A DNA stretch of 64,000 bases from Syncephalis fuscata (lineage: Eukaryota; Zoopagomycota; Zoopagomycetes; Zoopagales; Piptocephalidaceae). The position numbers and the translations under genes are program-made. Below, in pieces: positions 1 through 64,000 of the stretch. The stretch covers positions 62,001 through 126,000 of the forward strand of contig JAHLTZ010000035.1 in the NCBI GenBank assembly GCA_025786725.1, written 5' to 3'. Below the pieces are notes generated by a model. The model did no database searches. It saw only the letters and a list, made by a program, of their open reading frames with translations, and was not told where the DNA came from. Every line of letters begins with the position of its first letter. The stretch's first letter is position 1.

Positions 1-595
1 GTTGTATTGAAATGTTTATATCGTTAGCAAGAAATAGTGGTTGAATAAATCTAACAAGCCATATCGTTTTAGGAATATCAATATTAATGCCGATTAAAAA
101 GCAATCTAACAGATATATACTGTTGTTCTAGAATATCCAGAAACTCAACAATTAGCGGAATGTTCATTATGCTATAAAGGTTGTTGGGAATAAACGAGAG
201 TTTTAACTACTAGCTCCGACAATACCAAATAAGCTGTGAGCTGAAGTAAAAACGACAGCATTATTTCTACTTCCTTTCTGAGCTCGTAATACTGATGCTA
301 AATATAGCTATGCAAAAAAGCGTAAATTACATGTGCCGAGTAATAATTTTAACATAAAAGTAGTAACCAAAGCATGTTTATTGCGGAGAAAGCAATGCAA
401 AAAAATAAGAACATATCAGCCAGTGTTCTAAATTTGACAATTTATTTATTGCATAGCAGTGTTTTAGCAAATATAAATACTTCGATATATTGTGTTACTT
501 TCTATTCTATTCTGTACAACAACTACAACTCTCCATTTATCCGACTTCTTTTAGATTGAAGTTTACCGTCGCTATTAACGAATATTAATTATATC
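1..595. other. AT-rich intergenic region, no gene seen
   Basis: This is AT-rich DNA upstream of the kinase-like gene that starts at 596. Only short open frames without conserved-looking composition occur. It presumably holds that gene's promoter, but I see no recognisable element. Confidence 0.5.
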
Positions 596-1503
596 ATGCT
601 TAAAACCTGCTTTTTTACTCTTGCTACTGCTTGCAGTTTAGCTATTCTTATTAGTGTACCAGAATCTCATGCCGGTAACGGAAGAATGGGCGGTATGTGT
701 AGTTAAATACATTATATACATACATGTATAGTATTGCTGACACATTATATTGTTTATGTAGGACCTAGCATCAAAGGCGTTGCTGGTCGTGATCACTTGG
801 AAGTAAATGCAGCAGACTATGGACTCAGTGAAATTGACTGGAAAGGCGGAGATCAAAGATTAAGCATCAACAAGGCAAAGTGGCATGGTAATGACGTTGT
901 TCTTAAATGTGGCATAAAGCTTCAAGGTGAATTGATTGCTTTTAAGGTAATTATAAAATGCTGGTTTATTCAATCAAATGCTAAATGTAAATAATAGAAA
1001 TTATACAATGCTATACCAAAACTAAGAACCCAAGGTGTGGTCGGAGAAGACAACGTAATGATACCATTAAGCGAGTTTCCAATTCCAAGATCTGAAGAAA
1101 CACCTCAAGGAATTGTAAATTGTTTTATTTACAATTTTATTGAGGGTATTACATTAGAACAATTTTTCATAAATAACCCATCGCTCGCCGCAAGAGCTCC
1201 ATATTTGAAGGCAATATTCGCCGATGCATTTAAAGGTAGATACTTGCATTGATACACATGCATAAATATTAACTGTTATTAGGCGTTACATATTTGCATA
1301 AAGCAGGTTTTTTACACGGAGATTTGAATGCTAAAAGTACGTTGATTAATTTATTTATTTGCACATTCATACTAACCATTTATACAGATATTATGGTATT
1401 TAAAGACTCCAGTAGGAATACTATAAAAGCAGTTATCATCGACTATGATCTTTCAATTCCTATTTCCACTCAAATGGAGCAACTAGCAACAATTGTGTAC
1501 TAG
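596..1503 (+). CDS. Predicted secreted protein kinase-like protein
   Basis: Five exons: 596-692, 762-946, 998-1235, 1283-1336 and 1388-1503, giving about 229 residues. The first exon encodes a typical signal peptide (MLKTCFF, hydrophobic core, then ESHA|GNG as a likely cleavage site). A kinase-like N-lobe follows, with a candidate beta-3 lysine in VVLKCG. Next come a hinge-like stretch (YNFIEGITLEQFF), an alpha-E-like LHKAGF, a catalytic loop HGDLNAKN and a DFG-like IIDYD. The catalytic Asp and Asn are both present, but Asp-Phe-Gly is Asp-Tyr-Asp, as in atypical or phosphotransferase-like kinases. The protein stops about 25 residues after this motif, so the rest of the C-lobe is missing; a frame at 1515-1721 could be a detached remainder. 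The intron at 1337-1387 splits the catalytic-loop Asn codon, as in the duplicated genes at 19.7 and 50.5 kb. The fold call is inferred from motifs; substrate unknown. Confidence 0.6.
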
Positions 1504-1884
1504 ACAATCGAGGAATGGGCTCTTTAATTAGCCAGTCGTTTAACAGCGGATTTCTCCTCGGTCTGAAAATAGAAAAAATTACTAAAGCTTTAACCGGTAA
1601 CTTGTCAAACAAGCTATCACCTAAAATTAAGTACAAGATTGTTAGTAATCTAATACCTCTTACTATTACTATGAACAGCCTTTTTCACTTTAAAGGTTGT
1701 GATATGACAAGATGGAATTGAATAAGGCATTGCTATAATTTCATTTTAAAAGATTGCTAATAATTTTGACTTTAGTCATAAACTTTGGATTTTTAAATCA
1801 TCATAATAAACAAACATTACAAACTATAGATGCACATGCTTAATGCGTAATCTGTAAACAATAAGTTCAAACATATATTTGATA
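1504..1884. other. Intergenic region between kinase-like gene and orphan gene
   Basis: It holds one open frame (1515-1721, 68 codons) with no recognisable motif. That frame could be leftover C-lobe sequence of the preceding kinase-like gene. The rest is AT-rich with no visible feature. Confidence 0.4.
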
Positions 1885-2358
1885 CTAAATGATCGCCTTA
1901 ATGGTGGGCTCTTGTGCCCGATCAGCACCTAGTTCTTGTAGATACTGAACAAGATCGCCAAACTGTTGTTTGTTCGCTATTGACAGCTCTTCGGTATGAG
2001 GCCTTTGACCACAACCACTTGGTGCACCATTGGACCAAAAGAAACCGTCCATTTCAAATTCCACACCTACATCCATATCATACCAATCATCAGTATGAGG
2101 ATCCGCTTGACGTGGCAAGGCAGAGAAGTCGTTGTAAAGCTTCTTAGCTAGTGCGCGGGATTCCTCAGCCGATAAACGACCTTCCTTTGTTTGATAATCG
2201 CTGTCGCCCTTGGACTCGTTCGCATAGACAATAGTAGCTCCAGTGTCATCACCTTCAATTTCAATCGCACTACGGATCTTGGGCGGTGCAAATCCACCCT
2301 TGATGCCTTCAATGACCATCAAGCGGAATTGTCCCTTAGTATTGGTGTCTTCTGACAT
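1885..2358 (-). CDS. Orphan small acidic protein, single exon
   Basis: An uninterrupted frame of 157 residues runs from ATG at 2358 to the stop at 1885, with no intron in a region where most genes have many. The protein is soluble-looking and acidic, has no signal peptide or membrane segment, and has a conserved-looking composition. It starts MSEDTNTKGQFRLMVIEG. An AEESRALAKKLYNDF helix lies in the middle, followed by an Asp/Trp/Gly-rich stretch (DDWYDMDVGVEFEMDGFFW) and a C-terminal LVQYLQELGAD helix. I do not recognise the family and assign no function. It is divergent from importin-9, with about 500 bases between the two starts. The ATG is the first in frame. Confidence that it is a real gene rests on its length and codon-like composition. 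Confidence 0.6.
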   Translation of the reverse strand: MSEDTNTKGQFRLMVIEGIKGGFAPPKIRSAIEIEGDDTGATIVYANESKGDSDYQTKEGRLSAEESRALAKKLYNDFSALPRQADPHTDDWYDMDVGVEFEMDGFFWSNGAPSGCGQRPHTEELSIANKQQFGDLVQYLQELGADRAQEPTIKAII

Positions 2359-2855
2359 GATGATAAGGACCTACAATGAACAGGATAGAGATAGAGAGAG
2401 CGAATGAATATAACAGAATGATGTGAGTTGTTAAGAGGATGACGTATACTTGAACCAATAAATAATTGGTCTTATCAATTCTTCTTGGCATCCATTCTCA
2501 TACAATTTATTATATAGATTGTTAATTAGATACGCACGTTAAATGATTAAATTGACTAGCCACCTAATTGTATTAATGTACTAGAATGCAACTATTAGTA
2601 ATTCCATATTTGACACAGAACATTAGAATAAACTGGTGGTGATGTTAAAAACATCCTCATTAGTCTACAAATCAATGTGGTCATTTGTAATAAGATGCCA
2701 AAAACTGACTATCTTTAAAAGCTGTGGCTTTTGATGTTGAATATGACTAGAACAAACGCGTCAGATTTATTTCGTTTTTTCTTCAATATTTCCTTCATTT
2801 TGGTCCACAGGCGCATTGGCTTTTGTTACTCGGTCCCTCTTTACTTGTTCTGACC
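2359..2855. promoter_or_regulatory. Shared upstream region of orphan gene and importin-9
   Basis: About 500 bases separate two divergently transcribed starts (2358 on minus, 2856 on plus), so this must contain both promoters. I see no specific element beyond AT-rich stretches and a short GA-rich run near 2385-2400. Confidence 0.4.
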
Positions 2856-5800
2856 ATGGAGACAGCAGTGTGCCAGTTGTTGGCCCAATCAACAGTGGCA
2901 GATCCTAATGTACGCGTCCAAGCTGAATTGGAACTACGCCGTATGGAAACGACATTACCTGGTAAGAAATACCGTCGATAACTAATGGCTAGTTGTTAAT
3001 AGCCCGTACACAACTGTAGACTATGCTGCTGTGCTGTTACGCTGCTCCATGGAGACAGGTGTTGAAGATTATGTGCGTCAGATATCCTTTATTATAATGT
3101 TATATAATCAAGTGTATAAATAGTCTATAATTATCTTAACTTTTATGTATATTATTATACGCGGCTGCACTGGCACTCAAGAATTACATTGATGGACATT
3201 GGTCACACGAGGCTGAACACTTTACAGCGCCAGAACCATCCGATCAGGTAAATAACAGTATCTTAGTTGATCTAACAGTATAATAACCATAACAATTGAT
3301 GTATAGGTGAAAGCAATGATACGAGAAGGCTCTTTAGTAGGATTGGCCGATACAGAACGAAATATTCGTACAGCATTTGTAAGTATCTTATTTCTATTAA
3401 TTGTATATTATTAATATAATATAATATAATATAATATATGTATTATATATATATTATATCTTATAAAGGCTTCAGTGGTTGCAAAGATTGCTCACCAAGA
3501 TTGGCCAGAACAGTGGCCTAATCTGCTAGAATCGCTAGTTCAATTGCTACGTGATGGCAGTGCCGATCAGGCCCATGGCGTATTGATTTGTTTATATGGT
3601 AAATATACAGTATAATATATAATAATAGACAATTAACTCATTAATTACTAGAAATATTACAAGTTGATGTTGTTGAACAGCAAATCAGTGCCATTGTTCC
3701 AATTCTATCCGATGAATTACTTCGAGTTATTCGTTCAGATGAGGTTTGTTATACGTAGTTCATAAATGATAATAGTACAAATTGGAATTGCTGCAATATA
3801 GATCTATCCAACTATGACACGAGCACGGGCCATTAAAGTGTTTAGAACTTGTTTAGAGGCATTATATACGGTTAAAGAAACGCAACAGGATCAAGTTCAT
3901 CGTATCATTGAAGCTATAGTGCCATATTGGCTAGAAGGATTCTTCCATGTATTAGCCTTACAAAATGCCGATGAAACATCTGTATTACTGAAACTTGAAT
4001 CCATTCGAGTAAGTGTTGCACCTTTACACAGTTATTTATAATAATATTGCTATAATTAGACTCTTTCAGTAATGGTCCAGTCATTTGCCGGTAATATGAA
4101 AGATCGACTAGCCAAGATTATTGAAGTAGTATGGGCTGATCTTAAACGCCATCAAGAGTTATATCCTTTTATCGTGTTATTGCTACCTATTTATTATATA
4201 TTTATTTATTACCTAGTTATTACTTAACTTTTACTAATTGATTTATTTGAATACATTTATTAGTGAATCGGCCAAAGATGATTCACCTATGACATGGACT
4301 GGTCAAGGAGAAGATGGCGATGCCACGGGATTTGCTACTTTGTTGATTGCTGAACTTGAATTTGAACATCAATGTGTACGCAAAAAGACTGCTTCAGCAT
4401 TCTATGAACAAGTTGATGAACAGGGCAATTCACTATTAGCTCAAGTAATGCCATTATTAATTACCTTTATGCAAATTACTATGGAACAGGTCAGTATTAG
4501 TCCATAACTGCTCAAGTGGCTATTTAGAGTAAATGACAACTAATAGTTCAATACAATGATTAGGCAGAGGCATGGCTTGAAGATGCTACTCGATTCATTC
4601 AAGATGAGGATGAAGATTCATTTAATGCTAGTGTACGCGCTTCAGCTTTTGACTTATTCCAAGTAAGTATTTATAATACAAAATATAATGTTTTATTAAA
4701 TATATATGTATATATATATATTATAGAGTTTATTGACTCGTTATGAGACACCCACGTTACAAGCAATGTTATTTACTTGTAATCAAATATTTACTACATC
4801 TACTACAGCCAATCAAACACCAGGTCATAATGATTGGTAAATATGAATATATATAAATATATAATATATAAATAATAATAAGTAATTAATGACAATAACC
4901 ATCATAATCATAATTATCATTGTCATCATATATAGGTGGCGAGCTGAAGAAGCATGTTTTGCCGCTATTGGACTTGCCTCAGATATTATTATCGACAAGT
5001 TGGCTCAACTAGCTCCATTACAATTTGCACATCAAGATTTGTTTACGGAGTTGATTCCTAATCGATGCCAACAAAAGAGTAAGTTATTATATTATAATAT
5101 ATATATATTAATTATTGACTATCTATTATTGCTCTATTAGACTATCCATTCTTACAAAGTCGTGTATTACTAGTAAGCAGCCTATTTACTGATCAATATT
5201 CAACGGCAATGGCCGGTGAACTAGTACAAGTCATGGTATCATTATTGAAAGATGGTGCATCCATTCCTGTACGTGTATCAGCCATGAAAGCACTTAATAG
5301 GTAATATACAGTTATAGCTATAGCTATGTTATAATAACTACTAATTAAATATGATATTAGTTATTCTCAACTCGATAATAAAAGTATTGTCGGTCCTTAT
5401 CGAGAATTTGTGGTTTCTGATGCTATGCAACTAATTAAAGATGCTAGTGGAGAAACATTGCAATTAGTATTAGAAACACTATTTGCATTCTTAAAGGTAA
5501 TTAATTATATTGATATTAGTATCAATAGTATCAATTAACCTATTGTAATTAGGCAGGTGAATTATCACCACAACCTATTGGTATTGTATGTACCACTCTA
5601 TTGGAAACATGGACCAGATATCCAAATGGTAATTACTAATACAATACTTAATGAATTAACTATATACATATAATAGATCATATCTGTGCTAGTGTTATTG
5701 AGGATATTTATGATTTATTATGGAGTAATGAAACAGTGGCCCCTATGGTATTTACAGCTTCAGAACCATTCTTTATTCAAATATTCTCTCAACATGAACA

Positions 5801-7512
5801 ACAACAACAACACAGTACAGAAGCCGTATTAGTAAGTTGATATATAATAATATACAACTAATATAATATATAACTAATATAATATAAATAATTGAATAGT
5901 TTGGTCTTAATTTAATTACACAATTGGCTAAACGACGACCATCTTCATTGACCGGAGAATGTTTAGCACGAGTATTCCCATTACTTTTATCAACTTTATT
6001 GACTTCACAACATCCTCAAGTAATGCAACAAGGTGCTCAATGTTTATCTCAACTACTGTTATGGGATAGTTTATTTATTATTAATTGGTAAATATAATAT
6101 ATTATAAATATGTTGAACATTATGTATAACTATTATATTATACTATATTATATTATACTTATATTATTATATATTTATATATATTATATTATACTATTAT
6201 ATTATATTATATTATATTGTCTAGGCAAGATGCAGGATCAGGTCAACGAGGTGTAGATGGTCTATTACAGTATATCTCTCGTCTACTTGACCCAGTGGTC
6301 AGTGAAGCAGCAGGATCTACAGTGGGCCATTTGATCATTCAATTATTACAAAAAGTAAAATAATTATAAAGAACATAATACAAATACTAATCATATATAT
6401 ATATTATATGTTTTATATAGGCAAGAGATCAAGTAAATGAAAGTTTACCCATCTTATTACAAGCAGTCATGATCCGTTTAACTATGAGTGAAACGGCCAC
6501 TCAAATTCAGGTAAGTTTATTAATAAACATTAATAATCACTCTCTATATACATCATCTAATATACATAATAGTCACTAGTTATGGTATTTGCTGAACTAA
6601 TCCGTTCACAAACAAAAGTCACTATTGACTTTCTACATGCTACAACAGCATCACAAGGTGTTACAGGCATGCAACTATTACTTAGTAAATGGTGTGAGAA
6701 CCATCCTTATTTCCACGGTTATTTCTCCATTAAAATGAGGTATATAGTAATATAGATTGATGTAGAACCACTACTTACTGGATATAATAGCATTTATGCT
6801 TTATCTATACTATTAGCCAATATGGATGACCGTCTTAGCCAAGTACAACTTAAAGGAGATCTTATGCCAAGTACCGATGGTCGTATTGTTACTAGATCTC
6901 GATCCAAGTCACATCCAGATCAATATACTGTGGTACCGGCACCGGTTAAGATTATGAAATTGCTACTAGCTGAATTACAAACTGATGAAGCACCACGACC
7001 AACGGGCAGTGTTATTGGATCAGATAATGTAGGATAGTTAGTATAGTCTATATTAATAGATTGTAACATTATATATTATATGTAGGAAGAGGAGGATGAA
7101 GATGAGGAAGGTGAATGGGAAGATCTTGAAGAAGAAATGGGACCTTCTTTTGATTTCATTTCTGGTAATAGTTTTTAATAATAATAATTGGTTGTCACCA
7201 TCATTAATATTAATCATGTCTTTAGATCTACTTACTTCAACAGGCGATGATCTTAATGTCAACAATGAAGATGATGAAGATGAAGATGATGGAGTGGATG
7301 CCGTTGAAAGAAGAAAGGATCCAGTCTATATTATGAATATTAAGGTAATCCTATTTATATTATTACTAACAACTATTAATAACATTATTATATAGGAACA
7401 TTTAATTGGATTGTTTAAATCATTTGCCCAATCTAATCCAGTTGTATTAACTGATATGGCACAGAGATTAACCCCTCAAGAGCAATCATTGCTTCAATCT
7501 ATTCTCGTTTAA
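2856..7512 (+). CDS. Importin-9 / Kap114-like karyopherin beta
   Basis: Nuclear import receptor of the importin-beta superfamily; the family carries histones, TBP and other cargo through nuclear pores in a RanGTP-controlled way. The gene has about 24 exons, many 60-200 nt. The start at 2856 gives METAVCQLLAQSTVADPNV, the usual importin N-terminal helix, followed by VRQ|AALALKNYIDGHW, the Ran-binding Importin-N region. HEAT-repeat-like helices fill the rest. Near 7086-7330 a long acidic stretch (EEEDEDEEGEWEDLEEEMG, then a run of Asp/Glu) matches the acidic insert of the IPO9 C-terminal region. The end is LTPQEQSLLQSILV with stop at 7510-7512. Introns at 3082-3160 and from 4161 begin ATATCCTTT and look U12-type. 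It is tail-to-tail with Pol5, 84 bases apart. Confidence 0.85.
3082..3160 (+). other. U12-type AT-AC intron in importin-9 gene
   Basis: The intron begins ATATCCTTT, the U12 5' splice-site consensus, contains TTATCTTAAC at 3131-3140 as a U12-like branch site, and ends in AC at 3160, 20 bases later. Removing it joins GTG CGT CAG to GCG GCT GCA in frame, giving VRQAALALKNY, as expected for importin-beta proteins. No GT-AG alternative in this stretch restores the frame as well. Confidence 0.85.
4161..4254 (+). other. Second U12-type intron in importin-9 gene
   Basis: The 5' end after CATCAAGAGTT is ATATCCTTTT, again the U12 donor consensus. A TTACTTAAC branch-like site lies at 4220-4228. The 3' end is either AC at 4254 or AG at 4263; both keep the frame into SESAKDDSPMTW. 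The reading frame upstream ends in a stop if the intron is retained. Confidence 0.75.
6120..6220. repeat. TATAT-rich low-complexity stretch in an importin-9 intron
   Basis: Imperfect ATATTAT repeats make this intron about 135 bases, longer than its neighbours. Similar shorter runs are at 3405-3455 and, in other genes, at 9425-9445 and 28655-28680. Confidence 0.7.
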
Positions 7513-7596
7513 ATGTTATTGTTGTGGTTAATGAATAAATGAATACTTTATTCAATTCAAATACTAAAGTAATAGAAATTATAACTATTCAATGTA

Positions 7597-10500
7597 TTAA
7601 ATGGAAGAGGTGGCCCGTCCTTTCTTTACAGATACTTTCTGAGTAGGCGTATCTTCTGAATGTTTACGCTTTTCTTGTTTATTCTTTGGTGTTGATTGAT
7701 CCTTGCCATTTAATAAGCTATTATATAATAATAATTAATCATTTATCGTAGATATAATAGATCGACTTACGTGGAAAGCTGTGCTACCATAGATTTCACT
7801 GCTTGACCAGGTAATTGATTAACAAATGGCTGTAATTGATCCATCCATGGATTGGCCGACCATAATGATGGTGATGCTGTAGATATGGCTCTACTACGCC
7901 GTATTAAATCGATTAAACAACGAGACCATGTTTTAATTCGATTAACAAGTGATTTCTGACGCAAAGCATCGCCATTTAATTCAGTAGACATGCGTTCAAG
8001 ATCATTTAAAAAGGCCGTCTGTAAACGTGGTACAGCCATTAATAATTGTTCCTCACACATCGCTTGACCCTATCCATTGATCAATTAGTGGTGTTAATAA
8101 ACAAATAGATGCCACTTACTTTAGGGGTCGATTGAATCAATGTGGTTAATAAAGTGTATAATTGTTGTTGACGGAATGATTTAGCCGTGTCACCTATTTC
8201 TAAATGATGGGCCAATCGATCGATTAACTGCCAACCAGCCAGTGGATAACGACGAATTAATTGCCCAAATAGATCAGGTGTAATACGTGTACGCTTCTCG
8301 GTACAGAATCGATCAAGTGCCTCATTGTAATACTGCATGATGGGGGTCAATACACGAACTATATCATCCTATTAACAATAATATAAGTAATCTTAGTTAG
8401 TTACTAGTTACTAGTTGTTAGTTAATAGACTTACTGGCGATGAAGAGGCAATAAGTGATCGTACAATTTGTGTACACAATAGACTGCATAAAGATGAAAA
8501 TGACGCATCAGCTGTGGTCGTTCTGGCCATCTTCAATATTGTTTTAACCACTTGAGCTGTTGCTTCCAAATCATCTGTCAATCCAGCTATGGGTTCTTTT
8601 AATTTGCATAATCGTTGATTAATCATTGTAGTTACTCGACGGGATAACACAGCATCGGTTGTTGTATTCGATGATATAGCCTTGGTAGGTGCTGATTGAG
8701 CAATGGTCAATAATGGAACCATTAATTCAACACATAATGGATTACTAGACTGTTTACGTATAAATATCTCTATTAAATCTATTACTCGAAGTCTAAATTG
8801 AATGGTGGCTTCGGTCATTTCTATTAAATAATAATAATAATAATAACAATTAGATCTATTCTATTACTATTGTATACCAATAGTAACTTACTCTTCTTCT
8901 CTTGTTTAGCCGCCTTCTTCTCTTTAAACATCGCTTCTAATGCTCTATCAAATGGTGCCATATCATCATCACCTAATGATTCTAGATCACTATCATCTTC
9001 TTGTGCTTCAAATGCTTTGCGTATTTGATCTCTAGTGATTGTATTACAAGTATCGTCATTGGCACTATCATATGAGATATCTGAATCGTCACTATCTTCA
9101 TCTGAATCATCCATATCAACATCTTCATCTATAGCTTGTTCTTCTTCTTCATTGTCTTCTTCTTCTCTTCTATATCTTCATCTTCATCGTCATCTTGAAG
9201 AGTCTTTAGCATAACTAATAGTGAATGTTGGGTAATTTGATCACTAAAGGCGCTAAAGACGTATTTGACTAAATCACGTAATGCTGCAGCTGGACGGGCT
9301 AATAAACTAAGAATACCATCAATTAGTACATCAATAGGTTCTGGTTCATCTTCTTCATCTTCTTCATCTTTCTTTTTCTTTTTATCCTTTTTGTCTATAT
9401 TATTGTTATTATTAGTAAGTAGTTATATATATATATATATATAATTATAATTTAAATAGGTACTACATACTTTTAGAGGCTGTCTTTTTGGATTTAACTG
9501 GATAAAGCCGTTCATAACAAGTTATTAAATCCTATTATTGTATTAATATTGATTAATGTAATATATTAACTAATACTTACTTCAATTAACGGCGTTTCTT
9601 CTTCAAGTGGATATGTTAATGCTTCAAATGTAAAATATCCAAATAATCCTTCAAATGCTCGTAGTTTTGGTAGTTGTATATCATCTTTATTCTTTTTGAT
9701 CTATAATAACCATGTTAGTATATACTATACTATACTATACTATAATATTACCTGTTTTTCTAATACTTTTAATTGTTCAGTTGTTCGTTCTGTTAATGCT
9801 ACACGTTCAGCATCATCATTGATATCCGATGCTAATGCGTAATCTTCTCCTTGTAATAGTCGATTGAATCGTTGACATGCTTTAACAACCCGTGGTGCAT
9901 TATCTATTAAATAGTTAATAGTGTAGTTAATAGTTAGTTATATAGTTAATTAGTTAGTTAAATAGATCATTGGTTAATTAGTCAAGTAATTACCGGTAGA
10001 TGCAATAATTAAATGATTAACAAATATATTAATCAACTTTTGACGACAAAGAATACGTGTATCATCTAGTAATCGGGGCTTTAAACTACCACCTATCTAT
10101 TATAAGTAATCATATTAATATTACATTATAGTACATTATAACATATCTATAAATACTTACTCTTTCAACAAAGGTTAAATCAATGCCTTCTTGTGGCTCT
10201 AAATAGCCATGTAACATTAATGCATCTTCAATAAGTGACATAACATTATCATCATCACGTATTTTACTGCTTTTAGTCATTAATATAAGTTGTTCTAATA
10301 TCCATTGACGGTCTAGTGAGGCTACATGATCCATATCATCTTGGGCCATTCTCTCACTATTATCTATTAGTATCTAGTTGATATACTTTTATATATAGTT
10401 ATATAGTTATAACTTACGATATCATAGGTGGTTGAGCAAATCGCTTTAACAAGTACTTTGTATAAGTAAGTGCATCTTTACCTTCAAGTTCTCGTGTTAA

Positions 10501-11911
10501 TTGATCAATTGTCTTTCCAGTAATCGTCTGGTTAACCTTAATACGTTTAACTAGTGGCAATAGAATTTTAATGCACTTTTCATTATCTTGTTGACTGGCA
10601 GTAGTCATTGCTTTAATCTAATATCAATAGTGTTAATATAATATAGTATGAATGTATGTATGTATGTATTACCGTAGTAAGAACACATTGATGTAAATAA
10701 CGATCTGTTGATGACAAGTGTACAATTAGACTATTCATAATATTTCTACTAAATATATCGGTAATCACCGTGGCTGGTAGACCAATAAGTGCTTTTTGCA
10801 TTAATAGAAATCCCCAGTATTTACGTTCATGTGAGGTGCCTTCACCGAACAGTCCATTGTCAACAAGTACACGCCATCTTGTAAGGAATACTTCTCTATC
10901 TTCGGTAAATATAGGTTTAGAAGTAGTGGCAAATGCTTGTGGTAGTAGTTTTGACCATACTGAATGTAGTTGTGGATGCCATACAGAGTGTAATTCTGTC
11001 TGTTCACCAGAGGCTGATTCACGCATTAATGGACCCAGATGAACTAGATTATTGGCGTGTAAATATGGCGTGTCCCATTCCGGTGATAATAAACGTATTC
11101 TAGGCATATACGTATTGATACTATCTAATTGTTCAAGAGCTAGTGCAAATGCTAGTGCATCTGGTGTGGTAATACCATCTTTAAGTACTTGATTGGCCAC
11201 TATAATAAGTATATTATCTTTTTGAGAGTGGTCATAAATAGCCGGTAATAATGCTATTAATACTTGGTGGGCCACTTCACGTAGAAATGGTTTTTGACGT
11301 CCATATTCTATAAGACTGGTCACCATTAATAGAATATCGCTATCTTTAGTAGTGTCACGGGATAGTGCAGTTGATTGAGCAATGCTCATAAATCCAAATA
11401 TACGACCAAATAACATATCACGCTCTTCCTAGTAATTATAACTACATATTAGTAATAGACTAACTATTGGTAATGGATGCTTGCCTGCCCACTCATTTGT
11501 GCATTAGTAGCGGTTTCTTTTAATATCATATTCATAAGCGTTTCAACTGTTAAGAAATCCAACATTGACAATAACTATATTCATAGCAATATTAGATATG
11601 AATGGCATGGATAATATATATATAGTTACCTCTGTAAGTGTTAACGAGAAGCCTTGTCGTGCACCTTGTCGTGGGCTAGGTAGACCGCGTACTAATCGCT
11701 TTAATGCATAAAGAACATCTTTAGCACATAGTAATTCAAGTCGTTCAACAGTATCCTCTTGTTCCAGCCATTGAGACCAGTCGGACGTGTTGGCGCTCTG
11801 ATGTTCTTGTTGACGTTTCTTTAACTCAGTAATAAGAGACAAGGCAGAGGATTCCCGCTTTGTTACGTCCAAAGACGCCAAATCCCAAAACAATGGCAAT
11901 GTATTAGACAT
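7597..11911 (-). CDS. Pol5 / MYBBP1A family nucleolar protein (DNA polymerase phi)
   Basis: Despite its name, this family acts in the nucleolus in rDNA transcription and ribosome assembly rather than as a replicative polymerase. The chosen ATG (11911) gives MSNTLPLFWDLASLDVTKRE, matching the family's FWDLAS start. LYALKRLVRGLPSPRQGARQGFSL, shown here as LKRLVRGLPSPRQGARQGF, is the hallmark block. The middle is helical ARM/HEAT-like. An acidic tract (DDSDEDSDDSDISYDSAND and more) lies at about 8830-9190. The end is basic (KKGRATSSI, stop 7597-7599), as expected for a nucleolar protein. About 12 short introns. In the acidic tract at about 9165 one G appears to be missing (GAAGAG-AAGAAG), otherwise the frame would run straight through Glu/Asp. 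Convergent with importin-9. Confidence 0.8.
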
Positions 11912-12190
11912 GATATAAAGAATAAGCCGTGATAAAAGAAAAAAGAGCAAATATAATAACTGTTGTATTAATTGTATTAATAGCAATTGTGTAATAATAA
12001 ATTAATTAATTAAATGTCATTCAATTATTAGTAAAAATAAAATAAAAAATAAAAAATATAAGAAAATTCCCGTATTTTATTGTTGGGATTGTGTGATTTG
12101 TGTCGCGTGTTACGAGCATTAACAGCGACAACGGCAACAGCGGCAATAACAGCAACAATAACGTCGTCAATTGTCGACAAAGCCAACGCT
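11912..12190. other. Spacer between eL18 and Pol5 genes (both minus)
   Basis: This carries the 3' end of the eL18 transcript and the Pol5 promoter. It is AT-rich with TTAATTAATTAA near 12001. No further gene is seen. Confidence 0.4.
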
Positions 12191-13532
<1,342 letters not shown>

Positions 13533-13795
13533 GGCGTCTGATGTTAATAATCGATCCCGTGGTCTGTTGGGCGACTGGGATGTGCAGAATAGAGAGGAGG
13601 AGGCCGAAGGCTGATGGCTGGACAGCGTGTGGGTGGATGCACACACTCGCACACCGCTCAATTCGGTCCCGTTTAAATTTGTATTTGTATTTGACTCGAA
13701 ACATTATTCTTATTTCTCTAAATCTTTTTAGTCGTGCTTTTATTTAATAGCCATTATAGTTTATTAGTTTACATTTCTATTAATAGTTGCACAGT
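13533..13795. promoter_or_regulatory. Bidirectional promoter region of eL18 and PPR gene
   Basis: There are 263 bases between the eL18 start (minus) and the PPR-protein start (plus). It must hold the eL18 core promoter. No specific box recognised. Confidence 0.45.
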
Positions 13796-16552
13796 ATGTT
13801 GCCACAAAGATTGTCGGCTGTGGCTGGTCGTGTGGTACAGCCGCGTATTCAACGTGCTGTAATAGCAAGTATTCAAGCGGTTCACCAACATCGCGCGATT
13901 ACTGGTCTAGCCACAGGTAATAGAGATTTAATCGCAGTCAGACCACCAGGAAACCACAGACGAGATGTTCAACAACTGCCGCTACTAATACTAAAATACA
14001 AAGCTTTCAAGACAGTGAGTAATGGCTGGACTATTATTTAATAAATATTAATATAGAATACGCTATTTAAATAGCTGTTGCTATTCTGGATCACGATTTG
14101 ACTACAGACTTTATTACACCGTCTGCATTACCAGATACTTTGGAGGAGATTACCATTGAGGACTTGTTCGAGAAAGCAATTTTACCTTGGGAGCGACGCC
14201 ATGTAGGAGAATGGCTTATAATGCGATTCCAACTTCCTAAAAAAGGCGCTAATACGATGTTAATCGATGGATGGATTCATCGCTTTTGGGTAACTTTATG
14301 TTAATCTGTATTATATTCTACTTATATTGTTATTAGTGTTATGGATGTACAAAACAATTATTACATCTTGAAAGTTTATGGGAACGTGTACCAAAGTAAT
14401 CCAGGAAGATATACGTGCAAAGACTGCTTATATGTGTGCTAGATTGTGGAGTGGTGATTGTGCCACAGCAGAAGAGTTTTTATATACTGAATTCTTTCAA
14501 ACTGATCTATCATCATTTACACCGGAAAAGAGAGTAGAATATGCCAATATGTCACAACAATTGATTCGTGCACTCTCCTGGGAATATGCCGATCAGTACA
14601 ACTTTAAAGCAACTGCACGTATTGAATTACGGCGACAGTATTGGATCCAGCGTTATAGTCATTTGGACGGTTTAGGATCATGGGACAATAACGAGCCAAC
14701 CATTGTAATGCTACACTATTATTGCTCTCTTTTCCGCCACATGCTTACAAAGACAGTATTAAGCAAACGAGAGTTTCAAAACAATGAAATGCGTTTTAAT
14801 CAACTACTCGAAGATACAAGAAGAAATGCCAAGTTTCAACGAGAATTGGAATTTTATAACATTTTCCTTCGTTGTCAGAATGCACTGTCTCAATTAAGAG
14901 AGCGTTTAGGCATTTTCCCCGATTATTTAAATGCTGACAAAATATTGCGAGAAATGAAATCTGACGGTGTAACACCTAATCGATTTACATATCATTTATT
15001 AATGGAAGGTATTGTTTATTCTCAAATACCATTTCCAGAAAACTTTGATCGTGCCATGTCGATTGCACAACGTATGGATGTTGCTGGCGTAGATCAACGA
15101 GTATCACGCACTTACGAGCTATTAATACGAACATTTCCATTAAGCAACCATGCATATCAACATTCATCTAATTTTATTAAGCATAATTCTTCGCCATTGT
15201 TGAATACATCGACTACGACGACCAATGCAAATGATTCAAGTCTACCTACAGAGCGCAGGGTATGGCGCGTTTACTGTCGATTGAATCGCTTATGCTTGGT
15301 CATCATGAATTTGCTCATACTACGGCCACCATGTGTTCATTCTGGTATCGATTAGCGGCATTGGGTAGATTCAAGGATGTACAAGAGCGATGGGAACAGC
15401 TTTCTAGCGCTGGTGTTCAGTTTGAACGAATTCATTATGATACATTTTTACGTGTGGCCTGTCGACATCCAATGAGTGCATCTTATGCCTTGACAGTAAT
15501 ATTCCATCAAATGCAACGAGAGGTACCATCCATACCATTGGATAGTGGTTTATTACTTGGCTATCTTAACTGTTGTGTGCGTGTAGGCGATAGACACAAG
15601 GCTATACAAATGTTAGAGGCCATGCAACGTCGCATAAGCCCGATAGATGGTGTATCACGTATTCGGCCTCCAATTGTCGATGATCCTTTACAAATGGCTG
15701 ATCCATCAATGTCGCGCGACTGGAACAATTGTTTACGTCCATTGATATATCTGTGCAAACGCTTTGAATCGGAGCTAAGCATAAAGAAAACTGCCGGTAT
15801 TAAACAGCATAACACGGCTTTAAGTCGTCGTTTGCGATCGGCAAGCTATAACACAGATGATCAAATGGATCGTTTGCGTGAACTAACTAACAAGTTATTC
15901 TACCACCCATTAGTCCACGGGCATCGCCGTATCCAAGAGTACGCTACTATATTGATGTTGAACAGAATCTTGATGCAGCGGAAGCGACAATTATCCAACA
16001 TATTCAAGCATATGAAAGTGATGTATCTAACTCGATAGATATGCTTAGCTACGCGGTAGACAACATAGTCTCAACGAAAATGACAGCTTGAATGGATTTA
16101 ACGACGAGGATAAACCACGACCAAATACAAATCCTGCCTATTTTGTACAAGTATCACGTAGTTACGAAAAACTTGCTCGTAGTTACATGGAGATTGGCGA
16201 TTTAGGCAGTGCAAAACAAACACTGATTGATGTAATTAAGCATTATTTAAATTGCGCGCCTGGTCTAGTCCATTTAGCTCAAGGAAAACGACGTGGCCGT
16301 CCATTAATTCTGCCTGATTGGACATTACTCGGTGACTTTGCATTAAAGGCAAGCGATCCAACGGTGACAGAAGAAGAGACAGCACGTAAAGGAGAGAAAT
16401 ACGCTCGATGGGCACTGGCAGAAGCATTACCAGAATTTGAAAAGGCAGCAAAGCTTCGTGGCGACTTGAATCTACCAAATTTACCCTGGATCACTGAGGT
16501 AGAAAGCCGTCTTGGGCAACGAGCAGCACGTATGAACTCTATAACAAAATAA
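13796..16552 (+). CDS. Pentatricopeptide-repeat (PPR) protein, probably mitochondrial
   Basis: The start MLPQRLSAVAGRVVQPRIQR is rich in Arg, Ser and Ala with no acids, a good mitochondrial presequence. PPR-like helical pairs follow, for example LREMKSDGVTPNRFTYHLLM (about 14948-15004) and a region with YALTVIFHQMQREV and AIQMLEAMQRR. The C-terminal part (16088-16552) has TPR/PPR-like helices and ends RLGQRAARMNSITK. PPR proteins of this kind bind organellar RNA in mitochondrial expression. An intron lies at about 14290-14337; N-terminal splicing near 13917-14075 is uncertain. The frame breaks at about 14395, between 15180 and 15250, near 15930 and near 16065. Each break is repaired by one missing base. 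That could be assembly error or a decaying gene. Protein quality on both sides of each break is good, so I call one gene. Confidence 0.6.
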
Positions 16553-16928
16553 AATATTTGATTTGTGTTTTTTATCTTATCTATTTGTGATAATTAAGTA
16601 ATACAAGTGCATAAAGTTGCTTATTATTGCAAACTACTGCTGTTACAGTTGTATAACACTACAGAAAGGTAAAATGAGATTATAAATTAATAATGCTATG
16701 AAGATTACGCTAAATTTTGTAATAAAACACGTGAAAACATACATACATAATCAACAAGCCACCCATTATCAGTCTTTATTATAAACATCTACCAATAAAG
16801 TATTTAATAAACGATATGTTTTTGGTTTTAAAATTCATTCTGTAAAAATTAATAAAAAGACTTTTTATTACATATGTCCCCTATTGCCTTTGACATTAAT
16901 TATGGCGCAGAACAACAACGTAATTTAG
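16553..16928. other. AT-rich convergent spacer
   Basis: It lies between the ends of the PPR gene (+) and the F-box gene (-). AT-rich, no gene or repeat identified. Confidence 0.4.
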
Positions 16929-18553
16929 TTAATCCAATTTAGGTATAAAGCTTGTAATAAGTGTCATCTTCTTATTCGCTAATAGTATGTGACCAAATGC
17001 AAATTTACAAAATTTTACCTTTGCTATTGGAAATGGATAGACGTTCACATCGCCTGTTACAGCATCAATAATAAGGTATTGGTTAGTGAAGTAATCATAG
17101 CTAAAAAGCTTCGTGCTAATAAGATGCTCAAAGCGCCAAATATTTCATATATATTTATCATATTAATGTCGCGCAAAATCTCTCCATTCAATAGTGAAAT
17201 AACAATCATCGATAAGTAGTCGGTTGAATATAATACAGCCAAATTATGTACTGAAATTAAAAACAATTTTTCAGGGTAATCTGCTGGATATTTACGTTCA
17301 AAAAAAGTTCCTTTGCTTAAAGATACTACTCTAATGAAGCACTGCGAACTTTCTACATTACCATTTGAAGCTTCATCGGTTAGGCTATTGTCATTCGAAG
17401 CCTCATTGGTTAGCCAAAAACTGCTATGGATTAATATGCGATCGTTGTCAATTGAATGAAATTCTGAATCCAAGATTTTTGCATGATTGGGGAACTTTAT
17501 ATGATCTGAAGCAATCATAATTGTTTGCACTTTATCACCATCGATTATTGTCGAGTCTGTGTCAGGCGTAAATAGCACACGGATTATTTGATAAGCAAGT
17601 TTGTACTTATTACTACGGTATTGTATGAGTATTATCCCATTGCTGTCAGATGCGTGTATTCTATTATGATAGGAGTTGCCACCATCTTGAAGGATAATAG
17701 ATTGAGGTTTACCTGATTGCGTTACTGAAAAAACGCTATGTACTAGTCGAGTATAGTAAGATGGTTGCAAATTATTGGATAAACTAATATTTTTTGAGCT
17801 GGGAAACACTAAAGATGCACCTATAATCCTGTCGTCCCAGTAATCAGCAACATCGATAGAATGCAGTAGTTGGCAACTATTTGCATTCCATATCTGAAGT
17901 CTATTGATGGAATCTTTGTAGTACTCTAGACGTATAATTATTCATATATCTTCATCAATGTTATTTACTTGTTGACATTGATAAAATGCTATGTTTTTTA
18001 TCATTTTTAAACAGTCTTTACCCAATTTTAATTGACGATTTTTAACTGTATTATTTGTCAAAATTTCAATTAAATCAACAGAAGGATTATAACGATCTGC
18101 TATTGCAATCCATCCAGGATAACTTGCGGTGATTGTGTTGCGTCCAGTACCTGAATTTATTATGTTATCTATCATAGTGGATTTTATAGAAATGATTGAT
18201 GTTGACTTGTTATTTTGCCAATTTATGCCCAAGTTGATACGCTGACTATATAGTTGAAACCAAGTCAATTTTGATGTAGTTTTATTTTCCATATTAGCTG
18301 CTGATTCTGTTATTCTTGGTTTTTGTGTTAACTGCCATTGTAACCAGTCAACATCGGTATTAATATTACGAGGAAAACGTTGTTGATACAATATCTTCCA
18401 AAATCCGTTACATTTGATAATATAATTATACAACAATTTACAAGTGCGTGCCAAAGCAATAGTCTCAGTTATTTCACTAAATTGCGCTATATAATAAACT
18501 ATCTCAACAACTACAAATATATTTGGCAGCGTATTGTTATTCTGTGTCGGCAT
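16929..18553 (-). pseudogene. F-box protein gene, damaged
   Basis: From ATG at 18553 the frame encodes MPTQNNNTLPNIFVV followed by an F-box-like block (EIVYYIAQFSEITETIALAR, CKLLYNYI, FWKILYQQRFP), as in substrate adaptors of SCF ubiquitin ligases. A TGA at 17942-17944 interrupts it. The same frame then continues for 295 codons with beta-propeller-like text (RLQIWNANSCQLLHSIDVAD). At about 17105, beside a run of five T, the frame must shift to keep coding (NQYLIIDAVTGDVNVYPFP), ending at 16929. The family's usual layout, F-box plus C-terminal propeller, fits. No intron is needed. The nonsense codon is a substitution, and the frameshift is of the insertion type, unlike the deletions seen elsewhere in the window, so this gene may be genuinely broken. 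Alternative: TGA readthrough. Confidence 0.55.
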
Positions 18554-18753
18554 GATGGAAATAGAAACAAGCAAGCAAAGTACTTGGTTGTAGTAAAAGA
18601 GGCCTTTGAGCTAAACGGAATGACGTATTCAATTGTAAATAAACAAGACTAAATATTTTAATAATGACAATTACTTTATTTGTACAATAATTCAAATTTT
18701 ATATGCATTTTTAGTCTAATTCAATATTTATTTATTTTAAATGTTGGTATAAT

Positions 18754-21410
18754 TTATAATACAGTGTGTTGATTGGTTATATTAATTGCTAATCAGCTTA
18801 TTCTTTATTAGTCGTTATTATCACAGTTTAGCTATAATGAACTGAGTAGGTTGCATGACACTAGTAGAAATAAAACGAAACTTGGAACTAGTAACAGATT
18901 TTATCAAGCAAATAAAGCTATCGTTTTATAGTAATCATAGCTAACAATAGAGTCTGAATAATCTATAGCATTTTGCTATTAAAGCGGCCTATCAACTCAT
19001 GTATGTGCTCTTGACAAATTATCCAATACCATGATGTATTTCTTAACCACTTTACTGTAGCACTATAGCCATAGTATTGGAATGTTAAAAATCAATGGTA
19101 TTTTAATATGGTCGCATCATCATCGACTTGAACCATTGCGAATCAAATGCTCAAACTGCTACTATATCATTTTTTGTCTATTTATGCTGGACATGCTTAA
19201 TATGTGGCTTTAAAAACGCTTCTTTTTCTTTATTGTGTTCATGTATTTATTGATATATTTTAATTATATGCTACAATCTATGTAAACAGCGCACCGTTCG
19301 TAATCCAGTTTCTAGCAATGATCGAATAAATTCTGTAACTTTTGATATTGGCGTTTGAAGAATGGAGACTACACAAAATGGCATTGCTATAACGGGCTAC
19401 ATCCTTTATCATGCCCCCAATACATTTATAGACATAAAAATGCTACTTTAAAACATCTGAAATTTCAGGAACTGTATTGAGATGCGGAGATTAGTTGTTT
19501 ACGGTTTATTCCATGTGCTCGTTTCACGTTTTCCATACAAAAATATATTCCATATTTGTCCAATCTTATAGTAAATACATCGGCTATTGCATGATATATT
19601 TTGCTATAAATGCCTGCATTTTCAGCATATTTATTTGTGTAATCATCACATCGTACTTTTTCCTCACGTACTAGCCTCATAGAAAGTACAGCCTTTTATT
19701 CGACGACTGAACTTGACATAGCTATGTTTACGATAAAGTCATTCTTGCTATCACCACTACTGCATTCATGCTAGTATCGGTTACTCAGGTCACACCTGCT
19801 AATGGCATGCCAGGTTTATTCAGTTCCGAGCCCGAACCCATCAGCAAGTATCTACTCCAGTTTATCTGTATTATTTACTAACATTACTATTCATGTAGAA
19901 TTTATGGATTTTACAGAAGATGATTTAAACAACCTATTTATCACGCATAGTATAAAGCTCAGCGGACAAGAATCTGATATAACGGTGTACGCTATATTGA
20001 CGGAACACAACGTAATGATCCCATTCGACTTGTATGTTCATCAAGTCCAAATACAAATACAAAAATTACGCCATGCAATTATACGGGGCAAGTGTTATAT
20101 AGCAATAACATGCAAACACTAACAAATATAGCCAATCACAGGATTTATGGGGCTCAATTTTAACACATAATATTGACTATAAATATGAAATTGTGTTGCC
20201 TAAAGAGCGACTTACATTACCTAGAGGCAATACATGTTATGTTTTACCCCGAATTAAATGTACAGCAACATACAAAATTGATTCTCAAATCACTAAAGGG
20301 TATGTAGATTCTAATGGCTATTGCCTTACATTATACGAATCATTCTAAATTTTCAATTAGTCTCTTAGTGGATGACATAAGATATCGAGTCAATATGTGG
20401 AGAAGAGTTGGAGAAGGTAAAGGCTTGAACTGTATATACATTGTAAACTAAACTATGATTAGGACTAGAGATCCTAAAAAAAGCGGGATGGTATGCCCAC
20501 AGGGACATTGAGAGTAAGTAAAGTAGACTGCTGTTTACTGGTGTTTGTATTAAATATGTCATTAGACATTTGCATCGTTGAAACAGGAAAGGGCTATAAT
20601 TTATACTTTGTCAACTTTGATCGTGCTATCCCAGTAGGCAAAAATATTATTAATGTTAAAGACACAAATCAAGTTATTTTGCGTCAAGTTTTCTATACAC
20701 TCAAGAAATATTTACAAGTCGGGTTTATAAATGCGTTTAAAGATCGTTATAATTCGAATATAACATGGAGATACAATTGGCGTGCAATGCGTGCAGAGGA
20801 AGCGATTTCGCAATTGCAGGCTTTGGGCGGGCACCGTGACCTTCTACATCCACTTGACAATCTGCTATTAACTAAAGATGATAAATAACGAGTTTTACAA
20901 ATAATCAATATTTACTTAAATAAAACAACGATATGTTATGACTCAATTGATGCAGCTGTGCACTATTACTTGATATTGCCTATTTGTTTATTGAATAATA
21001 ACATTGCATGACCATTGTAAAATGTAGTTTAGCATGATTGAAGTAGCAAACAATCAGTAACTATAAACCAAGCTGGTCAACAATTTGGTACATATATTGT
21101 GTATTTCAATCTACCTGGTTTTTTCTATTATGTTCTGGCTGATTAATATTGTTTGATAATAAACTGCTCCTATTTATAATTTATTATTATGATGTAGTTA
21201 TAGTAAACTGAATAGCATGTATAACAGTAAGTAGAAACAAGATAAATTAGAAGCTAGCAGTTGATATTGATATTGAATAAAGCTATCATTAATAGTAAAC
21301 ATAACTAATAATATAACTTGAGTGTCTTGTAATATTTTATCATTAACACAACATGTTAGTTCATATAACTGCTCATATGCTCGCAACTAACAAGTAATTA
21401 CCATTATATT
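18754..21410 (+). repeat. Copy 1 of a 2.65-kb direct segmental duplication
   Basis: This stretch matches 49538-52192 in the same orientation at about 98% by eye, with scattered substitutions and many 1-base indels. It covers about 970 bases of noncoding DNA, a secreted kinase-like gene and about 520 bases downstream. I see no terminal repeats, target-site duplication or transposase, so it looks like a segmental copy rather than a self-mobile element. Confidence 0.92.
19724..20888 (+). CDS. Predicted secreted kinase-like protein, copy 1 (frames damaged)
   Basis: The first codons resemble the signal peptide that is intact in copy 2 (MFTMKSILAITTTAFML), but one base is missing at about 19737. 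Later exons are clear. One ends at the GTATGT near 20300; the next (20365-20416) encodes LLVDDIRYRVNMWRRVGEG; then GLEILKKAGWYAHRDIEN, with catalytic-loop HRD and Asn. Intron 20508-20568 splits the Asn codon, and ICIVETGKGYNLYFVNFDRA follows, with a DFG-like NFD. About 80 further residues end at 20888. HRD Asp and Asn are present, but the DFG Asp is replaced by Asn, so activity is doubtful. Other missing bases lie at about 19979 and, shared with copy 2, at about 20143. Function unknown; secretion inferred from the signal peptide. Confidence 0.55.
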
Positions 21411-21699
21411 TCTGTAATAGACGTTTGTTACTAGTAATCAGTACTAATATCCAATCTGTGCATTATTTTTGCAATCAATCCCTTGCGATTTTAACAAATT
21501 ATTTAACTACATGGTGTATTCTTAATCGCACTTTAACAAGATAGTAACTACATTATCAGGATAATAGCATTGCTATTTATTATCATTAATCAAATATTAA
21601 TATTATTTCATTAATTCTGGGTCACTTCGCTGATCGTTACATCTATTTAACTAAAAATCATTATTAAGGTCAATGATGTTTTTGGTGTGCCTGAGAATC
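21411..21699. other. AT-rich spacer after duplication copy 1
   Basis: No gene, repeat or RNA recognised between the end of the duplicated block and the His-rich protein gene. Confidence 0.4.
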
Positions 21700-22103
21700 T
21701 TATGTCATGGCAAGAGTACCAGGTATGGCAGGAGTTCCAGGTATAACAGAAGTACCGGGAGTACCGGAGTACCGGAAATGGCAGGAGTGCCAGGTTTACC
21801 AGGATAATAATGGTGATGGTGATGGCGCTTATGCTTAACTCCGTGGATTATTTCGACAGTAGTATATGTGTAGCTAATGTTTGGTTTACGGGGTTTGTGG
21901 GGCTTATGATGGTACTTGTGCTTAACTCCATTGATTATTTCAGTAGTAGTAATAGTAGTATATGTGTAGCTAATCTCTCCATTCGTATGCTTCCCCCGAG
22001 GTTTCACTGCTTTACGAATAATTCGTGGTTTGGCATAAGCGGTATTTAAACTGGTAGTTAAAACCAAGGCAATAGCACAAATAGCGACAACAGAAAACTT
22101 CAT
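21700..22103 (-). CDS. Predicted secreted His-rich repeat protein
   Basis: ATG at 22103 starts a clear signal peptide (MKFSVVAICAIALVLTTSLN, then TAYA|KPRI). The mature part carries two copies of a unit: ISYTYTT...EIINGVKHKYHHK and ISYTYTTVEIIHGVKHKRHH, the second followed by a His run and YYPGKPGTPAISGTP. In the given frame the tail turns into Leu/Val-rich text ending at 21705. Adding one base at about 21767 instead continues Gly-Thr-Pro repeats to a stop at 21700-21702, so a base is probably missing in the repeated AGTACCGGG unit. The His clusters suggest metal binding and the tail looks like a cell-wall or matrix linker; both are inference. No homologue recognised. No intron needed. Confidence 0.65.
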
Positions 22104-22933
22104 GGTGATTAAATTGGTACAATAAACAAATGGTGTCTGAAATAGTTGGCAAAACAAAGATACAGTATAAAGAATTTTATCAACACTTCAAGCATGCTGT
22201 ATTTAAGTTTAAGGTAAATGATAGCTATGCTATGTCATAGTTTACAATATAGCTATTTAGTTTGAACATGTGACAATCATGTGCATTTTGTCTTCCATAT
22301 GCTTGTGTCCGCGTGTTTGGATTACATGGTCTGCTTTAAAGCTATTTACAAATACGTCATCAGCTGTATCTTAGTTAAATGGCCATGCGATAGCTAACAT
22401 AAAATCCATTTATGTGATATATTGTGATTAATCACAGTGTGTATTTACAGTTGTGCATTGGTGTTTTAACCATACCGATAGATAACGTCAAATGCTTGAA
22501 TGGCCATCAGCTAATCTATAGCTGCATAGTATCGATTCTGCTTTACTAAAATACTTGAATCATCGGAATTGTGCATTAAATAACCATAGAATAGTTTTGT
22601 CACTTAATTTTGTTTTAAACGGTGATCTACATCATGTGGATTGATTGTGCTACACACGACTAATCAGAATAGCCGATTGTGTTACCAAACATTAACATTT
22701 GGCATCACATTTTATAAAGTCTAGCTTTATTCACTTATTTGGATATTAACTGAATTGATTATTACTGATCTATCGTTTAGTGTGGTATACACATTAAAAA
22801 CAACATAATCATACTGCTAATGAGACACTATTCAACACTAATTGGTTAAAAATAACAATATATTAAAGTACAATACATAATAAACTGGATTCATCATTGT
22901 ATCGATCTAGATAGTTGTAACAGCCAATGATGA
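22104..22933. other. AT-rich intergenic region
   Basis: About 830 bases between the His-rich protein gene and the 3' end of MLH1. No coding frame, RNA or repeat recognised. Confidence 0.45.
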
Positions 22934-25770
22934 TTAACATCGTTCGAAAATACGATAGAGATCGGGTAAATGAGCGACTTGAACAATACAACGTTGTTCT
23001 ACTAGTGAGGCAGGTATCATAGTGGATGTTTTGAAGGCAGGTAGCACTAAATGCTCCACAACAGATCGATATCGTTCCTTTGCTGGAAGATGATCCTCGT
23101 CAGGCAATGCACAATATGGTGGTGGAGTTAAAGCGTATAGAATGGCCAATTCTCGGGATATATCATCCAGGCATGGCTTTTCTGCCGTCCAATCAACCTA
23201 TCATTTATGTTAATTATAGTTATTGTTTAAATGTTCTTTGCTTACTTCTGATCCCAATCGAAGAAGAAAAGCTGGTAATTTATATAATTCTGGCGTATAT
23301 CCACGTAAATTAATGGCAGTGATAGTAGTTCACCATTAGCGTTAATTTCTAGTGTAAAATATTCCAACAACATAGCACGACGTTCTATTAATAATTCGGT
23401 AACATCATCTGCAATTTCCTCGGTGTACGTAGCTGACTAGCATCTATGTAGTTCATTTCATGTTTTACCGCTAACTGCACTAATTCACGGATGTTTGCGG
23501 TGCAGATAGCCGAATACGACCAAGATTACAAAATTCTCGTAACATTGCCTGATAAAAGAAAGATTGACTGAATACAATTAGAATGTAGTTAATAACTTAT
23601 TTAATTTTAATTACCTAATACGATTTAATTCCATAATATAAAGCCGTGTATCGTGTTGTATTAAAATACGCTCATCATCCACAAATCCGACAAAAATATG
23701 TCCCGTAATAATATTTGTTAAGCCTTTAATGCTATTATTAGTATTATTAGTATCAATTTATACTACTTACCACTATGCATCTGTTTTTGTACTTCCTCGC
23801 GTAATTCTAATACACTAAGAAGTCGTACTTCTGTTCGTGGTCGTTTTGCCGGTCTATACTTGCTATTAGTTACATTCTTTTAATAATAGCCCATTTTACC
23901 GTTGATTATCCGTTACAGCTGTATCTCTTGGTAAATGCTTAATCGTTTCTACTTCTCGTTTATCAAAAGTAGTATCTTTAACTGTCACTTTATCGCTTTC
24001 TTTTTCAGCTGTAACATCTTCCATTTCACTTTCTATCGTGGTCTTTTCTATGTCTTCAAAACTATTGATAGGCGAACTCATCGAAGTGGCTCGATAGAAT
24101 TGTTTTATGGTTTGAGATTGACTATCTGTCCGTACCAAATGTGGATCCCGTATTTTTTCACCATGTCCAGCTGTATTAACTATTCATTATTAGATATAGA
24201 TATGTATTTGTCTAGCATTATCTCTACCTGTGATCTGTCCTTGTTTTATAGGTGTCACTATAACTGGCAGTAATGTCTAACAATACATTAGTAAAATATT
24301 AACTATTTAATACATTCACTTACTTGAGTTAAAAATGTACGTGATTTATTGACGGCATTCAATGCAACATTTAATTGATCCACTACAAATGTTGCTACAG
24401 CTTCTTCGTGCAAAAAATGAACCTATATATATATTATTGTATATTAATCTATGTATCTTATTTATTAATTGTTATTATACTGACCTCTTGCTTTGTTGGG
24501 TGAACATTGACATCAACATGATTCCTGGTAATATCAATGATAAATAAACAAATGGCTTTCCGCCTTTTGGTAAAAAATCTTGATAAACCGTTTCTACTGC
24601 TCGTTTTAATGCTGAACACTCTACTGATCGATCTACGTTTATTGCGTTATATTTAATATTTGGCGACAATAACATCAATCTACTTACTATTGATAAATAA
24701 CAGAAACACAAGTTTACGTTGAGAAAAGTTTGCATTGGTAATATGGCCGGTCAATTGAGCATTTAATGCATCATCTTTACCGTCTACTTCAGTTATTTCA
24801 CTAGCTACTGAATTGCCGTAAATATGTCTGATACAATCTACAGGCGTATAATTATTCATGGTTTGCAAGTCAGATCGATTTTGACCATGCTATTAGTTGT
24901 ATATTAGTGTTATTCAATATTATGTATCGCTAGTTACCTTTTTTATTGAAATACTAACTCCAGCATTATGGATAGCATAGTGTTGAGCAACTGTTAGTAG
25001 ACGATGATATTCATCAGAAGGTGAGCGTAATGCACGTCTACGAGTAGGCATGGTGTAGAACAAATCCTCTACCTAGTTGGTTGATTATTTAATATTGATT
25101 ATTTAATATATTACAGTATTAAGATAAACTTACAATTATACTGGTGCCATCATTGCCCGAACAAGGCTTAACTTCAGAATCGCTGGCATCTTTAGATACA
25201 AGTTTGCCATCTTTATATACTCCTCTAATCATTAAAATTAATACTATATATAATAATGTATATATAGTGCCATACTTAAAGGCACAGGCAGCATCTTTAG
25301 TCTTTGAAATAATGGTTACATGTGCCACATGGCTAATACTCGCTAATGCTTCTCCACGAAATCCAAATGTATTAATGCTGGTTAAATCTTCATAAGTACG
25401 TAGTTTACTGGTGCTAAATCGTTGACATGCCAATGCCATATCATCTCGCTATGTAAAGTAAATTGAGTTATCGTTTATCAGTAGCACTGATTACCTACTT
25501 GAATACCATGACCATCGTCTTGAATCTGTAAGAGTTTTAAACCACCTTCTTTAACGTTTACACGTATATTACGTGAACCAGCATCTAGTGCATTTTCGAG
25601 CAATTCTTTAAACGCATTAGCTGGTCGTTGTATAACCTAGATATACGTAATATATAATTGCATTAATAAGAGTAATCAATATTCTATATAAATCTTGTTT
25701 ATAATACCTCTCCAGCAGCAATCCTATTAACTACAGATACATCAAGTTGTTCTATTCTTGGCGTAGACAT
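22934..25770 (-). CDS. MLH1: DNA mismatch repair protein MLH1
   Basis: MutL-family GHKL ATPase that pairs with PMS1/PMS2-type partners to act after MutS mismatch recognition. Start at 25770: [20 protein letters not shown], then [20 protein letters not shown] (motif I with the catalytic Glu), a DDGHGIQ nucleotide-binding motif, [36 protein letters not shown] (motif III). The C-terminal dimerisation domain is recognisable and the protein ends DLYRIFERC, the FERC tail that is diagnostic for MLH1 and completes the partner's endonuclease site in the yeast enzyme. About 12 short introns. The linker region (about 23400-24300) is poorly conserved, as usual. Head-to-head with beta-COP, 310 bases between the two starts. 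Confidence 0.9.
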
Positions 25771-26080
25771 TGTATATAGCTTACAACAAGTAAATTGACC
25801 GTAAAAAAGAAATAGCGCATATATTACACGTGTCCAAACTATCGCGTCTTCCAATGTGTTTATTTAATTCATTTTGACTCGAATCGAGTTGAAATACGTC
25901 AATCAACGCGATGTTTTGTCGAATGTTGATTCGTCAATCAATCCAGGTCAATTACACCCATCCGCTCTCTCTCTCTCGCTTGCCAATGGTTCTACTTGTA
26001 TCCTTCTATAACACTATTACCGCTCCTCTATACTCTACATCATTCTTTGATAAACGCTACTGGTCTTTCTAAAGATTACC
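25771..26080. promoter_or_regulatory. Bidirectional promoter region of MLH1 and beta-COP
   Basis: 310 bases between divergent start codons. A CTCTCTCTCTCG tract occurs at about 25967-25978. No defined element assigned. Confidence 0.45.
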
Positions 26081-29000
26081 ATGGTGCCTGAGAACTGTTA
26101 CACTGTAGTTCAGCCTGATTCGGGGCAAGACCAGCCCTCTATGCAGGAGCTGCGTACTGCACTAGAAAAAGGCAGCGACACGCTAAAGATTGCCACGTTG
26201 AAGCGTATCCTTCGTATGATGGCCAGTGGCGACTCATGTGAGGGCCTACTGATGCATGTTATTCGCTTTGTACTGCCCAGTAAAAACAAGACTCTAAAGA
26301 AGTTGTTGCATTTCTACTGGGAATTATGTCCAAAGACCAACGAGGATGGTAAACTTAAGCAAGAAATGATTTTGGTGTGGTAAGTTTTACTAATATTAGC
26401 CAGTCATCAATCATATTAAAATTAGATTTATTATTAATATTTACGTGTTTATATGCATTATTTACAATGATGTTGATGCAACATCAATAGCAATGCATTG
26501 CGTAACGATTTACAGCATCCAAATGAATATATTCGTGCTTCTACACTTCGATTCTTGTGCAAGTTACGCGAAGTGGAGATTCTCGAACCACTTGTACCAA
26601 CTGCACGTGCCTGTCTGGTAAGTACTTTATTTGACGCAGTTTATCCATCTCATCTTTGCTATCTGTATATAGGAACATCGCCATTCATACGTGCGTCGTA
26701 ATGCAGCATTTGCCGTCTATTCTATTTATAAAACGGCTGAACATCTTATTCCCGATGCACCTGAACTAATGCAAACCTTTTTAGTTGCGGTAATATATAT
26801 ATATATGACAGTGAAATGGTATATTTTTACTAATATATAACACATTTACTGCTTATTATTACTGTTATAACTGCACTACAGGAAGCCGATGTAAACTGCA
26901 AGCGCAATGCATTTATTATGCTCTGTAACTGTGCACCCGCAATAGCAGTTGACTATTTGAAGCAAGTCTACGGACAAGTGGCTAATTTCGATGAACTGAT
27001 GCAATTGGCCATTATTGAGTTCATTCGTAAGGATAGCCGTAACAACTTGGCTGAACGAGTAGGTCAATCTAATGCATTATTAATTTATATACTTGCTAAT
27101 ACCAATATTTAATATGACGATACTAGTCTCGTTATATTCGTTGTGTTGTTGATCTATTAAATGCTAAATCACATGCAGTCAAGTACGATGCGGCCAATAC
27201 GCTTGTGTCATTGACCCATAGTCCAGCTGCCATTAAAGGTATTTTAATAAATATATCATCAGTAGTGCTACATACTAATAATGCTATAAATATCATATGA
27301 TTAGCGGCTGCCGGATGTTATATTGAGTTGGCTGTCAAAGAAGCAGATAATAATGTCAAATTGATTGTACTTGAACGTTTTGGTGAATTGCACACTAAAT
27401 ACGAACATGTATTAGATGACAGTGTTATGGATGTTTTACGTGTATTGCATACGTAAGTAACAAGCATATACACAGTTTGTAATTGATTGATTGATTGATT
27501 AATGATACATTAGACCGGATATTGATGTTCGTCGTAAAACACTGGATATTGCATTGCAGTTAGCGAATAATCGTACAGTGCAAGATGTCGTTACACTGCT
27601 TAAAAAGGAGCTTAGCAAGTCACAAGGACAAGAGTATGACAAGGTAGGCAGAGTTGCAAACTATAAAGATGATAAAGTATACTAATATCGAATAAACTAT
27701 CATTAGAGTGCGGAATATCGTCAAATGCTCGTACAGAGCATTCATACTTGTGCCATTAAATTCCCTAATGTGGCAGCCGATGTTGTTCACGTACTTTTGG
27801 AATCATTGAGTGAAGCGCAAAATTCATCAGCTACTGATGTTATTGCCTTTGTACGGTAAGATGAACATGGTTTATGTAGCATTTGATAATAGAGCTGACC
27901 TATAATTGTAATCATTAGTGAAGTAGTAGAGAAGTTCCCAGAATTAAGGGCCGAGATTCTTGAACGTCTATTGGATGCATTTGAAGAATTGAAATCTGGC
28001 AAAGTATTCCGCGGTGCCTTGTGGATTGTTGGCGAATACAGTCTTACGGTAGAAAGTAGGTTATTGATACAATTATAATTAGTTATTTATATTTATATTC
28101 GTTATGTACTATTAAATAGGTTTGGATACAGCTTGGGACAAGATTAAACTCTGTTTGGGTGAATTGCCACTTCTTGCCTCGGAACAAGTAAGTGTTTATT
28201 GGCATATACACAACTATTACTAATGATAATGATAAAGCGTGCGTTAGATGCTGCTGATAAGTCAGATGAGTCGGACGAGAATAAACCAGTTGCAACGCCA
28301 GCTGCTCGCCGTATTCTTCCCGATGGCACTTATGCCAGCGAGAGTGCTTTAAGTGAAAGTAGCCGTGCATCCAAGGTGGAGGCAGTCAAGGCATCTACTA
28401 AGCCACCGCTAAGATGTAAGCATTTATACTAAACTAGTTTATTTAATATATCTTATATATTTTAAATTATTAGCTTTACTATTGACCGGTGACTATTTCC
28501 TCGGTACAGTATTGGCCACAACAATTGTCAAAATGGTGTTGCATTATGCAGAATTAAAGGTTGAAGCAAAGAAGCTGAATATACTACGCGCTGAGGTATG
28601 TATTGTATTATAAAGAATATTAATAGTATTTAGTATTTATTCATTTATTGTATGCATATATATATATATATATATATATGTTATAGGCTATGTTAATATT
28701 GACAGGATTCATTCGTATTGGCCGATCTGAATTCCCTTCATCTCCTATTGATGAGGACTCATACGAACGTATTCTTACATGTCTCCGTGTACTTGATCGT
28801 ATGGAAGACGGTGTAATCCATCAGGTATTTACACAAGATTGTAAACAAGCGTATATACGCATACTACAAGAGCACGAACGTATTGAGAAAGAAAAGAAGA
28901 AACAAAACAGCCATGATGTGGCTATACAAGCCGATGATCTAATTACATTCCGTCAATTCCATAAACGTGAAGGAGGCGATGCCGATGAGGTTAGTAGCTA

Positions 29001-30282
29001 TAGAATAATAGTTTATTAGGTCTAATCTACAAATAATGATTTAGTATGAGTTGGATGTGACACGTGCAGCTGGTTTAGATACACAAGGCGATTTGGGATC
29101 GATGTTGAGCCGTGTTGTCCAACTAACAGGTATCATATAAGAGAGTTTAACAAGTTATTGATATACTAATCTGACGAATAATAGGTTTTTCGGATCCAGT
29201 CTACGCCGAGGCCTATGTAACAACGCATCAATTTGATATTCTACTTGGTAGGATAATATATGAGTCTACTATTGCTATATTTACTTAATTGTTAAATTGA
29301 ATAGATTTGTTGGTGGTCAATCAAACGGGAGAAACGTTGCAAAATCTATCATTGAGTTTGCCACGTTAGGCGATTTGAAGTTGGTAGAGAAGCCAAGTCA
29401 ATACACGATTGCACCACACCGATTCCAAAGTATTAAAGCCAATATCAAGGTAGGCTATGCATAAGAATTGCAATATCATTTAATAACACACCTATTCGCA
29501 GGTATCATCGACCGAAGCCGGTGTTATCTTTGGTAATATCGTGTATGACCGAGCTGGTTCCTCAGACGGTAACTGTGTCGTTATGAGCGATATTCAAATT
29601 GATATTATGGATTACATTAATCCAGCCTCTTGTACGGAGAATCAGGTAATTTAATTGATATTAATTATTGTAGTCTTTACTAATGTATAACTTTTACTAT
29701 TTTTAATAGTTCCGTAGTATGTGGACTGAATTTGAATGGGAGAATAAGATTAATGTTGTAACTTCGCTTACGTAAGTAGTTAATTACTATAATAATGTAA
29801 ACTAAATACTAATATTTTGTGTATTAAGGGATCTACGTGAATATATGGAATTCTTACAAAAGCGTACCAATATGAAATGTCTTACTCCACCTCAGGCTAT
29901 GTCTGGTGATTGTGGCTTTTTATCTGCTAATCTATATGCTCGTAGCATCTTTGGTAAGCTATTTTATGTTTTACATACAGTATTAATACTAATGACACAC
30001 TATTATAATCCATAATAGGCGAGGATGCATTAGCAAATTTGAGTATTGAGAAACGAGGCGATGGTCCAATTACTGGTCATATTCGTATTCGTAGCAAGAC
30101 ACAAGGCATTGCGCTTAGTCTAGGTAAGTATAGCCATCATTATCATCGATAATAGTAATAATGAATAACAATTATTATTATCGTTTCTATTGTAGGTGAC
30201 AAGATTTCAAATGGTAAGTTTATAGATTAGTAAATATAACTAATATTAATAGTTTATTAATATAGCGCAAAAAACCATTTAA
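26081..30282 (+). CDS. Coatomer subunit beta (beta-COP, Sec26-like)
   Basis: Subunit of the COPI vesicle coat acting in Golgi-to-ER and intra-Golgi transport. The start [15 protein letters not shown] is followed by the adaptin-like HEAT solenoid ([57 protein letters not shown]). The charged linker with SASES-like [11 protein letters not shown] sits near 28240. The C-terminal appendage domain follows ([53 protein letters not shown]). The final exon, after an intron ending just before CGCAAAAAACC, gives NAQKTI and stop at 30280-30282. About 15 short introns. At about 29354 one base is missing: TCA TTG AGT TTG should read TCA TTG GAG TTT for LEFATLGDL. Because this gene is normally essential, an assembly deletion is the likeliest cause. 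Confidence 0.9.
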
Positions 30283-30399
30283 TTCATAATGATCTCTTCT
30301 GTTAACAGCCACAACAAAACACATTATGGAATAAATGAATATCGTTAAATAATTACAAATTAAAAGTATTTATTCAATATTGTAATCACTAGTATGTTA

Positions 30400-31381
<982 letters not shown>

Positions 31382-31633
31382 GATAGACAATAACGCTTAC
31401 TATTAATATTGTTGCTACTAAGAATAATGACTATACCAACAAAGAATTGCAAACAATAAACGATTAAGCCTACACGTAACTTTTTACACAATTTTATCCT
31501 ATTTAGTATGGAAACATGTGAACAAGTTTTTATTGTTTAAATATCGCCTGATGTCAATTTAGACCAATCATTAAAGCGTAATTTTAATTTACTATTAAGT
31601 TGACATCTTTATTTGACCTATCGGTTACGTATT

Positions 31634-33785
31634 CTAATACGTACGCGATGCTTCAAGTTCCGTTGTGTTACTGTCCAGTCGTGAACCAGGTGTACACGAT
31701 GTAGGGGCATTACTAGCACATTTACGATGGCAAACATAGCCACAGTCTAATAGAGTTTGGTTAGTGTCTATTAATCATCTATTGAACTCTAAATAACTTA
31801 CCATCACATTCCATAAATTTTTTAAATCCTGGCATCATGCCAAATCTTCGATTACATACAAGACATTTGCCCATAGTAAGCGATTTTACTACCGAGAATC
31901 GATGTGGTATGCTTCCCTGTGATTTTCCGTCTATATTGCATATTTTATATTAATTAATTGATTAATTTGCAATAAGTAATAAATTTAAATGTATCTACCT
32001 GGTGTATACTGATGATGATGATTACTTACTACACGAACCGTGGTTTGTGTATCTGTAGATAAACGATTGGAATTGGTAATTCGTACCGTTTCCATATCAA
32101 GTATCGATTGATCATCCACTGTATCGTCGTTTTCAGTTGTTGATCTAACATTTGTATCCAATGAAGGCCGGCTTTTATTTGGTCGATAAGTAGCAGTGCC
32201 CAAGTCATCTCGTTCAAATAATTGTAGGATTTTAGGTGCCATATGCTCCGTTGGATTGATATTCAAGTTGGCCGACGTATCTTCCACAACTAGATATCAC
32301 AGTTATATTTGTAATTAACTACAAATAAGTAAATAAATGGCACTACAAACCTGGTTCGGAAAAGGTGCCAACATGACCTGCGGCTGGGAATGCTCGTTCA
32401 AGAGCCCGTAATGATGAAAGAATTTCTGACCAGTTGGGCCGTGCTTCTTCAACTGCATCGGTACATTTTATGGCCAATTGAAGAAAGTCTTCAGGATAGT
32501 TGTCGGTAGCATGTAATCGAATGGTATCAGGATCCATACCAAAGCCAGGCATTTTACGTGTAAATGCACCAGAATCAGCGGTTCTTCGACAGATAAGTTC
32601 GCATAAAACAACGCCAAAACTAAAGATATCTACTGAAATGCCAAATTCCATTCCCTACATCATAATAATGATTAGTAATAAATGTAATCATCTATGGCAC
32701 ACTACACTCACCAGCATAATTTCTGGTGCCTTTAAGCATAATATTGATATCAATTATTAATAGCCATTAATTCATTAATTAATGTGTTAAATAGCTTACC
32801 ATATAACCATCCTATTATTATTAATTAGTTAATTAATTAGTTAATTAATTAGTTAGTTAGTTAGTGTGGTAAAACACTTTTACTTACTGTGCCACAATAA
32901 CTAATACGCTTCATTTCATCTTCATTTTGAGCAGCTATTCTATAGCAAATATAAATAACCGCCGTTTAATATTGTACTATTACCTACCTTGAGAAACCAA
33001 AATCACACACTTTAAGTCGATTATTTTCCGTTACTAATAGATTCTCGCCCTTGATTCCCTGTATACTATCATAGTCTATATAAAATAAATAAATACTACA
33101 GCATAACCTACCGATGAATGATATTTCTCGCATGAAGGAACGCCAAGGCCCGTGCCACATCGACAGCAAAACTAATACGCTGCGACCAAGGAAACAACCG
33201 TGATTCATCTTCAATCCACTAATAACGACAATAGTGATTATGATATCAATCCAATTAGAGTTATAACCAATGTAATATTGCTGCTTTAACATCATAGCGT
33301 ACTGTTTTTAAATTGCCACCTGATACAAATTCGGTAACAATAAAGAATCGGTCCTCGTGCTTGCACACGTCCATAAACTAAATATACGTATTTATTTAGC
33401 CATCCTGTACTATAATGGTATTTATACTATATCTATGTTATATTATATTACCTGAACAACATTGGGATGTCTTGCCGCTCTAATAACACCAATATTATAG
33501 ACTTGATAGCAAACAAGTGCACTACACTTACCGAAGCATATCCACCTCGCGTGTAAAATACTTTTCAAAATCAAACGCCGTATCTTGAAAGCATTCTTTA
33601 ATAGCTACTTCCGTCGCCTATCCTCGCCATAGCCTGTATCAGCAGTGGTCTACACTATAGACGGGCCATCTCTATCTTACCAAATACTCGCCGCGATGAA
33701 CGGCACCAAATAAACCCGACCCAATTTCCTCATGGAATTCAAGGTCGGTAAATTGAATACCATCATCTGAAGACGTTTCCGTCAT
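31634..33785 (-). CDS. TKL-type protein kinase with C-terminal C1 domain
   Basis: Start at 33785. The protein opens with DLEFHEEIGSGLFGAVHRGE (glycine loop), then TEVAIKE (beta-3 Lys), HPNVVQF, FIVTEFVSGGNLK, ALAFLHARNIIHR, KGENLLVTENNRLKVCDFGF (DFG), CGTDGYMAPEIM (APE) and ISVDIFSFGVVLCELICR. This pattern fits the LIMK/tyrosine-kinase-like group. A low-complexity linker (about 31990-32290) leads to a C1 zinc finger: HRFSVVKSLTMGKCLVCNRR and FMECD, then GYVCHRKCASNAPTSC, with the expected His/Cys spacing for diacylglycerol/phorbol-type or atypical C1 domains. Two very small exons (12 and 18 nt) encode DGYM and APEIML. At about 33057 one base seems missing in the exon that should supply the Asp of HRD before IKGENLLV. 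Likely a signalling kinase at membranes; substrates unknown. Confidence 0.8.
32815..32870. repeat. TTAATTAG-type tandem tract in a TKL kinase intron
   Basis: Repeated TTAG/TTAATTAG units in the intron just upstream (in transcript order) of the 12-nt exon. Confidence 0.7.
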
Positions 33786-34027
33786 TGTAACAACAATATA
33801 GTAAATAGACACAAAAGAAATAGAAGGTTACTACCAAACGACGACGACGAGAGAGAGAGAGTACACTGTAACAACAACGTGTGAAATACTATAGCGACAC
33901 CAACAACTAAGGTAATTGCTGTTGCTTTAATTAAATAGAACACTAATGAGGTGTAATAGGCGTATTGCTTATTAACTATGATAGAGGCATAATGAAGGCG
34001 CGTGACGGCCCCCCGCGTACCCATGCA

Positions 34028-34574
34028 TCAGGCGGTCAATGACCATGAATGACGTTTCCTAATTAAATCTACAGCACCGCGATATAATTGAATATCCAGT
34101 TCATTGACTTCTCGTACAAGTGTAGCCTGTAAACGATGGCTCATTAATAGATTGCTACTATCATAGTGGGTCGTGGCCTAATCGATATTAATAAATACTA
34201 TATTATTGCACTATTGCTTACTGTAGTTGTTGGTACAAGCTGTCCCATAAATTGATAGACACCATTGATACGATGTTCAAACACGCTAAGGATCGAGGTA
34301 TCTATAACGAGTTGCACTTTATTGTCTTCTATTAGGGCCTCACTCTGTTGTACATTATAATCAACAAGTCTATTGAGGGTCGTTGTTTATGTCACCGTCG
34401 GTAGTCAGTATGTAGAATGTATTAGTAAGATGACCCTACAACTTACCTGCCCGTTACTCGTAATGGCACTCCTTGCTTCGACCACTCTGTCAATAAAGCG
34501 TCGTTCAACTCGTCAACAAAAACAACTCGAGCTGACTTAGGTCTTGTATTAACGGGAAATGGAGCAGCATTCAT
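34028..34574 (-). CDS. TEN1-like telomere capping protein (CST complex)
   Basis: Three exons: 34447-34574, 34222-34369 and 34028-34177, giving 141 residues and a TGA stop. The layout is that of the small OB-fold TEN1 family: PLRVTGRLVDYNVQQSEALI (first strands), VQLVIDTSILSVFEHRINGV, YQFMGQLVPTT, and a C-terminal LQATLVREVNELDIQLYRGA helix. TEN1 works with STN1 and CTC1/CDC13 at telomere ends and in fill-in synthesis by polymerase alpha. The identification rests on the order of GR(L)xxYN, IxDTSxL, GxxYQFxGxL and VNELDxxLY motifs, so it is likely but not certain; another short OB-fold protein is the alternative. It lies just upstream of the TKL kinase gene on the same strand. Confidence 0.65.
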
Positions 34575-34849
34575 ACTGACACTTTCTGTAATCAGTCTAA
34601 ACAGAGAAAATGATTTATCGATTTATTAATGAATTCATTTAAACACTTTATCTATTTTTACTATTCTAATGGTAATGGTAATAAGAAACAATATTTATCT
34701 TTTACTTCTATTCAATATTTGATTATCTATATTTCTATTATTATACTTAACAAATAGTAAATAGATTTGGTTTATAACATATTTAATTATTGAAATGATA
34801 CATTGTGTTGTATCAATAGAAACTGAAACAATTAACAACTTTTATCTTG
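34575..34849. other. AT-rich spacer upstream of TEN1-like gene
   Basis: AT-rich; presumably the promoter of the minus-strand TEN1-like gene and the 3' end of the small frame beyond it. No further feature seen. Confidence 0.35.
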
Positions 34850-35118
34850 TTACTTGCCATAAGTACCATCTTTATATAGCTCACTCTTTATACCATCCAA
34901 TCTATCGTACAATAACCATACACGTGTATGATTATCATTATAATTTCCTGTAAATAGATCATAAATCGTAATCTTGAGTAGCACAGATGTGATACCGGAA
35001 CAGTCGGAATCTTTCACATACAAAAACCACCAATTCAACGTATTAACCGCCGTTTTTTCTTTTCTTTTTATCTTTTGACGTGTCGCCTTTTCACTGTTTA
35101 GTTTACGTTCAGTCCATA
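34850..35118 (-). CDS. Unrecognised small open frame, head-to-head with ATIC
   Basis: On the minus strand a frame stays open from just below the TAG at 35119-35121 to the stop at 34850, about 89 codons. Its text looks protein-like: ERKLNSEKATRQKIKRKEK, then WWFLYVKDSDCSGITSVLLK and DNHTRVWLLYDRLDG, ending KDGTYGK. No ATG lies in this frame, although an ATG in another frame sits at its beginning. The gene is either frame-damaged at the start, begins in an exon further upstream, or is spurious. I do not recognise a family. The ATIC start codon is only 24 bases away on the other strand. Confidence 0.35.
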
Positions 35119-35142
35119 ACTATCTACTTGTTCGGTGTCAAT

Positions 35143-37303
35143 ATGGTTCAAACTGGTATGTTGAATGGTTGTTGTTATGGTAAACTCGTGTTAATAATAA
35201 TATATTTATTGCTATTACTATTGTTTTGGTTATAGCTCTTTTATCGGTTTATGATAAGGCGGGTCTAGTGGAGCTGGCCCGTGAGTTGCAAGGCCTAGGC
35301 ATTCGTTTGGCTGGTTCCGGTGGCACGGCGCGTCTTATTCGCGAGGCAGGTCTTGATATTATGTAAGTAGTGCTGTAAGACGCACTTGTTATTTACTAGT
35401 TCAATATTCATATCTATTCATATCTATTCATATCTATTTCATTCATTGATTAGTGATGTATCCGATCTTACCCATGCACCAGAAATGCTAGGTGGTCGTG
35501 TCAAGACACTTCATCCAGCAGTTCATGGTGGTAAGTAGTTGACACTATAATCAATTAGCCTATTCATAATTGTAAATAGGTATATTGGCCCGTGATATTG
35601 CATCGGATGACGCTGATCTGGCTGCACAGCATATCGATAAAATTGATTTTGTCGTCTGTAATCTATATCCATTTAAAGAAACAGTGGCCCGTGAAGATGT
35701 CACCATTGCCGGTGCCGTTGAAGAGATTGATATTGGTGGCGTCACACTATTGCGTGCTGCCGCTAAGAATCATGCCCGTGTCACTATTCTATGTGATCCA
35801 ACTGATTACACTAAGTTTATTGAAGAATTAAAGGCATCTACTGGCGATAAAAAGGTCGTATCTGAAGATATGCGTCGCCATTGTGCACTCAAAGCCTTCA
35901 ATCACACTGCTGATTATGATGAAGCTATTTCAAACTATTTCCGTCAACAATATGCTGCCAATCAGTCGCAGTTAACACTTCGTTATGGTGCTAATCCACA
36001 CCAGAAACCAGCACAAGTATTTGTTAAAGAGGGTGAATTGCCCATTAAAGGTAATTACTATAGATTATATAGACTACACTATATTAATAGTTTATTAAAT
36101 ACTACACTTAGTATTGTCGGGTGCACCTGGCTATATTAATTGTTGGATGCTTTGAATGCATGGCCATTAGTTAAGGTAGGTTAAATAACATTATATGTTA
36201 TTATTATCGATAATTAATTCTATATACTTGTAGGAATTGAAAGCAGCTCTTAACTTGCCCGCTGCTGCTTCATTTAAGCATGTTTCTCCAGCCGGTGCTG
36301 CGGTTGGTCTACCGTTAAGCGATGTAGAGAAGCAAGTCTATATGGTAGAAGGCATTGAATTGTCTCCATTGGCCTGTGCCTATGCTCGTGCTCGTGGTAA
36401 GTAGTATAAAACGTACACCATTATATACTTATATAGACGGCGTACAGGTGCCGATCGTATGTCATCATTCGGCGACTGGATTGCTCTTAGTGATGTATGC
36501 GATAAAGCAACAGCACGTATTATTTCACGAGAAGTATCCGATGGTGTTATTGCCCCTGGCTATACTGATGAAGCATTGGAAATCCTACGTAAAAAGAAGG
36601 CCGGTAAATACACCGTATTACAAATGGATCCAAGCTACGAACCAGCCGATGTTGAAACCCGTCAAGTTTATGGGCTATCGCTGCAACAAAAGCGTAATAA
36701 TGAAGCTATTACTCCATCACTATTCACGAATATCGTATCATCAAATCAATCATTACCCGAATCAGCTGTACGTGATCTAGTGGTGGCCACTATTGCTCTA
36801 AAGTATACGCAATCCAATTCGGTATGTTATGCCAAAAACGGTATGGTAATTGGTCTCGGTGCCGGTCAACAATCACGTATTCATTGTACTCGACTAGCTG
36901 GTGAAAAGGCCGACAACTGGTGGATGCGTCACCATCCACGGGTACTTGCTTTTGACTTTAAACCAGAAGTGAAGAGGGCTGACCGTTCCAACGCCATCGA
37001 CTTGTATATTATCGATAAGATTGGTCAAGGTGCTGAACGGGCAGCTTGGGAATCGCTGTTTAATACGGTGCCTGAACCATTAACGGCCGAGGAACGTGCC
37101 AATTATCAGGCCCAGTTAGATGGTGTTTCTATTTCATCCGATGCCTTTTTCCCCTTCTCCGATAACATTCATCGGGCCAGTCAATCTGGTGTCAGCTATA
37201 TTGCTGCTCCAAGTGGCAGTGTACAAGATGGTGTGGTTATTGATGCGGCCAATGCTCATAATATGGTATTCTGCCATACAGCACTTCGTCTATTCATCAT
37301 TAA
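35143..37303 (+). CDS. Bifunctional purine biosynthesis protein ATIC (AICAR transformylase / IMP cyclohydrolase)
   Basis: Performs the last two steps of de novo IMP synthesis. The first exon is only MVQT plus one base (35143-35155). The N-terminal IMP cyclohydrolase domain follows ([56 protein letters not shown]). The transformylase domain has [32 protein letters not shown] (Lys-His catalytic pair), [13 protein letters not shown] and [20 protein letters not shown]. Two single bases are missing relative to the family. At about 36140, ATTAAT-TGTTG should give [14 protein letters not shown]. At about 37295, CTATTC-ATCATTAA should give the standard RLFHH end with stop at 37301-37303. Without repair the C-terminus would read into about 30 spurious residues. 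About six introns. Tail-to-tail with the coiled-coil gene. Confidence 0.88.
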
Positions 37304-37434
37304 TAATAGTAATCATCGTCATCATGATCGAGTAACAATAAACAAATGCGTTTATATAATATTTATAATAGTATTTATTATATTAATAATTAAATGACAG
37401 AAGTACAAGTTAATTAAAACAGATGTAAATCGAG

Positions 37435-40400
37435 CTAATAATGCGAATCATAACTCGAATGTGATGGTGGTGGTGGTGGTAATGGACGTCTATGCCGTAT
37501 TGAATAGGAAGGGCGTCGTTGTAATTGGTGTTGTTGTTGTTGTTGATATTGTTGTTCATATCGTTCATCGTGTAATTGCATAGCATCCATAGATAGAGGA
37601 CGAGATGGTAAAGTGGAGGTGGGACGTGAAAAGACACGTTGCATTGAAGGTGGTCTTACTACAGGGGGCGGACCTCGAGATGCGTGGTGATTAGATGGAT
37701 AAGCAGCCGTATTTGCCATCAAATACATAGATTGTTGTTGCTGCTGCTGTTGTTGATACTGATGATAGGATGGATGTTGTCCTGTATTACTACGTTGTCT
37801 TGATTGATGTGGTGCTGGTGGTAATAACGAAGAGGAGGACAAATCACCACGTCGTTGTTGTTGTGCTATAATCCACGATTCAGACAATAGTCTATTAATA
37901 GATTAATAAATAAATAGATTAGTAAATAATAATAGATTAATAGACTAGTTACTTACTGTAATCGTACAATGGCTATTACGGCATAGACAGCGGCTTTGAA
38001 TCGAGTTCTACTTGATGATTGGCGATAGATGGCACTATGTCGTGGTACTTGTACCATATCACTAATCATACGTAATACTTCTTGCTCACTATATAAATAA
38101 CATATATAAATATAAATATATAAACTAGTTAATTTGTCTATTAAATCTATTCATTAAGCTAATTTACCTTGATTCCATACCACCAATAATAAGTAAGAGA
38201 TATTGTTTTTGGAATTGGAAATCCATTCTGAAAGCTATTTCACGTTGACATTTGGCCTGCAAATATCTAATTTCACGTCCTAGTTTTCGTGTATCTTGAC
38301 GATGTTGTTGTTGTAACTGTTCCATTTGTTCGCCAGCATCTTGTTGTTTAATAATCCATTCATGCTAAATTAAAATAAAATATCAATATTAATAATGTAT
38401 ACTTGTATTTACATACAAACTTACTTCGTGTAGCTCTTGTTCTTGAGCAAGACGTGCCTCAAGATCAGCAATCTCTTCGGCTAATGCTCTATTCTCTTGT
38501 CCAAGACGGGTTATTTCCTGTATTAATTCCGGTTGCTATAAATATAAATATATATGTATTAGTAAATAGATTACATAATATAATTGTTGTATATTACTTG
38601 ATTCTGTTGTCGTTCCATATGTAATGTATCTTCTAATAGTTGTATATTGGATTGAGCTTGATGATACATTTCTTCAGCACGGGCTAATCGCTGTCGCAAT
38701 TGCTGTACTGCCGAGGAATTCCAACCAGTTGGACCGGAGCCACCACTCATAGCACTCACTGGACGACTACCCACGCTTAATTCTACATATCATATTAATA
38801 TCAATAGATAACATTAATAAACAACATTGCTAAATATCTATTTGTAATAGCTTACCATCAACAGCAGTGATACTAGAGGCATTATCTAAAATACTTTTTA
38901 ATAAACGTGGCGCTAATTTCTCCATGGTCATTAAGAAACTAGTAGTGGTACAGGTCATAGAGGCGCCAATCTCGCCCAATGCCTTCAAATCAACTCGATC
39001 CACTGTAACTACACCGGCAAACCGTGTACTGCCTAGACTTGATGGTACACGACTTACTGTACCTGATGGATCTTGCATTCCCGTTTGTTCTTCAAGATGT
39101 TGTTTTAATGCTGCATGTTCTTCCATCAATTCACGCATCTGTACACCAAATTCACGTAATTCAAGTAAAATATTCTGGCTAGTTGTAGGTTCAATATTGC
39201 CAGATTCATGTGTATAAGTAGCCGCTGATGTAGCAGACAATCCATCTCTACCACCACTTGAAGTGCGTGATACAGATCGACTCATAGAACGGCTTTGTCG
39301 TTCATTTGTTCGTTGTCGTTGCAATTGTTTTTGTTGATTTACAATAATACGACAAAGTCTATCCAATTCTACTAATGTTTCAGCATTAGTATGCAACACC
39401 GTATCGACATTCTGTTCCAACCTATATTTATTTAATAATAACCATATTAGTGTTCATATATTAATACTAATATATACATATATACATATATACATATACA
39501 TATATAATAACTTACATGGCACTTGTGTTTGATCGTGTATATTCTAATGTTGAATGATTCAAATCGATCTTTGCTTCATTTAATAATGCTGTTGTGGTCA
39601 CAGCATTTTTCTTTACCGCATCAAGTTCTCTAACCTTTTGTTCAAGCTCTTCTCTTACTAATGCTGTCATATTCTCGGCTACTCTGGTTGCTGCATCTCG
39701 TTCCTCTACCTTTTCATCAAGTTGTTGTAATTGACGCTCAGCTTCCATAAGCTGTAGATTCAATTGTTCCACTTCTGAATTACGCTCATCCAATTGCTGT
39801 TGACATAGCTCTAGCTGTGCCTGTAATGTCTGTGCCACATTTGTTGGATGTTGTGTCTCAAAGTCACGTAGCCACGTAACATCATTGCCATTATTCATCG
39901 TCATATCAGCTTCTTGATTCTAAAAACATTGTTAGTAATACAGCTATATTAATACACCACTATAATACTTACCAATGATAGTAAATCAATCCAATGAGGC
40001 TGTAATGGAACACCATTCATTTCAAGTTGCTCCAAAGTATCACGTAATGCTCGTTTTAATGGATCAACCATCGTAGAATGTTGTCCTATAGATGCTATAT
40101 TCGCCGATGGATGCGAGTGGGCCACTGAAGTAAAACGATGTTCAATCTCCAAGCATCGTTGTTGCCATTGTGCCAATTCATCATCACGCATTTCAATTTC
40201 CCGTGCTGCTTCTTCATAACAATGACGCAAACCTTCTTCTAATCCATACCAATGGCATCCTTTTCAACTCTTAATGTCGTTAGTTCTTGCTGTAATTTAG
40301 CCACTAAATCATCGGTGGCCTTCACCAATGGATGATGTGGACTGACATCAAGTAGACTATCGATATCAGGAATACCACGAACTCTATCGGTAAAGGCTAG

Positions 40401-43142
40401 AATATTACCACGCAGCACTGTTACCTCTTCTTCATAGTCATCACCACGATCTTGAGCATCCTGTAATGCCGCTTCCATTCGATGAATACGTGCACGTAAC
40501 ATATCTCGATCACTTCGAACAGTGTATAGTTCACGACGCAGTTCAGCCACGAGTGCATGGGCTGCCTGAGTAAGACCAGATGAATCGACCACCCTTCCAA
40601 CGATCCTCCTCCAGATGGGCCAGTCAATCCCATTACTTCTTCTTGACTAGCTTCACTATTACGATCACGATCCTCTAATTCATGGGCCATTTCATGGGCC
40701 AATTTATTAAATGTCATATGATTATCCGACTGAGAGGCTGTTGCATGATGACGTGTAATCTTCTTTTGTCTTAGTCCTTCAATACGACGTCGATATGTTT
40801 CAAGTGATTTTAATGGCGATGTTGTATTTTGATCAGGTAATGTACTGGTTGTTGTAGGTGGTGGTGGTGGCGTTGATGTCTTTTCAATAATATTAATATT
40901 GGTTTGTGATGTTTGTGGACTATGATGACGCGATGATTCAACTGTACTAGTAGCAGATTTATGTGCTCGTTGTTGTTGTGTTGTTGTTGTGCTCGTACAA
41001 ATGTACTAATACCTTTTCGTTTAGCAGTACGAGAAGATGAAGAGACTGCTGCTACAGCATTTTCTGCTTGTCTTCGATGAACAACAGCTAATCTTCTACC
41101 AACATACGCTTTTCATTCTCTAATTTCTTCATTTGGGCCTGTACTTGTTCTACCGTCTTTTCAGCTTCTAAACGTGTCTCTTGTGCTTGTTGTGCTTGTT
41201 GTTCTGCATTAATCTTTTCTTCGTATAATATTTGAATCCTTAATCGCCATTCTGGATCTAATTCAAGCACTGTATCATCTGCTTTATCCAAATCAATATT
41301 ACTTGCTGCAGAAATACGTTCTTCAAGTAAGACCTTTTCTTCACGTAATATCTATTATTATTGTTATTGATATTACTAATAATTTATATTAAATATGTAA
41401 TTACTTACTTTAATTTCACGTTCTAATGTTTCCCTATTCTTATCCATTTCATTGTGAGCTGCTTCTTTATCGGCAATTTCTGCTTTAAGTCGTTCACGTT
41501 CTTCAGACCAGTTACCACGTTGTTTTTCAAGTTCGTGTAGCTCTTCTTCAATCTCACTACGTTCACGATTCCAACGATTACGTTCTTCTTCTAGACCAAC
41601 AACAGCAATCTCCAGTTCTGTGCATCGAATATCCAATTCGGCTCGACGTTCATCCAAATCATCATACTGATCGCGTGTTACCATTATGGCTGAATCGCTT
41701 GGACTAATAATGGATCGTGGCTTTTCTGTATTCAATGGCAATTTATCTTTAGCAGTAGTAGCGGTAGCAGTAGCAGCAGTAGTAGCAGTGGAAGGTCCTG
41801 TTGGTACATTAGATGTTGTATTAATCGCCACTTTATCTTGTAGTTCTTTTAATTCATGCTGTACTACTAAAAGTTGTGCATTTCGTTCTTCTAATTGCTT
41901 TTGTGTATCAGCAATAACTAGCTCTAATTCTCGTCGACCCGTTTCACCACTAAGTTGTCGTTTTAAAAATACAATTTCTTGTTGAGAACTGCTTAAATCT
42001 GTTTCTAATTCAGTAATAAAACTATCAATGTCACTCATAGTCCGTTGATGGCGTGGGCTTAGAGCAAATAAAGGTTTTGAATTATTAGTAGCTAGTTGCA
42101 ACTGTTCCTGTTCTTGACGGGCCTCCGATAATTGGCGTTCCAAATCAATACGAATTGGTGAAGTTAGTGATGAAGATGGACGACTCAGCTTCTCTTCTAG
42201 CGTTTGAATCTCTTGACCAACCTGTTCCAATGCTACTTCTTCTCTAGTACGTACACCAAGAACAGCCTGTAAATCTTCATCCAATTCTTCTTCCTCCTCC
42301 TCGTCAACAAGCTGTGATCCAGATTCATTTGCGCCTAATCTTGATAGTATTTCTTTTAGTTCTGGATGTTCTGTACGAAGTTGTTCAATTTCATCTATTA
42401 ATCGATCCCGTTCAGCCCAGAATCCTTCAGACCATTCGCGTACTTTATCCGTTTCATTCTGACTTTCACGTAAATCTTCGCGACATTTAGTCAGTTCTTC
42501 CGTCATATCTTGAAGCGTATCAGTTAATGTTTGCATATCAGCAGTTAGTCGTTCTACTGTGTTATTCCGTTCATGTTTGACACGATCAAGTTCAGCACGT
42601 GTTTTATCTAGCTCGGTATCTGACTGGTTAAGCATAAGTTTTAAATCACCTACACGCCGTAACGTTTCCGATAATTCATGCGATAAGTGCGGTGACGTTG
42701 GTGAATGAGCATGATTGCCTACAGATGGATCGCCATTAATAGCCATTTTATTGGTGGCATTTGACTGAATAAGCCGTTTTTGCATCAAATCAGACTCTTC
42801 TTTAACTGCTGTTAAATCCGATAATGCTTGGTGCAAAGCCCGTCGTAAATCTTCAGGAGAGGCTAGTGCAAAATTAAATCCTGCCAAGTCAACCTGACCG
42901 GTTTTACGGGAAATAAATGAACGCACAGGTGAGGCAGTAGTGGGTCGTTCCTGAATTACACCGGCTATAGGTGGCCATTTGGCAGTGGCAAACATACCTT
43001 CAAGTGTATTCATTTGTTGCATTCCTAGTGGCATACTAATGGGACGCTCATGCCGTAGATTGCGCAAGGCCGGGCCTTGACGCGCAGCGGTTGCCTGCTC
43101 ATTCTCGGCTTCATTATTGTTTTGATGATTGTCAGTTGCCAT
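37435..43142 (-). CDS. Long coiled-coil protein, possible spindle-pole / microtubule-organising scaffold
   Basis: From ATG at 43142 the first exon alone gives about 580 residues. A disordered start includes GPALRNLRHERPISMPLGMQ and VRSFISRKTGQVDLAGFNF, followed by very long heptad-rich helices (ELDKTRAELDRVKHERNNTV and many more). Later exons continue coiled coil and Ser/Gln-rich linkers. At about 37970-38090 the text SEQEVLRMISDMVQVP...RFKAAVYAVIAIVRL resembles the C-terminal calmodulin/centrosome-targeting (PACT-like) block of Spc110/Pcp1 proteins. The tail is poly-Gln and Pro-rich. The frame needs one added base at about 40250, 40590, 40980 and 41095. Role is inferred from architecture; a generic coiled-coil scaffold (golgin- or dynactin-like) remains possible. 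Confidence 0.6.
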
Positions 43143-43872
43143 GACAGTCCGACAAAATTAAATATACCGTAGAGACGTGAAATATAGAAGGGATGTTAAT
43201 GCCAAGACGCGTCGATGCTATTATACTAGAGTGGAGAAGACTCGGGAAGATGATGTAGGTCGTAGCAAGTATTCGACCTACTCTGCTCATCTACACGTAT
43301 ACAAAACTACTACCCGGTTATTGTTGCTGGTGTTTGCGATTCAGTAAATAACAAACGATTTAATAGGAATGCAGACAAATTAAAGTGGGGGCTGTTTTCG
43401 GTGTTAGTCGGTATATTTGTATAGAGCCGCATAGGATAAACGAAAAGGGAAACAATTGCAAGTATCGAGTGGCAATTAGGTGTGTTGATGTGTGAAAGTG
43501 CTCGCTTTATTATGTATAGGCCAGCGCTCCTTTTTTGAAACATAGTGTAAGCATAAGGTGATTGCTAAGGGCCATTATGATAGATTCATGAAATATAATA
43601 ATAATGATCAAAATAAACAATTTAGTTACATGGTTGCTGTTGATCTGTTGTAGTTGAGGATATTTGCTATACATAAAACAATTATAGAGTTAGTATGGAC
43701 ATTGATATTTAAAAGTTTAGCGATATTAATGATAATAGAGATATAATAAAGTGTTTATAGCTATAGATCAATAGATAATTTATATTAATATGCAAGTTTA
43801 GTTAAAAATACTTTATTGTTTAGTTAGTATTTTAGAGTTATAAAGTAGTAAAGAGAATCAATAAATCTAGAA
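43143..43872. other. AT-rich intergenic region
   Basis: This holds the promoter side of the coiled-coil gene and the 3' flank of the next minus-strand gene. A short open frame at 43310-43543 (minus) has no recognisable motif. No RNA or repeat seen. Confidence 0.4.
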
Positions 43873-44852
43873 TTAAGGTTGGTAATTAGGAGGCACTCCC
43901 TGAGTACCTTCAGCTTGGTATTGAGGTAATGGATTGCTTGTTGATCCTGTTCCATCTCTTTCTTTAGTACAAGACTAAAAGCTATGTGCTTATCTGTCTG
44001 CCACTAAAGATTCATTATATGGAATCTCATTGGCTGCAGTGTGCAGTCTTTTAAGGTTTGTCAGCAATACATGTTTGTCATTATTAACACAAACATCTAC
44101 TACTGATTAGTACAATTATAATTAAATAAAAAACTATACTTGCCCGGTATACCTCCAGCATAATATAGATCCAGAGCTCTTAAATAGTTGATTTTTATTT
44201 TAAATTAAACAAATGCCATTGAATGTTGTAAAATTACTTACCTTTAGATATTTGTAAGCTAATGTCCACTTAGTTTCTTAGCTTTATTGAACATAATGGA
44301 GCACAGGGAACCGTCATAACTATTGTCACACTGATCCCAAGTAACATGGCAATGCAAGTCTTGTTTTTTGGCAATGGTATAAACCAGTGGTGTGTTAACA
44401 AATTGTTCATTTGCAGCATTGGATTATTTCTAGCAGGTTTGTAATCTACCAAATACTATTATTGATGGTATTAGTTAGTTGTATATGAATATAATTAAGA
44501 TTTACCTTGTAAATGGAAAGTAATCAATTTTGCTTAATTTGCTGTTCATTAGCCCATGTAACCATGGCATTTTTCCTTTGTATTTTGCTTCAACATAATG
44601 GATGTTATTCTTTGGAGAAAGAGCCTTCTTACTTATAACATCATTATTTACAAATGGACTATTTTTGTCAGCTTAATAGCCAATGAACGAGACACCTTAA
44701 TTATAACATTAGTATAAATTAAATATATATAAAGTTAACTGTGCACCTTTGTCAGAAAAAAGTTTTGGTAATGCATTGGTATTCTAGATAGTTGATATTA
44801 GAATTAAAGCAGCAGCAACCGAAATGATTGAAGATTTGGATCCAAACAACAT
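43873..44852 (-). CDS. Predicted secreted Cys-containing protein, unrecognised
   Basis: ATG at 44852 begins MLFGSKSSIISVAAALILIS, a good signal peptide, but an in-frame TAG follows shortly after, so the first join is unsettled. Further exons read well: KKALSPKNNIHYVEAKYKGK (about 44540-44640), VDYKPARNNPMLQMNNLLTH with HHWFIPLPKN (about 44350-44452), then a Cys-rich core HCHVTWDQCDNSYDGSLCSI, a helix with AYKYLK, a small exon ALDLYYAGGIPGK and a tail ending GTQGVPPNYQP at 43873-43875. Within the Cys core the frame must change once near 44350. The C-x(6-7)-C-x(8)-C pattern followed by a helix is weakly like small secreted lipases (phospholipase A2 group XII type), but the typical His-Asp pair is not convincing. 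I assign no function. Confidence 0.45.
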
Positions 44853-46108
44853 CGTAATTTCTATTGTAACATTATAATTCATTATGCTATATTATTACTG
44901 TTATACTCAGTATACAGCTAATATAAAAATCCATCTATCTTATTAGACAAATAAAAGGTATTTTACTACCAACCACTATTTGTTTTATTATTCTTAAAAC
45001 AGCACTATCATATTTAAACATAGAGACTTTGACTGTGCATTGCTTACATTATGCAGTTTGTATAAAATATTGCATGCTTGATTAGCCATGCTTTAGTCTT
45101 CGTATTGTTCTTAATAATCAAGTTAAAAACAATAACACATAGATATGCCGAAACTGCCGTTTATTTCACAATATCTCGTACGAGATTTGTTACACTGCGA
45201 CATAATGGTTGTCAAAAGTATTTACGACACCATTCTACAAGGCACGGCATAGCGATAACAATTCATTCGATCTAAAGTTAACAATCAATCATCCATACAG
45301 CCGATATTTTCTACACGTTACTTTGTAGTCATGCATTGCGGCTTATGTAAATCGGCATGCGGTAGAATACAAATACCATGCCTTGTGCACCTTTGAAACC
45401 TATAGACAGGTCATAAGGCCATAATTAGCCTATCCAGTGTTTTGAAAAGAAAATAAAACATTATGGCCTACTATTAGTTTGTAGTGCTATAACAATTTGC
45501 TCAAATGTATTTTATAACCATAATCGATTTTAGATTAGTACTATTGAATATACAACAAAGTTAGCATCATGCCTAACATGTAAAGAATGAATTGCCTTTA
45601 ATTGGTACCAATAATTCATTGAAAGCTAACAGAGCGTAAATAATGGCATCTCAATCAAAATTGATTATCTTTAAATTATTAGAGCTTATCGGAGCAAGCA
45701 AATGCCGATAAGTACCGCTTTTTCTTTCTAAACTGGTCAGGTAATTTACACAATTGTCTAAACAAGGAAATGAAGAAATAAGGATTTAGAATGTGCGTCA
45801 TTTATAGGGTGTTATTGTTTCCTGGTTATGATTGAAACGATCCAAACACGAAATGGTGGTAAATAATTTCATAGGCCTTTTATTCTTCGGATTAACATAT
45901 AATTTATCCGTCACCATTTCTACATGACATTAGAACATGTAGCGTATCTGTATGGTAGCAAAATTTATCCGTATGTACACTATGCGTTCTGAGTAGCATA
46001 AATACTCCTCCAAAAATTGTTTCTTTTGCCACTTACTATTCAACATATCATTACAACACTTTAGTCTAACTACAGTTGCATCTATATCTTTTCAAGCTCA
46101 AACCAGCT
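44853..46108. other. AT-rich intergenic region
   Basis: About 1.25 kb without a convincing coding frame. A short plus-strand frame at 45078-45275 looks random. It presumably contains the promoter of the FAD monooxygenase gene. Confidence 0.45.
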
Positions 46109-48054
46109 ATGGGTATCGGTCAAGAATCAAACATGAAACAGCCTGTGGTCATTGTCGGTGCAGGATCGGTGGGATTAATGGCTGCTCTTGTTCTAACGGA
46201 AATTGGCGTTCCTGTCGAAATCTATGGTTGGTTGCAAAGATTGGAAGCAATATTAAGCTAACATATATACATAAATTAATAGAACGCAATCATGAAAAAA
46301 CGACAGAATGGCGTGCAGCCGGTTTACACCCACGCGTCCTTGAGATATTTGCTCGTTATGGACTAGTGGAACAGCTACTGGCAGTCGGGCATCCATTGGA
46401 CAGATTTCATTACATCCATAATGGAAAGATCTTAGACGGCACGTCTGTTGATTGCATTCGTTGCGAATATCCTATGGCACTGGGATGTGGTCAAGACTGC
46501 ACGGAATCTCTACTTCACAAAAGACTAGCCGAATTAGGAATTCACGTAAAATGGGGATGGGAGTACATTTCACACGAATCAATCGACGATAATAAGCAAA
46601 TCAGTATCCAATTTAAGAGAGTCGATTCGGATCAAGTTATAACGCGCCAGACACCTTATATGGTTGGATGTGACGGTGCACACAGCAAAATACGCAAAGC
46701 TATAGGTGCCCAGTTTATCGGACAATCTCCTGGAAGTCGCGTAGCGGTTTTTGACGCCGAAGTTGATGTGGATTGGTTACCAGTAGCGTGGTAAGTGTGC
46801 CAACTATGTGTTGTACTATTGCTGATTTATTCTAGGTCCGTTACTAATCCAACTGGATTTATGGGAGGCATTCAGGTAAACGGTAACAGAAAATACCGCG
46901 TGTATGCAAGCTGGGACTCTACTTTACCTGACCCAACGAAAGATGAGTTAGTTGGGGCGGTTAAGCGCTGTTTCCTTCCATTAGACTTTGGCAATCCGCG
47001 CATATTGTCGCTCTCAATGTTCAACATAAATGAGCGCCGTGCTTCGCGACTTGTATCTGACGATGTCCGTGTGTTTATTTGTGGCGACGCTGCACACGTA
47101 CACAGTCCTGCAGGTGGACAGGGAATGAACATGGGCCTACAAGATGCCGAAAACATTGCATGGAAAATAGGCATGGTCTATCACGGATATGCCAAATCCG
47201 ATTTATTGAAGTCATACGAAACAGAACGAATTCCTGTCTTCGATGATGTTATTAAGCTGGCAGGAAGCATGACAAGAATTTTTAGACATCAATGGAAAGT
47301 GGCTGTTTTTCGACACTCTCTGCCGCTAATACGACGATTGCCTCTTTTTATTATACGACCGCGGATGGAGACAAATTCCCAACTTCGCGTCAAATACCCG
47401 CTAACTAATCATGGCGGCGTATTTGCTGATACTCCAGCATGGTCCAAGGCTGCTTCATCGTGGAATTTGTTTAATTGGTTCCCGTTTAGCTTGTTTTCAG
47501 ATCCTATCTGTGTGCCAGGCTCGCGTGCCATTGATTGTCAGGTCATCGATCCAGCCAACTGCACCAATACGCGTACTCGCCACTTTTATGCACAAAATAA
47601 TGGATCATACAAAGCCATCATATTTATTGATAATCGCAAGACTGCTGCTGATAATAGCACAGTAGAAACAAACGCATGTCAACTGCCACTAGACACTATG
47701 AGTCAGCTAAAAGACGTAATGACAACATTCAAGGCATACAAATCGGCGGTATTACCTATATTTGTGATTTATGGTACACAAAGCAGCAACAATACAGTTG
47801 AATTATCTGCACAAACAACATCGTTGGTAGCACAATTAAACAAAAAATTCAATGATGTGCCAGTGTTTATCGACATAAATCAAGGCAAACAATACGACAA
47901 CATGACAATGGCAGACATGTATCAATGCACACGTTTAAACGAGCACGCTGTATATCTTATTCGACCAGACACTTATATTGCGGCGCGTATGTTACTGCAT
48001 GAAGCAGCGGCAACAGCTGGTAGTCACTTGGATGCAATTGGTATGCAGAAATAA
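46109..48054 (+). CDS. FAD-dependent aromatic-ring hydroxylase (phenol 2-monooxygenase / PheA-TfdB family)
   Basis: Exons 46109-46226, 46283-46790 and 46836-48054 give 614 residues without any frame problem. The N-terminal Rossmann motif is VVIVGAGSVGLMAALVLTEI (GxGxxG), with VEIYERN ending the second strand. YMVGCDGAHSKIRKAIGAQF is the DG motif, and VFICGDAAHVHSPAGGQGMN is the GD motif that contacts FAD ribose. The last 200 residues are thioredoxin-fold-like, as in the phenol hydroxylase C-terminal dimerisation domain. Family members hydroxylate phenolic compounds using NADPH and O2; the substrate here is unknown. The first donor is GTTGGT, unlike the usual GTAAGT. It sits alone in a gene-poor AT-rich island, as accessory metabolic genes often do. 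A second in-frame ATG at 46133 is an alternative start. No cluster partners are visible. Confidence 0.85.
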
Positions 48055-49537
48055 GCACTAGATTTATCAAGTATCTATATCAATAAAAGCTGAATATTTT
48101 ATATTATACATCATTAATACAGCATATCACTTTATGCAATAGGTTTTAAAGTTATAGCAAACAAATATTTATTTGTTATATTTCTATAATGCACTATATT
48201 TACGTTGTTTAAAATACTGATATAATGTTATTTTACAAATTTAAACATAAAATATCGCGTTAAAACCATAATAGTATCCAGCAGTATTAAAATCACTATT
48301 TTGATATAATTGGATGCTAAAAGACTATGGAATGTAAGTTAAAAACAATAGCGAGCATTTAAATAATAAAACATTGCTATAATTATTTATAATTTACGTA
48401 TAATCAAGTAAATTGTATGACATTTTGCATAAGCATGCACATAGCATATAGGTAGCTATTGGCAAAGTATACCGTAGTTATATTGCATGATAGTGCAATG
48501 GTAATGACAATACACTAAACGTACAAAAATAGCATTTTTTACCAATCATAACTTACATAACTAAAATACAGCAAAATGATTATTAAATTCGAATTCTCCA
48601 TGCTTAGCTAAACAGCTTAGTATGATTTATAAAACAATAATTTTTGCAACAAAACTGGTTAAAAATGCCTTTTATATGCCTTTGGTCAATAAAATGATTT
48701 GATTTTATATTTAAAACTTTAGTATTAAAAGAAAATTGGTCCAAAATAACTTCAAAACATTTTATAATACTATCGCAATTACAATAACAAGCCAATATGC
48801 AGAAATATCGATGTACGATGGTAATCTATGCTATTTGTATGCACATATCTTAGATATTTGTTAACTAATATTTACGTAAATTGCATTTTTGATCAGCTTT
48901 GTTGCAAAAATTATTGTTCTATAATTTATATCAATTTGCATAACTAAACATGAAGAACTCGAATCCAGCAATGATTTTGCTGTATTTTAAATATATAAGT
49001 CATGAATGGTAAAAAACTATTATTTTGTACATCATTAGCGTATTATTGCAATCACTACACCAGTATGCAATACAATACCAGTATACTTTGTCAATAGCTA
49101 CCTATATGTCACATGCATATTTGTGTAAAGTATCATACAATTTAATTGATTATATGTATAGATATGCATAATATTTCTATTGCTTTTTAATTCAAATGCC
49201 ATTGTCTTTTGCCACTAATTACATTAAAACCATTTTTAATATTGTTGGATAATTTGATAGCATTAACACGATAACCTTATGCTTGAATTTGTAATTTAGC
49301 AGTTTATTGACATTCAAAGTATCCTATATCAAAATAGCGTTTTTTTGTTGTATTATGATTGATGGCAAGGATGCGTGTAGCCAAAATAGCTATAGTTAAT
49401 ACTGTTTGTCATAAGTAAATAATAGTTTGTTACAATTTTGGGTTTAAAATCTATGAGCTAAATAGTCAAGTAATGTCTTATCCTGATGTTACTATATCAT
49501 GTTGGTTTTTAATGCATGCTAAGATAAATGTTAGCAC
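48055..49537. other. AT-rich gene-free region
   Basis: About 1.5 kb of very AT-rich DNA. Short minus-strand frames (for example 48604-48795) have composition dictated by AT content and no motif. No RNA, tandem repeat or mobile element recognised. Confidence 0.5.
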
Positions 49538-52192
49538 TTATAATACAATGTGTTGATTGGTTATATTAATTTGCTAATCAGCTTATTCTCTATTAGTCGT
49601 TATTATCACAGTTTAGCTATAATGAACTGAGTAGGTTGCATGACACTAGTAGAAATAAAACGAAACTTGGAACTAGTAACAGATTTTATCAAGCAAATAA
49701 AGCTATCGTTTTATAGTAATCATAGCTAACAATAGAGTCTGAATAATCTGTAGCATTTTGCTATTAAAGCGGCCTATCAACTCATGTATGTGCTCTTGAC
49801 AAATTATCCAATACCATGATGTATTTCTTAACCACTTTACTGTAGCACTATAGCCATAGTATTGGAATGTTAAAAATCAATGGTATTTTAATATGGTCGC
49901 ATCATCATCGACTTGAACCATTGCGAATCAAATGCTCAAACTGCTACTATATCTTTTTTTGTCTATTTATGCTGGACATGCTTAATATGTGGCTTTAAAA
50001 ACGCTTCTTTTCTTTATTATGTTCATGTATTTATTAATATATTTAATTATATGCTACAATCTATGTAAACAGCGCACCGTTCGTAATCCAGTTTCTAGCA
50101 ATGATCGAATAAATTCTGTAACTTTTGATATTGGCGTTTGAAGAATGGAGACTACACAAAATGGCATTGCTATGACGGGCTACATCCTTTATCATGCCGC
50201 TCAACATATTTATAGACATAAAAATGCTACTTTAAAACATCTGAAATTTCAGGAACTGTATTGAGATGCGGAGATTAGTTGTTTACAGTTTATTCCATGT
50301 GCTCGTTTCACGTTTTCCATACAAAAATATATTCCATATTTGTCCAATCTTATAGTAAATACATCGGCTATTGCATGATATATTTTGCTATAAATGTCTG
50401 CATTTTCAGCATATTTATTTGTGTAATCATCACATCATACTTTTTCCTCACGTACTAGCCTCATAGAAAGTACAGCCTTTTATTCGACGATGAACCTTGA
50501 CATAGCTATGTTTACGATGAAGTCTATTCTTGCTATCACCACTACTGCATTCATGCTAGTATCGGTTACTCAGGTCACACCTGCTAATGGCATGCCAGGT
50601 TTATTCAGTTCCGAGCCCGAACCCATCAGCAAGTATCTACTCCAGTTTATCTGTATTATTTACTAACATTACTATTCATGTAGAATTTATGGATTTTACA
50701 GAAGATGATTTAAACAACCTATTTATCACGCATAGTATAAAGCTCAGCGGACAAGAATCTGATATTAACGGTGTACGCTATATTGACGGAACACAACGTA
50801 ATGATCCCATTCAACTTGCATGTTCATCAAGTCCAAATACAAATACAAAAATTACGCCATGCAATTATACGGGGCAAGTGTTATATAGCAATGACATGCA
50901 AACACTGACAAATATAGCCAATCACAGGATTTATGGGGCTCAATTTTAACACATAATATTGACTATAAATATGAAATTGTGTTGCCTAAAGAGCGACTTA
51001 CATTACCTAGAGGCAATACATGTTATGTTTTACCCCGAATTAAATGTACAGCAACATACAAAATTGATTCTCAAATCACTAAGGGTATGTAGATTCTAAT
51101 GGCTATTGCCTTACATTATACGAATCATTCTAAATTTTCAATTAGTCTCTTAGTGGATGACATAAGATATTGAGTCAATATGTGGAGAAGAATTGGAGAA
51201 GGTAAAGGCTTGAACTGTATATACATTGTAAACTAAACTATGATTAGGACTAGAGATCCTAAAAAAGCGGGATGGTATGCCCACAGGGACATTGAGAGTA
51301 AGTAAAGTAGACTGCTGTTTACTGGTGTTTGTATTAAATATGTCATTAGACATTTGCATCGTTAAACAGGAAAGGGCTATAATTTATACTTTGTCAACTT
51401 TGATCGTGCTATCCCAGTAGGCAAAAATATTATTAATGTTGAAGACACAAATCAAGTTATTTTGCGTCAAGTTTTCTATACACTCAAGGACTATTTACGA
51501 GTCGGGTTTATAAATGCGTTTAAAGATCGCTATAATTCGAATATAGCATGGAGATACAATTGGCGTGCAATGCGTGCAGAGGAAGCAATTTCGCAATTGC
51601 AGGCTTTGGGCGGGCACCGTGACCTTCTACATCCACTTGACAATCTGCTATTAACTAAAGATGATAAATAACGAGTTTTACAAATAATCAATATTTACTT
51701 AAATAAAACAACGATATTTATGACTCAATTGATGCAGCTGTGCACTATTACTTGATATTGCCTATTTGTTTATTGAATAATAACATTGCATGACCATTGT
51801 AAAATGTAGTTTAGCATGATTGAAGTAGCAAACAATCAGTAACTATAAACCAAGCTGGTCAACAATTTGGTACATATATTGTGTATTTCAATCTACCTGG
51901 TTTTTTCTATTATGTTCTGGCTGATGAATATTGTTTGATAATAAACTGCTTCTATTATAATTTATTATTATGATGTAGTTATAGTAAACTGAATAGCATG
52001 TATAACAGTAAGTAGAAACAAGATAAAATTAGAAGCTAGCAGTTGATATTGATATTGAATAAAGCTATCATTAATAGTAAACATAACTAATAATATAACT
52101 TGAGTGTCTTGTAGTATTTCATCATTAACACAACATGTTAGTTCATATAACTGTTCATATACTCACAACTAACAAGTAATTATCATTATATT
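49538..52192 (+). repeat. Copy 2 of a 2.65-kb direct segmental duplication
   Basis: It matches 18754-21410 in the same orientation, with roughly two differences per hundred bases. Left and right boundaries are sharp: homology stops within a few bases on both sides. No inverted or direct terminal repeats are visible. Confidence 0.92.
50508..51671 (+). CDS. Predicted secreted kinase-like protein, copy 2 (frames damaged)
   Basis: The signal peptide is intact here: MFTMKSILAITTTAFMLVSV followed by TQVTPANG as a likely cleavage region. An in-frame ATG 18 bases upstream (50490) is an alternative start. A GTTTAT donor after ATGCCAG and the TTTACTAAC...TAG acceptor at about 50664-50686 join in frame to EFMDFTEDDLNNLFITH and the N-lobe-like RYIDGTQRNDPIQLACSSS. 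The frame is then lost at about 50930, at the same place as in copy 1. One A is missing at about 51271 in the run before GWYAHRD, and one G at about 51364 after CIV. The C-terminal exon to 51671 matches copy 1 apart from a few substitutions. The two copies are complementary: each is intact where the other is broken, apart from the shared site. Confidence 0.55.
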
Positions 52193-52651
52193 TTTTAATG
52201 GTTTTTATTATTAATAATCAGTATTGGTATACGATGCATGTAATATTATTTTCTGTTTAATATGACATTAACAAAGTTTGTTTAATTGTATTAGCATAAC
52301 AATATATTTATAGTATTAAAAGAATAACAATTTTATTTGATAGCGGCACTTAAATGATAGTGCCAAACATAAAAATATATGCGCTTGTATATCTTAATAA
52401 TTATAATGCTGAATTTATAATTTACTATACTCTAGTTTATAGTATTGATAACAAATAAACATAGTGCGTGGAAACAAAACAGCTTAGTAAAAACAAATCT
52501 ATAGTTTAAACTGTTTTAAATGCGGTCCTGTCATTTTACTTTATCGTTAAGCAATCACTTATTACGTAGGTCACTCTACTCTGCTTTAACCTTTAAATAA
52601 CCGTGTGCTATTAATAGGACGATCAGTCGGCTACAGCCGGTTACTACTACT
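52193..52651. other. AT-rich spacer before PLPBP gene
   Basis: No gene seen; it presumably contains the PLPBP promoter near its right end. Confidence 0.35.
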
Positions 52652-53769
52652 ATGAGCGCGATTGACAAAACAACAACACCTGAAGCTGCTACAGAAGCAA
52701 GAAACAATGAATTACTAAACAATTTAACCATAGTACAGCGCAATATTAAAGAGCATGTAGAAAGTGCCAAATTTGAAAGTAAAGTAAGTAGAACGCATGT
52801 ATGATGACTGCACTAGTAACAATATCGTGTAGGTTCGCTTAGTAGCTGTGAGTAAAACAAAGCCAATGAGCGACATTAAGGCACTTTACACAGCTGGACA
52901 ACGTCACTTTGGAGAAAACTATGTAAATATTTTATATAACAATATAGTTATCAAGTTGCTAATAGTAAACGCGTTTAGGTACAAGAGCTTGTAGATAAAA
53001 GCAAAGAGGTTAGTATATAGCAGTGATTTATATTGTTTATTTACGTACAATGCTAGTTACCATCCGACATATGTTGGCATTTCATCGGTGGACTGCAAAG
53101 CAACAAGTGCAAACAGCTAGCAGGTAGGAAACCGTCAAACTAAATGATAAATTTAATAAATAGCATTGCTTGTAGATATTCCGAATCTATGGATGGTCGA
53201 AACGTTAGATAGCCAGAAACGGGCCGAATTACTAAATCGAGCCTGTATAACTGCTCAACGTGCTGAACCACTACGAGTAATGGTTCAAGTAAATACAAGC
53301 GATGAAGAAAGTAGGTCTGATTATTTGGATTGTTAAAGCAATTATTTATATTTATTGTATTTAGGTAAAAATGGAGTAGCACCCAAGGAAGTTGGTTCAT
53401 TGTGTTATTTCATCCACGAATACTGCCCAGCTCTATTTCTATCAGGTTTAATGACCATCGGTGCACCTGGTCGGGAATTAGCCGATGGGCAAGTTAATCC
53501 GGATTTTGAAGTAAGTATCTACACGCTTCTACCACTAATAGATAGATGGATAAATAAATATATTAATGATAAAATAGAGCTTAAAGCAGTGTCGCGATGA
53601 AGTGAGCAATTTATTAAAACGTACAGATCTCGAGTTAAGTATGGGCATGTCCGATGACTATGCTGAAGCCATCGATGCCGGTTCAACCAACGTACGTGTT
53701 GGTAGCAGTATTTTCGGATCTCGATTCTATCCTGCTAAAAATACCACTGCTACTACATCAACCTCTTAA
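52652..53769 (+). CDS. Pyridoxal phosphate homeostasis protein (PLPBP / YggS / YBL036C family)
   Basis: Single-domain, fold-type III PLP-binding protein that buffers vitamin B6 and amino-acid pools; no enzyme activity is established for the family. Start at 52652: [20 protein letters not shown]. Motifs in order: [16 protein letters not shown] (PLP-binding Lys in VSKTKP), [65 protein letters not shown], then [20 protein letters not shown] and [11 protein letters not shown]. About eight exons, some only about 30 nt ([10 protein letters not shown]). Length is normal for the family. The end, at 53767-53769, is tail-to-tail with synaptojanin, 76 bases apart. No frame problem seen. Confidence 0.9.
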
Positions 53770-53845
53770 AATAAACAATTAACATTATTGAAATGGACAA
53801 TGATAATACATTTATTAAAGTTTATTACTATAATTACTATTAAAG

Positions 53846-56800
53846 TTATATATCACGGAATGGATCAGTATCTTTTGGTGATGTATGCTTTGTTAGATAT
53901 GTCTCCTCTTCAGGATCGGTGTCACTATCAAATGGATTGTCATGATGTGTACGATACAAAGTCTCCTTTGAAGGTATATCAACTGCATAATAGGTTAATA
54001 TGACAAGCCATTCAATAACAAGTAGTATTTACCTTGATTCCACCATTGTTGCGTCGATGAACTGGGTGGTGGCACTAAAGTATTCAAGCACATGATTAAT
54101 AATAAGCAAATATATAATATAATCCTTTTACTTACATCCAGTATCATGGCTATTAACACTATTATTACTATTGGTAGTGCTAGCACTCTCCTTATCGTCG
54201 TGATCAGCATCAAATGATATAAGTGGTGCATGGGATACAGTATGCTTATTAGGTATTGTCTGACGTTTTAATGACTGGTAAGTGTCGCTACTAGTTTCAG
54301 TGCTAAGAATCTGTTCAACTAGATTGGTGCGCACTCGTTCCAGTGCTGGCGCATCAACTCCTGATACCTAATTGATAATAAATTCATTAATAACACAAAT
54401 AGACTTGCCATTAATCAATTACCTCGATAGAAAAGAACGCCTTGACTATTTGTTATGGTTATTGCAATAAGTATTATTAATAAAAATAGTGATTTAATTA
54501 TACTTACCTGGACGGTGATCGGAAATACGTAGATTTGTTCTTGAATATTCTAATTGATGAATCTATGATTTATCGTTATTATTCTTTTATCAATCCGTAT
54601 CTTCGTAGTAGTTAAATACCCGTTTACCACGATATAGGATTCGATCTAAATGATTATGTTAAATATTATACGTTACGTTATTAAGTACATTACCTGTCCA
54701 GGCTGGAATACGCGCCTTTTCACTAATATAATCATAAATTAACCAGTATTAAATAGTTCACTTTAATTACCTTGTATCATATATGTTTGTTCCAAGGTCA
54801 AATTTATACGTAGGCGGAAAGGTTATTTGACCTTCGGTAAATCCTCTAAATACTTCCTGTCGTTCCATACATTTCCGCAACTATATAATAAACAGTTTTA
54901 TTAATACACTTTTAATATGCATTAAGCTAAATCTACCTGATCCTGATCAAGTAACGGTTGTAAATGATCTTGTTCGATTAAATAGCGTACCTATTCATGT
55001 ATTTAGCATATTATTAATTACATATTTGTATACCTACATCTTCATTCATTAAATCTACACGGAAATTGAAATCACCAAGCCAAAAAACATTCCTATGATT
55101 CAATGACCATTAACTGGGCTCTATTATTAGTGTGTCGTTTTATTTACTTACTTGTGATCTTGTATATGTCGGCCATTGGCAAATAAGAGACCCTCTTCAA
55201 TTGCATTATAATCTCCAATCCGTTCCATATAATTGGATTGACCTACAAAGCTGTAGATTAATTGTCTAATTGGCAAAGCTGATCTTACCTGAAGCAAAAT
55301 GGCCGCTAACAAAACAGAATCCTGCATCTAAATAGGTCAATCGAATTGCTACAGCTCCTTTATTGCCAGATACACCGCCTAAGCCCGTCTTTATACCAAT
55401 ATTATATCAATGTTATTCACCAAAATGTCCTATCAATGACTCACTTTCTTCATAGCCATTTCGACTTGTTTGATCTTTTTAACATGTCGTTTTAGAATCA
55501 TCACAATAAGTGCCACGCCCACCAATTGACCAGATCGTAGATTAATATAAACATCTCCATTTGTCAGCTGCTCATTCGCCTCTTCCAAGGCCAGCTCTTC
55601 CCATATATGCCTAGTAGACAAATACACAGTTAATAGTCTATAGATTAATTCGTTCACTATTACCGATTAGTTTCATTGGCCGATACAAATTGTTGAGGTG
55701 TTAAACTGACCACCTCTTGAAACGCGACCACCAACATATCTGGTGGATGATTGCCTAACACAAATACACCATTAGTTACTATATTATTAACAACTATTAT
55801 TACTATATTAATATTACCATCAATCTTAATCCATGAACGTATACTAGCAATTGGTTCTTGACCATTCACATTAAATGTTCCCGTCCATAATAAAATACTT
55901 TCATTTTTAACATATTCTGATGATCTATTATTCACATTAAATATTAATATGCGCCTCTATTCTATATCTATATCTATATTCGCTATTTCTACCTTAATTG
56001 TAGTTCTGTTTGAATAAGTTCGCTCATTGGATCGTAGATAATCACTTGTTTCTGATAGACTAGCTTGCCCTATATATCATTTATAGTTATTACTAGTTAA
56101 TTGGACTTAATAATAGGTAGCAACACCTACAAGTAATTGATCGATTGTTTCCTGTTTCTGTTTATCCTGGAAGGTGCTATTATACATACGTGTCAAAGAC
56201 TTTGAAGCATCACTTAAAAGACCTAATAGTCATTACTGTTAGTGGTACATCTACTCATATATAAATGTATACTTGCCGGCAAATGTAGATTTTCCTTTAC
56301 GAGTAAAGCTTGATTTTAATGCATTTGTACCAGCATAAACCCGCGATAATGCATCTCCATTCTCGGCCCATTGTTCACTGTGCTGGGCCAATAATTGCCA
56401 TCGCTTGTTAGACCATTCAGGCATATCATCAAGTATATTTTCTAATATGCGATTTGAAATTAATCCTTGAGCTACATTGGTCCTAAATAATACAAATGAT
56501 TAATGAGATCTATTTAACTTTATTCCACTTACCGATCCAAGCTAGATATCAATAGTAGTAGTAATAGTGATTATTATTATTATAACAACAGCATGGTTTA
56601 TTAACTTGTTAATCATAAGCTTACAGCAATAATACTTACCAGTCCATACAATTGGTACGAAATATACCAGTCTGTCGAGTTACCCAGCTATCCTCCTTTA
56701 GATCATAAGTATAAAAGCCAAAATTACGAATTTGTGATTCAATCTGGCCAATTAATTGTCGAGAATTGGCCAGATTGCCATTTTTACAAATAAAATTAAA

Positions 56801-58319
56801 ATCGAAATTCTTCATTGAAATATTGTCATAGCCAAGTTCTCCAAGATACCGTTCAAATGTATCACTCAACGTTGCTTCTCCAGGCACTACTTCTGACAAT
56901 AGATTAATAGCATGCATATAATCGAATCGTTCCAAATCATGATTAACATGTTTTTTTAATGCTTCTTTTGTAGCAGTAAAGTTTCTTGTTATTTGTACAC
57001 GATGTGCTCCTATTTGTAATCCCTAATAGTAATAATAATAATGATATACATTATAGTACATACATTAGTATAATATATCAAACTTACCTGTTGTTCCCAA
57101 AATGCTATATTATTATTAATATTAATATTAATATTATTATCGTCAAATAAGGGTATAGCTCCTGTTACCTGGTACATTGCCACGCACTTGCACATAACAA
57201 CGTATAAACTCTTTTGTTACTACCACAAGTTCCGTCTAGGTTGTACAATACGTTCAATATAGTTTATTTAATTGTCGCTGTCCTACCTCAACATAATTCG
57301 CTACATTGCCATCATCATCTAATCCACGTGTTTGAAATCGAGCACCTAATTGATAATGGCTACTGTTAGTCATAATATTATATATTTTATAAATATAATT
57401 ACCTGCTCGTTTACAGCTAATACGAGAAATCAAAGCTAGTTTCAAAGAACTGCCACCATGCCAACTTTCAGTAATACCAACATAACCTTGAATAAGATTT
57501 AACTTGTATAGGTGATAGTAAGTATTAATCTAGGCAAATAGCCTATATTCTGCCTCATTACTTACAAACATGCCTTCTTGAGACATTTCCTGATAAGTAG
57601 TAGAATCGGTACGATCACAGTATTCTAATAAACGACCAAGCATATGTCCATTCCAAAAGAAATTGGTATCAGGTCGATCTGATTCAAGTACCGATGCATC
57701 ATAGGCACCCAAACTAATAATAATACAAATTAGATCATGAAACCATCTTAATTAAAACTAATTTGTTACCTGGCCGCCATATTTTTTGTTAAATCAAAAT
57801 TGATTGAATAATAGAAAGCACCACCAGACAAATATTTTGATAGATTGTCACATGGATGTTGCAGTGGATTACTCGTCCCTTCATTATAGCTATAGTAATC
57901 GGCGATACTATCATATACACTAGTGGTAAGTGAGTAGAACCGAACAGATATAACACGATAGATTTGTTCATGCGACGAAACCTGCCCAACCAACTGGGAG
58001 TGAGAGACAACACCTAGGAATAGCTCTAGTATATAAAGGTTGGTGTTAATAAACATAAACCCTAGTAGGTACTTACCGTTGGCAACGTGAAGTAGGCCGA
58101 GAATGCCAATAATAGGCATGGCATTAACTGGCGCAAGATAGTGAGAAAGTGTCTCGCGCTCTACAGCACCAGTTTACAGCCACATGTTATATTTGCTTTG
58201 GTGTCTCGACTGCGCTTATGTTCTAGTACAAGCATGGAACGTGGCTGTCCTGTAAGATTGTCGCGCGGTACAACCGCCAACGTGCGTGGTCGTTCACTGA
58301 CATAGATGTCGAACGGCAT
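53846..58319 (-). CDS. Synaptojanin-like phosphoinositide phosphatase (SAC + 5-phosphatase)
   Basis: Dual phosphatase acting on PI(4,5)P2 and other phosphoinositides at the plasma membrane and endocytic sites (Inp51/52/53-like). Start at 58319: [20 protein letters not shown]. The SAC domain includes [39 protein letters not shown]-type text and the CX5R site RTNCMDW|LDR at about 56640. The inositol 5-phosphatase domain has [12 protein letters not shown] (55880), [28 protein letters not shown] (about 55070), RARIPAWTDRI-type text (about 54710) and [11 protein letters not shown] (about 54520). The tail carries NPF and DPF motifs typical of endocytic adaptor binding, and ends FRDI at 53846-53848. 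More than 20 short introns. One base seems missing at about 58167 (KLV|AVERETL). Head-to-head with LSm6. Confidence 0.87.
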
Positions 58320-58552
58320 AGCAGCAGCTTATTAGTGAGAACAGAAGGGCCAAAGGATTTAATATAGCGACAGGATGGCCTGACGTAGATAATAATAATA
58401 ATAAAGTAAAAAGACCATGACTTGGTTGATAAGTTACTGTTTTATTAATTACTAATAATCATCATTAGTTAGTTAACTAAATAATTAATACTCAATATTA
58501 AGTGTAATATGTCAACAAACGAGTAATACTTTTATTGTTATTTGTTTCTATC
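58320..58552. promoter_or_regulatory. Bidirectional promoter region of synaptojanin and LSm6
   Basis: 233 bases between divergent start codons. It is AT-rich in the half near LSm6. No defined element recognised. Confidence 0.4.
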
Positions 58553-58920
58553 ATGGCTCAAGAACGTACACCTTCTACTTTTCTTAGCGAGATCGTCGGT
58601 AAACCCGTCATTGTTCGACTCAATTCTGGTATTGATTATCGCGGTAAGTATTTATATACACGCTGATGACAATTCCATAGTGCTGTATTGATGCTGTATC
58701 CTATTGATGCTCTAGGTGTACTTTCCTGTCTTGATGGCTACATGAACATTGCACTTGAACAAACAGAAGAATGCGTAAACGGCCAAGTAACAAATAAGTT
58801 TGGCGATGCATTTATTCGCGGCAATAATGGTAAGAACCAGTATAGTATAGAAAGATAAAGGCTGACCAGCATGATCTAGTGCTCTATATCAGTGTTGACA
58901 AAGAACGCTGGCAAGGCTAG
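58553..58920 (+). CDS. LSM6: LSm6 (U6 snRNA-associated Sm-like protein)
   Basis: Three exons (58553-58643, 58716-58829, 58880-58920) give 81 residues, the normal LSm6 size. Sm1 motif: GKPVIVRLNSGIDYRGVLSC with LDGYMNIALEQTEE; Sm2: DAFIRGNNVLYISVDKE. It ends RWQG. LSm6 belongs to both the LSm2-8 ring on U6 snRNA in the nucleus and the LSm1-7 ring in mRNA decay. Start and all splice joins are in frame with no anomalies. Confidence 0.92.
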
Positions 58921-59045
58921 CTAAACCGTTACTGATACCACTTTTCTCTTTCTCCAATAATAAACACGTCGCATTCTAGTTTGCGTTTTGTCTTTACTAC
59001 TATTTGTCTTTACTCTTAAGATTGGTTTATTCTATCGCTAATAGA

Positions 59046-60792
59046 ATGTATTTAGCTATACGATCGGTAGACGCTATAGTGCGTGTACTATCCACGTCAA
59101 CATGGCTAATCCTTTCGCTGTTATTCATACTGGACAGTATAGCGTCAGTAACAGCACGTGTCTACTTGAAAGAAGCCTTTACAAAAGACGATGCACTCGA
59201 GCAACACTGGTTTATATCACAACAACGATCAGATTATGGGCGGATACGTTTATCGGCTGGTCGATTTCCCGGCAATCCACAGGATAAAGCGCTTCAAACG
59301 ATGGATAATAATCATTTCTACGCTTTATCCACTCGTCTTACGAAAGGCGTGTTTAATAACCAAGATAAAACGCTAATTGTACAATATTCCGTGAAACATG
59401 AACAGAATATCGACTGTGGCGGTGGTTATATTAAAGTAATGCCATTAATAACAATAACAACAATAATAATAACAATAATATACGAATGTTATACTAATAA
59501 CAAATTAATATGTATATTATTTAGTTATTACCCGATACATTTGAACCCGATACATTTGATGAACATTCAGTAAGTTGAGATGATTAATTAATTGATAGAT
59601 TAATACAACTATAATAATGGTAGAAATATAATATTATGTTTGGTGTAAGTGCTTGTACAGTTTACTGAATTAACTAGTATTTATTAATTGATTAATGATT
59701 ACTTATAGCCAGATATTTGTGGTATGAATAGACGTGTTCATGTTGTATTAGCCTATCAAAATACAACTATATCATTGAAGCGGGTTATTGTACCGCCATC
59801 TGATCAACTAACGCACCTTTATACGTTAATTATTCGACCAGATCAGGTAACTATAGATTGGCTAATTAATAAGTCACTATTTAATTGTTCCTATAATGAA
59901 TACTGTTATTAGACATTTAAAGTATTAATTGATTTACAAGAAGAAGCAGCAGGTCATATTATCGAAGACTTTAATACATTTCCACCAAAAACTATTCCAG
60001 GTAATTAATACCATTATTATCAACTATTAATATCAATGTACTATCAGATCCTAATGCTGTAAAACCAAATGATTGGATTGACGACCCAATGATGATTGAT
60101 GCAAGTGACAAGAAACCATTAAATTATGATGATATACCACAATTTATATCATTACCAGGCAAAAAAAGACCTATTGACTGGAATGGCAAGTATAGCGATG
60201 ACAATGACTAGTCTAATACATATATACATATATATACATATATATAGATGAAGAAGATGGCGAGTGGATAGCTCCAGTAAAAGAGAATCCTTTATATAAA
60301 GGACCCTGGCAACCTAGAAGAATACGTAATCCTTCTTATCAAGGACCATGGACACCACCACACATTAGTAATCCTGAATATAATATTGCTAGTGATCTAG
60401 GTGTATATAATACAGCATATGTAGGATTTGATATATGGCAAGGTAATGAATTACTAATATAATCATTAATAGATAGTATTAAATTATATTTCTTTTTATC
60501 ATTTCTAGTTAAAGCAGGCACACTATTTGATCATATTCTTATTACAGATAATGAAGCGTATGCGCATAACTACGCCGATAAAACCTTTGTTGCTAATCAA
60601 CCACTTGAACGTGCTGCCAAAGCACGACTGGATGAAGAGGAAGAAAAAGCAATGGAGGAGGTGGTGGTGGAGGAAGAAGGAGAACAGAAGCGACAAGGGA
60701 ATAGATGGCATAATGATGAATTATTGACGACATCGGACCTGGATGAAGACGAAATTGATTGGCAAATATTGATGGCACACAATGAACTTTAA
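59046..60792 (+). CDS. Calreticulin-like ER chaperone
   Basis: Lectin-type Ca2+-binding chaperone of the ER lumen. The first ATG (59046) gives a hydrophobic leader (STSTWLILSLLFILDSIASV, then TARVYLKEAF). The globular domain has RFPGNPQDKALQTMDNNHFY and VKHEQNIDCGGGYIK, then a 45-nt exon (LLPDTFEPDTFDEHS), a 21-nt exon (KYNIMFG) and PDICGMNRRVHVVLAYQN. The P-domain repeats follow: DPNAVKPNDWIDDP, KKRPIDWN, EEDGEWIAPVKENPLYKGPW, SYQGPWTPPHISNPEY. The C-terminal region is Glu-rich and acidic and ends in HNEL, a variant of the HDEL/KDEL retrieval signal. There is no transmembrane segment after the P-domain, so calreticulin is favoured over calnexin. Stop codon 60790-60792 overlaps that of MCM2 on the other strand. 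Confidence 0.88.
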
Positions 60793-60900
60793 AGTGATTT
60801 AATTACCATCGATTCTTGTTCATTCCATTCAAATCCATTAGAAGTAAATTCTGGTGTAACAAATAAAGATGTGACATCAGGTATATTTACTTCACGGGCC

Positions 60901-60940
<40 letters not shown>

Positions 60941-63900
60941 GTTGTTGTTGTTGTTGTTGTTAGTGCCTAATTAATATTAATCGTTTATTATGACTTACTT
61001 TACGTGTAAATTCATCAAATGGAATTTTAATGGTTGATGGCATAGCACCCTTGTGTCGGTATTGATAGAAACGAATATGTTCCTGTACAAGTCGACCAAG
61101 TGTGTACAATAACAATTCTAAATGATCCTGGCTCTTGTTCAGATACTTGGCAAATGACTATAGATAATAACAATGTTAAATAAATATTCTAATATACAAT
61201 ATTTATAACTTACTCGACGTAATGATTTTGTAATGGCATATTTCTGTGCTCCAATAAAGCTATCAAGCATAACACTAATGGCCATATCGATATCTTCGGT
61301 TCGAACGAACTCACGCAAGTGCATACGAGCATGAGCCTCGGACATTCTTATCATTGATTCGATATGACGCACGGTAATAGGAATACTGCCACCCGCCTAC
61401 AAATGTACTAGTTAGTTGTTATTGTTATAGCTAATAAACAATCTTACCAATGATCACGTCGCAATTCTGCATATAATTGCGCTACTTTATCTTGATCCAT
61501 TTGGTGTAGTTGTGGCTGGACGCGATCCTTGGCAAACATAATATATTTACGCAATAAATCTTGAGGAATAATCTAATGAGCGTATTAGTATATTAATAGA
61601 CATGCTAACTAATAAAGATCGTTGTTGTTTACATCAGCATCTTGTTCCGGTGCCTGTACAGTATCTGATTCTGGTGCATATTCAGGATGGCTTCTAATAT
61701 GACTATCTACCACAAACTTGGCCAACTGTTCGTCAATTACTGGGTCCACTGTATCTTTAACCGTACATAGAATGTCGAAGCGAGATAGAATTGGTTCGGT
61801 TAATTCAACATTTTGTGAGAAAGGTATTGCTGGATTGTAACGACCACGAATAGGATTGGCCGCGGCAATGACGGCACATCTTGCTTGCAGTGTTGTAACA
61901 ATACCTGCCTTGGAAATGGAAATAGATTGTTGTTCCATTGCTTCGTGAATACTTGTTCTATTAAACCATTAATATGGATGCATCAACATTGATCTTATTA
62001 TTGATCTTACCGGTCAGAATCGTTCATTTTATCAAATTCATCAATAAGACAAACGCCTTTATCGGCAAGTACAAGTGCACCGCCTTCCAGTGTCCATTCA
62101 CGGGTTACTGGATCTTTACGTACGGAGGCGGTCAAGCCCACTGCTGATGCACCTTGACCAGTGGTAAATACAGCACGATGTGCTACCTTTTCAATATACT
62201 TTAAGAATTGAGACTTGGCCGTACCCGGATCACCAAGCATTAACATATTAATATCGCCACGTAGACGATGTTTCCCTTGAATATCCTTGGGACAGCCACC
62301 GAATAAGGCAAGGGCAATACCTGTTTTAATATCTCGATGGCCGTAAATGGATGGTGCAATACTTTTAATGATCTATTAATTACAGGTTAGTTATTGTATT
62401 TGGTATATTGTATTATCTTAACACTTACACGTTGGCCAACACGTTCATCGCGTGCCAATTCACGAATAGCTCGTTCATCCTCTTCGGTTAATCGATAGCT
62501 GGAATAACGATCGGCCTTTTTATTAATATGATTTGCCTCGATAACCGTTGAGAATACAGGGAATCCATGCTGTGTATTAAGTGAGGCATCGTAATTATTA
62601 CGATAGATACCCGTCACTTCCTATCAATTAAATATATTTAGTATTATTAATAACTGTAAATATCTACTATTAATGCCTTACAATTTCTTCTCCTGGTTTG
62701 GCCGTATCAACTAGATCCCATAGCAAAATTACTTCTCTGTGTCGTGGTAAACGACCAGGTGGCACCATAGATGGACTTTCTTGAAGGGTTAGTTTTTGAT
62801 AATTGCGATAGACCGTCTAATTAATGGTTAATAAAACACTTTGTAAATATAGACTTGGTAGTTACCTGTTCCGAGACAACTTCAAATGGACCACGTGATT
62901 GACAAGAAGCACATCGCTGTATACGAATTTCTGTATGGGCATCCTGACTAAATGGACCCATAATCATGCCACATTTAACACAGTTGAATTTAACGTACTT
63001 CAACTGAGGAAATACACCAGTACGACGAGTAACTACACCGGTAACTCGTACAAGACAATTGATATGGTTACGACTGTATAGATACAAATAAGCTATTGAT
63101 GTTAGTGATTATAACGATCTACTTACCGTAAATCTCTTAGACTAACCATGGCAGGTAGATCTGTAATACGAACATGAACCTCAGGATGAATATCATCATA
63201 GTGTTGCCACATAAGTTTGACTACATCATGGGCAACCGTATCAAATATAGCCAACATTTCGGTAGGCGCATTGGCTAGGAAATATGCTAGAATACTCTTT
63301 GATTCTGCCAAATGCGTATAACTAACTTCAAGACTTTCAAGATTCTCTAATTATCATATCGTATATTATTTAGATAGTGTTACATAGTAGCAATGCCACT
63401 TACGTTCACCCAATCGTTTAATACGGGCACCGTAAACGGATGTACCACGTTCATCGACAAATGTCTTTAAAAATTGGCTGAATTCATTGGCAATTGTCTT
63501 TCGTGGACCACTCATGGTAACCCATTCGGCAATATTTCTTGCTTTAACATCCTGTAATGCTTCAACAGGGAATACCTATTGATATAGATTTGTTAATAGC
63601 GGCTATGGTTATTCACTATTAAACAGTATTGTGTATACCTACATCCATTTCTTCTTCTGGCATCATAGCCATTGGATCTATATCATTACGCATAACACGG
63701 CGTTGACGTGTCACAACCGGTAGATCTAATGGTTCATCTAATAGCATAGATTATATCAATATATGCTATATTTATGTTCACTATATTCGTAATAGCTTAC
63801 CATCCATGATAAATGCTGCCGGAACACGGCCATCTATACGACGTTGTTCAGCATCACGTCGACTCATAATGGCCTCTGCAGCATGTCGATCGGACACATC

Positions 63901-64000
63901 CATTGTATCGTAGTCTTGTGTATCAAGTTCGTCAATGTCATAGTCGTCAAGACGAGCATTTTGACGATAGTCACTAGTTATTTAATAGCGTTATTAATAT
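60789..64000 (-). CDS. MCM2: MCM2 replicative helicase subunit (5' end beyond window)
   Basis: Subunit of the MCM2-7 helicase that licenses and unwinds origins. From right to left: the N-terminal acidic segment ([39 protein letters not shown]), [20 protein letters not shown], the zinc finger [20 protein letters not shown] with CASC (about 62890-62985), [20 protein letters not shown] (Walker A), [14 protein letters not shown] (Walker B), [10 protein letters not shown] and [10 protein letters not shown] (arginine finger). [20 protein letters not shown] is the C-terminal block. It ends ESMVIKSL with stop at 60789-60791. Many short introns; the one near 60900 carries a long (AAT)n(AAC)n run. At about 61449 the exon/intron phase implies a missing base before [11 protein letters not shown]. 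The true start lies beyond base 64000. Confidence 0.92.
60899..60962. repeat. Trinucleotide microsatellite in an MCM2 intron
   Basis: A run of about fifteen TAT/ATT units passes directly into seven TTG units on the plus strand (AAT then AAC on the transcribed strand). It lies inside the intron between FTRK and AREVN of MCM2. Confidence 0.9.

Follow-up and report, generated by a model that had tools for sequence, protein, structure and literature searches.

The stretch from position 3082 to 3160 on the forward strand, within the Syncephalis fuscata gene for importin-9, is very probably an intron that starts with AT, is predicted to end with AC and is likely removed by the minor spliceosome. 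A second such intron would occupy positions 4161 to 4254 of the same gene (all positions are those of the window, i.e. the whole 64 kb stretch of DNA analysed). The U12-type reading rests on the sequence signals, the reading frame, the continuity of the protein, Rfam matches for U11, U12 and U6atac, and the recurrence of such donor-branch pairs at dozens of loci. A preliminary description had already classed 3082–3160 as U12-type, and these signals, the three RNA candidates, two protein candidates and the many further loci bear this out. Minor introns are a known kind; what is added here is the second intron, candidates for the machinery, a genome-wide set and the scars left in public annotation.

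The importin-9 gene and its predicted AT-AC introns

In a model built by hand, the gene extends over positions 2856–7512 of the forward strand, with 24 exons, 23 introns and a stop codon at 7510–7512. The best PDB match of the predicted protein is Importin-9 (E 2.9e-120, residues 18–1024), and on this comparison the gene is one encoding importin-9, as the preliminary description had it. Its closest public relative, annotated as 'armadillo-type protein [Syncephalis fuscata]', shows 98% identity over the query and is identical to our model except in three places. The model protein has 1026 amino acids, or about 1032 with a shift of one acceptor to 7225: for the ordinary intron 7165–7243 the model uses the acceptor at 7243, while 7225 would add DLLTST and is probably the true acceptor, backed by the public proteins of S. 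fuscata and S. plumigaleata. Twenty-one of the 23 introns are of the GT...AG form; the other two start with ATATCCTTT and end with AC.

The first of these, intron 2 (3082–3160, forward strand, 79 nt, phase 0), has ATATCCTTT at 3082–3090, an exact fit to the minor donor consensus RTATCCTTT, and the same exact fit is found at the donor of intron 8 at 4161. As U12-type branch sites we accepted sequences near TTCCTTRAC and close to the 3′ end. In intron 2 the putative branch site TTATCTTAAC lies at 3131–3140; its TATCTTAAC motif agrees with TTCCTTAAC at 7/9 positions and ends 20 nt before the 3′ end, which is formed by the AC at 3159–3160. Both the exact donor and the distance between branch-like site and terminal AC had been described correctly beforehand. 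The core CTTAAC, present exactly in the branch sites of both AT-AC introns, can, as judged by eye, pair with GUAAG of the predicted U12 RNA if a single A bulges out.

Removal of intron 2 at the AC joins VRQ to AAALALKNY in frame and gives VRQAAALALKNY; the in-frame join thus agrees with the earlier description, whose peptide VRQAALALKNY had dropped one alanine. The junction region aligns without gaps to human importin-9 (VRQAAALALKNYIDGHW over IRQLASVILKQYVETHW), and by frame and protein comparison the AT-AC termini restore the frame in both introns. Intron 8 (4161–4254, forward strand, 94 nt, phase 2), absent from the earlier description, combines the ATATCCTTT donor with a putative branch site TTACTTAAC at 4220–4228, which agrees with TTCCTTAAC at 8/9 positions and ends 26 nt before the 3′ end. 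Its AC junction gives the same length as the Thamnocephalis protein; the public S. fuscata model has two residues more there.

Alternative readings of positions 3082–3160

The public S. fuscata protein (P0001) passes straight from VEDY into NYIDGHW, which requires a GT at 3073 and an AG at 3181, i.e. an ordinary forward-strand GT-AG intron at 3073–3181, removed by the major spliceosome, in place of 3082–3160. A codon-usage score also leans slightly in this direction, favouring AG 3181 over AC 3160 (2.7 vs 0.7) with the donor fixed at 3082; this score is weak, was trained on the single importin-9 gene, often favoured positions that are not splice sites and was not used as evidence. We regard such an intron as very improbable. 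It would delete VRQAAALALK, a segment that aligns ungapped to IRQLASVILK of human importin-9, and its donor GTGCGT is unlike those of the 21 GT-AG introns of the gene, which are mostly GTAA. It also gives no account of the pair formed by ATATCCTTT and CTTAAC, and a similar distortion in the public Bud20 model speaks against it.

Major-type AT-AC introns have ATAAGT-like donors. The donor at 3082 is instead the exact minor consensus, and in this genome U12-type donors and branch sites are paired dozens of times, alongside candidates for the minor snRNAs. Although AT-AC introns of the major (U2) type are known in other species (PMC8280824), it is very unlikely that 3082–3160 is one of them. Least credible of all, with a probability close to nil, is the absence of any intron, the stretch being exonic or the gene copy broken: the beginning of the intron does seem to be read as coding sequence in the S. 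plumigaleata model, but in S. fuscata reading through 3082–3160 leads to an in-frame stop after 13 residues, and the remainder of the gene is open across 24 exons.

If 3082–3160 is removed as a U12-type intron, the U11 RNA with its 5′ AAAAAGGGG would pair with UCCUUUU of the donor, and the U12 RNA would pair through GUAAGG with the CUUAAC of the branch site, one A being bulged. U6atac, by means of AAAGGAGAGA, should then take the place of U11 on UCCUUU, and catalysis would link VRQ to AAALALK.

Candidate components of the minor spliceosome

Rfam models were searched against the whole genome, with 14 prokaryote genomes as controls, and three of the four minor-spliceosome RNAs are predicted in S. 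fuscata. The U11 candidate scores 47.5 bits, above the Rfam cut-off of 39 (three of the 14 controls matched at E 10, none over the cut-off); its alignment shows AAAAAGGGG at the 5′ end, an AUCAAGA loop and an Sm-like site AUAAUUUUU. The U6atac candidate, which carries AAAGGAGAGA, reaches 37.8 bits and exceeds its cut-off of 33, a level attained by none of the 11/14 controls that matched at E 10; this search gave 12 matches, the second-best being an ordinary U6 gene. For U12 the candidate is full length (model positions 1–151) and its alignment shows UUAAUGAGUAAGGAUAUAAC, but at 34.6 bits (E 4.1e-4; no control among the 14 at E 0.001) it stays below the curated Rfam cut-off of 53. U4atac was not found in the genome with the Rfam model: the best match had 21 bits and an E value of 2.78, 11 of the 14 prokaryote controls matched as well at this loose threshold, and the candidate locus, when scanned again, showed no match to U4atac up to E 1. 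Of the minor snRNAs whose search the preliminary description proposed, U11 and U6atac have candidates above the cut-off and U12 has one below it, and U4atac was not found.

The predicted U12 RNA (L001) has GUAAGGAUA at the position where human U12 has GUAAGGAAA. A co-variation between U12 and the branch site, with A predicted as the ninth base counted from the branch-site end, was discarded, as this base is not enriched: 20/47 loci have it, and A makes up 38% of the intron background.

Protein searches covered five families (PDCD7/59K, zf-U11-48K, CENATAC, SCNM1 and DIM1). A candidate for the tail of 59K/PDCD7 scores 29.2 bits, above the cut-off of 27, with no control matching, and the frames adjoining it resemble by eye the remainder of the protein. 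With zf-U11-48K there were two matches, one below the cut-off and one at it in a frame reading CPFNPGHLVPRTIFSRHCWEC; this CHHC finger of the 48K type scores 20.8 bits alone and 21.8 with its frame neighbours, around a cut-off of 21.1, and the evidence for 48K is weak, two prokaryote controls having matched, one of them over the cut-off. Searches of the genome for CENATAC (PF14968) and SCNM1 (PF15803) gave no match, the controls being equally silent and the power limited. The DIM1 search, also of limited power, found a single gene in three pieces (L062–L064 on C245) and no TXNL4B, the partner of CENATAC; by eye, the lone DIM1-family gene resembles TXNL4A of the major spliceosome. The earlier description had set against its own reading a genome lacking all minor-spliceosome components; what the genome holds are candidates for U11, U12, U6atac, 59K and 48K.

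Paired donor and branch signals in the genome

In the 28.95 Mb genome there are 42 occurrences of the pattern RTATCCTTTN{20,50}YCTTAAC and a single one of the reversed pattern; with a spacing of 51–81 the counts are 8 and 3. The 50 strict loci pooled from both spacings represent 47 distinct ones, 30 of AT and 17 of GT type, at least two of which (L026 and L042) score poorly as coding and may be due to chance. Loosening the branch site to CTTRAC (spacing 21–51) gave 79 matches vs 2 for the reversed pattern, or 69 distinct sequences, 36 AT and 33 GT. These counts concern strong-motif loci only, of which a few may be chance matches, and intron 8 of importin-9 itself falls just outside the patterns.

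An AT-AC majority, as seen in the strict set (30/47), does not hold with the looser branch site (36/69), so that the excess depends on stringency; AT-type sequences make up about half of the strong-motif loci. When 20 GT loci from the loose set were inspected, all 20 had an AG 5–25 bases past the branch motif. Immediately 5′ of CTTRAC, a C or T is present in 34/36 AT loci vs 14/33 GT loci (Fisher p 2.9e-6), which suggests a stricter branch-site requirement for AT than for GT introns.

Intron ends and protein domains

From the strict set, 10 of the 30 AT loci and eight of the 17 GT ones were picked for recognisable peptides and hence form a non-random sample. After splicing of the AT loci to AC, a Pfam domain extends across the junction in 7/10 cases (TPR_12, HECT, SMC hinge, NF-YB, syntaxin-6 N, DHHC and an Aladin-like WD40); two of the remaining loci have no domain, and in the third, fingers flank the junction only. 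With GT loci spliced to AG the domain crosses the junction in all eight cases, one of them, a protein kinase, scoring just below the curated cut-off. AC was compared with the nearest in-frame AG in two cases: for NF-YB the AC end gives 96.4 bits and the AG end 81.0 (a loss of 15.4), and for syntaxin-6 the values are 59.3 and 48.4 bits (a loss of 10.9). At three loci (L035, L040 and L046) no in-frame AG is present up to about 60 bases away from the branch motif.

Probable traces of AT-AC introns in public gene models

The public S. fuscata importin-9 model likely misreads both AT-AC introns: VRQAAALALK is missing and ELYPFIV stands at intron 8. In the public S. plumigaleata protein VRQISFY is found at the intron 2 junction and ELYPLYI at intron 8. 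Since ISF and (E)LYP correspond to ATATCC translated in those phases, both AT donors are likely conserved in S. plumigaleata, as judged from the protein alone; the Thamnocephalis importin-9 record does not include the intron 2 region.

Splicing of the Bud20 locus at AC would yield RRTKDLDQIHDDL. The query used for this protein lacked seven residues (RYFVSTS region), owing to a wrong acceptor. A core D-L/I-D-x-I/V/L is present at the junction in 93 of the 120 listed among 133 matches, and the other 27 differ mostly by substitutions only or by late starts. Scars that resemble a translated donor occur in three of the 120 listed matches, namely the public S. fuscata protein (KDILLKAIHDDL), that of Thamnocephalis (KDILTIHEDL) and a JGI metagenome protein, in which KDILF is followed by what appears to be the whole translated intron. 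The public importin-9 and Bud20 models appear to force GT-AG introns, leaving scars of translated donor sequence.

NF-YB has 7563 matches, of which the best 120 were considered; none of those listed is named S. fuscata. Three of these 120 carry EYP inserts at the site of the S. fuscata AT-AC intron (L044): Syncephalis pseudoplumigaleata with SEYPCSSDRC (P0127), Gigaspora rosea with SEYPFITDRC (P0219) and Apophysomyces ossiformis with SEYPFYFSSDRC (P0224). A second, different NF-YB protein of S. pseudoplumigaleata (P0230) is normal at these codons, and of the four entries for Rhizopus microsporus, two are short there and two are normal. Because GA|ATATCCTTT reads EYPF in phase 2, a shared AT-AC intron is likely; read in the other species from their proteins, this suggests that Zoopagomycota, Glomeromycota and Mucoromycota have the NF-YB intron in common.

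Relation to known minor introns

Larue et al. 2023 (PMC10639083) give 205 minor introns for Rhizophagus and 249 for Basidiobolus, and state that the survey classified annotated introns and that in some pipelines minor introns stay without annotation. Like S. fuscata, Rhizophagus irregularis and Basidiobolus meristosporus are early-diverging fungi that have minor introns; Rhizophagus is reported to have all four minor snRNAs, whereas U4atac was not found here. The AT-type share of 36/69 strong-motif loci compares with about 26% in human in the same paper, the selection of introns being different. Blastocystis, also treated there, has minor introns enriched in AT-AC (77%) with a median of 39 bp, while S. 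fuscata has a mix of types and longer introns. Among the former zygomycetes, Rhizopus oryzae and Phycomyces blakesleeanus have AT-AC and GT-AG minor introns, 3–4 and 17–20 respectively by two methods based on ESTs, which is fewer than here (Bartschat and Samuelsson 2010, PMC2846911).

In human cells, AT-AN introns depend on CENATAC, an example being intron 21 of IPO5, likewise a minor AT-AC intron in an importin gene (PMC8280824). IPO5 is a different importin, and neither CENATAC nor TXNL4B was detected in S. fuscata by the searches of limited power described above. If both are truly absent, S. fuscata would offer a test, set up by nature, of the need for these two proteins in the splicing of AT-type minor introns.

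A search of the main texts of open-licence PMC papers, that of Larue et al. 2023 included, found no paper combining Syncephalis with minor introns or the spliceosome, none on minor splicing and early-diverging fungi by that phrase, and only Larue et al. 2023 on U12-type introns and Zoopagomycota; S. fuscata may be present among the species of that survey.

This evidence places the Zoopagales among those fungi in which a minor spliceosome is likely at work, and importin-9 provides a codon-level case of public gene models hiding AT-AC introns, which surveys based on annotation may undercount. The donor scar peptide (ISF, IL or YPF according to phase) can be searched for in protein databases, which could bring to light minor introns missing from annotation even where there is no RNA. 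A wider reading, which we offer tentatively and hold to be rather doubtful as a whole, would be that early-diverging fungi keep ancient AT-AC introns at fixed codons, as with NF-YB in Zoopagomycota, Glomeromycota and Mucoromycota, that such introns end up as peptide scars in pipeline-made gene models and are therefore undercounted in surveys of annotated introns, and that S. fuscata, rich in AT-AC introns, splices them without the CENATAC that human AT-AN introns need or its partner TXNL4B.

Further donor-like sites

The window contains 14 RTATCCY sites, and at four of them (3082, 4161, 11751 and 62281) a branch-like motif follows on the 3′ side. The surroundings of the site at 11751 do not look intron-like by eye, and it was set aside. 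At 62281 a donor-like ATATCCTT is followed 133 bases on by the motif TATCTTAAC. Elsewhere in the genome, a stretch running from ATATCCTTT to TCTTGAC is present in five identical copies, on C2, C24, C230, C265 and C268, and perhaps lies inside a repeated or mobile gene.
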